Shown one piece after another: positions 1-52,530 of a stretch of DNA of 52,530 nucleotides. How positions within the stretch are numbered: position 1 is the stretch's first letter; each line of letters starts with the position of its first letter. Made by a program: the position numbers and the translations under genes. Source of the stretch: Clostridia bacterium (GTDB taxonomy: Bacteria; Bacillota; Clostridia; DUPQ01); contig JAFGQE010000018.1 of NCBI GenBank assembly GCA_016935835.1, positions 1 through 52,530 on the forward strand, read 5' to 3'. The notes below the pieces were generated by a model. The model was given only the letters and a program-made list of their open reading frames with translations, had not been told where the DNA came from and searched no databases.

Positions 1-270
1 ATCGAAAAGGCGCTGAATGAAAGGAATTACGGACAATTGGGCCTTTGCCTGGCAAACACCTTCGAAGGAGTTGTTTTTCCTGAAAAACCCGCAATCGCCA
101 TGGCCAGGCAGGATATGCTAAAGACGAATCCGGATGCGGCATTGATGACCGGAAGCGGGTCGGCTGTATATGGAATATTTGAAAAACCGGGTAACGCTCA
201 TGCCGCTTTTAATGAACTATGCATAAAATATACCGCTTATCTGACAAAAACCACCGGGAGGCTGATTTGA
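1..270 (+). CDS. ispE: 4-diphosphocytidyl-2-C-methyl-D-erythritol kinase, C-terminal part (5' end outside window)
   Basis: This is the last 89 codons of a GHMP-superfamily kinase, open from base 1 in frame 1. IspE phosphorylates 4-CDP-2-C-methylerythritol in the cytoplasmic MEP isoprenoid pathway. The fragment shows the typical C-terminal order: a helix containing 'LANTFEGVV', a Pro-rich turn, and the glycine motif 'MTGSGSAVYGIF', which corresponds to the family's GSGPTVFG loop. The canonical Pro after GSG is Ser here. The stop codon overlaps the TTG start of acpS (TTGA), so the two genes are translationally coupled. The catalytic N-terminal half is not in the window; homoserine or mevalonate kinases share the fold but fit this tail less well. 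Confidence 0.82.
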   Translation: MEKALNERNYGQLGLCLANTFEGVVFPEKPAIAMARQDMLKTNPDAALMTGSGSAVYGIFEKPGNAHAAFNELCIKYTAYLTKTTGRLI

Positions 271-662
271 AAATAACATGCGGAACCGACATTGTTGAAA
301 TCGACAGGATAAAAAAGGCGGTTGCAAAATCATCTTCTTTCCTTGACAGGATATACAGTTCCAACGAACAGGATTACTGTCTTTCTAAAAAGGCGGGACG
401 ATTTTCCAGCCTTGCAGCGCGGTTTGCGGCCAAGGAGGCGGTGTCAAAAGCCATGGGCACCGGTCTTGGCGAAAAGGCCAGTCCGCTTGAAATCGAGGTC
501 GTCAACAATCATGCCGGAAAGCCCGGCATTGTTCTATCCGGCCGGACAAAGGAATCATTTGAACAAATGGGCGCGGTGAAAATAGAGGTCAGCCTGTCGC
601 ATGGCAGGGATTATGCCGTTGCTTTTGCCGTTATAACATATAGGGAGGATATTGATGAATAA
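267..662 (+). CDS. acpS: holo-[acyl-carrier-protein] synthase
   Basis: AcpS transfers 4'-phosphopantetheine from CoA to the serine of apo-ACP. The 131-residue product has the standard family length. The N-terminus reads 'ITCGTDIVEIDRI', and the two Mg-binding acidic residues are in their usual places: Asp8 in GTD and Glu57 in 'FAAKEAVSKAMGTG'. The C-terminal 'VSLSHGRDYAVAFAVI' strand is also typical. I chose TTG at 267 because GGGAGG lies 5 bases upstream and because it matches the family N-terminus; the frame is open further upstream but runs inside ispE. It overlaps the ispE stop by 4 bases, and its own stop overlaps the next gene. Confidence 0.93.
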   Translation: MKITCGTDIVEIDRIKKAVAKSSSFLDRIYSSNEQDYCLSKKAGRFSSLAARFAAKEAVSKAMGTGLGEKASPLEIEVVNNHAGKPGIVLSGRTKESFEQMGAVKIEVSLSHGRDYAVAFAVITYREDIDE

Positions 663-1791
663 AATCAGCTTCTTCCATTGCGCCGACACACATCTCGACT
701 CCCCGTTTTCATCCCTTTCATCAAAACCGGGGCTTCCCGCATTGAGAAGACGGCAGCTTCTTGACACTTTCATGAAAATGATTGATTTGGCCAAATCTGA
801 AAAACCCGACTTTCTTTTCATCGCCGGCGATTTATTCGAGCATGAATATGCCCGGCTTGCCACTATCTCGGCCATAGACTCGGCATTTGCGGCAATCCCC
901 GGCACAAGGGTTGTGATGATTGCGGGCAATCACGATCCCGAGGCAGCCGATTCTTTTTACCTTACATATAAATGGAGTCCCAATGTGTATTTTCTTGGGG
1001 AATCACAAGAAAGCATTTTCTTTGAAGATAAAAACACCGAGGTATTCGGGCTTGGCTGGGGACCCGGCTACGGCCAGAAGGACCGGCTTGAAACAATGGT
1101 CCCCGATAGAGGCAGGATCAACATTCTTTTGTTCCATGGCGATATCGACCTTGATATAGGAGTCCGCGACTATAACTCCGTCCCGGCCGCCGTCCTAAAG
1201 GCCGGGGGGTTTGATTATGTGGCCGCGGGGCACAACCACAGGCTTCGCGAATCAATGGGAAACGGCCTTATATTCAACCCGGGCAGCCTTGAGCCACTTG
1301 GTTTCGACGAACCCGGCAAACATGGTTATTTTACCGGGGAAGCGGGTGTTTCCCAGGCTCCCGTGGTAAAGTTCATGGAAATCTCAAGGACAATGTATGA
1401 AACACTCGAATTCGACATAACCGGACTGTCATCCGACAACGAGGTCATTGAAGGCCTGAAAAACAAGGCATCAGGCACCGATGTTTTGTACCGTATAATC
1501 CTCAGGGGCAAAAGACCCGTGGATTATTATCCTTCTGTTTCCCTTTTGGAAAGCGGTCTTGCCAAATCAATTCTATTTGCCCGCATCGTCGACGAATCGT
1601 CCGCAGACATTGCTTTGGAAGATCTTTCTGTGATGAAAGGCCTCAAAGGCGCCTTTGTTCGCAATATTCTCGGGAAAATTGAAAAGGCGGGCTCCGACGA
1701 TGAACGGATACTGCTTGAGAAAGCCCTCCACTATGGGCTGGAGGCCATTGACAACGGGAAAATTGAAACAGCGGGAGGTGAGATTCTTTGA
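655..1791 (+). CDS. yhaO: metallophosphoesterase, DNA repair exonuclease subunit (YhaO/SbcD type)
   Basis: A calcineurin-fold metallophosphoesterase of 378 residues, expected to be the nuclease partner of the ATPase encoded next. All metal-binding motifs are visible in order: 'HCADTHLDS' near residues 8-16, 'IAGDLFEHE', 'MIAGNHDPE', 'LLFHGDID' and 'VAAGHNHRL'. This order and the N-terminal DTHLDSPF signature fit the YhaO/SbcD class of Mn-dependent exonucleases. ATG at 655 is preferred over the adjacent TTG at 652 because GGGAGG at 643-648 is then 6 bases away. The gene overlaps acpS by 8 bases and yhaN by 4 bases, which implies one transcript. The pairing with an SMC-like ATPase indicates a double-strand break processing complex; the actual substrate is inferred. 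Confidence 0.88.
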   Translation: MNKISFFHCADTHLDSPFSSLSSKPGLPALRRRQLLDTFMKMIDLAKSEKPDFLFIAGDLFEHEYARLATISAIDSAFAAIPGTRVVMIAGNHDPEAADSFYLTYKWSPNVYFLGESQESIFFEDKNTEVFGLGWGPGYGQKDRLETMVPDRGRINILLFHGDIDLDIGVRDYNSVPAAVLKAGGFDYVAAGHNHRLRESMGNGLIFNPGSLEPLGFDEPGKHGYFTGEAGVSQAPVVKFMEISRTMYETLEFDITGLSSDNEVIEGLKNKASGTDVLYRIILRGKRPVDYYPSVSLLESGLAKSILFARIVDESSADIALEDLSVMKGLKGAFVRNILGKIEKAGSDDERILLEKALHYGLEAIDNGKIETAGGEIL

Positions 1792-3893
1792 AAATCAAAG
1801 GAATGCACCTTAAGGGATTTGGAAAATTCGTTGATACGCGGTTTTATTTCCAGGAAGGATTCAACCTGGTATTCGGGAAAAACGAAGCCGGCAAATCCAC
1901 CCTCCAGTCTTTTATCAAAGCCATGCTCTTTGGGCTTGACAGAAACACGCTTGATACAGAGGACCGGCCTTCCGACTCGAGGAAATACAATCCCTGGGCT
2001 TCGGATGAATTCGGCGGAAGCATGGAAATTCTGCTGTCCAAAGGGGAAACGCTGCGATTGGAACAGGATTTCACGAATAGGCAAACCAACGTTTATGATG
2101 ATAATCTGCGCAACATAACTTCCAGTTATCCCTATTCTACAAGGGGCGGCCTTAGGTTCGGCGAAACAATACTCGGCATGGACAGGGAATGTTTTGAAAA
2201 CAGCGCCTTTATAAGGCAAGGCGGGACCGTTGTTCTGAAAAACGAAAGAAAAAACCTTATCGAAAGACTTATGAACCTTTCACAGACCGGCAGCGAGGAC
2301 TCTTCCGCGGCAGACACTCTGAGAGCTCTCGGGGAAGCCAAAAAGTCCCTTGGGAACGACCGCACGCAGAACAGGCCCTACAACATGGCGAAGAAGGACC
2401 TTGCGAATCTTGAAAACGCCTTGGAAAAAGCCCGCAAAAAACATGCCGGGATGGCAGGACACCTTGAGCGGAAAAGCTATCTCGAAGATAAACTTGCCGA
2501 ATTGAAGAAAAAGGTTGACGAGGCCAATATGGCCGAAACGGCCCGGGACCTTTTCAAGCAGCGCTCACAATTGCTCCTGGCATTGGAACAACAGCTAGAA
2601 TCAAACAAGGAAATTGACGCCCTTAGCCGCGAAATATATGATTTACAAACAAAAATTTCGGATTATGGCCTTCCCTCCGGGGTTGCTGAAAGCGATATAA
2701 TGTCGCATATAAGAAAGGCGGCGGCTTCAAGGGAAAAACTCAATATGGTCGGCGGCATTGACCCTGAAATAGAATCCGTCAAATTGGCCGGGCTGAAAAA
2801 AAGAAGGGGGATCCTGAAGATTCTTTGTTACATTGGAATCACTGTTTCAGCCGCGGCGGCTTTCATTTTTCATCCTTTGATTTTTACGGCGACAGGGCTC
2901 CTTACCCTGTTGCTTGCATTTCTCTATTTTAAAAAGCCATCGCATACCCAGGCCGAACTTGATGAAAAGATCCGTATCAAAAACGATTGTTCGCGGGAGC
3001 TTATAATGATAAACGCCTTCATCGAATCCGCCGGCGGCAAGCATGCGGATTCTTTCGGAGAAGCAGAACTTACATTGAACTCCCTTTTTGAGAAGTTGAA
3101 TTCCATTTCCAGGCTCAGGAATCTGATTGAAATCAAGGATGCCCGAAAATCCGATGCAGGGAAAGCAAGAAATGCCCTGGAGGTCAGATTCGGGCCCGTT
3201 TCAATCATTGAGCAACAGTTGGAAAATCTTGATAAGAAGATTGAATCCGCCGGGTTTGAAGAGTCCGCCCTTCCCTCTTCTTCCGATTCGGAACACTACC
3301 GCACCTCCTATGCCGAACTGGAACGTGAACTTGCGGGAATCAATTTTTATCTGAGGGAATCGCTTCATGGCAACGACTCTCCCGCTGAAGAGGAGGAAGC
3401 CCTGGCGCAATGCTCCGAAAGGTTGAAAAACATAGAAGCGGAGAAGCGGGCGATCGAGCTTGCCGAAAATGCGGTGGCCGAGTCCGCCCTCGAACTCCAA
3501 AAAAGCATCCTTCCGAAAATAAGCGGGGAAATGGAATCCCTTCTTGAAAAAATAACCGGTGGAACCCATGCGAATCTTCGGGTGGGAAGCGACATGACGG
3601 TCAATTCCATTGACCTTGCGAATGTCCGGTCAATCTGGGATTTCAGCGACGGAACGGTTGACCAAATGTACTTTTCCCTTAGAGTCGCCGCCGCCCGCGC
3701 CTTTTCAGAAAAGGAGCCGGTTCCGCTGATAATCGATGAGCCTTTCGCTTTTTACGACGAGGAAAGAATAAGGAATGCATTTGAGTTGCTCTCAAGGTTA
3801 TCAGGGGATTTACAAATAATCCTCTTCACCTGCAAGGAAAAGGAGCTTGAGCTCGCATCCGGCCTAAACGATATAAACATTATAAGGATTTGA
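1788..3893 (+). CDS. yhaN: SbcC/RecF-like AAA ATPase with central membrane hairpin (YhaN type)
   Basis: A 701-residue SMC/Rad50-like ATPase paired with the preceding nuclease. The Walker A motif GKNEAGKS is at residues 30-37. A predicted coiled coil follows, then two adjacent hydrophobic segments at about 342-382, then a second coiled coil. A signature-like stretch 'DGTVDQMYFSLRVA' and Walker B 'PLIIDEPFAFYDEE' (from about residue 646) close the protein. The hydrophobic hairpin where Rad50 carries its zinc hook is characteristic of YhaN rather than SbcC, and suggests membrane anchoring of the coiled-coil tip. TTG at 1788 is chosen because GGGAGGTG (1772-1779) precedes it and the N-terminus 'MKIKGMHLKGFGKF' is typical. 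The 3' end overlaps the convergent dnaD-like gene by 14 bases. Confidence 0.87.
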   Translation: MKIKGMHLKGFGKFVDTRFYFQEGFNLVFGKNEAGKSTLQSFIKAMLFGLDRNTLDTEDRPSDSRKYNPWASDEFGGSMEILLSKGETLRLEQDFTNRQTNVYDDNLRNITSSYPYSTRGGLRFGETILGMDRECFENSAFIRQGGTVVLKNERKNLIERLMNLSQTGSEDSSAADTLRALGEAKKSLGNDRTQNRPYNMAKKDLANLENALEKARKKHAGMAGHLERKSYLEDKLAELKKKVDEANMAETARDLFKQRSQLLLALEQQLESNKEIDALSREIYDLQTKISDYGLPSGVAESDIMSHIRKAAASREKLNMVGGIDPEIESVKLAGLKKRRGILKILCYIGITVSAAAAFIFHPLIFTATGLLTLLLAFLYFKKPSHTQAELDEKIRIKNDCSRELIMINAFIESAGGKHADSFGEAELTLNSLFEKLNSISRLRNLIEIKDARKSDAGKARNALEVRFGPVSIIEQQLENLDKKIESAGFEESALPSSSDSEHYRTSYAELERELAGINFYLRESLHGNDSPAEEEEALAQCSERLKNIEAEKRAIELAENAVAESALELQKSILPKISGEMESLLEKITGGTHANLRVGSDMTVNSIDLANVRSIWDFSDGTVDQMYFSLRVAAARAFSEKEPVPLIIDEPFAFYDEERIRNAFELLSRLSGDLQIILFTCKEKELELASGLNDINIIRI

Positions 3894-5115
3894 TTTGCCT
3901 GATAAGTTCCTTGCGGCAATTGCAGCTGCTGCCATCGGGCAGCACGCCCGTATCCGAGCATTCGTTGCAGTTGTATGCCGGTTCGAGATAATTCCGTGGG
4001 AATCCGTTTTCGACAATAAGCCTTTCCGCCATATCCTTCATGATGTCTATTTGCGAAAAAGCATCCTGCTTGTCATTTTTTTTCATTGACAATGAATCTA
4101 TGCTCAGGTTCGCAATGTCCAAAAGCAGTTTCTGTATTTCAGGAGCCTTCAGAAAGACCTCTGATTTTCTTTTTTCCATCAACTGTTCATTATTCGTCTT
4201 CAGTTGTTCATAATGCTCCCGCACCTTCTTCTTCAGCATTACATCGTCGATTCCGCCTTCTGTCTTTGCCTGGGCATATCTGGCGGCTTCGCCTTCTATC
4301 TGGCTTTTTGTCCTCAGTCCCTTCTTGTTCCAGTCGGTGAGGATCTTGTGAAAATATTCAAGGTTGGGGCTTGATATCTTAACCGAATTCTTTAGGGCCA
4401 GCTCGATTATGTCCATTCCATATCCGTAATCGTCGACCCACTTCTTTATGTACCTTTCTTCATATTCGGTGAAAGGAGCCCTTCTTTTAAGTTTTTTTGC
4501 GATTATGGCGGAAACATCCTTCATCTTTTTATATTTCAAAAAATACTCGTCAAGGTCAAAGCTGTTTTTAATGCCGGCGTCAGACCAGTTCTTTGCAACC
4601 GCATTAACATAAGAATATTTGAGCAATCCCCTCTCGCTGCAATAATTGAAGAGGGAATACATGACGTCGTCTTCAAATTTATATAGGTTGAACCACATTT
4701 CTATGTTCGTGTACCACGATATCGGCATTATCCCCTGGAAAAAGCTCTTGCTTATGGTCGACATTATGTTTTTCTTGGCATCAAGATCCATTTCTCCCCG
4801 AACCGAACGCGGCTTGTAAAGTTTTGTGATTTCCTTGTCCTTTATATCGACAAGAAAATAACCCTTGCCTTTCTTTTGAAACAGCCCTTTTTCAAGCAAT
4901 TCGTCAAAAATCACCATTATCTCGTTTTCGGAAATACCGAATGTCTTGGCGAACTGGATTTCGGAAATCTTTTTTCTGTGATTTGATAAAAACAGGCAGT
5001 ATAAATATACCTTGACCTGAACACCCGTCATTTCAGGCAGATATTCGCTGATGAAAATATCCGGAACGGGGGTGTCAGAATATAAAAATGCTTTTGAGTC
5101 TTCAAATATATACAT
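3880..5115 (-). CDS. dnaD: DnaD-domain replication protein fused to a DnaI/DnaC-like N-terminal zinc domain
   Basis: A 411-residue protein of primosome type. Residues about 10-100 form a winged-helix region. Two DnaD (DnaB_2-type) helical modules follow at about 125-185 and 210-270; the second has 'KWVDDYGYGMDIIELAL'. Charged helix occupies about 285-320. The last 90 residues do not look like DnaD. They match the N-terminal domain of the helicase loader DnaI/DnaC: 'APEIQKLLLDIANLSID', then 'GFPRNYLEPAYNC', then four cysteines (383, 386, 398, 400) around DTG. The chain stops where the AAA+ ATPase domain of DnaC would begin. The ATG is preceded by AGGAAA. A minus-strand -10 (ATTATA on plus, 5142-5147) with a weak -35 lies upstream. 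The fusion boundary and loss of the ATPase part are inferred from motif recall, not from a search. Confidence 0.8.
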   Translation of the reverse strand: MYIFEDSKAFLYSDTPVPDIFISEYLPEMTGVQVKVYLYCLFLSNHRKKISEIQFAKTFGISENEIMVIFDELLEKGLFQKKGKGYFLVDIKDKEITKLYKPRSVRGEMDLDAKKNIMSTISKSFFQGIMPISWYTNIEMWFNLYKFEDDVMYSLFNYCSERGLLKYSYVNAVAKNWSDAGIKNSFDLDEYFLKYKKMKDVSAIIAKKLKRRAPFTEYEERYIKKWVDDYGYGMDIIELALKNSVKISSPNLEYFHKILTDWNKKGLRTKSQIEGEAARYAQAKTEGGIDDVMLKKKVREHYEQLKTNNEQLMEKRKSEVFLKAPEIQKLLLDIANLSIDSLSMKKNDKQDAFSQIDIMKDMAERLIVENGFPRNYLEPAYNCNECSDTGVLPDGSSCNCRKELIRQIKSL

Positions 5116-5202
5116 GTTAATTTCCTGCGGCCAGTGTTCACATTATATATAAATAAAACGAATGCGTAAAGCGGAATCTGGTCAATCTTTCAAAATGGGC
5201 AT

Positions 5203-5231
5203 TTGAATGCTTTCCCTTGCGATGGTATAAT
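5203..5231 (+). promoter_or_regulatory. sigma-A promoter with extended -10 for the DUF362 gene
   Basis: TTGAAT (5203-5208), a 17-base spacer and TATAAT (5226-5231) preceded by TGG, which makes an extended -10. It lies 30 bases before the ATG of the DUF362 gene, with GGAGG between. Confidence 0.72.
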
Positions 5232-5260
5232 TTTGAAAAATACAGTTTCCGGAGGGTTTT

Positions 5261-6355
5261 ATGCCGTCAAAAGTATTGTTCGCACCTGTTGCGTTCGCAA
5301 AATTTGAAAAGAGCCAGACTCTTCCGGCAAAATTTGAGCGCCTTCTCGATCAAACAGGCCTGGAAAAGATAGTTGGCGGAAAGAAAACGGCCGTCAAGAT
5401 GCATCTGGGCGACGGCTTGTCATACAGTACGATAGCCCCTGTTTTTGTCCGCACCCTGGTTAGGAAATTGCAAGGATGGGGGGCCAGGTGTTTTATCGCC
5501 GACCATGACGTAATAAACAGAAAGCCTGATGAAAGAGGTTATACCGAGTCAATCCTCGGGTGTCCGATTGTTGATGCCTGTGGAATGACCGGAAATTATA
5601 TGTATGAAAAAAAGGTATCCTACAAGTCCTTCGAGGTCATGGATGTGGCCGGGGAAATCCATGACGCGGATGTCCTGATTGATTTTTCACATGTAAAAGG
5701 CCACGGGGGCTGCGGATACGGGGGCGCCTGCAAGAACATCGCCATGGGGTGCGTCTCGCACCGGACGCGCCGCGGGATACACGGTCTCGAGGGCGGATTG
5801 GAATGGGACAAGGAGAAATGCATTCATTGCAATCAGTGCATAGAAAGCTGCAACCATAATGCGAATGAATTTACAGCTGATGGCATATACAGTGTTTTTT
5901 ACCATAATTGCACCTATTGCGGACATTGCGTCAAGATGTGTCCCACGGGAGCCATCACAACAACAGGCCTTGGAAATCAATATGAAGCTTTTCAGGAGGG
6001 GATGGCTCTTTCGACAAAGGGCGTCCTGGAAACCTTTGCCCCAGGCCATGTGTATTATATAAATGTCCTGACCCAGATAACCGCGCTTTGCGATTGCTGG
6101 GGCCTTACTACGCCGTCGCTGGTTCCCGATATCGGAATCATGGCATCTGATGATATAGTGGCAGTCGAATCAGCCTGTCTTGATGCAATAAAAGCCGATG
6201 ACCTTATTCCCGTTGGCCTTCCTCTTGGAATAGAGCTAAAGGGCGAGGGGCACCTGTTCGAGAGAATCCATGGCAAAAATCCATTTGTTCAGCTTGAGGC
6301 CCTTGAACGGCACGGACTTGGCACAAGGAATTATGAATTGATTACGATTGATTGA
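5261..6355 (+). CDS. DUF362 domain protein with two 4Fe-4S clusters
   Basis: A 364-residue cytoplasmic iron-sulfur protein of the DUF362 family, whose reaction is not established. The N-terminal part contains 'AVKMHLGDG' and 'VDACGM', and a central glycine/cysteine-rich stretch 'GHGGCGYGGACKNIAMGC' is typical of DUF362. An inserted bacterial ferredoxin module carries two clusters: CIHCNQCIESC, then CTYCGHCVKMCPTGA. The C-terminus ('DIGIMASDDIVAVESACLDAI') is the usual DUF362 ending. The strong Shine-Dalgarno (GGAGGG) sets the start. It stands alone behind its own promoter and faces the minus-strand lipoprotein gene, so context gives no pathway. Likely a redox or electron-transfer protein, by inference from the clusters. 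Confidence 0.85.
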   Translation: MPSKVLFAPVAFAKFEKSQTLPAKFERLLDQTGLEKIVGGKKTAVKMHLGDGLSYSTIAPVFVRTLVRKLQGWGARCFIADHDVINRKPDERGYTESILGCPIVDACGMTGNYMYEKKVSYKSFEVMDVAGEIHDADVLIDFSHVKGHGGCGYGGACKNIAMGCVSHRTRRGIHGLEGGLEWDKEKCIHCNQCIESCNHNANEFTADGIYSVFYHNCTYCGHCVKMCPTGAITTTGLGNQYEAFQEGMALSTKGVLETFAPGHVYYINVLTQITALCDCWGLTTPSLVPDIGIMASDDIVAVESACLDAIKADDLIPVGLPLGIELKGEGHLFERIHGKNPFVQLEALERHGLGTRNYELITID

Positions 6356-6408
6356 TTCCATGCGCATACCGGCCGCAAAAAAGTTTTACAGCCAAAATAT
6401 GGAAGAGA

Positions 6409-6422
6409 ATCTTTCGAAAGAT
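6409..6422. repeat. 14-bp perfect palindrome between convergent genes
   Basis: ATCTTTCGAAAGAT is self-complementary and lies in the 124-bp gap between the DUF362 gene and the minus-strand lipoprotein gene. It could form a short hairpin, but no clear T-tract follows on either strand, so a terminator role is only possible. Confidence 0.3.
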
Positions 6423-6479
6423 CATATGAAGCCTTGCAGCTTTTTGAACCTCATCCCGGCTGCATAGGCCTTATATAAA

Positions 6480-6956
6480 TCATTGCACCGGGAACAGCTG
6501 TATGTTGCCTCCTCCGACCGGGCCTTCGTTTTCGTACAGCAACTGCTGCTCTTCATCAGTGATATAAATAGAAATGCAGTCATCGGTTGAAGGCTCGCCC
6601 AGATCGGTTGCAGTCACTGAGAAAAACGCCGGTTCGCCGTCAAATACACATTCTCCCCCGAAGGTTCCCCCGCTTTCCGAAGAATAGGCTCCCGTAATCT
6701 CGCCCTTGATCCGAATTCCGTTTGCATGGTCATTGTATACGAAATTTCCCCGGGTATCCCAGGATACGGGTTCCTCGTCGACATACTCAATGTTTATACA
6801 TTCAACGGTAAACCCGAAGGTCGCCTTGCCCTCTCCGCCGGCCGCAAGAAGCCATCCCCCGCCCCTGACGGTAACGGGAGTGTACTCCACGCACCCGGAT
6901 AACACTGCCGCTGAAAAAACCAGCAGAACAGCCATTGCCAATATTTTTCTTTTCAT
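6480..6956 (-). CDS. small secreted lipoprotein with a beta-rich 'post-COAP-1'-like domain
   Basis: A 158-residue protein with a type II signal peptide: KRK, a hydrophobic core, and lipobox LSGC with Cys22 as the lipidated residue. The mature part has 'GGGWLLAAGGEGKATFGF', 'NFVYNDHANGIRIKGEI' and ends in 'GGGNIQLF'. This succession (GGGW, KATFGF, YNDH, GEPS, GGNI) resembles a widespread extracellular beta domain that I recall being named post-COAP-1; its function is unknown. It is probably anchored to the outer face of the membrane. GGAGGAAG precedes the ATG on the minus strand. It is monocistronic, with its own promoter about 220 bases upstream. Confidence 0.75.
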   Translation of the reverse strand: MKRKILAMAVLLVFSAAVLSGCVEYTPVTVRGGGWLLAAGGEGKATFGFTVECINIEYVDEEPVSWDTRGNFVYNDHANGIRIKGEITGAYSSESGGTFGGECVFDGEPAFFSVTATDLGEPSTDDCISIYITDEEQQLLYENEGPVGGGNIQLFPVQ

Positions 6957-7176
6957 TTCGCTTCCTCCTTGTTTGCCGGCCGGCGGTACTGAAAGGAAGG
7001 CATATGAATATCCATGCTGCCGCCAGGTTTAAAATCATGCCTCCGGGTTGGGCTTTGGGTAAGGCAATATATTCCGGCTGTTCCCGTGCTTTGCAAGAAA
7101 TCGGATTGTTCGGATGACAGGCACGCCATGCACCCAATCCATAAACCGGCCGCCCGACCGGTATTTTTGTATCTTG
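6957..7176 (-). other. long 5' leader of the lipoprotein gene, unassigned
   Basis: About 210 bases of transcribed leader separate the minus-strand promoter at 7177-7205 from the lipoprotein ATG. It is GC-rich and has several complementary segments (for example CCGGTCGGGCGGCCGG just after the start of transcription). I compared it by eye with the conserved cores of the T-box, cobalamin, SAM, c-di-GMP, lysine and Moco riboswitches and saw no match. It may be a structured leader of unknown type, or simply untranslated spacer. Confidence 0.3.
7004..7117 (+). CDS. possible 37-codon small ORF antisense to the lipoprotein leader
   Basis: ATG at 7004 follows GAAAGGAAGG (6991-7000) and reads 37 codons to TGA. 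The peptide begins 'MNIHAAARFKIMPPGW' and is neither clearly hydrophobic nor a known family. Its support is only the Shine-Dalgarno-like sequence. It lies opposite the transcribed leader of the minus-strand lipoprotein gene, and no plus-strand promoter was seen, so it may well be chance. Confidence 0.18.
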   Translation: MNIHAAARFKIMPPGWALGKAIYSGCSRALQEIGLFG

Positions 7177-7205
7177 ATTATACTCTCCTGAAATGACTTT
7201 TTCAA
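7177..7205 (-). promoter_or_regulatory. sigma-A promoter for the lipoprotein gene
   Basis: On the minus strand TTGAAA (plus 7200-7205), a 17-base spacer and TATAAT (plus 7177-7182) give a near-consensus promoter pointing to the lipoprotein gene at 6956. Confidence 0.7.
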
Positions 7206-7233
7206 TTCACGTCAGCCGGTGGCGTCTTTTCCC

Positions 7234-7289
7234 AAACCCCGGCTTATACGGTTTGAAAGCTAAACCCCGGCTTGTACGGTTTGAAAGCT
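7234..7289. repeat. perfectly adjacent 28-bp tandem repeat (two copies)
   Basis: Copies at 7234-7261 and 7262-7289 differ at one base (A/G). Each copy contains an inverted AAACC...GGTTT pair, so each can fold into a small hairpin. It sits just downstream of the stop of the minus-strand isomerase gene and upstream of the lipoprotein promoter, so it may act as a pair of weak terminators for the isomerase transcript. The origin looks like a recent duplication. Confidence 0.7.
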
Positions 7290-7307
7290 TTTTTAATAGT
7301 GTGACGG

Positions 7308-8156
7308 TCAATGCCCTTTTCCCGGATAGAGTCGGTTTATAAACCCAATGCTTCTTTCCACATTATTATCTTCAAATGCCAGCAGCATATCCTCATTCAT
7401 GTTTTTTCTTTCGGGTGAACATATCTCGAGTGTCAGCCTGAGAGCCGGGTTTTTTGACATCAGCAGGTCTATAATATTTTTCAGGGGAAGCCTTCCGTCT
7501 CCAAGCGCGCAGAAATGGAATTCCCCGTCAGGGGAAGCAAATGGATTTGCATCGGAATATTTCGAAACCGCGCACACATCCTTAAGGTGAGTGCAAATCA
7601 CCCGGTCCCCAAGGATATCAATGGCATGAAGGGGGTCTTCGCCGGTAAATGCAAAGTTTCCGCTGTCATAGCATATTCCCAGGTTGCCGCTGATTGAAAT
7701 AAGTTCAGCCAGGTCCTCGATAAAAAGATCTCCGTGGTTTTCCAATGCAAGCATTATGCCGTGCGATGCCGCCATTTCGGCCGGCGCCTCAAGCTCTTTC
7801 TTTATTGCTTTCGTTCTTTTCGCGGTTGCGGCACGCCCTTCCATACAGGATCCCCCCGCAAATGTCCGGAGTATCTTCACCTTCATTTTGGCGGCTGCCA
7901 GAATAAACGGCCCAAGCTCGGTCAACGAAGTCCCGCATGCGCCAAGTTCAATATACATGCCGTTTTCAATCGCAAATTCAAGGACCCATCCCGCATCTTT
8001 ATTGATGTCGATATGATAGGGGTCGATGTGAAGCCCGTCCATGTCAAGTTGCTTCGACCTATGGCAGTACCACCTGATATCGCAAGGGTTCCGTGGTTTG
8101 TAGCCATGCCTTCCGAATCTCATGTGATAACTGAATGTGTCTATCGCAAGCTGCAT
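7308..8156 (-). CDS. sugar phosphate isomerase/epimerase (xylose isomerase-like TIM barrel)
   Basis: A 282-residue member of the AP-endonuclease-2/xylose isomerase-like TIM-barrel superfamily. The sequence opens with 'MQLAIDTFSYH', has a 'DGLHIDPYHI' strand, the metal-ligand segment 'ALENHGDLF', 'GICYDSGNFAF', then 'HLKDV' and ends with 'RLTLEICSPE'. Such proteins isomerise, epimerise or dehydrate sugars and inositols using divalent metal; the exact reaction cannot be read from sequence. ATG at 8156 is chosen over 8174 because GGAG lies 7 bases upstream and this avoids overlap with the dehydrogenase gene, whose stop is 4 bases away. It is co-transcribed with that dehydrogenase and divergent from a TRAP transporter, so a catabolic role on the imported compound is likely. 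Confidence 0.85.
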   Translation of the reverse strand: MQLAIDTFSYHMRFGRHGYKPRNPCDIRWYCHRSKQLDMDGLHIDPYHIDINKDAGWVLEFAIENGMYIELGACGTSLTELGPFILAAAKMKVKILRTFAGGSCMEGRAATAKRTKAIKKELEAPAEMAASHGIMLALENHGDLFIEDLAELISISGNLGICYDSGNFAFTGEDPLHAIDILGDRVICTHLKDVCAVSKYSDANPFASPDGEFHFCALGDGRLPLKNIIDLLMSKNPALRLTLEICSPERKNMNEDMLLAFEDNNVERSIGFINRLYPGKGH

Positions 8157-8160
8157 TGAA

Positions 8161-9111
8161 TCAACTCCATTCAATGAGAACTTTTATGAATTTTCCTGCC
8201 TTTATGCCCTCGATTGCATCCAGATATTCATGCTTTTCGGGTTTGATTCTTTTCTCAACAAGAATATCCGGCCTTATCCTTTTGGAATTGTACAATTCCG
8301 CGACCGCCCTGAGACTTTCCGATCCCAGTATGCCGGGGTTGTATATCGTGGTGTTCGCATCGAACAGCCGGTCCTGTCTTATTCTTATTTCATTTGTGTT
8401 GTAGCTCGAAAATATGAGGATTCGCGGAGCAATCGCACATGCAAGCTGCTGGCCGTTTACACTGCCGGAACATTCAAAGACTATATCGGCGTCAAATGAT
8501 TGACCCGCCTCGTGGGGGAACAAAACCTTCCCCGCTCCTGATTCAAGCGCCTTTGACAATCTCCTGGCATCAATATCCATCGCCGAGATTTCCACCTCCC
8601 CGATGTCCGCCAGAATTTGAATGGTGCAAAGTCCCATTGCCCCCATGCCTATGACAAGCACTTTCCTGCCGGCGTACTCATTTTTATTCAGCGGTGTCAT
8701 CGCACAGTGGCGGGCGCATCCGTACATTTCCATGACTGCTGCTTCCGCCGGGTTCCTTCCATCCGGGAATATGCGGGCGATATCATTTTGATTCCTGTTT
8801 ACATACGACCTGTGGCAGGGCTCTCCCCCGTGTCCGGTCATAATGACATAATCCCCCGTTGAAAATCCGGTTGTGCTTTTCCCTGCCCTGACAACGGTTC
8901 CGACGGCCTCATGTCCCGGCTCCCCTGTTTCCATCGGATATCCCGACCCATATCCATTTGCATATCCTCCCCGGAAACTCCTGAGTTCGGAAGAATTGCA
9001 CAAGGACGAGGCGATTATCCTTATTCCAACGCAGCCCTCCTCCGGGTCCTTCTCTTCGATTTCAATGAATTCCGGGTTTCCCGGACCCATGTATCTGATT
9101 GCGCTTTCCAT
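8161..9111 (-). CDS. zinc-type medium-chain dehydrogenase/reductase
   Basis: A 316-residue MDR-family alcohol/polyol dehydrogenase. Visible features are 'SSLCNSSELRSFRGG', supplying the catalytic-zinc Cys, then 'GEPGHEAVGTVV' with the GHE motif. The coenzyme-binding loop is 'VLVIGMGAMGLCTIQI', followed by 'DIDARRL', where Asp suggests NAD preference. The four-cysteine structural zinc lobe of classical ADHs is absent or reduced, and the protein is about 30 residues shorter than typical members. GGGGGAGG precedes the ATG. A TATAAT element on the minus strand (plus 9153-9158) lies upstream. It forms a two-gene operon with the isomerase and is divergent from dctPQM, so it probably oxidises a sugar acid or polyol brought in by the transporter (inference). 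Confidence 0.85.
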   Translation of the reverse strand: MESAIRYMGPGNPEFIEIEEKDPEEGCVGIRIIASSLCNSSELRSFRGGYANGYGSGYPMETGEPGHEAVGTVVRAGKSTTGFSTGDYVIMTGHGGEPCHRSYVNRNQNDIARIFPDGRNPAEAAVMEMYGCARHCAMTPLNKNEYAGRKVLVIGMGAMGLCTIQILADIGEVEISAMDIDARRLSKALESGAGKVLFPHEAGQSFDADIVFECSGSVNGQQLACAIAPRILIFSSYNTNEIRIRQDRLFDANTTIYNPGILGSESLRAVAELYNSKRIRPDILVEKRIKPEKHEYLDAIEGIKAGKFIKVLIEWS

Positions 9112-9194
9112 CTTGCCTCCCCCGTATGAACGTTCCTGCCGTCCCCTATATCATTATAGTTCAAATAACCGTTTTCAACACCCCGAAACGCAAG

Positions 9195-9223
9195 TTGACA
9201 TGCAGCCGGTACATATATATAAT
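9195..9223 (+). promoter_or_regulatory. consensus sigma-A promoter of the TRAP transporter operon
   Basis: TTGACA (9195-9200), a 17-base spacer and TATAAT (9218-9223) match both consensus hexamers perfectly. The leader to the dctP ATG is about 90 bases. The divergent minus-strand -10 is only about 40 bases away, so a shared regulator is plausible; no clear operator palindrome was seen. Confidence 0.85.
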
Positions 9224-9320
9224 TTTACGAAAAGACGCCCGGATGAAATTTGTCGGCTAAAGTCCTTTTTATCCTTTTTTATTCACTTTGAGGCGGCTTT
9301 TTAATAATCGGGGGTGTTTT

Positions 9321-10367
9321 ATGAAATATTCAGCCAGGCGCATACCGGTGCTGCTTCTTGCGGCGATACTGCTTTTTGCAATGGTTTCCTGCTCGAATCC
9401 CGGCAATCAGGCAAGCGAAACATATGAGTTCAGCCTTGCCCACTTTTTCCCGGGGACACACCCGGCTGAAACCGAATTCATAAAGGGCTGGGCGGAAAGA
9501 ATCAATTCCGCCACGGACGGACGCGTAACAATCACAAGCTATCCGGGCGGAACCCTTCTTGGTGCGGACGCCATATATAACGGGGTTGTAGAAGGAGTGG
9601 CCGACATGGGCCTTTCATGCTTTTCATACACCCGCGGGCGTTTTCCGGTCCTGGAGGTTTTCGAGCTTCCCGGCATCATATATGACAATTCGAAATCCGC
9701 CAGTGAAGTGGCGTGGGAAGGCATAAAGCAGCTGAATCCGGAGGAAGTGCAGGATACAAAGCTTCTGATGGTCATCGCCACGGGCCCCGGCGATCTTTTC
9801 ACAACGGTTCCTGTAAGAACCCTTGAGGACATGAGCGGGCTTGAAATAAGGGCCACCGGCCTCAGTGCGAAAACCATCGGGGCATTGGGAGGAATACCCG
9901 TGGGAATGCCTCAGTCGGATGCATATGAAGCACTTTCCAAGGGCATAGTCAAGGGAAACCTGTCCCCTGTTGAAGTTCTCAAGGGCTGGAAACATGCGGA
10001 AGTCACCGATTACCTCACAAAGACACCGTTTCTTTACAATACCCTTTTCTTTGTAACCATGAATCTTGAGAAGTGGAACTCGCTTCCCGGGGAAATTCAA
10101 CGGATAATCGTGGAAACCACGGAAGCTTTCCACGAAGAAGTGGGCATCGGCCTATGGGACCGTCAGAACGATGAAGGCCTTTCCTTTGCGGTGGATGAGC
10201 AGGGAATGGAAGTGATTGACCTTTCACAAGAAGAAGCTGCGCGCTGGATTGAAAAGGTGTCTCCCATTCAGGATGAATATCAATCCGTACTGTCTTCGCT
10301 TGGAATAGAAGAAGACGTCCTGGGCCTGGTTAAATCCCTGGCGGACAAATATAATGACATTTATTGA
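9321..10367 (+). CDS. dctP: TRAP transporter solute-binding lipoprotein (DctP)
   Basis: A 348-residue extracytoplasmic binding protein of the TRAP type. The signal peptide ends in lipobox MVSC with Cys24, as expected for a lipid-anchored receptor in a Gram-positive cell. The mature protein starts with the DctP hallmark 'EFSLAHFFPGTHPAE', contains 'YPGGTLLG', 'VADMGLSCFSYT' and the ligand-binding stretch 'GLEIRATG'. The Arg of this motif normally contacts a carboxylate, so the ligand is probably an organic or sugar acid. ATG at 9321 is preferred over an in-frame TTG at 9288 because GGGGTG precedes it and the signal peptide then has normal length. First gene of the dctPQM operon. Confidence 0.92.
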   Translation: MKYSARRIPVLLLAAILLFAMVSCSNPGNQASETYEFSLAHFFPGTHPAETEFIKGWAERINSATDGRVTITSYPGGTLLGADAIYNGVVEGVADMGLSCFSYTRGRFPVLEVFELPGIIYDNSKSASEVAWEGIKQLNPEEVQDTKLLMVIATGPGDLFTTVPVRTLEDMSGLEIRATGLSAKTIGALGGIPVGMPQSDAYEALSKGIVKGNLSPVEVLKGWKHAEVTDYLTKTPFLYNTLFFVTMNLEKWNSLPGEIQRIIVETTEAFHEEVGIGLWDRQNDEGLSFAVDEQGMEVIDLSQEEAARWIEKVSPIQDEYQSVLSSLGIEEDVLGLVKSLADKYNDIY

Positions 10368-10379
10368 TCAGGGAGAATC

Positions 10380-10871
10380 ATGCTCAGTAAGATAGAAGGC
10401 TTTATAAAACATACCGCATCCTTATTCAACAAGATAGCCGGGGCCTCAATTGTCCTGGCTATGCTTCTTGTGGTTACAAATGTCCTTATGCGGGCAATAT
10501 TCAAAAAGCCAATACTTGGAACCTATGAATTCACCGGGTTTCTTTCCGTGCTTATAATCAGCTTTGGACTTGCTTACTGTCTTTTGATAAACGCCCATAT
10601 AGCCATGGACTTTATATTCGACAAGTTCGGACCAAGGCTCGGCAACCCGCTGGAAATTTTCATCAGTTCGATTTCCTTTGCATTTATGTCCGTATTCACC
10701 TTTAGAATATTTGTATACGCATCACGTATAGCTGCAAGCAACCAGCTTTCCCCCACTACACGCACTCCCTTTCATATTTTCATTTATATCATGGGTGTTT
10801 GTTTCGCAATGCTCTGCCTTGTATATTTGATAAAAATCAAAGAAGCGGTCGGAAAGGCAAGGGTAAAATGA
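10380..10871 (+). CDS. dctQ: TRAP transporter small permease (DctQ)
   Basis: A 163-residue membrane protein with four predicted transmembrane helices. It contains the DctQ-type segment 'RAIFKKPILGTYEFTGFL', in which the Glu is conserved in the family, and ends in a short basic tail. It forms the membrane complex with DctM that couples solute uptake to the Na+ or H+ gradient. The ATG is preceded by CAGGGAG. It starts 12 bases after dctP and overlaps the dctM start by 4 bases. Confidence 0.9.
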   Translation: MLSKIEGFIKHTASLFNKIAGASIVLAMLLVVTNVLMRAIFKKPILGTYEFTGFLSVLIISFGLAYCLLINAHIAMDFIFDKFGPRLGNPLEIFISSISFAFMSVFTFRIFVYASRIAASNQLSPTTRTPFHIFIYIMGVCFAMLCLVYLIKIKEAVGKARVK

Positions 10872-12175
10872 GTCCTGAAATAATAGGTCTTCTCGGAATA
10901 ATCCTGCTTCTTGCCCTGATTGCATTAAAAATGCCTATATCATTTGCGATGCTGTTCACCGGCCTCCTGGGCTTTTCGCTTCTTACATCCTGGTCCTCGG
11001 CGTTCAGCATGGCAACCGCAGAGGTTTATTCGACCTTCTCATCATATTCCCTCAGTGTTATTCCAATGTTCGTGTGGATGGGTTTCATCGCCTATTATTC
11101 GGGGGTAGGAACCAGCCTTTATAAATTCGCCTACAGATTGATAGGACATTGGCCTGGAGGGCTCGCAATAGCAACCCAGGCGGCCTGCGCCATGTTCGGC
11201 GCCATCTGCGGATCAAACACCGCGACGGCTGCCACCATGGGGGCCATCGCCCTGCCGGAAATGAAAAAATACAGATATGACGACTCCCTGTCTTCGGCAA
11301 GCGTTGCCGCGGGAGGTGCCTTGGGAGTACTGATTCCCCCGAGTGTCATTTTCATAATATACGGAATCGCATCCGAACAATCCATCGGCAAACTTTTCAC
11401 AGCCGGCATAATCCCGGGCATACTCCTGACATTGCTGTATATGGCTACCATATATATTCTGGTAAAACGCAATCCGTCTCTTGGCCCCGCGGGTCCCCGC
11501 GCCACATGGAGCGAAAGATTTGAATCGCTTGGGAACGGACTGTTCGAAGTCATTGTGACATTCTGCATATCCATAGGCGGCCTCCTTCTCGGCTGGTTCA
11601 CTCCAACCGAAGCCGGCGCCGTAGGAGCCGCCAGCATACTGGTCATAACAATTGTCAGAAAGAGACTGACTCTTTCCGGTTTCAAGAAATCCCTGATGGA
11701 CACAACCAGGACAACCGCAATGATAATGATGATGGTTGCGGGTGCGACCGTGTTCGGCCGTTTCATGGCCGTAAGCCGTCTTCCGTTCGCGCTTGCAAAC
11801 TGGGCAACCGAACTTAACCTTCCTCCTTTTGGCATAATGATTGTCATTCTTCTGATTTATTTTGTCCTTGGCTGCATAATAGACGCCCTGGCCCTCATTC
11901 TTCTGACCATTCCGATATTCTTCCCGGTTGCCGTCACTGTTCTTGGATACGATCCAATCTGGTTCGGCGTTGTAATCGTTCTTGTTGTCGCAATGGGTGT
12001 CATAACTCCTCCGGTCGGAATGAATGTTTTCATCATCAAGGGGGTGGCCGGGGATATCCCCACGGAAACTATATTCAAGGGAATCTGGCCATTCCTTGTC
12101 GCATTGTTCGTTTGTCTTGGAATTCTTCTTGCATTCCCGCAGATCGTTACTTTTCTGCCCGATTTAATATACTGA
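10868..12175 (+). CDS. dctM: TRAP transporter large permease (DctM)
   Basis: A 435-residue polytopic permease with about 12 transmembrane helices. Typical DctM signatures are 'PMFVWMGFIAYYSG', 'AICGSNTATAATMGAIALPEM', 'GGALGVLIPPSVIFIIYG', 'GWFTPTEAGAVGA' and 'GVITPPVGMNVFIIKG'. It forms the translocation channel. ATG at 10868 overlaps the dctQ stop (ATGA) and matches the family N-terminus; the frame is open further upstream but lies inside dctQ. It is the last gene of dctPQM, followed by a gap of about 80 bases. Confidence 0.93.
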   Translation: MSPEIIGLLGIILLLALIALKMPISFAMLFTGLLGFSLLTSWSSAFSMATAEVYSTFSSYSLSVIPMFVWMGFIAYYSGVGTSLYKFAYRLIGHWPGGLAIATQAACAMFGAICGSNTATAATMGAIALPEMKKYRYDDSLSSASVAAGGALGVLIPPSVIFIIYGIASEQSIGKLFTAGIIPGILLTLLYMATIYILVKRNPSLGPAGPRATWSERFESLGNGLFEVIVTFCISIGGLLLGWFTPTEAGAVGAASILVITIVRKRLTLSGFKKSLMDTTRTTAMIMMMVAGATVFGRFMAVSRLPFALANWATELNLPPFGIMIVILLIYFVLGCIIDALALILLTIPIFFPVAVTVLGYDPIWFGVVIVLVVAMGVITPPVGMNVFIIKGVAGDIPTETIFKGIWPFLVALFVCLGILLAFPQIVTFLPDLIY

Positions 12176-12254
12176 CCGGGCATTGAATAAATCGCTTATT
12201 TGCGCCATTTGATGAAAAAGGTTAAAATTAATTAAAGTTATCGGCCGAAAGGAA

Positions 12255-13154
12255 ATGTTTACGGTTATGACAGTTTTTTCATCAAATATATTCGTCATGT
12301 CTACCGTTGCCCCGGGCTTCGCTATTTTTGACAGCGGTTTTCTCATAACTGTTGCAATAATTATCTTTGCCGGTCTTTTTATCGCATTTATCAACCATAT
12401 GAAAATAGATAAATGCATTAAAAGCTTTCGTTCCGATATCATCGCCGTTTACCTTGCAAGCGGAGAAATCATCAAGGGCAGGCTTGATGTGGAGAATACG
12501 GGGGTTGAACTGATATTTGACCTTCCTTTGGACAATACAAGGAGAAGCCATATATTATATAAGGACGAGTATGACCAGATAAGGTTTTTCGTCAGGTTCC
12601 ATTCCGACCTGGATGCCCGAAGGCACAAGAAACGGATGACTGTCATGAAGAAGACATACCATCCGAACATACTCCGTCGAATCCTTAGATCCATTGGAAT
12701 TTTCTTCAAGATTATTCGCGATTCGCTGATGGATATCTTCATGGCTTTCTCAGGCCGCATGAAGACTGCAAATCCTGCATACGCATCCAACGAGGCTTAT
12801 CTGGCAAAGGCAAACCGGGAAGCTGTTTCCTCGGTGGACACGGCACACAATCCCATTTTGGAAAAATATATAGGCAACAAGGTTGTCTGTTCGCATACCT
12901 TCAATGGCCGGCAATATGATGTCAGGGGAATCCTGAAGGATTATTCCGGATTTTATCTGGAGCTTCTTGATGCGGAGTTCATTGCAGAGGATATCGCTAT
13001 CTCTGCGGCGGACCTTGTTCTTCCGAGGAGTCAGAACAAAGTCAGGGGTCTAGGCGAAGAGACATTCAGGGTGGCCGTTTTAAAAAAAGATTTTAGATTG
13101 AATTTATATAAAAAAAGGATCAAAAAGTCTTCCCATGACCGGATTGCCCAATGA
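12255..13154 (+). CDS. uncharacterised membrane-anchored protein with two beta-rich modules
   Basis: I do not recognise this 299-residue protein. One transmembrane helix lies at about residues 26-47; the rest is predicted cytoplasmic and basic. Two short segments look alike in pattern: 'IIAVYLASGEIIKGRLDV' near residue 62 and 'KVVCSHTFNGRQYDVRGIL' near residue 213, each a small beta module followed by acidic residues. They may be Sm- or PRC-like barrels, but this is a guess. An AAAGGA motif is close to the ATG; an in-frame ATG at 12267 is an alternative start. It stands alone between the TRAP operon and another small membrane gene. Confidence 0.7.
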   Translation: MFTVMTVFSSNIFVMSTVAPGFAIFDSGFLITVAIIIFAGLFIAFINHMKIDKCIKSFRSDIIAVYLASGEIIKGRLDVENTGVELIFDLPLDNTRRSHILYKDEYDQIRFFVRFHSDLDARRHKKRMTVMKKTYHPNILRRILRSIGIFFKIIRDSLMDIFMAFSGRMKTANPAYASNEAYLAKANREAVSSVDTAHNPILEKYIGNKVVCSHTFNGRQYDVRGILKDYSGFYLELLDAEFIAEDIAISAADLVLPRSQNKVRGLGEETFRVAVLKKDFRLNLYKKRIKKSSHDRIAQ

Positions 13155-13193
13155 TGCGCCATATGGCCGGATAATAATACCGGGGGTGATAAT

Positions 13194-13574
13194 ATGCAAT
13201 ATTCAAGGTTTTGCTCTTTCTTTGCCCTGATTGCAGGGCTATTGATGATCTTCATGTGGCTGTTCTTTATCTTTGCAGGCATGGTTCCGGAATTCGCTGT
13301 CCGGCCTGCGGAAATAACCCTCCATCTTATTGCTGAATTTACAACCGCGCTTGCACTTGCCGCAAGCGGAATATTAATGTTAAGAAAACATCTTTCCGCC
13401 CGCTGGCTGTTTCCATTTTCAACCGGCATGCTGATGTACACAATAATCGTAAGCCCCGGTTATTATATTCAGTCCGGTGATTACATTTTTGTTTTGATGT
13501 TCGGTATTCTGATTGTGCTTTCATTTGTATGTCTGGTCATTCATGCAAAGGCTTTATCCAAAAAACATTTATGA
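13194..13574 (+). CDS. small four-helix membrane protein, unknown function
   Basis: A 126-residue hydrophobic protein with four predicted transmembrane helices (about 5-28, 40-60, 70-86 and 93-117) and very short loops. No family was recognised. GGGGGTG lies upstream of the ATG. It follows the preceding unknown membrane gene by about 40 bases and precedes the DNA glycosylase by 21 bases, all on the same strand, but nothing links their functions. Confidence 0.65.
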   Translation: MQYSRFCSFFALIAGLLMIFMWLFFIFAGMVPEFAVRPAEITLHLIAEFTTALALAASGILMLRKHLSARWLFPFSTGMLMYTIIVSPGYYIQSGDYIFVLMFGILIVLSFVCLVIHAKALSKKHL

Positions 13575-13595
13575 AAATACCATCGAAAACATCAT

Positions 13596-14144
13596 TTGCA
13601 CATGGCTGAATCAATGCGGCAAACAGTATTATTTGTTAATTGCGAGGATGAGCGTTTGGAAAACATCCATGGTTTCCCGCCAATAATCGGAGATGCGAGC
13701 CGGATTCTGATCCTCGGTTCGATGCCCGGCGCGGAATCGCTTCGCCGGTCTGAGTACTATGCGCATCCCCGGAATGCATTCTGGCCGGTAATATATGGTC
13801 TTCATGGACGTATTCCTGATGCAGATTACAATGACAGGAAGTCCTTCCTGATTTCCATCGGACTGGCTCTTTGGGATGTCGTTGAATCATGCGAGAGAAA
13901 AGGAAGTTCCGATTCGGCTATAAAAAACATCGTTTACAATGATTTCACTTTTTTCTTCGGTGCACATCCGAAAATATGGCATGTGTGCTTCAATGGAAGG
14001 AAAGCGGAGGCTCTCTTCCTTTCCCGGTTTAGAGATGATTTTCCCGGGTTGACTTACACCCGCCTGGGTTCGACAAGCCCGGCACATGCCGTAAGGATGG
14101 ATTCCCGGCTTGAGGACTGGCGAAAGCTGCTATTGCCGGTATAA
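13596..14144 (+). CDS. DNA-deoxyinosine (hypoxanthine) glycosylase of the uracil-DNA glycosylase superfamily
   Basis: A 182-residue base-excision repair enzyme. The N-terminal motif 'LILGSMPGAESLRRSEYYAHPRNAFW' (read in two parts: GSMPGAESL and YYAHPRNAFW) is the signature of the hypoxanthine-DNA glycosylase branch of the UDG superfamily. The C-terminal active-site motif appears as 'RLGSTSPAHA', corresponding to the LPSTSPA motif of the branch. It is expected to remove deaminated purines or uracil from DNA. The start is uncertain: ATG codons at 13596, 13602 and 13614 are all possible and none has a clear Shine-Dalgarno site. It converges with the isomerase-like gene, 25 bases apart. Confidence 0.85.
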   Translation: MHMAESMRQTVLFVNCEDERLENIHGFPPIIGDASRILILGSMPGAESLRRSEYYAHPRNAFWPVIYGLHGRIPDADYNDRKSFLISIGLALWDVVESCERKGSSDSAIKNIVYNDFTFFFGAHPKIWHVCFNGRKAEALFLSRFRDDFPGLTYTRLGSTSPAHAVRMDSRLEDWRKLLLPV

Positions 14145-14169
14145 ACACATATGAATGGAGGATGAACTC

Positions 14170-15546
14170 TCATCCGTCGAATTCAATGCCATCGATAAAT
14201 TTACAGGCTTCCATAAGCACATCATGGTATTTGCCATATATGCATGAAGTATGGTGTATGTACGGTCCATCGATGACTTTCTTTTCAAATTCCTTCCAGC
14301 CGGCCATCTCAACCCACACATATGTATTTTGGGTGAAAGGACCCTGTATTGTGGAAGCTTCCTTGGCCAGCAGCCTGTATTCCCGGTCTTCCCCGTCGAA
14401 CCTTACTATCGTTATATCCCCGTCCCTTAGTTTCCAGTGCGCCATCCCGGGTTTGAATCCGGGAAGTATCCAGTGTCCGGCAAGCTTTCCGCTGCAGGCG
14501 GGGTCCTTCAGGCTCAGGGGAAATGCATCGTGCCACAGCAAAAGCCCGTTTTCGTTATCCGGGTGCCGTATGGTCAGGTCCGCGAAAAAAGACGGCTTTG
14601 AGCCCAGGCCTGCAGCTTCCGCAATTACGGAACTTATTGCGCCATGTATATCGCTTTCACAGACACAGGGGATGCCGCTGTCTGAAACAAGGGCCATCGC
14701 AAAGCTTATGCAGGCCCCGAGTTCTTCGATTATAGTCATAAATGACTCGACTGCAATTGCCGACAACCTGTTTTCCCTGGCAAACTCCAACAAAACATCC
14801 CTGAGGGCCAGAACGTTTGTAATCGCATCCCCTGACATTTCCGAGATATCAATTTCATTCGCCCATCTCTTGCTTTCCTCAATGTATTCATTCCTGCTTT
14901 CACCGGCTTTTTGTTTTGTAAGCATTATTACCCTTGCAAGGTCGATTGGCAGGACCTCGATTCCAAATCTGCGCAGCAGTTCGCTTTCGTTTATTATCGT
15001 GCTCCAAAAAAAGTCTATCCGGTTCCCGGCCATGCCTATCCTGCAGTTTTTGAATTTCCTTACTACATTGGAGGCCCTTATGAACCTGTCAAGGCCTTTT
15101 TCGAAAGCCCGGTCGTCAATGCTGCAATTCTCAATATATGAAAACTTAACGCCAAGCTTTTTCAATACCTTGCTTGTCGCAAACATTCCGCAAAGCGAGT
15201 CCCGCAGCCTTGTTCCATCCTCAAGCGGAGCCCCGTCCCGGGGGCCCCATAGCAAAACGGGCGCCCCGATATCCCTCGCGATCAAACCAGCGGCGCTTTC
15301 AGTGCCAAAATTGCAATGAGGCATGAACAAACAATCAATTTGCGATCTTTTGAAAAATTCTAAAACGAGCCCGGCGTCTTCATATGTCCTTACGATGCCG
15401 TCTTTTAAAATATCGTCAAGTCCAATATAATTGATTCCCATGGCTGTCATTTTTGATTCAATCAAGGCTTTTTGTTTCTTTGCATCCTCATGGCTGAACA
15501 CAAACTTGCCTATTGGGCAGAATCCCATCTTAATCTGATTGTACAT
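14170..15546 (-). CDS. L-fucose/L-arabinose isomerase-like protein
   Basis: A 458-residue protein of the FucI/AraA-type ketol isomerase superfamily. The motif 'CLFMPHCNFGTESAAGLI' near residue 77 is the family's N-terminal substrate/metal strand, and 'AIAVESFMTIIEELG' plus 'VCESDIHGAISSVIAEAAG' supply the usual acidic metal ligands (Glu and Asp). The conserved 'HHTS' histidines appear near the C-terminus. These enzymes convert aldoses to ketoses with Mn2+; the sugar is not identifiable here. ATG at 15546 is chosen because GGGGAGGG lies 5-6 bases upstream on the minus strand; eight extra in-frame codons upstream are not needed. No other sugar catabolic genes adjoin it. Confidence 0.82.
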   Translation of the reverse strand: MYNQIKMGFCPIGKFVFSHEDAKKQKALIESKMTAMGINYIGLDDILKDGIVRTYEDAGLVLEFFKRSQIDCLFMPHCNFGTESAAGLIARDIGAPVLLWGPRDGAPLEDGTRLRDSLCGMFATSKVLKKLGVKFSYIENCSIDDRAFEKGLDRFIRASNVVRKFKNCRIGMAGNRIDFFWSTIINESELLRRFGIEVLPIDLARVIMLTKQKAGESRNEYIEESKRWANEIDISEMSGDAITNVLALRDVLLEFARENRLSAIAVESFMTIIEELGACISFAMALVSDSGIPCVCESDIHGAISSVIAEAAGLGSKPSFFADLTIRHPDNENGLLLWHDAFPLSLKDPACSGKLAGHWILPGFKPGMAHWKLRDGDITIVRFDGEDREYRLLAKEASTIQGPFTQNTYVWVEMAGWKEFEKKVIDGPYIHHTSCIYGKYHDVLMEACKFIDGIEFDG

Positions 15547-15606
15547 AAGCCCTCCCCTGCGCATATTCACCTGCGGATCCTGATACCATTATGTTGCCTC
15601 TCACCG

Positions 15607-15618
15607 CTTGCGCGCAAG
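15607..15618. promoter_or_regulatory. 12-bp perfect palindrome in a divergent promoter region
   Basis: CTTGCGCGCAAG lies midway between the minus-strand isomerase-like gene and the plus-strand sensor kinase. On the minus strand it overlaps a candidate -35 (TTGCGC) that is 18 bases from CATAAT, so it could be a repressor operator for the isomerase gene. Confidence 0.4.
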
Positions 15619-15624
15619 GGTAAA

Positions 15625-15653
15625 TTGCATATGCGTTGCTTTGGTCATATAAT
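15625..15653 (+). promoter_or_regulatory. sigma-A-like promoter of the PAS sensor kinase gene
   Basis: TTGCAT (15625-15630), 17-base spacer, TATAAT (15648-15653); about 18 bases before the kinase ATG with AGGAG between. Confidence 0.65.
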
Positions 15654-15671
15654 GTTATCAGGAGTTGCGCA

Positions 15672-18600
15672 ATGAACATCCCTTTTGATCCTTCTGTTTT
15701 CAATAAGATTCTCGACGAGTCACCCTTTGGTTTTCTTCTCATAGACGACAACGGTCTCATCCTGCATGCCGGGAAAGAGGCCTGCCGGCTGACCGGACTT
15801 CGGGAAGAGGAACTGGCCGGTAAAAATTACTCGGAATTCTGGGGGGAATTTCCTAAGGATGAATCCGATGCAATTATTGCCGGCTTCAGTTCATCAAACG
15901 GCCCGGAGGTCTATCACAGGATAATATTCCGCCGTTTGGATGCGGATCTTATTTCCTTATATGTCGAGGATGCGACCGAGTCATTCCTGCGTCTGCGATT
16001 CTTTGAGGATGAACTAAAAAGGTTTGAAAGCGCCCAGACCTTCGAGGCCCTCGGCAGTTATGAAATAGACTATTCCACGGGCATTTTCCACGGATCCAGG
16101 GAAGCTTTCCGAATACTCGGAATCCCATATGCAAAGGCAGGGATTGACTCGGGTATATTCAGTGAGATGCTGGCTGATGCCGATGCCTGCAAGGGTTTTG
16201 ATGAATCCGATTCCAACGACAAGCATGCGCGTTCACGGATTTTGCATATCCCTTCGCCGCTTGGCACAACCACAAGGAGCATCCGGGACCGCTATCATAT
16301 TATCCGTGATTCCGATGGCAAACCCGTTAAAACAGTTGGATTTATAAAAGAGCTGCATGCCAGCGATATTATGGATCTTATGTTTGATTTTGGCAATGAT
16401 CATTTTTGGTGGTATTTGAATTTCATCGATACCCTTATCCTCATGCTTGACAAAGAGGGCGATGTTGTTTTCATAAACGACAGCGGATGCCGCCTTCTCG
16501 GTTATGACAAGGGACAGATAATCGGAAAAAACTGGGTTTTAAATTTTATACCTGACAATGAAAGGTCCACTATTGAAAATGTTCTTGATACTGTCCGAGC
16601 CCTCGGGGAATACGACATACATCATTTTACAAACAGCATCCTTACTGCTGATGGCTCCCATAAAATAATAAATTGGAAAAACACGATACTGCGCAATCAG
16701 GGCGGCGCATTCATCGGTTCGCTTTCATCCGGCGAGGATATAACCATTATCAAAAACAATGAGGCAATTTTAGTTGAAAGTGAAAAAAGATTGAAGTGGG
16801 CCGAGGAAATAGCCAGTGTCGGAAGCTGGGTCAGGGATCTCGATACCGGCGAATATGAATGTTCCGATGGTTTTTTATCTATATGCGGCCTTGATAGAAG
16901 CACCTTCATCCCCACATATGAAACCATGAAGTCCGTCACACATCCGGATGATGTCGAAATGATGGACTCCATTGTACGTGATTCAATAAAGACCGGGTGC
17001 GACTTTGATTTTGAGAATCGCATAGTCAGGCCTGACGGCGCCGTCAGGCATATACGGTCCCGGGGCACATTCATAAAGGATGCCCTTGGCCGGCCTTCCA
17101 AAATAATCGGCACGTTGCTCGACATAACCCTTTACAAGGAAAAGGAAAACGAGCTGCTGTATTCCCAGAGATTCCTTCATCAGGCTGAAAAAACAGCGAA
17201 CGTGGGAAGCTGGATGAGAAACATTATCACGGGCGAGTATACATGTTCCTCTGGCTTTTATGATGTGTGCGGACTGGATCCCGGGATATTTGTCCCCACC
17301 CATGAAACAATGGCAACGACCGTTCATCCCGCCGATTCGGAGTTTGTTGAATCACTGCTTTCGGAAAAGAGGAGCAGGGGGGAAAACTTTGACATAGAGC
17401 ACCGAATAATCCGCGGCGACGGAATAACACGCCATGTCCGGGCGAGGGGAACTTATATAAGGGATAGCAAGGGTGTTCCCGTCGAGGAAATAGGAACCAT
17501 CGCCGACATAACGAAGTATAAGGAGGAGGAAGCCCGCCTGAAGGACGCCGAGCTTATCGCGATAATCGGCCACTGGGAGTGGGATATCCCGACCGACCGG
17601 CACATAGTCTCCCCGGGCCTTCTCAATATCATAGGATATAAATCACTTTCGGAGATACCAAACGGGGAAAACATCAATTCCCTGTTCCATCCCGAAGACC
17701 GCGCCAAGGTTCACCGCCTGGTAATCCGCGCCAGGGAAAACGGAGAACCCTATTCTTATGAAGCCCGCATTATAAGGCCAGACGGCCAGACCCGCCATGT
17801 GCGGGTTAATGGGTTTCCGGTTGTTGATAATAACGGCCGCACCGTCAAGACAAAGGGAACATTTGCGGACATAACACAGATCAAGGAATATCAGGAAAAA
17901 ATACTGCAAAACGAAATCAGGTTCAACAAGGCCGAGGAAGCCGCGGGAATCGGCCACTGGGAAAGGAATCTTGAAACAGGACTTTATGTTTTTTCTAATG
18001 GCATATACAAGATACTGGGCATAGATCCGGAGAGTCCGTTCAGCACCTTCAGCGACCAGGTTTCCCTCGTTCATCCCGATGATGCAGGCTATGTCCGGGA
18101 AACCATAGGCCGGGCGTTGAAAAAGGACACAGGTTATGTCCTTGAGCATCGCATAGTCAGGCCTTCGGGGGAAATACGCCATATAAAAGCCAATGTAACC
18201 ATTATCAGGGATGCATCCGGGGTTTCCAGAAAACTTTCCGGGCTTGTCATGGATGTCACCGACTTGAAAAAGCAGGAAAAGGAAAGACAGGCAATGGAGG
18301 CGCATCTTCGGACAAGCCAGAAGCTCGAGTCCATTGGCACGCTTGCAGGGGGAGTGGCCCATGAGATCAACAACCCCATAAACGGCATAATGAATTACAG
18401 CCAGCTGATACTTGATTCGGATAACAACCTCGATGAGATTAAAACATATGCCGCCGAGATACTCCATGAAACGGAACGCGTTTCTTCCATCGTCAGCAAT
18501 CTGCTCAGCTTCTCGCGGCGCGACCAGACGGCCTTTGGCAGCTTCAATGCGACGGATATCATCGGGCAAACCCTTTCGCTTATAAACACAATCTTCAAAA

Positions 18601-19019
18601 AGGACAATATACTTATACAAACCCATTGTCCCCAGGATCTTCCCAGAATCAGATGCAGCAGCCAGCAGATACAGCAGGTCATAATGAACCTGCTGACAAA
18701 TTCCCGCGATTCCCTGAATGAAAAATATCCCGGCAGCGACCGGGACAAGGTAATCTCTATTAACTGCAAGCGGATACTTAAAGACGCGAATGCCTTTATT
18801 CAAATTTGCATTGAGGACCACGGCATGGGAATCAACCCTGATGTACAGCAGAATATATTCGACCCATTTTTCACCACCAAGGGCCGCCACGAGGGAACGG
18901 GGCTCGGATTGTCAATAAGCTATGGAATCGTCAAGGAACACAATGGAGCCTTGTATTTCGAGTCGGAGGAAGGGCTGTATACCCGTTTCTATATAGAGCT
19001 TCCGGCTTCAAGCGACTAG
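15672..19019 (+). CDS. soluble multi-PAS sensor histidine kinase
   Basis: A 1115-residue cytoplasmic kinase with no predicted membrane segment. About seven PAS-like modules are visible: one at 8-110, a degenerate one at 125-235, a standard one at about 245-365, then four tandem PAS_3-type copies at about 375-490, 500-620, 625-740 and 755-870. Each of the four carries a G-[HS]-W-x-R/W-x opening, 'HPDD'/'HPAD'/'HPED' and a terminal DIT/DVT-K. The dimerisation box 'GGVAHEINNPINGIMNY' puts the phospho-acceptor at His897. The ATPase domain has 'QQVIMNLLTNSRDSL', 'DHGMGI' and 'GTGLGLSISYGI'. ATG at 15672 follows AGGAG by 7 bases. The 290-bp gap after it holds nothing I recognise. Its partner may be the HD-GYP regulator downstream on the other strand (inference). 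Confidence 0.92.
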   Translation: MNIPFDPSVFNKILDESPFGFLLIDDNGLILHAGKEACRLTGLREEELAGKNYSEFWGEFPKDESDAIIAGFSSSNGPEVYHRIIFRRLDADLISLYVEDATESFLRLRFFEDELKRFESAQTFEALGSYEIDYSTGIFHGSREAFRILGIPYAKAGIDSGIFSEMLADADACKGFDESDSNDKHARSRILHIPSPLGTTTRSIRDRYHIIRDSDGKPVKTVGFIKELHASDIMDLMFDFGNDHFWWYLNFIDTLILMLDKEGDVVFINDSGCRLLGYDKGQIIGKNWVLNFIPDNERSTIENVLDTVRALGEYDIHHFTNSILTADGSHKIINWKNTILRNQGGAFIGSLSSGEDITIIKNNEAILVESEKRLKWAEEIASVGSWVRDLDTGEYECSDGFLSICGLDRSTFIPTYETMKSVTHPDDVEMMDSIVRDSIKTGCDFDFENRIVRPDGAVRHIRSRGTFIKDALGRPSKIIGTLLDITLYKEKENELLYSQRFLHQAEKTANVGSWMRNIITGEYTCSSGFYDVCGLDPGIFVPTHETMATTVHPADSEFVESLLSEKRSRGENFDIEHRIIRGDGITRHVRARGTYIRDSKGVPVEEIGTIADITKYKEEEARLKDAELIAIIGHWEWDIPTDRHIVSPGLLNIIGYKSLSEIPNGENINSLFHPEDRAKVHRLVIRARENGEPYSYEARIIRPDGQTRHVRVNGFPVVDNNGRTVKTKGTFADITQIKEYQEKILQNEIRFNKAEEAAGIGHWERNLETGLYVFSNGIYKILGIDPESPFSTFSDQVSLVHPDDAGYVRETIGRALKKDTGYVLEHRIVRPSGEIRHIKANVTIIRDASGVSRKLSGLVMDVTDLKKQEKERQAMEAHLRTSQKLESIGTLAGGVAHEINNPINGIMNYSQLILDSDNNLDEIKTYAAEILHETERVSSIVSNLLSFSRRDQTAFGSFNATDIIGQTLSLINTIFKKDNILIQTHCPQDLPRIRCSSQQIQQVIMNLLTNSRDSLNEKYPGSDRDKVISINCKRILKDANAFIQICIEDHGMGINPDVQQNIFDPFFTTKGRHEGTGLGLSISYGIVKEHNGALYFESEEGLYTRFYIELPASSD

Positions 19020-19309
19020 CCCCGGCCTGCTCGCAGCCAAAAGATTATTCCCTTGAAGAGCCCTGAATTCTTATGTAAAAATTGATTTTGCTGTTTTCCA
19101 CCTTTTATTCTCCGGATGCAAATACTTTTGGCCGGGTTTCCGTTATTCATTCCAAGCTCTCCCTGCAAGACTTATTTCAAGTCATGCATTGAAAGTCATC
19201 CGGGCCTGCCTTCATGAAGAACCCCGTATATCGAATATGTCCGGCATTTATTATGATATTTGTAAATTTTCCCTTTGGAATTCCTATGCGGGTACAAATG
19301 ATGCTCCCG

Positions 19310-21004
19310 TCATTCCATTTGTGCTTTTTCAATGCCCTTCCCGTCGGTTTTTACCGGCAGTTCAGCAATAAACCTTATGCCCCCGCCCTCGATTGTCTCA
19401 AAGCGCAGGTCCCCGCCATGCTCCCTTATGATTCCATAGCTTATCGACAATCCGAGCCCCATTCCCTCGTGGCGGCCCTTGGTAGTGAAGAACGGGTCGA
19501 ATATCCTGTCCCTGACGCTGTCGTCTATCCCCGTGCCGTTGTCCTCCACCATAATCCTTACCCATGTGCCGCCCGAATGCTCGTAAGATTCCGCCGACAG
19601 CTTCATTTTCTTGGCGCCCGGGGAAGAAAGATATTTCTTGTTGACTGAGTCCCGGGCATTTGTAATAAGGTTCATCAGCACTTGCTGTATCTGCTGGTCG
19701 TGGCAATAAATCTCCGGGAGGTCCTCCGGTATATCTATGGTGAGTTCTATCTGGTCTTTTTGGATAATGGCCTGTATCAGTGAAAGAATCTGGCTGAGCA
19801 TCTGATAGATCGTTACCTTTTCATAACGGGTCTGCTCATCCCTTGAGAACTGCAGCAGGTTCTTTACTATTTTTGAAACCCGTGTCGTTTCATGTATGGA
19901 CTCCCTTGCGTATTCCGCAATCTCACTGTCCTTGTCCACTGCTTCAAGTATCAGCTGGCAGTAATTCATTATCCCGTTCACCGGATTGTTTATTTCGTGG
20001 GCGACTCCGCTGGCCAGGACCCCGATGGCCTCCAGTTTCTGTTGATTTCTAAGATAGCCTTCCATGGATAGAATCTCCCGGTTGGCCTTTTCCAGTTCGA
20101 TGGTCTTTTTCTTTACTTTATTCCTGACATATACAAGGGATGCGAACAAGATTATAAATAATATCGGCAAGGTTATCATAAGTACATTTACGGCTATTTC
20201 TTCGAATGTGGGTTTATTGTTCAAAAGGTAGGGGAACCACTTTTCATATATATCGGAATATCTCCCGTTGGCAGACACTATTGCCAGACCTTCATTCAGC
20301 TTAGACAACAATTCATGGTTTCCCTCCTTCACGGCAAAGCAAAACTTCTGCTCGAAGCCTGAGAGATTCTCGGTTATTTCCGTAATCCCGTCGTTGTCAA
20401 GCTTTGTCACCGCCTCTACATTCCTGATTCCCAGCATGTCGATGAGCCTTGCGCCCACCAAGCCCTGGGCGAGAACGGCGTCGTACCTTCCTTCGGATAA
20501 CAGCCTGAACGCCTCCTCATATGTGTCAACGGATATCAGGTGTTCCCCGAGCCCTATCCTTATTGCATATTCCTGGGCATTGTCGCCTTCCATTACGATT
20601 ATTTCCTTGCCCGGCAGGTCTTCCTCGGAGCTAATCCCTGTGTCTTCCTTTCGCACGAATATATTCCCGTGCATAACTATATATGGAACGCTGAAATCAA
20701 AATACTTATCCCGCTCCTCTGTGTAACCCACGAGAGGAAGCACATCCAGTTTCCCTTCCTCAAGCTCTTGCTTAATCGTGCTCCAGCGGTCTATTTTGAA
20801 GCTGAGAGAGATTCCCGCCTCTTCCGCGACCGCCTTCAGCAATTCGACGGAAAACCCGTCGGCCACTCCTCCTTCGGTTACTGAAAACGGAGGATAATCA
20901 TATTCTGTTGCACTCTTATATACAAAATGATCCGCCCGGGCAACAGAATGTGTCAGCGGCAGGAACATACATAAAATAAGAATAATAAGTCTGCTGTTTC
21001 TCAT
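19310..21004 (-). CDS. membrane sensor histidine kinase with periplasmic-binding-protein-type sensor
   Basis: A 564-residue kinase. It has a signal peptide (1-24), an extracytoplasmic SBP_bac_3-type amino-acid-binding domain (about 28-255; 'YPPFSVTEGGVADGFSVELL', 'DVLPLVGYTEERDKYFDFS'), one transmembrane helix (about 270-293), a short coiled coil, and a HisKA/HATPase core. The H box 'SGVAHEINNPVNGIMNY' gives His336; 'QQVLMNLITNARDSV', 'DNGTGI' and 'GMGLGLSISYGI' complete the ATP site. The extracellular domain probably binds a small solute such as an amino acid. The catalytic core is strikingly like that of the multi-PAS kinase on the opposite strand. The next gene upstream on the same strand, 64 bases away, encodes a response regulator, its likely partner. 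Confidence 0.92.
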   Translation of the reverse strand: MRNSRLIILILCMFLPLTHSVARADHFVYKSATEYDYPPFSVTEGGVADGFSVELLKAVAEEAGISLSFKIDRWSTIKQELEEGKLDVLPLVGYTEERDKYFDFSVPYIVMHGNIFVRKEDTGISSEEDLPGKEIIVMEGDNAQEYAIRIGLGEHLISVDTYEEAFRLLSEGRYDAVLAQGLVGARLIDMLGIRNVEAVTKLDNDGITEITENLSGFEQKFCFAVKEGNHELLSKLNEGLAIVSANGRYSDIYEKWFPYLLNNKPTFEEIAVNVLMITLPILFIILFASLVYVRNKVKKKTIELEKANREILSMEGYLRNQQKLEAIGVLASGVAHEINNPVNGIMNYCQLILEAVDKDSEIAEYARESIHETTRVSKIVKNLLQFSRDEQTRYEKVTIYQMLSQILSLIQAIIQKDQIELTIDIPEDLPEIYCHDQQIQQVLMNLITNARDSVNKKYLSSPGAKKMKLSAESYEHSGGTWVRIMVEDNGTGIDDSVRDRIFDPFFTTKGRHEGMGLGLSISYGIIREHGGDLRFETIEGGGIRFIAELPVKTDGKGIEKAQME

Positions 21005-21068
21005 TTAATCCTCATATACCAAATTCATCCCCGGATTTCGATGTTGATTCTCTTTTATATAATTTCAA

Positions 21069-22127
21069 TTATATTGCAAAATCAATCTGAATCTCGTCGT
21101 CCATCAACCGGTAATTATCCTTCGTGAACATTTCTTCGACGACCGCCACTATTTTCTGGTCATAGCTCTTCCCTGCGTTTTTCTTTAGTTCTGACAGGAC
21201 CGCCCCTATGTCATTTGCAGGTCTGTAAGGCCGGTGTGAAAGCATCGCCTCCACCACGTCCGCCACCATCAGAACCCTTGAGTCAAAGCTTATCTCCGCG
21301 GCTTCTTTACCCTGCGGATAACCGCTTCCGTCCATTCTTTCGTGATGGTTGTATACGAGCTCCGCTATCGGCCATTTCAAATCCACTTTTTTCAGTATGT
21401 CGTATCCGCATTGTACGTGTGTTTTTATAATCTCATATTCAAGTGATGTTATTTTACCGGGTTTTGACAATATCTCGGTGGGAATCGATATCTTTCCTAT
21501 GTCGTGCAGGTAGCCGGCAATCAGCAGCCCTGTTTTTGATTCCTCCTCCAGTCCAAGTTTCTCGGCAATATCGTAGGCCAGGTTCCCCACGCGCCGGTCG
21601 TGTCCGGCGGTATAGGGGTCCCTCAGCTCAAGCATGGAGCTTATTGCCGATATTGTCGCCTCAATCGCCTTTCTCAGGGCCTCCGTCCTTTTTTCCACGA
21701 GCTTTTCAAGATTGTCCCTGTATTCATTGTTTTCCCGTTCAAGTTTTTTTTTCTCGTCGATTATCTTCTTATGCTCGAGCGCCATGGTTACCGTATGGAC
21801 CAGCTTGCTCTTATCGACCGGTTTTTGAAGATAGTCGTAAGCCTGGAAATGAACGGATTCCGTTGCCGTGTCCACCGACGGTTCTCCCGTCATTATTATC
21901 ACAGGTATGTCCGGTGCCTTTTCCTTTATTTTTTTCAAAAGATCCATGCCTGAATACTGCGGCATGATTATATCTGTGACAACAAGGTCCGGCATGATCC
22001 TGTCAATCTCCTTCAGCGCCTTTTCCACATCCTCCGCAGTAAAAACCTCATATCCCTCGTTCCCGAGGAATTTGGAAAATGTGATTCTTATGCTTTTCTC
22101 GTCATCGACTACCAGGATTTTATACAT
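21069..22127 (-). CDS. response regulator with HD-GYP c-di-GMP phosphodiesterase output domain
   Basis: A 352-residue two-domain protein. The receiver domain has acidic residues 'VVDDE', phospho-acceptor Asp52 in 'VVTDIIMP', and Lys in 'YLQKPV'. After a coiled linker (120-160) comes an HD-GYP domain with 'GHDRRVGNLAYDI', HDIGK at 208-212, 'HHERMDGSGYP' at 261-271 and 'VADVVEAMLSHRPYR'. All metal ligands and the GYP motif are intact, so active hydrolysis of c-di-GMP is likely. AAAGGGGG precedes the ATG. It lies upstream of the sensor kinase on the same strand and probably forms an operon with it. Confidence 0.92.
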   Translation of the reverse strand: MYKILVVDDEKSIRITFSKFLGNEGYEVFTAEDVEKALKEIDRIMPDLVVTDIIMPQYSGMDLLKKIKEKAPDIPVIIMTGEPSVDTATESVHFQAYDYLQKPVDKSKLVHTVTMALEHKKIIDEKKKLERENNEYRDNLEKLVEKRTEALRKAIEATISAISSMLELRDPYTAGHDRRVGNLAYDIAEKLGLEEESKTGLLIAGYLHDIGKISIPTEILSKPGKITSLEYEIIKTHVQCGYDILKKVDLKWPIAELVYNHHERMDGSGYPQGKEAAEISFDSRVLMVADVVEAMLSHRPYRPANDIGAVLSELKKNAGKSYDQKIVAVVEEMFTKDNYRLMDDEIQIDFAI

Positions 22128-22465
22128 AAGGGCCCCCTTTCAGTTCGTCTTAAAACAAATTGCCCCGATTCCCTGCGGCATCATGAAAATGCCCGTTGCC
22201 GTCCCTTTGTCGCCCGGATGTTATTCCAGCCACTAAATTATATCATAATCACCATCCCTGTACTATTATTGAGACAGGCACACATTGCCTCTCGCATTCT
22301 TTGCCTCCCTTGCTTCCCCGTGTTTTTCCAGAGGAATTTCCGGCTTGCTACATGAAGGCGGGAACGGATTATTATCCGTTATATGTTAAATGATTAACTA
22401 TTCCCATGCTATAATATTCATATGAATTCATTGCGGATTATACATTATTGCGGATGGAGAGCATA
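22128..22465. other. intergenic region between the HD-GYP gene and the Na/Pi pseudogene
   Basis: 338 bases with no gene. The only clear signal is a plus-strand extended -10, TG-C-TATAAT at 22407-22415, with a weak -35 (GTTAAA at 22385-22390, spacing 19). It points at the decayed Na/Pi-cotransporter fragment and is probably its former promoter. The start signals for the minus-strand HD-GYP gene are not obvious. Confidence 0.4.
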
Positions 22466-23085
22466 TGGGAGTTAAGGAAGTTTTTCTTGAGATTCTTATA
22501 CCTTTCATTGGTGGTCCCGCCCTAGAAAATATCCGCAATTCAATCTAGGCTTTCCTTAAATAAGATGACGCTGTTATAAAAAGCGTTTTTTCAAATGAAT
22601 CTGTCATTGTTTTTCTCAACCATGAAATTACAAAGAGGCTTGTCCGGGTGAACCAGCTTGAGATATCATCCGAGGACAGCCGTCTTGTTGGCGCTTTGTT
22701 CCATGTGGTCAACGACCTTGAAAGAATCGGCGACCATGCCGAGAATATCGCGGAATTCGCACAGTTGCGTATTGAGAAAAATCAAGTATTCCGAGGAGGC
22801 CGCCGGCGAGCTTGAGAATATAAGCGGTAAGGTTTTTTACCTGCTGGAAAATCCCTCTCAATATTCAGTGGCAACAATATGGATGAGGCAATGGATGTGA
22901 TTCCTCCCCTTGAGCAGGAAATAGACGACATGGAGGACAGGCTTCGAAATCTTCACATAAAAAGGCTTAAGAAACAACAATGCGCCGCACAGGCAGGGAC
23001 TGTTTTTATCGCCTTGCTAAGCAATCTTGAGCGTGTAGCCGATCATTCCACAAACATAGCGTTTTCAATTCTGGAGGACGGCTGA
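22466..23085 (+). pseudogene. decayed Na/Pi-cotransporter C-terminal (PhoU-like) domain
   Basis: Joining three reading frames recovers the C-terminal PhoU-like half of a Na+/phosphate cotransporter (NptA/YjbB type). Frame 2 from 22466 reads 'FHVVNDLERIGDHAENIAEFA' after in-frame TAG (22547) and TAA stops. A frameshift near 22765-22775 continues as 'RKIKYSEEAAGELENISGKV'. A second shift near 22870 gives 'SGNNMDEAMDVIPPLEQEID' and then 'LSNLERVADHSTNIAFSIL' to TGA at 23085. The two 'LERIGDH/LERVADH' helices are the PhoU hallmark. The membrane transporter half is missing; only an unrelated-looking 27-codon stretch precedes the first stop. Two stops, two frameshifts and a 5' truncation mean it cannot make the normal protein. 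Confidence 0.85.
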
Positions 23086-23128
23086 TTTACTTTTGCCGGA
23101 TTTATAATTTTTTTAAAAATTTGTTTGC

Positions 23129-23145
23129 TGACACATTTATGACAG
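23129..23145 (+). promoter_or_regulatory. direct-repeat operator upstream of the secreted-protein gene (site 1)
   Basis: TGACACATTTATGACAG contains two TGACA half-sites 11 bases apart (23129 and 23140), one helical turn, as expected for an OmpR-family regulator. A TATCAT -10 candidate begins 10 bases after it (23156) and the ATG is 45 bases downstream. The same arrangement occurs at 25875-25891. The regulator is probably the one encoded at 23770. Confidence 0.65.
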
Positions 23146-23190
23146 ATTGCCCGTATATCATACACTCACAACACGAAAGGAGTGATTGAA

Positions 23191-23673
23191 ATGAAAAAGA
23201 AACTTATCATAATCACAGTGATAGCAATCATAGCCGTAATGGCTACAGCAGGAGCTGCACTCGCAGCCAACGGAGCCGCAGGCACAGGCGGACAGAGATT
23301 CGCATCGCTTGTCGGCGAATACGAAACAGAGGCGGAATTCCATGAAGCGGTCCTGGCGCAGAAACTTGCAATCATCGATGCAAAACTCGCCGACGGAACA
23401 ATAACCGAAGAGGAAGCCGCTGCAATCACGGAGCACCTCACGGCATGTGACGGAACCTGCGACACCGACGGCGTGAACCCCAATCGTCCTGAAGAGGGAT
23501 GGGGAATCTTTGGAAATGGCGGGGCAGGCGGCCTTGGCAACGGCTCGAAGGGCGGCGGAGCATGGGTTGACGGAGAAAAACCGGCTGACTGCGACGGCGA
23601 CGGAGTCCGTGTTCTTGATGGAACCGGTTCGGGAAGCATGAACGGAAACGGCCATAGGGGCGGAAGAAACTAA
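23191..23673 (+). CDS. secreted Gly/Asp-rich small protein (DUF2680-like)
   Basis: A 160-residue exported protein. A signal peptide (1-26) ends in ALA-A. The mature N-terminal part is helical, 'HEAVLAQKLAIIDAKLADGT' then 'ITEEEAAAITEHL', resembling DUF2680-type proteins. Then come 'CDGTCDTDG', a Gly-rich stretch (105-125) and 'DCDGDGV', a DxDxDG-like possible calcium loop, ending in a Gly/Asn/Arg tail. Cysteines are at 86, 90 and 134, so metal or redox chemistry is conceivable. AAAGGAG lies 8 bases before ATG 23191; a GTG at 23182 is less likely. It has its own operator-containing promoter and a terminator, directly upstream of the two-component genes. Function unknown. Confidence 0.8.
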   Translation: MKKKLIIITVIAIIAVMATAGAALAANGAAGTGGQRFASLVGEYETEAEFHEAVLAQKLAIIDAKLADGTITEEEAAAITEHLTACDGTCDTDGVNPNRPEEGWGIFGNGGAGGLGNGSKGGGAWVDGEKPADCDGDGVRVLDGTGSGSMNGNGHRGGRN

Positions 23674-23685
23674 CACAATAAAATT

Positions 23686-23716
23686 TCGGGCGGAAACTTC
23701 AAGGGTTTCCGCCCGA
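23686..23716 (+). terminator. hairpin terminator after the secreted-protein gene
   Basis: A perfect 12-bp stem (23686-23697 with 23705-23716) and a 7-base loop, followed by TTTCCATGTTT. The weak T-tract suggests incomplete termination, so some read-through into the regulator gene is possible. Confidence 0.75.
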
Positions 23717-23734
23717 TTTCCATGTTTGGCCATG

Positions 23735-23743
23735 TGCTATAAT
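23735..23743 (+). promoter_or_regulatory. extended -10 for the response regulator gene
   Basis: TG-C-TATAAT lies 26 bases before the regulator ATG, with GGAGGTG between. No good -35 is visible and no TGACA repeat is present, so this promoter looks independent of the regulator. Confidence 0.55.
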
Positions 23744-23769
23744 TGCATTATCAGGCTGGAGGTGCAAGG

Positions 23770-24447
23770 ATGAGCGGAATAAGGATTCTTCTTGCCGAGG
23801 ATGACAAAAATCTACGGGAACTGGTTGCCAAATATCTTGAAAAAGAGGGGTATTTGGTTTTTTCTGCATCAGACGGGGAAAAAGCAATGGATATCCTGTA
23901 TGAGTCCTCCGTTGACCTTGCCATTCTTGATGTAATGATGCCAGGAGCCGATGGCTGGGAAGTTCTGACAGAGATAAGAAGGGACAGCGAGATCCCTGTC
24001 ATAATGCTGACGGCAAAACGGGAGGAAAAGGACCGTCTCCAGGGTTTCGACCTTGGGACGGATGACTATATAACCAAACCGTTCAGCCCAAGGGAACTCA
24101 TCATGCGGGTGAGGGCATTGCTTAAAAGAAGCGGCAAGCTTTCCCAAAAATCAATCATTGAACTACCCGGGATAAGGATTGATTCTTCCTCAAGATCTGT
24201 AACGATAGGGACAGAATCCGTATCCCTGTCCTCAAGGGAATTCGACCTGCTGGAGTATTTTATCGACAACCGGGGTATTGCGCTTACAAGGATACAGCTG
24301 CTGGACCGAATATGGGGCTATGAATATGAGGGTGAAACCCGGGTTCTTGATACTACGATAAAAAGGCTCCGCCAAAAGCTGGGAATCTGCGGAAATTGTA
24401 TAAAGACCCTTCGGGGAACCGGATATATATTTGAGGTCCATGAATGA
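23770..24447 (+). CDS. OmpR/PhoB-family response regulator
   Basis: A 225-residue DNA-binding regulator. The receiver domain has 'LAEDDKN', phospho-acceptor Asp54 in 'AILDVMMPGADGWEVL', Thr in 'IMLTAKREE' and Lys in 'DYITKPFSPRE'. The winged-helix effector domain has 'LSSREFDLLEYFIDN', 'RIQLLDRIWGYEYEGETRVL' (read as two parts) and 'LRGTGYIF'. ATG 23770 is set by GGAGGTG 5 bases upstream. It overlaps the kinase gene by 4 bases (ATGA). OmpR-type regulators bind tandem half-sites one turn apart, exactly the repeat found upstream of the genes on both sides of this pair, so those genes are its probable targets. Confidence 0.93.
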   Translation: MSGIRILLAEDDKNLRELVAKYLEKEGYLVFSASDGEKAMDILYESSVDLAILDVMMPGADGWEVLTEIRRDSEIPVIMLTAKREEKDRLQGFDLGTDDYITKPFSPRELIMRVRALLKRSGKLSQKSIIELPGIRIDSSSRSVTIGTESVSLSSREFDLLEYFIDNRGIALTRIQLLDRIWGYEYEGETRVLDTTIKRLRQKLGICGNCIKTLRGTGYIFEVHE

Positions 24448-25838
24448 AGAAAACCCTTTTCAGGCAGCTTATTGCATATATGCTTATTTTCGGCATTGCC
24501 CTGGGTGTCTTGTCCTATCTGGTCATTGAATTTTATTTCGATGATTATTACTATGCCAGGCAGGAACGGTCCCTTATAAACAGCGCCGATTATCTCATAC
24601 GGACATATGATTTGGGCGGACTGGCGGCTCTTTTGGATATCCTTGACGAGTACAGCGCCGAAAAGGGTCTTTCCGTTCATTTTCTTGACGCCGGGACACA
24701 AACCGTATACGGCTCTTTTCTTCAGGGAGCGGGAAGACAAAACATCTCGGCATTGTTTAACGCAAGCAACATAGGCAAAATATTTATTTCATCCACTACA
24801 GGGCAAGGCTCTCCGAACAACTGGATTTCCTACCTTGCAGCGGCGGACGACGGGGGCTTGCTCTTAACGAGGATTTCCTATTCCAGCATGGACGCGGTTG
24901 TGTCAATCGTCCGAACCTTCTTTTTGCTTTTTGGCATATCACTGGCTGTTCTGTTCATCCTGTTCGCCTTTTTCTTTTCCCGGAGCATGTCCCGGCCTTT
25001 GAAAGAGCTGAATTCCATCGCCGCACAGATGGGCCATCTGGATTTCTCATTGAAATATACCGGAAACCGTGAAGATGAAATAGGCGAGCTTGGGACTACG
25101 CTCAATATGCTTACGGCAAAGCTTGAGAATACGATTAACCAGCTAAAAAGCGAGCTCACAAAGGAAAAGAGCCTCGAAAAAATGAGAACACAGTTCACTG
25201 CCCAGGTGTCGCATGAGCTGCAGACGCCATTGTCGGTCATCAAGGGATATTCCGAGGCTTTGATTGACAACCTTTATTCAAAGGGCGAAACAGCGGCGGT
25301 TTACGAAATACTGCTGAATGAAGCGCAAAAGATAAGCGACATGGTCGATGACCTCCTTGACCTGTCACAGATGGAATCCGGTGTATTCATAGCCCGCAAG
25401 GAGTCTTTTTCCATATATTCCCTTATGAAAAAAATATTTGACAGATACAGTTTGCTGAGCAGGGAGGAAAACTTTACCATTGAATTCAAAAGCGACTATC
25501 CCGAGGGGAAAATGTTTTTTGGAGACCCGTTGAGAATTGAGCAGGCGGTCCGAAACATTCTTTCCAACGCAATCAAGCACACAAAATCCGGCGGCCGGAT
25601 AATGATGGAGCTTGTCCTGAAAGATGGAACAACAAGTATAACCGTATCAAACCAGGGCGAGAAGATTGCGGATGATGACATGAATCATATTTTCGACAGT
25701 TATTATCAGGGAAAGAACCACCGGGGAGGAACGGGTCTTGGTCTATCCATTACCAGGCACATTATAAACCTGCACGGAGGAACTGTCAGTGCAAGCAATA
25801 CAAATGACGGGGTGGAGCTTGAAATTTCGCTCCCATGA
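24444..25838 (+). CDS. membrane sensor histidine kinase (HAMP type), partner of the OmpR-type regulator
   Basis: A 464-residue kinase with transmembrane helices at about 9-30 and 151-175 enclosing a 120-residue extracytoplasmic sensor domain without recognised family. A HAMP domain follows (176-228, 'RPLKELNSIAAQMGHLDFSL'), then HisKA with 'QVSHELQTPLSVIKGYSEAL' (His257) and an HATPase domain with 'NAIKHTKSGG', 'VSNQGEKI' and 'GGTGLGLSITRHI'. It overlaps the regulator by 4 bases, so the pair is coupled. The intergenic region to the polyferredoxin gene carries the second operator. The signal is unknown; it may be redox- or envelope-related, given the neighbours. Confidence 0.92.
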   Translation: MKKTLFRQLIAYMLIFGIALGVLSYLVIEFYFDDYYYARQERSLINSADYLIRTYDLGGLAALLDILDEYSAEKGLSVHFLDAGTQTVYGSFLQGAGRQNISALFNASNIGKIFISSTTGQGSPNNWISYLAAADDGGLLLTRISYSSMDAVVSIVRTFFLLFGISLAVLFILFAFFFSRSMSRPLKELNSIAAQMGHLDFSLKYTGNREDEIGELGTTLNMLTAKLENTINQLKSELTKEKSLEKMRTQFTAQVSHELQTPLSVIKGYSEALIDNLYSKGETAAVYEILLNEAQKISDMVDDLLDLSQMESGVFIARKESFSIYSLMKKIFDRYSLLSREENFTIEFKSDYPEGKMFFGDPLRIEQAVRNILSNAIKHTKSGGRIMMELVLKDGTTSITVSNQGEKIADDDMNHIFDSYYQGKNHRGGTGLGLSITRHIINLHGGTVSASNTNDGVELEISLP

Positions 25839-25874
25839 CCGCACGAAACCTGACACAGGTAATCTTTTTGAGTT

Positions 25875-25891
25875 TGACACACAAATGACAG
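25875..25891 (+). promoter_or_regulatory. direct-repeat operator upstream of the polyferredoxin gene (site 2)
   Basis: TGACACACAAATGACAG matches site 1 at 14 of 17 positions, with the same 11-base half-site spacing. TATACT (25902-25907) begins 10 bases after it, and the ATG is 52 bases downstream. A further isolated TGACACA lies at 25851, 24 bases upstream. Confidence 0.68.
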
Positions 25892-25943
25892 GTTTCAAAA
25901 ATATACTGTCCGTAATTCTTTTTAGGAAAGCGAGAGCCCTCAT

Positions 25944-26825
25944 ATGAGAAACAAAAGCAGATGGTACCGTTATTCGATGCAGATATTCTTTTTCGTATTC
26001 ATCGGCATGATTGCAATAAACCATATTTTCGCGGAATCAGGGACAATTCTTTTTTCCTTCATTCCAAATGTTTCGCTGCATGCCGTCTGTCCGTTCGGCG
26101 GCATAGAGAGCATCATCAGCCTGGTAACCGCAGGAACCCTGGTTCCAAAGCTCCAGGCTTCGACTCTTGTTGTTTCAGCCCTGGTCCTGGTGCTTACACT
26201 TGTCTTTGGCGCTGTCTTTTGTTCATTCATCTGTCCGCTTGGCACCATCCAGGAATGGTTCGGTAAAATCGGAAGGAAAATTTTCAAAAAGAGATACAAC
26301 AGGTTCATACCGGCCCGTCTTCATAATGTACTGCGGCATTTCAGGTATGTATCGCTGGCCGCCACGATATTGCTGACTTACAATGCGGCAAAACTTGTAT
26401 TCCTTGAAGTCGATCCATATTATGCGATGTACCATTTCTTCACGGATGAAGCCACGATAGGCGGACTCATTGTTCTCGGAGCAACCCTTGTCGGTTCCTT
26501 GTTCGTTGAACGTCCGTGGTGCAAATATGCATGCCCCTATGGTGCGGCGCTTGGGCTTCTGGGCAAAATCAGCATATTCAAGATAAAGAGGAAGGCGGCG
26601 GCCTGCAACAGCTGCACTCTTTGCGACCGGCAGTGTCCGATGAACATTGAGATATCAGGCATGAAGACAATCGGGCACTCACATTGCATCCGGTGCATGG
26701 ATTGCATCGATGATACATCATGCCGCAGGAATGCGCTTGTCTATACCGCCCGAAAGATACAAGAAACCGTCCCGGCCGAAGATCAAACCCGGACAGCGAC
26801 GCCCGCGGAAGGAGGAATGTCATGA
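25944..26825 (+). CDS. membrane 4Fe-4S polyferredoxin (NapH/NosR/CcoG-like)
   Basis: A 293-residue integral membrane electron-transfer protein. Transmembrane helices lie near 11-30, 73-97, 134-156 and 171-190. The cysteine-proline motifs expected in this family are present: CPFGG (49-53), CxxxCPLG (93-100) and CKYACPYG (193-200). Two cytoplasmic ferredoxin clusters follow: Cys221/224/227/231 with the usual CxxCxxCxxxCP, and Cys248/251/254/260 with an enlarged last spacing and no Pro. Relatives pass electrons between quinols and periplasmic or cytoplasmic partners. The start is ATG 25944 with GAGAG upstream. The stop overlaps the next gene, and its operator matches the one at 23129, placing it in the regulon of the adjacent two-component system. 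Partner and substrate are unknown. Confidence 0.87.
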   Translation: MRNKSRWYRYSMQIFFFVFIGMIAINHIFAESGTILFSFIPNVSLHAVCPFGGIESIISLVTAGTLVPKLQASTLVVSALVLVLTLVFGAVFCSFICPLGTIQEWFGKIGRKIFKKRYNRFIPARLHNVLRHFRYVSLAATILLTYNAAKLVFLEVDPYYAMYHFFTDEATIGGLIVLGATLVGSLFVERPWCKYACPYGAALGLLGKISIFKIKRKAAACNSCTLCDRQCPMNIEISGMKTIGHSHCIRCMDCIDDTSCRRNALVYTARKIQETVPAEDQTRTATPAEGGMS

Positions 26826-27172
26826 AATTGCCAAGGATTATTATAGCAATATCAATTATTGTTGTCTTGTTCGGCGGCATTGCCGCAAGCAAAGCCCTCG
26901 GTGTGTGGGCGACCTCCGCAAGCAGGAATATTTCCGGCGGGCAGGGGAACCAAAATGAAGCTTCTTCCGGTGAGGAACACGATTCACTTGAGATTTCAGG
27001 AAGCACCACAATAGGGCAGGCCCTGGAAATGGGTGTTCCCGAGGAAGTGCTGATCCAATATTTCGGAGACATCGGCGACAGGAATGCCGTAATCAAGGAT
27101 CTTTCGGCAAAATACGGTCTTTCATTTGGAAAAGTCAAGAGCGCCTTGAACATTTATATAGATTCCGAATAG
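26822..27172 (+). CDS. small membrane-anchored protein with two helical repeats, polyferredoxin partner
   Basis: A 116-residue protein with an uncleaved N-terminal anchor or signal (residues 5-24), an acidic Ser/Asn-rich linker (35-56) and a folded C-terminal part. That part has two similar helix-turn-helix-like segments: 'TIGQALEMGVPEEVLIQYFG' (63-82) and 'VIKDLSAKYGLSFGKVKSAL' (90-109). Similar small domains are known to me beside 4Fe-4S membrane proteins in anaerobes, without an assigned role. It starts within the polyferredoxin stop codon (ATGA overlap), so the two products are made together and probably interact. The location of the domain is likely extracytoplasmic. Confidence 0.75.
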   Translation: MKLPRIIIAISIIVVLFGGIAASKALGVWATSASRNISGGQGNQNEASSGEEHDSLEISGSTTIGQALEMGVPEEVLIQYFGDIGDRNAVIKDLSAKYGLSFGKVKSALNIYIDSE

Positions 27173-27190
27173 TTGTCTCTTTTTTCACTA

Positions 27191-27229
27191 AAAGGCAACA
27201 CTGCCCCTGATTGGGAAGTGTTGCTTTTT
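27191..27229 (+). terminator. rho-independent terminator of the polyferredoxin operon
   Basis: AAAGGCAACACT (27191-27202) pairs with AGTGTTGCTTTT (27217-27228) around a loop; the T-run ends the stem. It separates this operon from the polyamine operon. Confidence 0.85.
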
Positions 27230-27308
27230 CATATGTGTTATGATATGTTTTGTTTTGCGGACAGGTCCGTAAATCAGTTTTATCCGCATGTGTGTGAAAG
27301 GAAATACC

Positions 27309-29228
27309 ATGAACAAAGTTGAGTTGCTTGGAAGATGGACAAAAGAAAATTCCGAAGAACTTTATGGCATAAAGAACTGGGGAAGCGGATATTTTTCCAT
27401 ATCTGACAAGGGGGAGATTATCGTAACTCCTAATAACGGCAGGTCGGCTTCCGGTGTAAGCCTGATGGACATCATCTCAGGTGTTAAGGACCGTGGATTT
27501 GACATGCCTGTTCTTCTGCGGTTTGAAAATATACTCGATTCCCAGATATCCTTTCTTAACAATTCATTCAACAATGCCATTAAAACACTTGGATACAAAG
27601 GAACATACCGCGGCGTTTATCCCGTCAAGGTAAACCAGCAGCAACAGGTCCTGGAGGAAATGACAAAATTCGGGCAGCGTTACCACCACGGGCTTGAGGT
27701 TGGAAGCAAGGCTGAGCTTATTGCCGCCCTTTCCCTTATGACCGACAGGGAGGCCTGCCTGATATGCAATGGGTACAAAGACGAGGAGTTCATAGACCTG
27801 GGGCTTTATGCCGTCAAGATGGGCCTGAAGTGCTTTTTTGTAATAGAGATTCCCGGGGAGCTTGATACTATCTTGAACCGGGCGGAGATCCTTGGCGTCA
27901 AGCCCAATATCGGCGTCAGGATCAAGGTTGCATCAAAAGCGGGGGGATACTGGGCTGAATCAGGGGGAGACCGCAGTGTTTTCGGCCTCAATATGTCTCA
28001 GGTAATCGGAATTGTTGATACGCTTAAAGAAAAGGACATGCTCGGTTGCCTTAAGCTTCTTCATTATCACCTTGGGTCCCAGATACCAAACATACGCGAT
28101 ATCCGGTCCGCCGTGCTGGAAGCCGCAAGGGTTTATTCGGAACTTATCAAAGAAGGCGCCGCGATGGGGTATCTTGACCTGGGCGGAGGCCTGGCGGTCG
28201 ATTATGATGGTTCCAGCACCAATTTTTCGAGCAGCCGCAATTATTCCGTGGAGGAATACTGCGCCGATGTGGTCGAAGCAGTCATGAACGTAATGGACGC
28301 CGACGGGCTTCCCCATCCTATAATAGTGACCGAATCCGGCCGCGCCCTTGTCGCCTATTATTCCGTTTTGCTCTTCAATGTTCTGGATGTTGCCCGGTTT
28401 GAGGTGTTTGATGTCCCGGATACGCTCCCGGACAATGCCCCGGAGGCAACCGCCAATCTCTTCGAGGTAAGCAAAAGCCTTGGAATAAAGAACATACAGG
28501 AATGCTACAATGACGCACTTTATTATCGCGACCAGATACGGGAGATGTTCAAGCATGGCAACATAAGCCTTCGCGAACGTTCGGTCTCGGAAAAAATATT
28601 CTGGAATATTATCAGCAGAATAGCAAGGGAAAAGAAAAAGATGAAGTTCGTTCCGCCGGAACTCGAAAACATCGAAAGCGCCATTGCCGATATTTATTAT
28701 TGTAATTTTTCCGTTTTTCAATCAATTCCCGACAGCTGGGCGATTGACCAGCTGTTTCCCATTATGCCGGTTCACCGGCTTTTGGAAATTCCATCCAGAA
28801 ACGCCGTGATAGCTGACATAACATGCGATTGCGACGGCAAGATTGACAACTTCATCGATCTCCATGATGTCAGCAAGACCCTTCCCCTTCATCTCCTTAA
28901 TAACGACGAGGACTACTATATCGGGGTTTTCCTTGTCGGCGCCTATCAGGAAACGCTTGGGGACCTTCATAATCTTTTCGGTGATACGAATGTCGTAAGC
29001 ATACGGATAAATGACGACGGCGGATTTGACTTTGTCCGGGAAATTTACGGCGACAGCGTCGCGGATGTTCTTTCATATGTGGAATACGACACCAAGGATA
29101 TGAAAACCGGCTTCCGGACCATTGCCGAGGAAGCTGTGAAGGAGGGCCGTATTACAGCCTCCGAGCGGAGGGAAATAGTTTCATCGTTTGACAACGGCCT
29201 CCGCGGATATACATATTACGAACGATAA
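27309..29228 (+). CDS. speA: biosynthetic arginine decarboxylase (alanine racemase fold)
   Basis: A 639-residue PLP enzyme converting arginine to agmatine, with the standard length of large SpeA proteins. The PLP lysine is Lys107 in 'VYPVKVNQQ'. Further hallmarks are 'GLEVGSKAEL', 'LHYHLGSQIPNI', the glycine-rich 'YLDLGGGLAVDYDGS', 'TESGRALVA' and the C-terminal 'ITCDCDGKI' with the active-site Cys-Asp. ATG 27309 is preferred (AAAGGA upstream) over a frame extension to 27288. It heads a four-gene spermidine operon. This fold-III enzyme is commonest in Proteobacteria and plants, whereas many Firmicutes use an aspartate-aminotransferase-fold enzyme instead, so it is slightly unusual here. Confidence 0.95.
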   Translation: MNKVELLGRWTKENSEELYGIKNWGSGYFSISDKGEIIVTPNNGRSASGVSLMDIISGVKDRGFDMPVLLRFENILDSQISFLNNSFNNAIKTLGYKGTYRGVYPVKVNQQQQVLEEMTKFGQRYHHGLEVGSKAELIAALSLMTDREACLICNGYKDEEFIDLGLYAVKMGLKCFFVIEIPGELDTILNRAEILGVKPNIGVRIKVASKAGGYWAESGGDRSVFGLNMSQVIGIVDTLKEKDMLGCLKLLHYHLGSQIPNIRDIRSAVLEAARVYSELIKEGAAMGYLDLGGGLAVDYDGSSTNFSSSRNYSVEEYCADVVEAVMNVMDADGLPHPIIVTESGRALVAYYSVLLFNVLDVARFEVFDVPDTLPDNAPEATANLFEVSKSLGIKNIQECYNDALYYRDQIREMFKHGNISLRERSVSEKIFWNIISRIAREKKKMKFVPPELENIESAIADIYYCNFSVFQSIPDSWAIDQLFPIMPVHRLLEIPSRNAVIADITCDCDGKIDNFIDLHDVSKTLPLHLLNNDEDYYIGVFLVGAYQETLGDLHNLFGDTNVVSIRINDDGGFDFVREIYGDSVADVLSYVEYDTKDMKTGFRTIAEEAVKEGRITASERREIVSSFDNGLRGYTYYER

Positions 29229-29272
29229 GTGCTAGAATAATATTGGACCCGGAAATTTTTAGGAGTTTTCTT

Positions 29273-30121
29273 ATGATAAAAGACAACAAGCCTCATATTC
29301 ACGAGGGCATATTCTCATCCTACGCCGACAGCAGAATCGTTGTCTTCGGCATACCCTATGACGGAACGGCGTCATACAGGCCCGGAACACGTTTCGGGCC
29401 GCAGTCGATTCGCCAGGAACTCGGCGGCATTGAAACATACAGCCCTTATCAGGACATGAACCTTGCCAATCACCGGATAAGCGACATGGGCGATATGCCC
29501 CTGCATTTCGGAAACATCGCGGCGGTTCTTGAAGAAATGAAAAGGGAAACAGCTGAATTTTTAAAAGACGGCAAGAAAACCGTTGTCCTCGGGGGAGAAC
29601 ACCTGATAAGCCTTCCCGTCATCGATGCTTATATAGAGGCTTACCCCGGTCTTTCTGTCGTTCATCTTGATGCGCATGCGGATCTGCGGGATGAGTATCT
29701 AGGCGAAAAGCTGTCGCATGCAACTGTAATGAGAAGGGTCTTTGAAAAGCTTGAGGGTGAAATGTGGCAGTTCGGCATAAGGTCCGGAGCCAAGGATGAA
29801 TTTGCATTTGCCGATGCAAACACCCGCATGACTAAATTTGACCTGTCGGGAATTGATGCCGTAAGGGATACGGCGGGAGATTCTCCAATATATCTTTCGA
29901 TTGACATCGATGTGCTCGACCCCTCGATTCTCCCCGGCACGGGAACACCCGAGGCAGGCGGGATAACTTTCAAGGAATTGATTTCCGGGCTTCTCACATT
30001 GAAAGGTTTGAATATAGTCGGCGCCGACATAGTGGAACTGTCTCCGCATTACGACCAGAGCGGCGTCTCAACTTCAGTGGCCTGCAAGGTTTTGCGGGAA
30101 GTGCTGCTGCTGTTGGCTTGA
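29273..30121 (+). CDS. speB: agmatinase (ureohydrolase)
   Basis: A 282-residue Mn-dependent ureohydrolase that splits agmatine into putrescine and urea. The metal motifs are 'VVLGGEHLIS', 'VVHLDAHADLRDEY' and 'YLSIDIDVLDPS', and 'GTGTPEAGGI' follows as in agmatinases. AGGAG at 29261-29265 selects ATG 29273 over a TTG ten codons earlier. It lies 44 bases after speA and 19 bases before the carboxyspermidine dehydrogenase gene. The order on the chromosome follows the order of the reactions. Confidence 0.94.
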   Translation: MIKDNKPHIHEGIFSSYADSRIVVFGIPYDGTASYRPGTRFGPQSIRQELGGIETYSPYQDMNLANHRISDMGDMPLHFGNIAAVLEEMKRETAEFLKDGKKTVVLGGEHLISLPVIDAYIEAYPGLSVVHLDAHADLRDEYLGEKLSHATVMRRVFEKLEGEMWQFGIRSGAKDEFAFADANTRMTKFDLSGIDAVRDTAGDSPIYLSIDIDVLDPSILPGTGTPEAGGITFKELISGLLTLKGLNIVGADIVELSPHYDQSGVSTSVACKVLREVLLLLA

Positions 30122-30140
30122 ATTTTTGGAGGTGTATTAA

Positions 30141-31340
30141 TTGAGTAAGGCTTTGATAATAGGAGCTGGCGGCGTTTCCAATGTGGTTGTTCACAAATGT
30201 TGCCAGAATCCGGATGTTTTTGAGGAAATCTGCATTGCCAGCCGTACAAAGGCAAAGTGCGACGCAATGAAAGAAAAACTGGACGACGGCAGGACGATCA
30301 TACAAACCGCCCGCCTTGATGCGGACAATACGGACGAAGTCATTTCGCTTATCAAGTCGTTCAAACCCGATATCGTTATAAACGTAGCCCTCCCATATCA
30401 GGACCTTGCGATAATGGATGCCTGCCTTGCCACCGGGGTTCATTACCTTGACACTGCGAACTATGAGCCTCCCGATGTTCCGAGGTTTGAATACAAATGG
30501 CAGTGGGCATACCGCGAACGCTTTGAAAAGGCCGGGATAACGGCTTTGCTGGGAAGCGGTTTCGACCCCGGTGTCACAGGTGTTTTCTGCGCCTACGCCC
30601 AAAAACATTACTTTGATGAAATACATTCGGTGGATATCCTGGACGCCAACGCAGGGGACCACGGCTACCATTTTGCCACCAATTTCAATCCCGAGATCAA
30701 TATACGAGAGATCACCGCCAACGGCAGGTACTGGGAAGACGGGAAATGGATGGAAACCCCGCCTCTTTCAATCAAAAGGGAATATGACTTTCCGCAAATC
30801 GGACCAAAGGACATCTATCTTTTGTATCATGAGGAACTGGAGTCCCTTGCCGCCAATATAAAGGGCTTGAAGCGAATTCGTTTCTGGATGACTTTCTCTG
30901 AGAAATATCTTACCCACCTGAGGGTTCTTGAAAATGTCGGAATGACGTCAATCGAACCGATATTATTCGAGGGCAAAAAAATCCAGCCCCTGCAATTTTT
31001 GAAGGCTGTTCTTCCCGATCCGGCCTCCCTGGGGCCCCGGACAAAGGGAAAGACCAACATAGGCTGCGTAATAAAGGGCATCAAGGACGGGCGGCCGAAG
31101 TCTTATTATGTGTACAATGTATGCGTTCATGAAAGCGCCTATGCCGAGGTCGGCTCCCAGGCTATATCCTACACCACAGGCGTCCCCGCGGTTATCGGGG
31201 CGATGATGATACTAAAGGGATTGTGGAACAAGCCCGGCGTATATAACGTCGAGGAATTCGACCCTGACCCTTTCATGGAGGAACTCAACCGGCAGGGTCT
31301 GCCCTGGCATGAGGATTTCAATCCCGTGCATCTGGATTAG
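30141..31340 (+). CDS. carboxynorspermidine/carboxyspermidine dehydrogenase (saccharopine dehydrogenase family)
   Basis: A 399-residue reductase. The N-terminal Rossmann motif 'ALIIGAGGVSNVVVHKC' and 'IASRTKAKC' match the CASDH branch of the saccharopine dehydrogenase family. Other family stretches are 'LDTANYEPPD', 'LLGSGFDPGVTGVF' and 'DANAGDHGYHFATNFNPEI' (read in parts). It condenses putrescine with aspartate semialdehyde and reduces the imine with NADPH to carboxyspermidine. The TTG start at 30141 is supported by GGAGGTG 6-7 bases upstream. It lies 8 bases before nspC, the next step in the pathway, which supports the assignment over lysine metabolism. Confidence 0.92.
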   Translation: MSKALIIGAGGVSNVVVHKCCQNPDVFEEICIASRTKAKCDAMKEKLDDGRTIIQTARLDADNTDEVISLIKSFKPDIVINVALPYQDLAIMDACLATGVHYLDTANYEPPDVPRFEYKWQWAYRERFEKAGITALLGSGFDPGVTGVFCAYAQKHYFDEIHSVDILDANAGDHGYHFATNFNPEINIREITANGRYWEDGKWMETPPLSIKREYDFPQIGPKDIYLLYHEELESLAANIKGLKRIRFWMTFSEKYLTHLRVLENVGMTSIEPILFEGKKIQPLQFLKAVLPDPASLGPRTKGKTNIGCVIKGIKDGRPKSYYVYNVCVHESAYAEVGSQAISYTTGVPAVIGAMMILKGLWNKPGVYNVEEFDPDPFMEELNRQGLPWHEDFNPVHLD

Positions 31341-31348
31341 GACGAATT

Positions 31349-32473
31349 ATGAATTTTGATATAACTGAAATACATACTCCTTCATATATTGTCGATAAAC
31401 GGCTGCTGGAAAATAACCTTGAGGTTCTGAACTATGTGCAGAAAGAAGCCGGGTGCAAAATCCTGGCCGCCTTGAAAGGTTTTTCCATGTACTCATTCTT
31501 TCCTCTGATCGGGGAATATCTTTTTGGTATTACATCAAGCTCTCTGAATGAAGCAAGGCTTGGTTTTGAGGAAATGGGAAAAGAAGTCCATATATATTCA
31601 CCTGCTTTCATCGCCGCTGAGTTTGATGAACTACTTAAATATTGCGATCATTTTGTATTCAATTCCTTTTCACAATACCGTCAGTTCGGCAAAAGGGCAA
31701 AAAGCCTGGGCAAGGAATGCGGGATAAGGATCAATCCCGAGTATTCCGAGATAATGACCGACATGTATAATCCATGCTTTGCCTATTCCCGGCTGGGCGT
31801 CACGCTTGATAATTTTGAGGAAGACAGCCTTTTAGGAATAGACGGCCTTCATTTCCACACTATGTGCGAACAAAATTCAGACACGCTTGAAAGGACCATT
31901 GAGGTAATAGAGGATAAGTTCGGCCGTTTCCTTCACGGGATGAAGTGGTTGAACTTCGGGGGCGGCCACCATATAACCCGGAAAGATTATGACGTCGAAA
32001 GACTTATAAGGATAATCAGACGGATAAAATCCAAATATTCCGTCGAAGTCTATCTCGAGCCCGGGGAAGCAATTGCCCTGAACACGGGGTTTTTGGTTGC
32101 CAGCGTTGTTGACATAGTAAAAAACGGCATGGCAATAGCTATCCTCGACACATCCGCGGCATGTCATATGCCGGATGTAATAGAGATGCCATACCGCCCC
32201 GAAATCATCGGGGCAGGAAAACCCGGCGAATTCGCCTATACTTATCGGCTTGGAGGACTGACTTGCCTGGCGGGCGATGTGATTGGAGACTATTCATTTC
32301 CGGAGGCCCTGAAGCCGGGCGACAAGCTGGTATTTACAGACATGGCGCATTATACCATGGTGAAGAACAACACTTTCAACGGTGTTAACCTTCCTTCCAT
32401 CGCAATCGCCGATGACGACGGTATAACTTTTATCAAGCGTTTCGGATATGAAGATTATAAAAGAAGGCTGTAA
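31349..32473 (+). CDS. nspC: carboxynorspermidine/carboxyspermidine decarboxylase
   Basis: A 374-residue fold-III PLP decarboxylase that yields spermidine (or norspermidine). The PLP lysine is in 'ILAALKGFSMYSFF', a characteristic NspC sequence. 'GLHFHTMCEQNSDTL', 'WLNFGGGHHITR' and 'YLEPGEAIALNTGF' are further matches, and 'GGLTCLAGDVIGDY' carries the C-terminal active-site Cys-x-x-Asp arrangement. Together with speA, speB and the dehydrogenase it completes spermidine synthesis without S-adenosylmethionine decarboxylase. The stop and the next gene's ATG share a base (TAATG). Confidence 0.95.
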   Translation: MNFDITEIHTPSYIVDKRLLENNLEVLNYVQKEAGCKILAALKGFSMYSFFPLIGEYLFGITSSSLNEARLGFEEMGKEVHIYSPAFIAAEFDELLKYCDHFVFNSFSQYRQFGKRAKSLGKECGIRINPEYSEIMTDMYNPCFAYSRLGVTLDNFEEDSLLGIDGLHFHTMCEQNSDTLERTIEVIEDKFGRFLHGMKWLNFGGGHHITRKDYDVERLIRIIRRIKSKYSVEVYLEPGEAIALNTGFLVASVVDIVKNGMAIAILDTSAACHMPDVIEMPYRPEIIGAGKPGEFAYTYRLGGLTCLAGDVIGDYSFPEALKPGDKLVFTDMAHYTMVKNNTFNGVNLPSIAIADDDGITFIKRFGYEDYKRRL

Positions 32474-33453
32474 TGTGCTGCTCTTCGTATTTATTCAAGC
32501 CGGTTGTCGATAAACCCGTCCTCGATGCCTCCCCCGGGCATGTCAGGATGGCATGTTGCTATATGGACAAGTCGGCAGTATATCATCTGTTTGTCGATTA
32601 CATAGACCCCTCGCAACACACCTTGCATTCATGGAAGGCAAGGATTGATTATTATACATCCATTAATCTTATTGATTGGAAACCTGTCGGACCCGCCATT
32701 GACAAGGGTTCATATGATTATAACACCCGTCAGGGCGACCCTGATTGTTACGGTGCCGGAAGTCCTGATGTTCTTTGCACGGACAGCAACATCTATATTT
32801 TTTATTCCGGAAGAGGTTCACTTTCCCCGGAAGAAACCGCCGTCGGCCTGGCGTTGCCCGGGCAATACGGCTATGTCTCTTCAGATATTATGTATGCCTG
32901 CGCGAAAGCCGATGACAATGGCGCCCCGGCCGGGCCTTTCATGAAAAAGGGCCTTGCCGTGGCAAGAAAAAACAACTGGGAGACAATGAGAATTGATGAT
33001 CCTTGTCTCCTTCCTGACAACGGCATGGTCCATCTTTATTACAAAGGTTTCAACGACAACGGGGACAGGAACAACATCAGGCTTGGATATGCCTGCTCGG
33101 AAATAAACAGACTGGATTTTAAAAAGACCAGGAATCCTGTTTTTAGCGTTCCCGGCGGGCTTGAGATGCCCATTGTTTTCAAACGAGGTGAAGTATTCAA
33201 TATGTTTCTGCGCCATTTTGACAAGGGAACCGGCACTGCCTGGAAACATTACATATCAAGTGATGGCCTTGGATGGAAACTTATAAATCCCCGTCTGTTT
33301 GATTGTGCCGGTCCCAGTCCGGGGGAAGGGGCAACCGATATGATGATTGTTAGGAACTTTGACGGTTCATTTTCCAATATGATGCTTGCATGCGGGCTCG
33401 ATGAAGGTTATCTTAAGCTGTGGCTTTACGATGCGGTTGAAATCGATGTCTGA
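32473..33453 (+). CDS. five-bladed beta-propeller glycoside hydrolase-like protein (GH43/GH32 clan type)
   Basis: A 326-residue cytoplasmic protein with the repeated beta-blade pattern of GH43/GH32/GH130-like propellers. Blade motifs are 'YYTSINLIDWKPVGPA', 'GAGSPDVLCTDSNIYIFYSG', 'RIDDPCLLPDNGMVHLYYKG' and 'HYISSDGLGWKLI'. The Asp in SPDV and in RIDDP are plausible acidic active-site residues, but family and substrate cannot be fixed by eye. No signal peptide is present. Its ATG shares one base with the nspC stop, so it is translated from the polyamine transcript, a neighbour with no obvious functional link. An unidentified carbohydrate enzyme or phosphorylase is the best description. Confidence 0.75.
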   Translation: MCCSSYLFKPVVDKPVLDASPGHVRMACCYMDKSAVYHLFVDYIDPSQHTLHSWKARIDYYTSINLIDWKPVGPAIDKGSYDYNTRQGDPDCYGAGSPDVLCTDSNIYIFYSGRGSLSPEETAVGLALPGQYGYVSSDIMYACAKADDNGAPAGPFMKKGLAVARKNNWETMRIDDPCLLPDNGMVHLYYKGFNDNGDRNNIRLGYACSEINRLDFKKTRNPVFSVPGGLEMPIVFKRGEVFNMFLRHFDKGTGTAWKHYISSDGLGWKLINPRLFDCAGPSPGEGATDMMIVRNFDGSFSNMMLACGLDEGYLKLWLYDAVEIDV

Positions 33454-33533
33454 TCGATTTATTAAGTCCGCACATTGATTTTAAATGGTTCATTTGCAAA
33501 AGGTGTGTGCATTGATGAGAAAGGTGGATTTTT

Positions 33534-34757
33534 ATGCAATACAGGACAATGCCGGGGTCTTCCGAGAAGCTGTCGGTTCTTGGATTCGGCTGCATGCGTC
33601 TGGCGTCCCGGGGAAACATGGGAATACTTAATTCCATTGACACTGAAAAGGCCTCGGAACAAATAAAATTTGCGATAGACAACGGTGTGAATTATCTTGA
33701 CACCGCCTATCCATACCATCGGGGAAACTCCGAAAGTTTTTTGGGAGATTATGTGCTAAGGGACGGCTACCGGGAAAAAGTCAGCATCGCCACCAAGCTC
33801 CCCTGCTTTACAATCTCAAAAAAAGAAAAGATCGAGGAAATCTTCACCAGGCAGATGAAAAAACTCCGTGTTGACTGCATCGACTATTATCTGCTTCATT
33901 CCCTCAACGGTTCCACATGGGACAAGATGCTGTCGCTTGACATAAAGGAGTTCATGGACAGGATCAGGCGCGATGGAAGGGTTCGCAAAATCGGATTTTC
34001 GTTTCACGGAACATTGGATGCATTTAAAAGAATAGTGGATGAATATAACTGGGATTTTGTTCAGATTCAGTACAATATCATCGATGAAAATTTTCAGGCC
34101 GGTATCCGGGGACTTGAATATGCATCGGAACATGGGCTTGGCGTAATTATAATGGAACCCTTGAAAGGCGGTATTCTGGCGGGCAGGATACCTCCCGCCA
34201 TACAGTCCATATACAATTCTTCTCCCAATGGATGGAGTCCGGCCGAGTGGGCCTTCAGATGGGTATATGACAACCCCGCGGTAACAATGGTTCTTTCGGG
34301 CATGAATGAGGACAGGCATATAAAGGAAAATCTAAGAATCGCATCGGAAGCGTTGCCCGGAAGCCTTTCACCCGCTGAAAAGGATATTGTGAACAAGGTG
34401 CGTGCAAAATATCTTGAATTGATGCAGGTAAGCTGCACCGGCTGCGGATATTGTCTGCCTTGCCCGGCCGGCATAAATATTCCCGGCGTCTTCCGGGACC
34501 TTAATAATTTCCATATGTTCGGTAAATTCGAGGCAAGGCTTTACCATATGGCATATTCGGGGATAATGACGGATGATTACAAGCCTCATTGGGCGAGTTC
34601 ATGCATCGACTGCGGGAAATGCGAGGAAGCGTGCCCCCAGGGCATAGAGGTCAGGAATGAGCTCCTGAAGGTTCGCCGGGATCTGGAAGGTCCGATGGTT
34701 AAGGGTCTGGCGGCCGCAGGCAGGTTTTTCATCAATCCTCCCAAAAGGAAGTCCTGA
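33534..34757 (+). CDS. aldo/keto reductase with C-terminal 4Fe-4S clusters
   Basis: A 407-residue two-part protein. The N-terminal TIM barrel is an aldo/keto reductase: 'LGFGCMRL', 'NGVNYLDTAYPYHRGNSE' with catalytic Asp and Tyr, Lys in 'IATKLP' and His in 'YYLLHSL'. The C-terminal region carries two iron-sulfur motifs, CTGCGYCLPCPAGINIP and CIDCGKCEEACPQGI. This architecture is common in anaerobic Firmicutes, where electrons may come from ferredoxin rather than NADPH; the substrate is unknown. AAAGGTGG precedes the ATG. It stands alone between the propeller gene and a convergent large unknown gene (17 bases apart). Confidence 0.9.
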   Translation: MQYRTMPGSSEKLSVLGFGCMRLASRGNMGILNSIDTEKASEQIKFAIDNGVNYLDTAYPYHRGNSESFLGDYVLRDGYREKVSIATKLPCFTISKKEKIEEIFTRQMKKLRVDCIDYYLLHSLNGSTWDKMLSLDIKEFMDRIRRDGRVRKIGFSFHGTLDAFKRIVDEYNWDFVQIQYNIIDENFQAGIRGLEYASEHGLGVIIMEPLKGGILAGRIPPAIQSIYNSSPNGWSPAEWAFRWVYDNPAVTMVLSGMNEDRHIKENLRIASEALPGSLSPAEKDIVNKVRAKYLELMQVSCTGCGYCLPCPAGINIPGVFRDLNNFHMFGKFEARLYHMAYSGIMTDDYKPHWASSCIDCGKCEEACPQGIEVRNELLKVRRDLEGPMVKGLAAAGRFFINPPKRKS

Positions 34758-34774
34758 GCAATTAATCTCTTTTT

Positions 34775-36979
34775 TTACACCCTGACTGTGATTTTTTCCC
34801 CTGCCCTGATTTTTACCGGAACTATTTCCGCCACCCTGTTCTGGTGAAGAAAAACCTCAGCCTCATCCTTGCTTTCCGCAAGTATTCTGATACAGGCATC
34901 AAACTTTGTCGGATTTTCTATTTCCAGCTCAGCACACCCTCCCCTTTCATCGGATATTTTCGCAATCATATTATCAAGTTCGATTAATTCGCCCGTGTCC
35001 TTGTTGAAGTATATTCCCGGCAGTTCATTGTAAGACAGCATGCAGGAAACCTCGCACCAGCACGAGCCGTTGAATACTTCCCCTATTCTGTTCCTGCCCT
35101 CCCAGTCGCTCATGTTTACCCGTTCGCACATGCACCCCGGCGGCAGCACTCCTCCCCCTTTTGAATCAATTGGGTTTTCTTCGGTTGAAAGATACTGGAC
35201 CATGTTGCGCGACATCCATGCAATCGCTTCGATATGTCTCCTTTTGCCGGTGGCCCTGTAAAGCTTTAGAAGCGAATCGCCGGACAGGGTGCATATTCCC
35301 GGAGCCGAGTGCTTGTTCTGAACATTCGCAAACACGCTGCCGACAGCATTTATCTTCCGCTCCCCGAACGTCGATCCGCAAGGAAATTCAAACGGGTATG
35401 AAACAACCCACGACAGCGCCTGGTTTGCGGCGTCCCCGGCGGCTTCAAGCCATTTTTTGTTTTCAGTATTTTCATAAAGAACCATATAGGATTCCAAAAG
35501 GGCAAAGGCCGACTCGCTGTCCGGGCACTGCGCCGCTTCAGATGGTCCTCCGTTCGTAAATCCTTTCAGCGTAAAATTATTGTAATAGTACCATGCGATT
35601 TCTTCTGCCGCCTCAAGATACCCATCGTCATTGAAAGTTCTGTAAGCAAGGGACAGGACCGCCGGGACTATTCCCGATCCAGCGGTTCCCCCTAGAATTA
35701 TTTCCTCCTTTTTTATGTCGATGAACTGTCCCATCCGGCCGTATCTGCGCCACAGCCTGACCAAGGCGTCGCAAAATGCCCTGAGGCCTGCATTATACTT
35801 TTCACCAACCTTGTCCATGCTGCCTTTTCTCAAGAGCATGACCTGTTTAAAAATGAAATACGCCATATCCGCGTTTTTTCTCAAAAGAACATAGTATTTG
35901 TTATCCAGGTTACCAAAATCATCCCCGTAAATGATTCCATTCGCCTCGATGCTGTAAAAATACCCGGTCTCCATCTGCATTTCATCAAATATATAATCAA
36001 GCGTCTCACGCGAACGGCGTTTTGAAATATCCTGGCCGTCAACCAGCATGCAGTAAGGGCTCATTCCTCCCCCGACCCATCCCGCCTGCCATGAATTGAA
36101 CTTGCCGTCGCTTATCCCGACGCGGTAATATCTGCGCTCCTTTTCCCAGTTCAAAAGATTGTATTTGTCCTCGATTCTGCAAAAAGCCTCGGAAAGCGGC
36201 ATTTCGTTGATTTTACGGGGACCTGTTTCCAAAAGGTCATTCCTGACATCAATGAATTTTTCGTACAGCTTCCCAATATCCTCGCATTCGAATGAATGGA
36301 GTATGAATTCCAGCCGGATCTCGCTGCCTTCTGGAAAATGTAAACCCTTGTCCGGTTCCCCGCCGTTCCTGTCGCACATCGCATATGCCTGTCTTCTCAT
36401 CCCTGGGGCGGAAATGAAAAGGTCGCCGGTTTTCCCGACCGGATTCTCAATGAAGCTGATTCCCGTATAGCCCTCTTTTGTCTTGTTCTGCATCAGTATT
36501 ATGAAGCCCTCTTTTTTCTTCGGATAAAATATGCAGGCCGCCGGCGTTGACAGATCATTTGTCAGCAAATTTATCTGCGAATCCACCATGTCTGTTTCAA
36601 GCCTCGGAACATCCGTGATGGTCGCTTGCATGTCAACCCCCCCGCCGTGTTCCTTTTGAATCGACGGAGGATACTTGATCCTCACTGACCTGAACCTGTT
36701 GCCATTGTAAACCGCCGCAGGCATCATCAGATAATTCTCCATTTCCCAATCGCAAAACCTAAAGACCACGGAAACACTCCCTCTGTTCAACTCTCCCCCG
36801 GTCAGCCTGAATAAGACAGAAATTCTCTTTCCACCTTTAATCGCTGCCTTTTCATCCGATATCACATTCCAGCTTGATTTCCCCGCGGCGATTTTCGTTA
36901 CGCCTCCAACGGAACCCGGTCCGCCGATTGTTTCAATCCCTCTGTCATTTATGCAAAAAAAGATCTTCATACCCGCCAA
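34775..36979 (-). CDS. large uncharacterised protein, probable alpha/alpha-barrel glycosidase-like fold
   Basis: A 734-residue protein without signal peptide or membrane segment. I do not recognise the family. Residues about 1-240 look beta-rich ('VSVVFRFCDWEMENYLMMPA', 'GFIILMQNKTKEGYTGISF'). Residues about 300-650 are helical with repeated aromatic-rich pairs ('EAAEEIAWYYYNNFTLKGF', 'SAFALLESYMVLYENTENKKWLEAAGDAA' read in parts), the pattern of an (alpha/alpha) toroid glycosidase. Then comes a Cys-rich 'GSCWCEVSCMLSYNE' and a short beta tail. The start is probably TTG 36979 with GGAAGG 7 bases upstream; ATG 36970 lacks well-spaced support. A minus -10 (plus 37023-37028) lies upstream. The nearby GH116 and propeller genes favour a carbohydrate role (inference). 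Confidence 0.7.
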   Translation of the reverse strand: MAGMKIFFCINDRGIETIGGPGSVGGVTKIAAGKSSWNVISDEKAAIKGGKRISVLFRLTGGELNRGSVSVVFRFCDWEMENYLMMPAAVYNGNRFRSVRIKYPPSIQKEHGGGVDMQATITDVPRLETDMVDSQINLLTNDLSTPAACIFYPKKKEGFIILMQNKTKEGYTGISFIENPVGKTGDLFISAPGMRRQAYAMCDRNGGEPDKGLHFPEGSEIRLEFILHSFECEDIGKLYEKFIDVRNDLLETGPRKINEMPLSEAFCRIEDKYNLLNWEKERRYYRVGISDGKFNSWQAGWVGGGMSPYCMLVDGQDISKRRSRETLDYIFDEMQMETGYFYSIEANGIIYGDDFGNLDNKYYVLLRKNADMAYFIFKQVMLLRKGSMDKVGEKYNAGLRAFCDALVRLWRRYGRMGQFIDIKKEEIILGGTAGSGIVPAVLSLAYRTFNDDGYLEAAEEIAWYYYNNFTLKGFTNGGPSEAAQCPDSESAFALLESYMVLYENTENKKWLEAAGDAANQALSWVVSYPFEFPCGSTFGERKINAVGSVFANVQNKHSAPGICTLSGDSLLKLYRATGKRRHIEAIAWMSRNMVQYLSTEENPIDSKGGGVLPPGCMCERVNMSDWEGRNRIGEVFNGSCWCEVSCMLSYNELPGIYFNKDTGELIELDNMIAKISDERGGCAELEIENPTKFDACIRILAESKDEAEVFLHQNRVAEIVPVKIRAGEKITVRV

Positions 36980-37079
36980 ACCAAATGCCTTCCTTTCTTA
37001 TTCTTCATATCCCCGTTATTTCATTATATCCTCCGTTCACACGTAAAAAAAGCCATTATGTGTTTTTCATGTATTGCCA

Positions 37080-37108
37080 TTGACCATGCCTCTTGTTTTG
37101 GATATATT
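37080..37108 (+). promoter_or_regulatory. sigma-A-like promoter of the flavodoxin-fold gene pair
   Basis: TTGACC (37080-37085), 17-base spacer, TATATT (37103-37108); about 60 bases before the first flavodoxin-fold gene. A minus-strand TATAAT (plus 37023-37028) for the divergent large gene is about 60 bases away. Confidence 0.65.
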
Positions 37109-37170
37109 ATCAGCAGGAGGCCCTGACTTTGATTGCCGGCCGGAAATGGAATCAATTGTGTGGGAAGCAT

Positions 37171-37740
37171 ATGAATGTAACCATAATCAATGGAACGCCC
37201 GGAGACGGATGGGATGAATTTGAAAATCATCTTGACAAAGCCGCAGGCACCCTGTCCGCTGATCACCGGGTCGACTTTTTTACCTTGAGGGATATGAACA
37301 TCAATTATTGCCGCGGTTGTTTTTCCTGCTGGGTCAAGACGCCGGGGTTGTGCGTGTTCAGGGATGATATGGACATTATTCTTGATAAATATGTCCGTTC
37401 GGATTTCCTTATATTCGCAGGCCCTTTGAAAACAGGTTTTCTGCCTGCCTTGACAAAGAAAGCCATGGACAGGATAATACCTGTCGCTCTTCCATACATC
37501 CGGCTTTTTGACGGCGAATGCCATCATCCTCGCAGATATGAAAATCAGCCCGTCCTGGGCTTGCTTCTTTTCGATGACAGTCCCGGCGCAGAGGCGGTTG
37601 ACATTGCATTTTCCACAATCGACCGCCTTGCATTGAACCTGCATCCGGAACGTACTTTCAAGTTCATTGTGACAGCCGAAAAAATAGAGGAGGTGCTTAT
37701 CCATGAAATTGGCGGTAATCAACGGCTCTCCAAGGGGTAG
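37171..37740 (+). CDS. flavodoxin-fold NAD(P)H-dependent FMN reductase-like protein
   Basis: A 189-residue flavodoxin-fold protein. 'NVTIINGTPGDGWDEFENHL' is the phosphate-binding first loop of the NADPH-dependent FMN reductase/iron-sulfur flavoprotein group. 'CRGCFSCWVKTPGLCVFRDDM' (read as CRGCFSCW and GLCVFRDDM) is the Cys-containing loop typical of its redox-active members. 'GPLKTGFLPALTKKAMDR' supplies the isoalloxazine loop. ATG 37171 matches the family N-terminus; the frame opens earlier but lacks similarity there. It overlaps the following flavodoxin-like gene by 38 bases, so the two are one unit. Electron donor and substrate are unknown. Confidence 0.82.
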   Translation: MNVTIINGTPGDGWDEFENHLDKAAGTLSADHRVDFFTLRDMNINYCRGCFSCWVKTPGLCVFRDDMDIILDKYVRSDFLIFAGPLKTGFLPALTKKAMDRIIPVALPYIRLFDGECHHPRRYENQPVLGLLLFDDSPGAEAVDIAFSTIDRLALNLHPERTFKFIVTAEKIEEVLIHEIGGNQRLSKG

Positions 37741-38356
37741 AGACAGCAATTCGTCCCGCATAGCGGGGTGGATCACAAGTTCGCTTGAAGGTTCCGTGGA
37801 AGTATGCCATGCCTATGTTTTTAACATAGCCAGATATGATGAGCTTATGGCAAAAATCGGCGGATGCGATTATTATCTTTTCATATTTCCGCTTTACACA
37901 GACTCAATGCCCGGGCTTTCCAAGGCCTTCATGGAAAAAATGGAGGAACACAAGCCTCTTTTTAGCGGAAAGAACATCGCCTTTATAATACATTCAGGAT
38001 TTCCGGAATCATCGCAATCCCTAACGGTTGAAAGATATACCCGCTATTTTGCTTCCCTTCTGGGTATGAATTGCACCGGAACAATAAAAATGGGCGGCAG
38101 CGAGATAATCCGGTCGGCGCCGGATTCTTTCTTCAAGGATAAGGTTGCGGCATTTCAAAAAATCGCAAAAAACATAGAAAGGTCGGAACCGTTTGATGCC
38201 AAAGCGCTTGAAATTATCGGCAGCAGAAAAAGGCACGGTGCTTTTTTCAACTTTATTTTCAAACACATTGATATCGGCGGCATTTACTGGAATAGAATTC
38301 TCAGAAAGAACAAGGCATATAAATCGAGATTCGACAGACCTTACTTGAACGACTGA
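37703..38356 (+). CDS. second flavodoxin-fold NAD(P)H oxidoreductase-like protein
   Basis: A 217-residue flavodoxin-fold protein beginning 'MKLAVINGSPRGRDSNSSRI', the canonical FMN phosphate loop. 'YYLFIFPLYTDSMPGLSKAF' is the flavin ring loop (Trp of classic members replaced). It ends in a basic tail. GAGGAGGTG gives a strong Shine-Dalgarno inside the end of the preceding gene. Lacking the Cys-rich loop of its neighbour, it may form a hetero-partner with it; this is inference from the overlap. A divergent paralogue of the first gene or an independent acquisition are both possible. Confidence 0.8.
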   Translation: MKLAVINGSPRGRDSNSSRIAGWITSSLEGSVEVCHAYVFNIARYDELMAKIGGCDYYLFIFPLYTDSMPGLSKAFMEKMEEHKPLFSGKNIAFIIHSGFPESSQSLTVERYTRYFASLLGMNCTGTIKMGGSEIIRSAPDSFFKDKVAAFQKIAKNIERSEPFDAKALEIIGSRKRHGAFFNFIFKHIDIGGIYWNRILRKNKAYKSRFDRPYLND

Positions 38357-38458
38357 CCAAATTGCCATTTCGTCTGCCTTTCCCGCCCCCTTGCCTGCCA
38401 TGTGTAAAAATTGTAAACTGATGCAAAACCCGTCACCATGATGTATACGGAGGATAAT

Positions 38459-40900
38459 ATGAAGAATTTTAACGGTAAATACACAGGAAGCAACCTAAGC
38501 CATATCGCATTTCCTCTGGGGGGGCTTGGGGCCGGCATGATCTGCCTGCAGGGCAATGGAATGCCCGGCATCTTTTCCATACGCAATGAACCCGATGTTC
38601 ATTTTGAGCCGAACGTTTTTTCCGCTGTATTCATACGGCAGGGCGCAAAAAGCGCAGCCAGGGTCCTTGAGGGCCAAATTCCTTACCATAAAATTTTCGG
38701 GGGAGGGGGGGACAGCCTTGAAGGAGCCGGCAATGGCCTGCATGGCAAAAACTATGGGCTTCCAAGATTCGAGGAAAACGATTTTCTCGCAAGGTTCCCC
38801 TTTGCCACGTGGAATTTATCCGATCAATCGATTCCCCTTGATGTCAGCCTCGTCGGCTGGAGTCCTTTCGTTCCGCCGGACCCCGACGACTCGTCCCTTC
38901 CAGTCGCAGCGCTTGAATATACTTTTACAAACTCCGGGAGCAGCTGCGTCGAGGCTGTTTACTATTTCAATTCATTCAACTTCATGGGAACCGACAGAAA
39001 GAAAAAGCTTCCCGTCGACAAAAATACAATGCGTGTTTTCAAAAGAAAAGATGGATTCATACTGAATCAGCAGCCTCTTGAAGACCGGCCTTATATGGAA
39101 GGTTCTTTCTATGCCTCCGTTTTTGATGAAAACGCTTATATAAATGCCGATTTGTATGACGGCGGCCATTATGACAAGCTGACGATGCTGTGGAATGATA
39201 TCAGCAACGGAAGATATACGGAATCAGAACATTCCGGCAACCTGAGTCCGGGCGCTTCCATCTCGGTGCCTTTCACTCTGAATCCGGGTGAATCAAAAAC
39301 AATTCCAGTGAAGCTTGCCTGGTATGTCCCAAATACAACGCTTCGCACCGGCTACGAGAGCGACGGAGGTTCCTGTGGCTGTTCCGGCGGAGACTGCACC
39401 AAGCCTACGCATAAGCCCTGGTATGCCGCCCGGTATGATGATGTTGAGAATGTAATGCAGTATTTTTCAAAGAACTATCAATTGCTGCGGGAAAAAACAG
39501 CTTTGTTTTCCGTGACTTTCTTTGACAGCACCCTGCCTGATGAAGTTCTTGAGGCCGTTTCAGCAAATCTTTCAATATTGAAGTCTCCGACAATCCTAAG
39601 ACAGGCGGATGGGAGGCTCTGGTGCTGGGAGGGGTGCTGCGACAGCTCCGGCTGTTGTTCCGGAAGCTGTACGCATGTATGGAATTATGCCCAGGCGCTC
39701 TGCCATCTGTTTCCTTCGCTTGAGCGCTCCCTAAGGGAAACCGAGTTCAATGAGTGCCAGAATGAAGAAGGGCATCAGACGTTCCGCGCCTCTCTGCCAA
39801 TAAGGGAGTCCGGCCATACTTTTTACGCGGCAGCCGACGGTCAGCTTGGCGGAATCATGAAACTGTACAGGGAGTGGAGGATAAGCGGCGACGGCAAATG
39901 GATTGAATCATACTGGGATAAGATGAAGACAAGCCTTGATTACTGCATACGTACATGGGATCCGAAAAGGCAGGGCGTTTTGTCCGAACCTCATCACAAC
40001 ACTTATGACATCGAGTTCTGGGGACCGGACGGTATGTGTTCGTCATTTTATCTAGGAGCCCTCAAAGCGGCGGTCATCATTGGAAATGAACTTGGACATG
40101 ACGTTGCGCAATACCGGGAACTCTTTGAAAAGGGTCGGGATTATATTGAGGGCGAGCTCTTCAACGGGGAGTATTTTTATCAAAAGGTGGAGTGGAAAAC
40201 CCTTGAGGCGAAGATCGACCTTTCAGCTGAATCCGGGATTTCGCGGCAAATCATTGAAAGGGAGGGCCCAAGGTATCAGTATGGAACCGGCTGTCTTTCA
40301 GACGGCATTGCCGGCGCATGGCTTGCAAAGGTATGCGGCCTTGGCGATATTCTTGACCCGGACAAAATCAAAAGCCATCTGAATTCAGTTTATAAATACA
40401 ATCTGAGGCACTGCCTGACGAACCATGCAAATCCCCAGCGTCCGGGTTTCGCAATCGGCAACGAGGGCGGTTTACTTGTCTGCACCTGGCCGCATGGCAG
40501 CCGTCCGACGCTTCCGTTCATTTACTGCGATGAGGTTTTTACGGGCTTAGAATATCAGGTTGCCTCTCATCTTATTATGATGGGCGAGGTGGAAAAGGGC
40601 CTGGATATAGTCAGGACATGCCGCGGCAGGTATGACGGCACGAAAAGAAATCCATTCAACGAATATGAGTGCGGACATTGGTATGCCAGGGCATTGGCTT
40701 CGTATTCCCTGATTGAAGGCTTTGGCGGAGTACGATATGATGCCGTTGATAAAACCCTGTATATAAATGCTTCTAAAAATGATTTCAAGTCATTCCTATG
40801 CACTGCGACAGGCTATGCGACGGCAGGAATGCGTGAAGGAAAGCCTTTTTATGAAGTCCGGCAGGGCCGGATGGATGTTGAAAATATAATTTGCAGGTGA
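38459..40900 (+). CDS. GH116-type glycosidase (non-lysosomal glucosylceramidase/DUF608 family)
   Basis: An 813-residue protein with the two-domain layout of bacterial GBA2-like enzymes. The beta-sandwich N-terminal domain opens with 'IAFPLGGLGAGMICLQGNG'. The (alpha/alpha)6 catalytic domain has 'GSCTHVWNYAQALCHLFPSL', 'EGHQTFRASLPI', 'HHNTYDIEFWGPDG' and 'CDEVFTGLEYQVASHLIMMG', all family signatures. The acid/base Asp and nucleophile Glu fall in the usual regions, but I cannot assign them exactly. Unusual local Cys clusters occur (two stretches with 4-6 Cys). No signal peptide, so it acts on an intracellular beta-glucoside or beta-xyloside. CGGAGG 6 bases before ATG 38459 sets the start. Confidence 0.88.
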   Translation: MKNFNGKYTGSNLSHIAFPLGGLGAGMICLQGNGMPGIFSIRNEPDVHFEPNVFSAVFIRQGAKSAARVLEGQIPYHKIFGGGGDSLEGAGNGLHGKNYGLPRFEENDFLARFPFATWNLSDQSIPLDVSLVGWSPFVPPDPDDSSLPVAALEYTFTNSGSSCVEAVYYFNSFNFMGTDRKKKLPVDKNTMRVFKRKDGFILNQQPLEDRPYMEGSFYASVFDENAYINADLYDGGHYDKLTMLWNDISNGRYTESEHSGNLSPGASISVPFTLNPGESKTIPVKLAWYVPNTTLRTGYESDGGSCGCSGGDCTKPTHKPWYAARYDDVENVMQYFSKNYQLLREKTALFSVTFFDSTLPDEVLEAVSANLSILKSPTILRQADGRLWCWEGCCDSSGCCSGSCTHVWNYAQALCHLFPSLERSLRETEFNECQNEEGHQTFRASLPIRESGHTFYAAADGQLGGIMKLYREWRISGDGKWIESYWDKMKTSLDYCIRTWDPKRQGVLSEPHHNTYDIEFWGPDGMCSSFYLGALKAAVIIGNELGHDVAQYRELFEKGRDYIEGELFNGEYFYQKVEWKTLEAKIDLSAESGISRQIIEREGPRYQYGTGCLSDGIAGAWLAKVCGLGDILDPDKIKSHLNSVYKYNLRHCLTNHANPQRPGFAIGNEGGLLVCTWPHGSRPTLPFIYCDEVFTGLEYQVASHLIMMGEVEKGLDIVRTCRGRYDGTKRNPFNEYECGHWYARALASYSLIEGFGGVRYDAVDKTLYINASKNDFKSFLCTATGYATAGMREGKPFYEVRQGRMDVENIICR

Positions 40901-40935
40901 ATTTAATCCGGATCATTTGCCTGATTCAATATTTT

Positions 40936-41664
40936 TTACTTTTTTGGAGCGGGTTTTTTCCTGAAAAGTTCCAGTATTCTGTCGCTCATCCATTCCTCAA
41001 GCTTGTCCGGCCAACGGATTGATACAAAAAGCAAAAATGCCGAAACACAGCCGATTATTACCCATCCCCATACGGGAACCGCGATTACTCCCGAGCCGAC
41101 AAGGGCGCTGAAAACCAGGCCCCATGGACGTGTGACCAGCACCATTATGACGAATCCGGGAAACCTGATTGAGCTGAGGCCAGCCATTAGGCAAAGCACG
41201 TCATCAGGAAAGAATGGCATCAGGAACATCATGAACATCACCCAGAACTGCCTTGAGGACATCGACCCCATATACTTTTCAACCCTTTTTTCGCCTATCA
41301 TTCTCACGACCAGCGGGCGGCCAAGATACTTGGCAAAAAAGAACAGAATAACCGACCCCGTCAGAACCGCAGCGATTGAAATAAGCATTGCCGGCCAGAA
41401 TCCAAAGAATATCCCGCCGAAAAGAGTAGTGACACTCCCGGGAAGCGGTGCGAGTATGACCTGTGCCACCTGCAGAAAATAAAATGCCAGGGGAGCCCAT
41501 GCCCCGAACCCGGAAACATATTCCTGAAGTTCCTCTACGGAATCGAACATTGAAAACCAGCCGTTCGCCTTTCCTACAAAGAACAATGCGGCTGCCGCGG
41601 CAATAATCGCCAGCAATGCCGCTCCCGACAATATTCGGCTTTTGTCCACCTCGAATTTTTTCAA
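40936..41664 (-). CDS. TVP38/TMEM64 (VTT/DedA-type) membrane protein
   Basis: A 242-residue polytopic membrane protein of the VTT superfamily. The core motif 'LAPLPGSVTTLFGGIFFGFWPAMLISIAAVLTGSVILFFFAKYLGR' is recognisable from its parts (LPGS, GGIFFGF, GSVILFFFAKYLGR), followed by 'MFLMPFFPDDVLCLMAGLS' and a C-terminal helix with a basic tail. DedA/VTT proteins are implicated in lipid scrambling and membrane homeostasis; the role here is unspecified. The TTG start at 41664 is supported by AAGGAG on the minus strand. It converges with the GH116 gene, 35 bases apart. Confidence 0.88.
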   Translation of the reverse strand: MKKFEVDKSRILSGAALLAIIAAAAALFFVGKANGWFSMFDSVEELQEYVSGFGAWAPLAFYFLQVAQVILAPLPGSVTTLFGGIFFGFWPAMLISIAAVLTGSVILFFFAKYLGRPLVVRMIGEKRVEKYMGSMSSRQFWVMFMMFLMPFFPDDVLCLMAGLSSIRFPGFVIMVLVTRPWGLVFSALVGSGVIAVPVWGWVIIGCVSAFLLFVSIRWPDKLEEWMSDRILELFRKKPAPKK

Positions 41665-41932
41665 TGTTCCGCTCCTTCACTGTATCAATTGAATTCTACC
41701 ACATGCATGTTCGCGCTTGGAATAAATATCTTCTTATACAGCCGCCGATGAATGCCAGTGGCTTGTAAATATCCGTATATATTTCAAATTACTATAGTGA
41801 TTGACCGGACATTGAGGGAAAAAGTTGGCTCCAATCACCCGGACTGGGAATCACCTGTCACCATAACCCTTCATTTATAATATTCTCCACATCAAATATA
41901 TTCGCCAATAAAAAAATATTGAAAAACCCTAT
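41665..41932. other. intergenic region upstream of the TetR operators
   Basis: 268 bases (338 including the operators) without a gene. A lone TTGACCGGAC at 41801 resembles a TetR operator half-site. No convincing promoter for the minus-strand VTT gene was seen. Confidence 0.35.
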
Positions 41933-41980
41933 TGACCACTACGGTCAGTTGTGTTAATCTCTTGTTGACCGGGTCGGTCA
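41933..41980 (+). promoter_or_regulatory. two identical palindromic operators of the TetR regulator
   Basis: TGACC-N5-GGTCA occurs at 41933-41947 and again at 41966-41980, 33 bases apart (three helical turns), just before the tetR gene. The first overlaps a possible -35 TTGACC (41932-41937) with TTAATC 16 bases on. The arrangement fits autorepression with cooperative binding of two dimers, also controlling the exporter operon. Confidence 0.78.
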
Positions 41981-42002
41981 TAATATATCGGGTGGTTATG
42001 CT

Positions 42003-42623
42003 ATGGATGATGTCCTGAAAAATATGGATGCCGATAAGAAAGAGCGCATAATAAACAGCGCCCTTAAGGAATTCAGCGAACGCGGCTTTGCAAGGGCTTC
42101 CACAAACAACATCGTCAAGGATGCGGGGATTTCCAAAGGCCTCCTTTTTCACTATTTTGAAAATAAAAAGAATCTTTTGGAATATCTTGAAAATCACGTG
42201 ACCGGTGTGATTGTATCAGCGATACAAAACGAGCTCGACTGGGGGGAGACCGATTTTTTCAACAGGCTCAAGGATGTTTCAATTATAAAGGGCAGGCTAA
42301 CACTTCGCTATCCTTATATCTTTAAATTCTACACCGGAATATTGCATAACAAGACCCCTGACGAAATCATGGAGTACAGCAAGAGCTATTCCCCCGGCCT
42401 GATGGAAAAAATATACATACACAATATAGACTATTCGAAATTCAAGCCGGGCCTTGACATGCAGCGTGTAATGAAAATCATCAGCTGGGTAATTGAAAAA
42501 TACGGCATGGAGCTTTTGGATAAACTGATGAAAGACGGCGGAGAAATTGACTATACGGCTATTGATGAAGACTTCAAAAAATACCTTGATATATTACGGG
42601 TTGCTTTTTACGGCAAGGATTGA
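42003..42623 (+). CDS. TetR/AcrR-family transcriptional regulator
   Basis: A 206-residue repressor. The N-terminal helix-turn-helix reads 'IINSALKEFSERGFARAS', 'TNNIVKDAGISKGLLFHYF' and 'NKKNLLEYL', the textbook TetR DNA-binding domain. The C-terminal helical ligand domain has no recognisable relative. It is the first gene of an exporter operon and follows two identical palindromes, so it most likely represses itself and the ABC genes until a ligand, perhaps an exported compound, binds. Confidence 0.93.
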   Translation: MDDVLKNMDADKKERIINSALKEFSERGFARASTNNIVKDAGISKGLLFHYFENKKNLLEYLENHVTGVIVSAIQNELDWGETDFFNRLKDVSIIKGRLTLRYPYIFKFYTGILHNKTPDEIMEYSKSYSPGLMEKIYIHNIDYSKFKPGLDMQRVMKIISWVIEKYGMELLDKLMKDGGEIDYTAIDEDFKKYLDILRVAFYGKD

Positions 42624-42674
42624 ACCGGGTCCGCAGGCGGCGGATCGAGAACAAAATACGGAAGGAGCAGGCAA

Positions 42675-43529
42675 ATGATTAAGGTTAAGAATTTGTACCA
42701 TTCCTACAGCCGGGATGAAAGGTATGCGGTCAAGGACGTAAGTTTCGAAATTGAAAAGGGAGAGATCTTTGGTTTTCTAGGGCCCTCGGGCGCAGGAAAA
42801 TCAACAACACAAGGCATACTAAGCGGATTGCTTCGGCTTCAAAAGGGAGAGGTCACGGTTGCCGGTTACAATGTGAAGAAAATCTCAAACAAAATGTTCA
42901 ATCAGATCGGAATGTCCTTTGAGCAGTCCAATGTTTACAATAAGCTGACTGCACGCGAGAACCTTGCCTTCTATCGAAAGCTGTTTGATGTTGAAACCAG
43001 GGATCCCGACGAGCTTCTTGAGTTAGTCGGACTTGCCGACAAGGCGAAGGTCAAGGCCGGGGAGTTTTCCAAGGGAATGAAGCACCGCCTTACATTCGCA
43101 CGGTCAATGATCAATAATCCGTCAATATGGTTTCTTGACGAACCGACGACCGGCCTGGACCCTGCAATAGCCGCAACAATCAAGGACATAATCTGGGACC
43201 AGAAAAAGAGGGAAGTCACAACTTTTCTGACCACTCACAATATGTTCATAGCCGATGAGCTGTGCAACCGGGTTGCGTTCATAGTCGACGGTGAAGTCAG
43301 GCTGATTGATTCTCCAAGAAGCCTGAAGCTGCAATACGGGTCGAGATTCGTGGATATCGAATACATCGGCGGTAATGGCTTGGTAAAGGAATCCCTGTCA
43401 ACCGTCGACGACAAGGACCGGGCAAGGATAAAACATATAATAGACAATAACGAAATCCAGACCATGCACACAAAGGAAGCTACGCTTGAAGAGATCTTCA
43501 TTAAGGTAACCGGAAGGGGGCTGATCTGA
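42675..43529 (+). CDS. ABC transporter ATP-binding protein (drug/antibiotic exporter type)
   Basis: A 284-residue ATPase. Walker A is GPSGAGKST (36-44), Q-loop 'SFEQ', signature FSKGM (131-135), Walker B 'IWFLDEPTTGLDP' and switch His in 'FLTTHNM'. The FSKGMKHR signature is typical of ABC-2 export ATPases of the DrrA/CcmA-like group. It carries an extra C-terminal region of about 70 residues, as in that group. It starts about 50 bases after tetR and ends 1 base before the permease gene. Confidence 0.93.
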   Translation: MIKVKNLYHSYSRDERYAVKDVSFEIEKGEIFGFLGPSGAGKSTTQGILSGLLRLQKGEVTVAGYNVKKISNKMFNQIGMSFEQSNVYNKLTARENLAFYRKLFDVETRDPDELLELVGLADKAKVKAGEFSKGMKHRLTFARSMINNPSIWFLDEPTTGLDPAIAATIKDIIWDQKKREVTTFLTTHNMFIADELCNRVAFIVDGEVRLIDSPRSLKLQYGSRFVDIEYIGGNGLVKESLSTVDDKDRARIKHIIDNNEIQTMHTKEATLEEIFIKVTGRGLI

Positions 43530-43530
43530 C

Positions 43531-44640
43531 ATGAAGCTATGGTACAGTTTCCTCAAGGAGCTGCAGCTTTCATCCAAGGGTTTCTATTTCTATATAGAGA
43601 TACTAATGGCCCTTATAATGCTGGTTGTCGTTCTCTTTGTAATTCCCGAGAATTTCGATAAGCGGAGTACGGAATATATTTATGTCGGTCTTCCGAAACC
43701 CGCCTCGGAGGCCATGCTCGGGAAGCTTCTTGATTCCGATACAGATGGAATCGTCGAATCTGTAACAATAAAGGTTAAGGATGAGGAACTTTCCACGGAT
43801 TATTATGAATCGGACGAGAGCAAGGTATATCTTGCAAAAAGCGAAAGCGATTTGATTAAACTCGCAGACTCAAAGAAGCAGCCGGGAGTTGCCATAAGCC
43901 TCGATGAGGCAGGTTCCCTTCATTACAAATACTATCTTCAGGGCTATGAGTCACAGAAACTCAAGAACCTCTATATGGTTTCTGCCAGCAAGGACCTGGC
44001 TTCTCTTCAGGAAGGAATAAACGGTCAGGAAGTGCGTTCCATGTCCGGGGATTATGAGGTCCTCAGCGACAGAGCGAACACAATCCCTGCGCTACTCACG
44101 TTCAACGGAAGCTTCATGGGCATGTTCATCATTGCGGCCTATATTTTCCTCGACAAGAGCGCCGGAATCATCAAGGCTTACGCAGTGACCGCATCAACAG
44201 TATGGCAGTATCTGATGAGCAAGGTTCTTGTCATTACCCTCACAACAATCATTACCAGCTTGATTGTTGTAATACCGGCCCTAGGAGGAAAACCGGATTA
44301 TCCCCTGCTGTTGCTTTTCCTTGTTACGACAGGCTTTTTCGCATCAGCCCTTGGATTGCTTGTTTCAAGTTTCTTCAAGAGTCTGAACCAATCATTCAAT
44401 GCTATCTTTGTTCTTATAATTGCCATGATGCTGCCAAGCATAGCTTACTTCATACCCAGCTGGGAACCTTTTTGGATAAGGTTCATACCGTCCTACCCCA
44501 TTTTGCAAGGATTCAGGGAGATCATCCTTGACAACGGCGACGCTTCATATGTTCTGTTTGCATCACTTGGGTTTTTCGTTGCGGGATCGTTGCTGTTCAT
44601 TTGGTCGAATCACAGGCACAAGGGTTTGCTGACTGCTTGA
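43531..44640 (+). CDS. ABC-2 type permease, subunit 1
   Basis: A 369-residue permease. One N-terminal transmembrane helix (about 20-40) is followed by a large extracytoplasmic domain (about 45-190) and five to six C-terminal helices, the ABC-2 layout. 'FFASALGLLVSSFFKSLNQS' and 'MLPSIAYFIPSWEPFW' are typical late helices. It pairs with the next permease to form a heterodimeric channel. ATG at 43531 starts 1 base after the ATPase gene. Confidence 0.88.
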   Translation: MKLWYSFLKELQLSSKGFYFYIEILMALIMLVVVLFVIPENFDKRSTEYIYVGLPKPASEAMLGKLLDSDTDGIVESVTIKVKDEELSTDYYESDESKVYLAKSESDLIKLADSKKQPGVAISLDEAGSLHYKYYLQGYESQKLKNLYMVSASKDLASLQEGINGQEVRSMSGDYEVLSDRANTIPALLTFNGSFMGMFIIAAYIFLDKSAGIIKAYAVTASTVWQYLMSKVLVITLTTIITSLIVVIPALGGKPDYPLLLLFLVTTGFFASALGLLVSSFFKSLNQSFNAIFVLIIAMMLPSIAYFIPSWEPFWIRFIPSYPILQGFREIILDNGDASYVLFASLGFFVAGSLLFIWSNHRHKGLLTA

Positions 44641-44660
44641 TTCAGGGAGAGGAGAAAATT

Positions 44661-45668
44661 ATGTTAAAGAAAATCACAGCGGTTTTTCTTAGGGATCTAA
44701 AGGTCAATACCCGTGAAATGATTTCGATTTATATTCTCGTTGTCCCGGTATTGTTCGCAATTTTTATAAACTTGCTTACCCCGGGTATTAATGATACCAC
44801 CGTCAGGCTGGCGATGATAGACGGCGACAACCCGGCACAAGTGGAATACCTTGAAAACTTTGCAAATGTATCGTTGTTCAAAAATGCGGCGGATGTCGAG
44901 GAACGGGTTGGAAGAAGGGACAATTTCATAGGTATACTTCCCGAGGGCGACGGATATTATATTTTCAAACAGGGAAACGAACCTGAATACTTGATTGATT
45001 TTACTAAGTTGCTCAAGACATTGTTTGAAACAGGGGCAAGCCTCGGGGATTCGGCCGCGGAAATAGTCGAATTCGGAAGGGAAACACCTCCGCTTAAAAA
45101 AATGCTGGTCAATATCAGCATACTTTTTTCGTCGGTGCTCGGCGGTATGATGATAACGCTGAACGTCGTCGAGGAAAAGGCTGATAATACAATAAGCGCC
45201 ATGAATGTATCCCCCATCTCAAGGACTGGATTCATACTTGGAAAAAGCCTTATGGGCGTCACGATGCCTATTTACGGGTCACTTGCAATATTGCTCATAA
45301 CCGGTTACGGCGGTGTGAATGTCGCACAGATGCTGCTGCTGATTCTTTCCGCCGCAATTCTAAGCATGATGATCGGTTTCATAGAGGGACTCAACAATGA
45401 TGACATGATGACGGCGGCCGGCAGTTTCAAACTTGTGTTCATGCCCCTGGCCGGCGCTATCGCAGCAGCCGAGGCACTGTCCGAGAAGTGGCAGTGGGTC
45501 GCATGGTGGGTCCCGTACTATTGGGCCTATAAGGGAAATGACTCGGTTCTTTCGCAATCCTCGACGTGGGGTCAGATTCTTCTTTACACGGGGATAATCC
45601 TCGGTATGTGCGGGCTTGTTTATCTGATACTGGCGCCCAGGATAAGGGCGGGCCTTGAAAAAGGATAG
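44661..45668 (+). CDS. ABC-2 type permease, subunit 2
   Basis: A 335-residue permease with the same layout as its neighbour: N-terminal helix, extracytoplasmic domain ('DGDNPAQVEYLENF'), then C-terminal helices including 'NISILFSSVLGGMMITLNVV' and the cytoplasmic 'EKADNTISAMNVSPISRTGF' segment seen in ABC-2 exporters. GGGAGAGGAG precedes ATG 44661, which is 20 bases after the previous stop; the in-frame extension upstream lies inside the previous gene. The substrate of the exporter cannot be read from sequence. Confidence 0.88.
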   Translation: MLKKITAVFLRDLKVNTREMISIYILVVPVLFAIFINLLTPGINDTTVRLAMIDGDNPAQVEYLENFANVSLFKNAADVEERVGRRDNFIGILPEGDGYYIFKQGNEPEYLIDFTKLLKTLFETGASLGDSAAEIVEFGRETPPLKKMLVNISILFSSVLGGMMITLNVVEEKADNTISAMNVSPISRTGFILGKSLMGVTMPIYGSLAILLITGYGGVNVAQMLLLILSAAILSMMIGFIEGLNNDDMMTAAGSFKLVFMPLAGAIAAAEALSEKWQWVAWWVPYYWAYKGNDSVLSQSSTWGQILLYTGIILGMCGLVYLILAPRIRAGLEKG

Positions 45669-45713
45669 TAAGAATTGGCTTCGTGCCTTTTCAATAACGA
45701 AAGGAGTGCATTT

Positions 45714-45920
45714 ATGAACGGATGGGTTATTGGCGGAATACTCTGTATTCTGTACGCAGGAATAGTATCGTTCCTTGCCTACAAAAAATCACCCGGGCTG
45801 ATTAAAATCGTTAAGATGAAGATGGGCAGGAAAATGACGGACAAAGGCGCCATTACAACATGCTATGTCATGTCGGGCATTGTCTTAATCGCCGGAATAA
45901 TCTTTTTCATCATCTCCTGA
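45714..45920 (+). CDS. small two-helix membrane protein at the end of the exporter operon
   Basis: A 68-residue protein with two predicted transmembrane helices (about 4-22 and 48-67) joined by a strongly basic loop ('KIVKMKMGRKM'). AAAGGAG lies 7-8 bases before ATG 45714. It follows the second permease by 45 bases and precedes the operon terminator, so it may be an accessory subunit of the exporter. No family recognised. Confidence 0.7.
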   Translation: MNGWVIGGILCILYAGIVSFLAYKKSPGLIKIVKMKMGRKMTDKGAITTCYVMSGIVLIAGIIFFIIS

Positions 45921-45935
45921 CGGGAAATCAGGCTG

Positions 45936-45973
45936 AATATCAAACAGTTGCCCAAGGCAACTGTTTGATATTT
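45936..45973 (+). terminator. long hairpin terminator of the exporter operon
   Basis: A perfect 17-bp stem (45936-45952 with 45956-45972) and a 3-base loop CAA. The T-rich end TTTCT follows. Because the stem is self-complementary it may stop transcription from both sides. Confidence 0.8.
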
Positions 45974-46044
45974 CTGGGCTTTCACTGTATGAACCTCGGA
46001 TCCGTTGGTTTTTATCTTAAAACCAAGGGTATATACTTTGCTTG

Positions 46045-46053
46045 TGATATAAT
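46045..46053 (+). promoter_or_regulatory. extended -10 promoter of xpaC-telA
   Basis: TG-A-TATAAT lies 27 bases before the xpaC ATG with GGGAGG between. No good -35. An 8-bp hairpin (46005-46012 with 46019-46026) lies immediately upstream. Confidence 0.55.
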
Positions 46054-46080
46054 TGAATCAGCTTTTAACGGGAGGTTGGC

Positions 46081-46755
46081 ATGAAAACCAGCAAGGCCGG
46101 TTGCTCCGTAGGATTCCTTGTCGCCGCTGCAATTTTTATAATAATCCTTTTTGCATTTAAAAATCTCATATGGTGGATGCTTGGCATACTGATTGTCTTC
46201 ACCATATCCGCATCCATAATGCTTGTTGCATACAATTCCAAACAGAAGAAAATGAAAAAGCGCTTTGTAACGGAAGGTGTTACGGAAGGCGACATAGACA
46301 GGTTTATTTCAGAGAGCAATCTGCGGCTTCAGTCAATCCGGAGGAATTATTATAAACTCAGGGACGACGGCATGAGAAACGAACTCGACCTGATTTCAGA
46401 CCGCTGCAAGCAGATTTCTAAAATAATCAAGGATGATCCCGCAGATTTCAAGGCAGGACGCCGTTTCATAAATCTGCTTCTGACCTCCCTGGAACGAATA
46501 ACACAAAATTCGGTCCGTATATTTGAATCTTCCGGAACCGGGATTCCTGATTCCAACGCCATTGCAAACGCTTCCGAATCCCTTGCCTTGCTGAGGGTTT
46601 CGGCTGAAAATCAAATAAATAAATTCAATCAGAATAATATACTTGAGATTGATGTTGAGCTCGAGGTGCTGAAGAAGACCCTTGCGGCGCGCGGGCTGTT
46701 GGATGATAAAATAAATAATGCTGTGGACAAAGAGCAAGAAGGAGAACCAAAATGA
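46081..46755 (+). CDS. xpaC: XpaC-like protein
   Basis: A 224-residue protein with two adjacent transmembrane helices (about 11-26 and 29-50) and a helical cytoplasmic domain. The helical domain ('FISESNLRLQSIRRNYYKLRD', 'ERITQNSVRIF') and the position directly upstream of telA match the XpaC (5-bromo-4-chloroindolyl phosphate hydrolysis protein) family, whose real function is unclear. GGGAGG precedes the ATG. The stop overlaps the telA start. Confidence 0.78.
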   Translation: MKTSKAGCSVGFLVAAAIFIIILFAFKNLIWWMLGILIVFTISASIMLVAYNSKQKKMKKRFVTEGVTEGDIDRFISESNLRLQSIRRNYYKLRDDGMRNELDLISDRCKQISKIIKDDPADFKAGRRFINLLLTSLERITQNSVRIFESSGTGIPDSNAIANASESLALLRVSAENQINKFNQNNILEIDVELEVLKKTLAARGLLDDKINNAVDKEQEGEPK

Positions 46756-47828
46756 ATGATAAAAAGGAACTGCAGGTTTTGAAAAATGAAGTCGACCTGA
46801 CCGCTTTCTCGCCCGAGGACATGAAAAGGGCAGAGGAAATAGCGGCTTTAGTCAACATCCATGATTCACAGGCCATCATAGAATACGGCGTAGGGGCGCA
46901 GTCCGACATCGCAGATTTTTCTGATACCGTACTCGAACAGGTCAGGAGCAAGGACAGCGGCTTCGCGGGAGAGGCCTTGAATAATCTTATGGTCAATGTC
47001 AAGGAGATTGACGTTGACAGCCTTACCGGGGCATCTTCCACCGGTTTATTCCGCAACTTGTCAAGAAGGGTCAAGAAATTCATGGGCCGGTACAACAAGC
47101 TCTCCGTTCAAATCGACTCCATTGTGGAAAAACTGGAAAGCACACGTGATTCCCTTTTCCGGGATGTGGAATTGCTGGATCAGCTTTACGGCAAGAATTA
47201 CGATTATCTGAAGGAACTCGATATCTACATAGCCGCGGGCGATATGAAGATCCGTGAACTTAGGGATACCACGCTGCCGGCGTTGCGGGAAACCGCAGCC
47301 GCCGCCAACAACTCCGTCAAGGCCCAGGAACTCCGCGACATGGAATCCCTGGTCGACAGGTTCGAGAAGAGGGTCCACGACCTGAAGCTGTCCAGAATGG
47401 TCGCAATCCAGGCAATGCCTCAGATCAGGCTCGTGCAGAACAACGACCAGGTGCTTGTTGAAAGGATACAGTCCTCCATTCTCAACACGATTCCCCTTTG
47501 GAAGAGTCAGATTGTCATCGCCATAACGCTGTTTAGACAAAGGTCGGCTTTGAAAGTGCAAAAGGAAGTAACCGATACCACGAATGAGCTTCTTCTTAAA
47601 AATTCTGAAATGCTTAAAACCGGTACCATTGAAACATCAAAAGAAGCCGAAAGGGGCATTGTTGAAATCGAAACCCTGCGCCAGGTTAATTCGGATCTCA
47701 TAGAAACCATAACGGAAAGCCTTAGGATTCAGCAGGAGGGCCGTGTTGCCAGGGCAAATGCCGAAAAGGAACTGAATGTTCTTGAGGGAGAATTAAAGCA
47801 AAAGCTTATGGAGGCAAAAAAGCAATAA
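46752..47828 (+). CDS. telA: TelA/KlaA-like toxic anion resistance protein
   Basis: A 358-residue, almost entirely helical protein of the TelA family, linked to tellurite and cell-envelope antimicrobial resistance. Recognisable parts are 'QAIIEYGVGAQSDIADFSD', 'VRSKDSGFAGEALNNLMVNV', 'KKFMGRYNKLSVQIDSIV', 'LYGKNYDYLKELDIYIAAGD' and 'MPQIRLVQNNDQVLVERIQS'. The order and length match the family. It overlaps xpaC by 4 bases and is followed by a strong hairpin. Confidence 0.93.
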   Translation: MNDKKELQVLKNEVDLTAFSPEDMKRAEEIAALVNIHDSQAIIEYGVGAQSDIADFSDTVLEQVRSKDSGFAGEALNNLMVNVKEIDVDSLTGASSTGLFRNLSRRVKKFMGRYNKLSVQIDSIVEKLESTRDSLFRDVELLDQLYGKNYDYLKELDIYIAAGDMKIRELRDTTLPALRETAAAANNSVKAQELRDMESLVDRFEKRVHDLKLSRMVAIQAMPQIRLVQNNDQVLVERIQSSILNTIPLWKSQIVIAITLFRQRSALKVQKEVTDTTNELLLKNSEMLKTGTIETSKEAERGIVEIETLRQVNSDLIETITESLRIQQEGRVARANAEKELNVLEGELKQKLMEAKKQ

Positions 47829-47876
47829 TTTCCTGTTTTGCATGGTTTTTTTGTAAAAGCCGCTGATTTTTACTGA

Positions 47877-47911
47877 TTAACGCCGGACATTCGCATGATG
47901 CCCGGCGTTAA
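47877..47911 (+). terminator. hairpin terminator after telA
   Basis: TTAACGCCGG (47877-47886) pairs perfectly with CCGGCGTTAA (47902-47911). The loop can itself pair CAT/ATG. AATATAGTTTT follows, a modest T-tract. Confidence 0.75.
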
Positions 47912-47998
47912 ATATAGTTTTATATTCCTTGAATGCAATAATCTTACGCCTTCACCGTCTTAAGCATGAGACGTTAAAAAAGCGAAAGGACGGCCGGA

Positions 47999-48505
47999 TT
48001 GAGCAATTTAATAGGAGATTTCATCTCGGAAAATTTCAATAAACTCAAAAGACACCTGCAGTACTCTTTTGAGGAGCTCAGTGAAGCTGAGGCCGAAGAC
48101 ATCATACAGCAAACCATACTGAAAATCCTGGGAAGCGGCAGAAGCAACAGCATAGAGTATCTTTCTTCATACTTCTACAAAGCCATTTCCAACGGTGCGA
48201 CGGATTACTTTAGAAAAAACAAAAGGATTGTGCCGCTGGATAGCGTTGACACCGGGAATGTCAGGAATGCCGAGGACGATATCCTTAACCTTGAACTTGG
48301 AAGCCAAATAAGGTGCGCCCTTGAACAGCTGGATGAAAAATCAAGGCTTATCTTTATCGAAACCGAGATTAACGGCAGGAGCTACATGGAAATTTCACAA
48401 GAGACCGGCGAACCGGTTGGAACCTTGCTTTCAAGAAAAAGCCGTGCAGTCTCAAGACTCAGGAAATTATTGGTAAATTATGTTAAAGACGGAGGTATAT
48501 CATGA
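47999..48505 (+). CDS. small sigma-70 family (ECF-like) RNA polymerase sigma factor
   Basis: A 168-residue sigma factor with only regions 2 and 4. Region 2 includes 'EAEDIIQQTILKILGSG' and 'SNGATDYFRKNKR'. Region 4 has 'CALEQLDEKSRLIFIETEIN', 'SYMEISQETGEPVGTLLSRK' and 'AVSRLRKLL', a standard helix-turn-helix. The TTG start at 47999 has AAAGGA about 9 bases upstream. It overlaps the following membrane protein gene by 4 bases, the usual arrangement of ECF sigma factors with a membrane regulator. Confidence 0.9.
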   Translation: MSNLIGDFISENFNKLKRHLQYSFEELSEAEAEDIIQQTILKILGSGRSNSIEYLSSYFYKAISNGATDYFRKNKRIVPLDSVDTGNVRNAEDDILNLELGSQIRCALEQLDEKSRLIFIETEINGRSYMEISQETGEPVGTLLSRKSRAVSRLRKLLVNYVKDGGIS

Positions 48506-48975
48506 CAAACAGTTGCAGTAATTTTTTCAGCAAAAGAAAACCGCTGAAAATAGTGGGAATGGTTATTGGAGGCATCATTGTAGCCGCTCTGCTGGCTTTA
48601 CTTCTCGGCTGGATTATTATGCTTCTTTGGAATTGGCTGATGCCGGCGTTGTTCGGACTCGGAACAATTACTTATTGGCAGGGATTCGGCATATTCTTTC
48701 TTTCCAAGCTGATCTTTGGCTTCTCCGGGGGGCATACCGAAAGCAGCCATAAGGAAAAAAAGAAGAGCGAGACAATTAGAGGTGAAGTCGGGAAGGGAAT
48801 CAGGGAAGAGTTCAAAAAGGAATTCAGGAAAGCCTATGAAGAAGACCGCGCTTTCAATGATTCCTATGAAGGCAAATATGAAGAGTGGTGGGAAAGTGAA
48901 GGCAAGGCGAAGTTTGACGAATATATAAAGAAGGATGACGGGTGTGAAGAAACGGACAAAATTCATAAGGAATAA
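48502..48975 (+). CDS. membrane protein paired with the ECF sigma factor (putative anti-sigma/regulator)
   Basis: A 157-residue protein with two transmembrane helices (about 16-46 and 58-73) and a highly charged, coiled-coil cytoplasmic tail ('REEFKKEFRKAYEED', 'YEGKYEEWWESEGKAKFDEY'). The segment 'WNWLMPALFGL...ITYWQGFGIFFLSKLIFG' is typical of small proteins linked to ECF sigma factors. Its N-terminus carries two cysteines. The 4-base overlap with the sigma gene suggests functional pairing, but no classical zinc anti-sigma motif (HxxxCxxC) is present, so an anti-sigma role is inferred only from context. Confidence 0.72.
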   Translation: MTNSCSNFFSKRKPLKIVGMVIGGIIVAALLALLLGWIIMLLWNWLMPALFGLGTITYWQGFGIFFLSKLIFGFSGGHTESSHKEKKKSETIRGEVGKGIREEFKKEFRKAYEEDRAFNDSYEGKYEEWWESEGKAKFDEYIKKDDGCEETDKIHKE

Positions 48976-49014
48976 TATGCCGCTCATGCAAATTTGCATT
49001 TTCAGCATATATTG

Positions 49015-49041
49015 ACCGGAGGTTATCCCTCCGGTTTTTTT
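49015..49041 (+). terminator. rho-independent terminator of the sigma factor operon
   Basis: ACCGGAGG (49015-49022) and CCTCCGGT (49028-49035) form an 8-bp stem with a 5-base loop, followed by TTTTTTT. Confidence 0.93.
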
Positions 49042-49073
49042 ATTCAGTTCAATATAATTGTTGCTTCCGTCAT

Positions 49074-49175
49074 GGGCTTTCTTAACAACTTGAAAACGGC
49101 TGGAAATCCGACGCTCCCTATTTAGGGCTTGCTGAATAGCTTGAAAAAGCCTTGTTATTCAGCTCTCCCTATTTA
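49074..49175. repeat. diverged 51-bp tandem repeat, two copies
   Basis: Copies at 49074-49124 and 49125-49175 are equal in length and identical at 38 of 51 positions; both begin GGGCTT and end CTCCCTATTTA. The second copy also contains an inverted repeat GCTGAATA...TATTCAGC with an inner GCTT/AAGC pair, able to form a hairpin. It overlaps the last codon and stop of the minus-strand M20 gene. It may be a remnant of a small mobile element, or the M20 gene's terminator. Confidence 0.7.
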
Positions 49176-50374
49176 TGCATTTTCAACCACTCGAGCGCTG
49201 AATTTGCATAAACCGCCGCTCCGGCGGGAAGAGTATTCTCGTCAAACAATACCCTCGGATGGTGCTGTGGGAAAACCTCTCCGTTTTTTTCAACTGAAGC
49301 CGCCATTATAATCATAAGCGAAGGCACTCTTTCGCTGAGGAAGGCAAAATCCTCGGATCCGCTCATTACCTGGGTTTTGCCAGTAGCCGCCGCCATATCC
49401 AGCACGGCCTGCGGACCAAGCATTTCAGCTGTGTATTTATATACGCTTTCAGTTAATTCCCTGTCATTGACAACGGATGGACAGGCGTTTGACAGCTCGA
49501 CTTCAACCTCGCACCTGAATGTTGTTCCAATGCCTTTGGATATTTCGACAACCCTTTTTTTTATAAATTCCCTGATGTCATTGTCAAATGTTCTTATGGT
49601 GCCTCTTAGAAAGGCAGTGTCGGGTATAATGTTGCCCGTGGTTCCGCCATGAATTTCCCCGACCGTTACAACCGCTGTAGCCGCCGGATCTATTTCCCTT
49701 GAATTTATTTCCCCGAGTGCAATGTGAATATGAGCCGCAGTATTCACCGGGTCAATCGTTGTGTTCGGCATTGCCCCATGCCCGCCTTTTCCTTTTATAT
49801 TGATTAAAAACCAATCTGATGCTGCGCTCACGGCACCGGCGCCGTAGAAAACAACCGTTCCGCTTGCTATGGGCAGTCCTGAAAACACATGGATCATCAT
49901 GGCGGCATCGACTGTCGGTTTTTCCAGGATTCCCGCCTCAATCATCATTTTTGCACCCGCAAGGGTTTCCTCTGCCGGCTGGAACATGAGCTTTACGGTT
50001 CCTTCGATTTCATCTTCATGTGTTTTCAGGAGTCTTGCCGCCCCAAGCATCATCGCCGTATGGAGGTCATGCCCGCAAGCATGCATGTTTCCGGTCCCGG
50101 AGCTAAAATCAAGCCCGGTTTGCTCTTCTACCGGAAGCGCATCCATGTCCCCTCTTATAAGAAAAGTCTTTCCAGGTTTTTTACCTCCTGCGACCGCCAG
50201 TATGCCGGACTTGCAAATTTCAATGGGCTCATATCCCATGGCCTTCAGGCAAGAGGAAACGTATGCCGTCGTCGTTTCAAGGTTCGTATGTGTTTCCGCG
50301 TTTTTATGAATGTATCTTCTCCACTCAACAAGTTCCGGTTTGAAACCTTTTGCTTCTTCGAATAAATTTTTCAT
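49169..50374 (-). CDS. M20-family metal-dependent amidohydrolase (hippurate hydrolase/IAA-amino-acid hydrolase type)
   Basis: A 401-residue peptidase M20D-type hydrolase with two metals. The main motif 'MHACGHDLHTAMMLGAARLL' holds Cys100, His102, Asp103 and His105. 'MFQPAEETLAGAKMMIE' and 'SGSEDFAFLSERVPSLMIIM' are the other family blocks. The upstream HxNPExxxxE motif appears as 'HKNAETHTNLET', so Pro is replaced by Ala. ATG 50374 with AAGGGG upstream is preferred over a longer frame to 50437. Such enzymes cleave N-acyl amino acids; the substrate is unknown. The 3' end overlaps the 51-bp repeat. Confidence 0.92.
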   Translation of the reverse strand: MKNLFEEAKGFKPELVEWRRYIHKNAETHTNLETTTAYVSSCLKAMGYEPIEICKSGILAVAGGKKPGKTFLIRGDMDALPVEEQTGLDFSSGTGNMHACGHDLHTAMMLGAARLLKTHEDEIEGTVKLMFQPAEETLAGAKMMIEAGILEKPTVDAAMMIHVFSGLPIASGTVVFYGAGAVSAASDWFLINIKGKGGHGAMPNTTIDPVNTAAHIHIALGEINSREIDPAATAVVTVGEIHGGTTGNIIPDTAFLRGTIRTFDNDIREFIKKRVVEISKGIGTTFRCEVEVELSNACPSVVNDRELTESVYKYTAEMLGPQAVLDMAAATGKTQVMSGSEDFAFLSERVPSLMIIMAASVEKNGEVFPQHHPRVLFDENTLPAGAAVYANSALEWLKMHK

Positions 50375-51049
50375 TATTGTACCCCTTATACCATATAAAG
50401 TTGTGCTTGCCCGCACTTCGCCTTTGTCCGTTCTCATTTATTCAACCTATTTGCGAACAATATGGCAACTGGCTTTTATATCACCACCGCCCTGCTCGTA
50501 ACCGGGAGCGTATAATCAAGGATATTGATAGCAGATATGAGAAAAAAGCAAGCTCACCGGACTTTTATGTTTCTTTTGTCTTTCTTCACCGTTGCTTCTT
50601 GGAAAACAGGGCTCAGGATCGTAACAAAGGCATGGAAACACTTGGTTTATGACTGTTATAACCGCGGGTAGGTTTGGTGCCGGTTCAGGCGGAGCAAAGG
50701 AAAGCATGTCTGCGCTTATGATAATTGGGATAAGAATTGCATGCATGTTTACCATGCCGTTGATGTCGATACCGAAGAACCCCATGTTCTCCCCCTGCGT
50801 ATTCAAATGTTTCCTTAATTCTATGGTCTTCTTCCATGTCTGTCAATAAAAGTAGTTTTACCTTTAGTTTTTCGAAAACATCCGATGGCTTGCCTCTTGC
50901 CGGCGACGGCTGTTTTATATATTCCCAAAATTATTGCCGCTATTTTGCAGGTTTTGAGTTTTTTATTTTTAAGCTTGATTCGATTAACGCGAATTTTTAT
51001 CAAAAACACTTTATAATTAATATATATTATATAAAAAAGGATTGATAAA
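50375..51049. other. gene-poor 675-bp region
   Basis: No gene is convincingly present. On the minus strand two overlapping reading frames near 50806-50850 and 50640-50790 can be joined by a frameshift into 'EYAGGEHG' followed by 'FGIDINGMVNMHAILIPII', which looks protein-like but matches nothing I know. It may be a remnant of a decayed gene. Bases 50930-51030 are AT-rich and include TATAAT (51012-51017) ahead of the DUF502 gene, without a clear -35. Confidence 0.35.
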
Positions 51050-51652
51050 ATGAAAAAAATTCGAAAATGGTTTTTATCGGGGCTTGCGGTTATTCTTCCC
51101 GTAGGTCTTACCGCGTTTATTCTTGTCTGGCTGTTCAACCTTCTTGACGGCATACTGAGGGATTTGATCGCCCTGATTTTCGGCAGGAATATCCCTGGTC
51201 TTGGGCTGCTGTTCCTGCTGACATTCATTTTGCTGGTAGGATTGTTCACCTCAAATTTCGTCGGGAGCAAGATAACCGGTTGGTTGGAGAGAATCATAGG
51301 CAGAATACCTCTGATCAAATCTGTATACAACCCTTTGAAAAAAATTATTTCAGGGTTGTCAAGCGATACTGCGGAAAGCTTCAAGAAAGTCGTTGTCGTT
51401 GAATTCCCGATGAAAGGCTCAAAAAGCATCGGATTCATAACAAACACCAACTTTTCAATAGGAGACACTGACAAGGTAAGTGTTTTCATCCCAACCACGC
51501 CAAATCCTACAAACGGGTTTTTAATAATGCTTGACAAGGCTGATGTGGAAATTCTCGATGTCACAGTAAACGAAGGACTTAATATGGTTGTCTCAATGGG
51601 CAGTTCGATGGAGGGAAATCTAAAAACACGATCGGCCTCGAGTCAAAATTGA
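51050..51652 (+). CDS. DUF502 family membrane protein
   Basis: A 200-residue protein with two N-terminal transmembrane helices (about 8-35 and 50-70) and a beta-rich cytoplasmic domain. 'FLSGLAVILPVGLTAFILVW', 'IPGLGLLFLLTFILLVGLF', 'IPLIKSVYNPLKKII' and 'FIPTTPNPTNGFLIML' are DUF502 hallmarks. The family is widespread and of unknown function. AAAGGA lies about 8 bases before the ATG. It converges with the CPBP-like gene, 15 bases apart. Confidence 0.93.
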   Translation: MKKIRKWFLSGLAVILPVGLTAFILVWLFNLLDGILRDLIALIFGRNIPGLGLLFLLTFILLVGLFTSNFVGSKITGWLERIIGRIPLIKSVYNPLKKIISGLSSDTAESFKKVVVVEFPMKGSKSIGFITNTNFSIGDTDKVSVFIPTTPNPTNGFLIMLDKADVEILDVTVNEGLNMVVSMGSSMEGNLKTRSASSQN

Positions 51653-51667
51653 CTTTCCCAAAACACT

Positions 51668-52390
51668 TTATACTCTTGCATTCATTATTCCAAAAAGCGC
51701 CGGATAGATGGATAAGGCAAGTATCTGCAATCCCGTGGCAAGGTCAAGGAAGCCGTGTCCGATCATAAGCGGGGGAAGATTTCTCTTTTTAAAGTAAATA
51801 ATACCAAGCACCAATAAAAGCGGCAGGAATGATAAAAATCTGAACAAAATGTGCTTCCAGTCAATCAAAAATGGAATGAAGCTGTGCTGTAGCGCATAAA
51901 AAAAGACAGGATATGCAACTGCAAGCACTTTTCTGCCTGTAGTTTTTTCAATCCCATTAAGAGAGTACCCGAAATATAGAGGAAATTCTGCAAAAATTAT
52001 TGTAATTGGAAGCAATACTGCATTTATCGCCGCAATCCACGGAGGAATCGGATTTATCAGCCCCGTCGGCATATTTCCATATATTATATAACCTGCTGCA
52101 GCCATTCCCCCGATGCCAAGGATAAACATTAAAATGGTCATGGACGCTGTGTTCCCAACCTTTATTCTACCTTTTTCAAATCCAATTATATCTTTGTATG
52201 TCTTTCCTTCGGATCTGAATACAATGACAAGCACTCCTATTGTCAGGACATTGCATGCCGTACATATTAAAGACCACCATCGGGAGGATTCCAAAAGGGT
52301 TTGCCCGCTAATCGATGAAAAAAGTAATCCAGCAAAAATAAATAATACGCTTCTGAAAGCAGGCAATATGAATGGGTATGCTTTTTTCAT
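51668..52390 (-). CDS. CPBP/CAAX-protease-like membrane protein, probably inactive
   Basis: A 240-residue polytopic membrane protein with about seven transmembrane helices. The C-terminal layout matches CPBP intramembrane proteases: 'FAEFPLYFGYSLNGIE', 'YALQHSFIPFLIDW' and 'LMIGHGFLDLATGL' supply a Glu and the two conserved His positions. The signature EExxxR is reduced to AEFPLYF, so the catalytic Glu pair and Arg are not intact and activity is doubtful. ATG 52390 follows GAGGGGAAGGGA on the minus strand; a longer frame to 52456 crosses a hairpin. Probably a degenerate member or one with another role. Confidence 0.72.
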   Translation of the reverse strand: MKKAYPFILPAFRSVLFIFAGLLFSSISGQTLLESSRWWSLICTACNVLTIGVLVIVFRSEGKTYKDIIGFEKGRIKVGNTASMTILMFILGIGGMAAAGYIIYGNMPTGLINPIPPWIAAINAVLLPITIIFAEFPLYFGYSLNGIEKTTGRKVLAVAYPVFFYALQHSFIPFLIDWKHILFRFLSFLPLLLVLGIIYFKKRNLPPLMIGHGFLDLATGLQILALSIYPALFGIMNARV

Positions 52391-52424
52391 TCCCTTCCCC
52401 TCTTCTTTCACTTGAATATACCAA

Positions 52425-52446
52425 AAAACCCCGGGATTTCCAGGGT
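52425..52446 (-). terminator. hairpin upstream of the CPBP-like gene, terminator-like on the minus strand
   Basis: AAAACCC (52425-52431) and GGGTTTT (52443-52449, read on plus) can pair. On the minus strand the stem ends in GGGGTTTTTTGG, as in a terminator for a gene outside the window or an attenuator for the CPBP-like gene. Confidence 0.45.
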
Positions 52447-52502
52447 TTTCGGTCAAATTGTGGCCAGACTGTCCGAAAACTATGTTATTTATCTAACGGA
52501 TG

Positions 52503-52511
52503 TGGTATAAT
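52503..52511 (+). promoter_or_regulatory. extended -10 at the window's right edge
   Basis: TG-G-TATAAT on the plus strand, the same extended -10 form seen at 5223, 22407, 23735 and 46045. It points to a gene beyond the window. No -35 is evident. Confidence 0.5.
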
Positions 52512-52530
52512 TGGTGCATACAATGCAGCG

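Follow-up and report, generated by a model that had tools for sequence, protein, structure and literature searches.

A clostridial DnaD protein fused to the N-terminal domain of the DnaC/DnaI helicase loader: a candidate loader without its own ATPase

Can a replicative helicase be delivered by an initiator protein that carries the helicase-binding-type domain of the DnaC/DnaI loader and no loader ATPase? The question is raised by an ORF (3880..5115, minus strand, 411 aa, ATG start) in a 52,530-nucleotide stretch of DNA (contig JAFGQE010000018.1 of a Clostridia bacterium), which is called the window here. The initial annotation described its product as DnaD fused to the N-terminal zinc region of the loader without the loader ATPase, and profile searches bear this out: the protein contains two DnaB_2 stretches followed by a match to positions 6–121 of NF005304, and has no Walker A motif.

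All parts of the fusion lie on the minus strand. The chain begins with DDBH1, the winged-helix-type N-terminal region of DnaD (residues ~14–105; 4801..5076), assigned from the predicted structure with helices at 19–28, 31–45, 52–59 and 63–75 and strands at 79–82 and 85–88. It is followed by a first DDBH2 repeat (residues ~111–180; 4576..4785) with the motif Y169-x3-V173-x3-W177 and a second one (residues 214–274; 4294..4476) with Y254-x3-I258-x3-W262; Y169, V173 and W177 in the first and Y254 and W262 in the second are invariant in 10/10 aligned fusions. Pfam DnaB_2 (E 1.2e-25) and the NCBIfam model DnaD_dom (TIGR01446; E 4.8e-19) each recognize two stretches, the second repeat corresponding to the best DnaB_2 stretch (214–274) and to DnaD_dom 215–274. 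The protein therefore has the DDBH2 repeats with a YxxxIxxxW motif by which a DnaD/DnaB_2 initiator is recognized. The AlphaFold2 model of the full-length fusion shows flexible domain placement and lower confidence than a model of the tail alone (pTM 0.31); Foldseek matches to the whole model (E 2e-3 to 0.1) include DnaD entries (9a5c) as well as 2vn2, the N-terminal domain of DnaD from Geobacillus. A short linker (residues 275–290; 4246..4293) stands where ordinary clostridial DnaD has its C-terminal peptide and leads into the loader N-terminal, helicase-binding-type domain (residues ~291–404; 3904..4245), near the end of which lies a putative zinc site, C383-x2-C386...C398-x-C400 (3916..3969). 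A convergent ORF, which we take to be sbcC-like (1788..3893, plus strand), overlaps the 3' end of the fusion by 14 bases; its own 3' end fills the space past the fusion stop, and therefore no AAA+ coding remnant lies downstream.

The identity of the tail rests on NF005304 (PRK06835), the 330-position NCBIfam model of a clostridial DnaC-type ATP-binding protein. Residues 295–404 match positions 6–121 (E 2.8e-18) and the match stops short of the AAA+ domain. L028, a complete loader from Clostridia scanned in the same way, covers positions 4–324. The tail is therefore neither a chance match nor an ordinary DnaD C-terminus, the latter being a reading that the initial annotation had named as fatal to its proposal, but a loader N-terminal domain. 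The annotation was right about the domain and too short about its length, since the 90 residues it gave are nearer to 115–120 (residues ~291–411). Measured against DnaC/DnaI loaders, the fusion has the N-terminal zinc-type domain and lacks the AAA+ ATPase with its Walker A motif, which was found in 0/15 fusions vs 43/44 separate DnaC proteins, the sole exception (L046) being an open frame of 118 aa that covers the N-terminus only and lies at the end of its contig. C383, C386, C398 and C400 are invariant in the 10 aligned fusions, and the four equivalent cysteines are kept in 54/54 rows when fusion tails are aligned with the N-termini of separate DnaC proteins. The AlphaFold2 model of the tail alone (mean pLDDT 97.2) has three long helices, followed by a zinc-knuckle (cysteine) loop and one more helix at the end. 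Selection on the tail is strongly purifying, with dN/dS of 0.055 (L024/L026) and 0.013 (L106/L107) in the two of six pairs that could be estimated, dS being saturated in the other four.

The fusion is not peculiar to the window. A protein search of 60 relatives placed it in 8/11 genomes of the window's own family (f1), the window's genome among them; the other seven (G001, G004, G005, G006, G008, G009 and G010) carry full-length fusions with 39–68% identity. It was not found in three f1 genomes (G002, G003 and G007, which are 89, 77 and 69% complete), with the same outcome in a profile search. In a second, unrelated family (f2), the same architecture was found first in two genomes, at 21–26% identity to the window's fusion, and then in five more. 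A fusion profile matched 114/119 f2 species (91 genera) and all 68 good-quality genomes. In 109 of the 119 species (four of the 109 with one internal stop) the match occupies a single place and spans the profile from position ≤30 to ≥394, and it is split or cut in the remaining five matching species; the five species without a match are 60–89% complete. The fusion is thus fixed across f1 and, independently, across f2. Ordinary relatives outside both families have dnaD and a full dnaC as adjacent separate ORFs, an arrangement that the initial annotation had foreseen as a sign of an isolated deletion, yet the fixation of the fusion in f1 and f2 speaks against that reading. In a survey of the class, the tail profile matched 354/391 genomes, and among the best 150 listed places from these 354 genomes no fusion was found outside f1 and f2. 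Additionally, 55 viral stretches with the pattern included no relative.

The two families appear in different parts of a tree built from 59 rows of dnaD plus loader N-terminus, which comprise eight f1 fusions, seven f2 fusions and 20 + 24 separate pairs. The f1 fusions and the f2 fusions each form a clade with 100/100 support, located in opposite halves of the tree with a 100/100 branch between them, and both clades are nested amid separate dnaD-dnaC pairs (20 and 24). A single origin was rejected, as forcing a joint fusion clade costs 170 units of delta lnL (AU p 7.3e-98). The f1 and f2 fusions arose independently.

Is there another loader in these cells? A full DnaC above the NF005304 cut-off is present in 42 of the 60 relatives; it was found in 0/11 f1 genomes and 0/119 f2 species, and a repeat over 12 fusion genomes again gave 0/12. 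What NF005304 retrieves from fusion genomes is the fused N-terminal part, DnaA-length proteins (~440–500 aa, profile positions 142–309), AAA+ proteins of ~250–296 aa, together with P-loop matches that are shorter or weaker. In the window's own genome, where a separate full-length dnaC was sought as the initial annotation had advised, the loader search returned the fusion alone; NF005304 gave the N-terminal match and weak P-loop matches only, and PF01695 gave one match above its cut-off (26.6 bits, positions 88–121 only, in a 339-aa frame) plus 17 weaker, short ones. DciA (PF05258) was not detected at E ≤0.1 in 11 f1 and two f2 genomes by a search that was positive in 7/14 control genomes, and is also missing from the Pfam matches of the fusion protein itself; the same holds for lambda P (PF06992), with 0/15 fusion genomes and no match in the protein. 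The annotation's second suggestion, that the fusion competes with the loader, finds no partner for such competition, as neither its own genome nor any searched fusion genome yielded a full-length DnaC-type loader.

The replicative helicase, on the other hand, is present: 16/18 f1/f2 genomes pass the DnaB cut-off and the other two have a partial match. In f2 the helicase gene is located upstream of the fusion on the same strand in all 27 loci examined, at ~250 bases or less in 22 and at ~1.6 kb in five. At separate-gene loci, a helicase gene falls inside the ~5 kb fetched in 12/40 cases, and in the f1 draft assemblies helicase and fusion are on different contigs. As a side observation, differences in the loader-binding helix of the helicase are inseparable from family history.

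A further difference from ordinary relatives concerns the end of DnaD itself. In ordinary clostridial DnaD the C-terminus is a conserved peptide (NFxQRxYDxxFxxLY type), which the fusion does not have. A profile of this peptide matched 18/20 separate DnaD proteins of the f1-side clade, 2/24 of the other clade and 0/15 fusions, a count that is partly circular because those 20 f1-side rows built the profile. A strict pattern was found in 14/44 separate proteins and a looser one in 16/20 and 7/24 separate DnaD of the two clades, the latter with one false match in the zinc region of a fusion (L023). By eye, the DnaD tails of the other clade resemble variants of the peptide. In ordinary relatives, the DnaD-like protein and the loader are probably joined non-covalently, by the C-terminal peptide on the loader AAA+ domain. 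If the clostridial peptide is such a docking peptide, the fusions would have lost both docking partners while keeping the coupling in covalent form.

Taken together, the fusion is quite probably a DnaD-anchored helicase loader that works without an ATPase of its own. In Bacillus, the partners bound by DnaD are DnaA and the single strand at the origin, and the DnaD part of the fusion would do likewise, whereas the covalent tail would bind the replicative helicase and pass it to the exposed strand. The roles of the standard loader ATPase (DNA binding, a nucleotide-controlled brake and self-assembly on the ring) would pass to DnaD or no longer be needed, and one polypeptide would stand in for both docking partners. 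We infer helicase binding by the tail, delivery of the ring and the absence of any loader of a kind not yet known. Direct recruitment of the helicase, the first suggestion of the initial annotation, gains support at the sequence level from the conservation of the tail, from the absence of any other known loader and from the helicase-gene neighbourhood in f2.

The alternative that survives best, although we consider it unlikely, is that the tail does no more than bring the helicase to DnaD at the origin or hold it there. The ring would then load itself, or primase would open and activate it, and no strict loader is left. It draws on C. difficile, where helicase activity depends on primase and loading was likened by the authors to self-loading in the text cited (PMC5204125). 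By itself, however, tethering accounts neither for the strong conservation of the loader domain nor for its having been kept twice, and the isolated helicase-binding domain of the E. coli loader alone stimulates DnaB, according to the part of the source cited (PMC8213410).

It is far less probable that the tail has been kept for a job unrelated to the helicase, for instance contact with DnaA, with DnaD multimers or with some other component of the replisome. The structural searches leave some room for it: the tail model has no clear fold match in the PDB by Foldseek or VIA-align 2, the solved DnaI N-terminal domain included, which is no evidence for a difference in fold. PDB searches with the fusion or tail profile retrieved DnaD and no loader N-terminus, missing Bacillus DnaI, and the full-length DnaC profile aligned weakly with the zinc region of DnaI (4m4w). 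Nevertheless, among relatives this domain is found on loader proteins only, the zinc cysteines are identical between loader and fusion, and in f2 the upstream neighbour is the helicase gene, all of which favour a helicase-directed role.

Slightly weaker still is the idea that DnaC-like or IstB-like ATPases of mobile elements provide the AAA+ function in trans, with the fusion as an adaptor. DnaC-like AAA+ proteins of ~280 aa do occur in three of seven f2 genomes searched, but the other four have none, and the trait varies even within one genus (present in G233, absent from G389). Two of the three (L112 and L113) adjoin RepA_N genes by Pfam, L112 also T4SS (conjugation) and resolvase genes; the neighbours of the third (L111) are phage-like ORFs by eye, with no Pfam match. 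Finally, an assembly error, frameshift or pseudogene derived from a broken dnaD-dnaC pair, to which the 180-contig draft state of the window's genome might lend colour, has next to no probability given the same architecture across independent assemblies of many species, among them the near-complete 1–2-contig assemblies G389, G233, G457 and G472, the low dN/dS of the tail and the lack of an AAA+ coding region downstream, and an isolated deletion is likewise refuted by the recurrence of the fusion in f1 and f2 and by the finding of no full DnaC in 119 f2 species.

With somewhat more reserve than for the individual protein, we favour a general reading of a class of ATPase-less replicative helicase loaders, made at least twice by loss of the AAA+ motor and welding of the helicase-binding domain to DnaD. 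If true, origin recognition and helicase delivery would reside in one chain, and the whole of a large family of Clostridia, sampled in 91 genera, would replicate without the DnaC/DnaI ATPase and, as far as tested, without DciA. In the excerpts of the survey cited, an order, class or phylum in which dna[CI] genes are found has them in all its species, except in Enterobacteriales and Alteromonadales, and DciA is the complement of dna[CI], a few species having neither (PMC5109545). The fusion lineages would fill a gap in this accepted bacterial split between DciA users and DnaC/I users, as drawn in the same excerpts. The ATPase of the loader poses a puzzle, as data from E. coli and C. difficile indicate that delivery of the helicase can do without it and yet AAA+ loaders retain it; f1 and f2 would be natural experiments, the ATPase having been lost in both and the loss compensated in the same way, by fusion to DnaD. 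The fusions would also mark the minimal loader part kept by selection and, by a Rosetta-stone argument, point to a single functional unit of loader and DnaD-like protein in Clostridia. A full-text literature search, assessed on titles and the beginnings of abstracts and with preprints and most subscription journals outside its scope, returned no paper on a fusion of DnaD with the loader or on a loader that has lost its ATPase; as far as searched, the parts are known and their combination and the ATPase loss are new.

How does the fusion compare with known loading systems? Phage lambda P is a loader that is not known to have an ATPase. Like the role proposed for the fusion, it binds the helicase, as stated in the portion cited (PMC9912922), and it differs in family, the PF06992 domain being absent from the 15 fusion genomes. 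DciA likewise belongs to an ATP-independent class of helicase loaders, according to the passage cited (PMC8213410), and is unrelated to the fusion, with no PF05258 in the 13 f1/f2 genomes searched. In E. coli, the same passage describes the loader ATPase as unnecessary for helicase delivery (PMC8213410); the helicase-binding domain of that loader has no homology to the one of DnaI in the section cited (PMC3791466), and therefore the E. coli analogy is functional only. A closer parallel is CD3653/CD3654 of C. difficile, in which the gene of a DDBH1-DDBH2-DDBH2 initiator (CD3653, DnaD-like) adjoins that of a DnaC-type loader (CD3654), so that the same domains are present; unlike the fusion, they form two proteins and the loader retains its AAA+ ATPase (PMC5204125, in the text cited). 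Walker A and B mutants of CD3654 yield active helicase and the Walker A mutants keep helicase binding, and the authors regard ATP there as a lock and not as a requirement for delivery (PMC5204125, same text). In that species, the helicase is bound by the loader as a whole. The DnaI AAA+ domain carries a single-stranded DNA site, which is absent from the fusion. In B. subtilis, assembly proceeds in the order DnaA, DnaD, DnaB, DnaI and helicase, and DnaB, itself a DDBH protein, uses its C-terminal tail to bind the DnaI AAA+ domain, as given in the part of the source cited (PMC13326638). The DnaB/DnaI pair resembles the fusion in that a DDBH protein is physically attached to a loader whose N-terminal domain is of the zinc type and binds the helicase (PMC13326638); the coupling runs there through a C-terminal peptide on the AAA+ domain, whereas the fusion has lost both and holds the two parts together by a covalent link.

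Most examined helicases of f2, the unrelated clostridial family in which the fusion arose independently, differ from those accompanying separate dnaD and dnaC genes in the docking helix, the helicase helix bound by other loaders. The comparison at this helix covered 27 f2 helicases (L144, L145, L152-L154, L156, L157 and L203-L222), and in 23 of them the eighth residue past the conserved tryptophan is an aspartate; no aspartate occurs at that position in any of the 15 separate-pair helicases that could be read. The f2 aspartate may come from an altered loader interface, or family history alone may be its source. In f1, the family of the window, the conserved tryptophan itself is replaced by isoleucine in three of 10 helicases (L149, L150 and L151, genus g2).

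AAA+ proteins resembling DnaC, each about 280 aa long, are encoded in three f2 genomes (L111, L112 and L113); RepA_N replication genes precede L112 and L113, and L112 is additionally preceded by T4SS and resolvase genes. Two Clostridia genomes, G013 and G031 (99% and 98% complete, respectively), gave no match in the fusion-protein search of 60 relatives and no full loader above the cut-off of NF005304, the NCBIfam profile for clostridial DnaC-type ATP-binding proteins; G013 has a partial match to this profile (309 aa).

Within the window, the fusion gene and a convergent sbcC-like ORF overlap by 14 bases (3880-3893). Elsewhere, a putative polyamine cluster on the plus strand (27288-32473) was recognised by eye, with apparent genes for arginine decarboxylase, agmatinase and a carboxynorspermidine-type dehydrogenase and decarboxylase.

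Ordinary clostridial DnaD proteins, encoded separately from the loader (L027-L041 and L069-L074), have at their C-terminal end a conserved peptide of the type NFxQRxYDxxFxxLY, which is a candidate for docking on the AAA+ domain of the loader.
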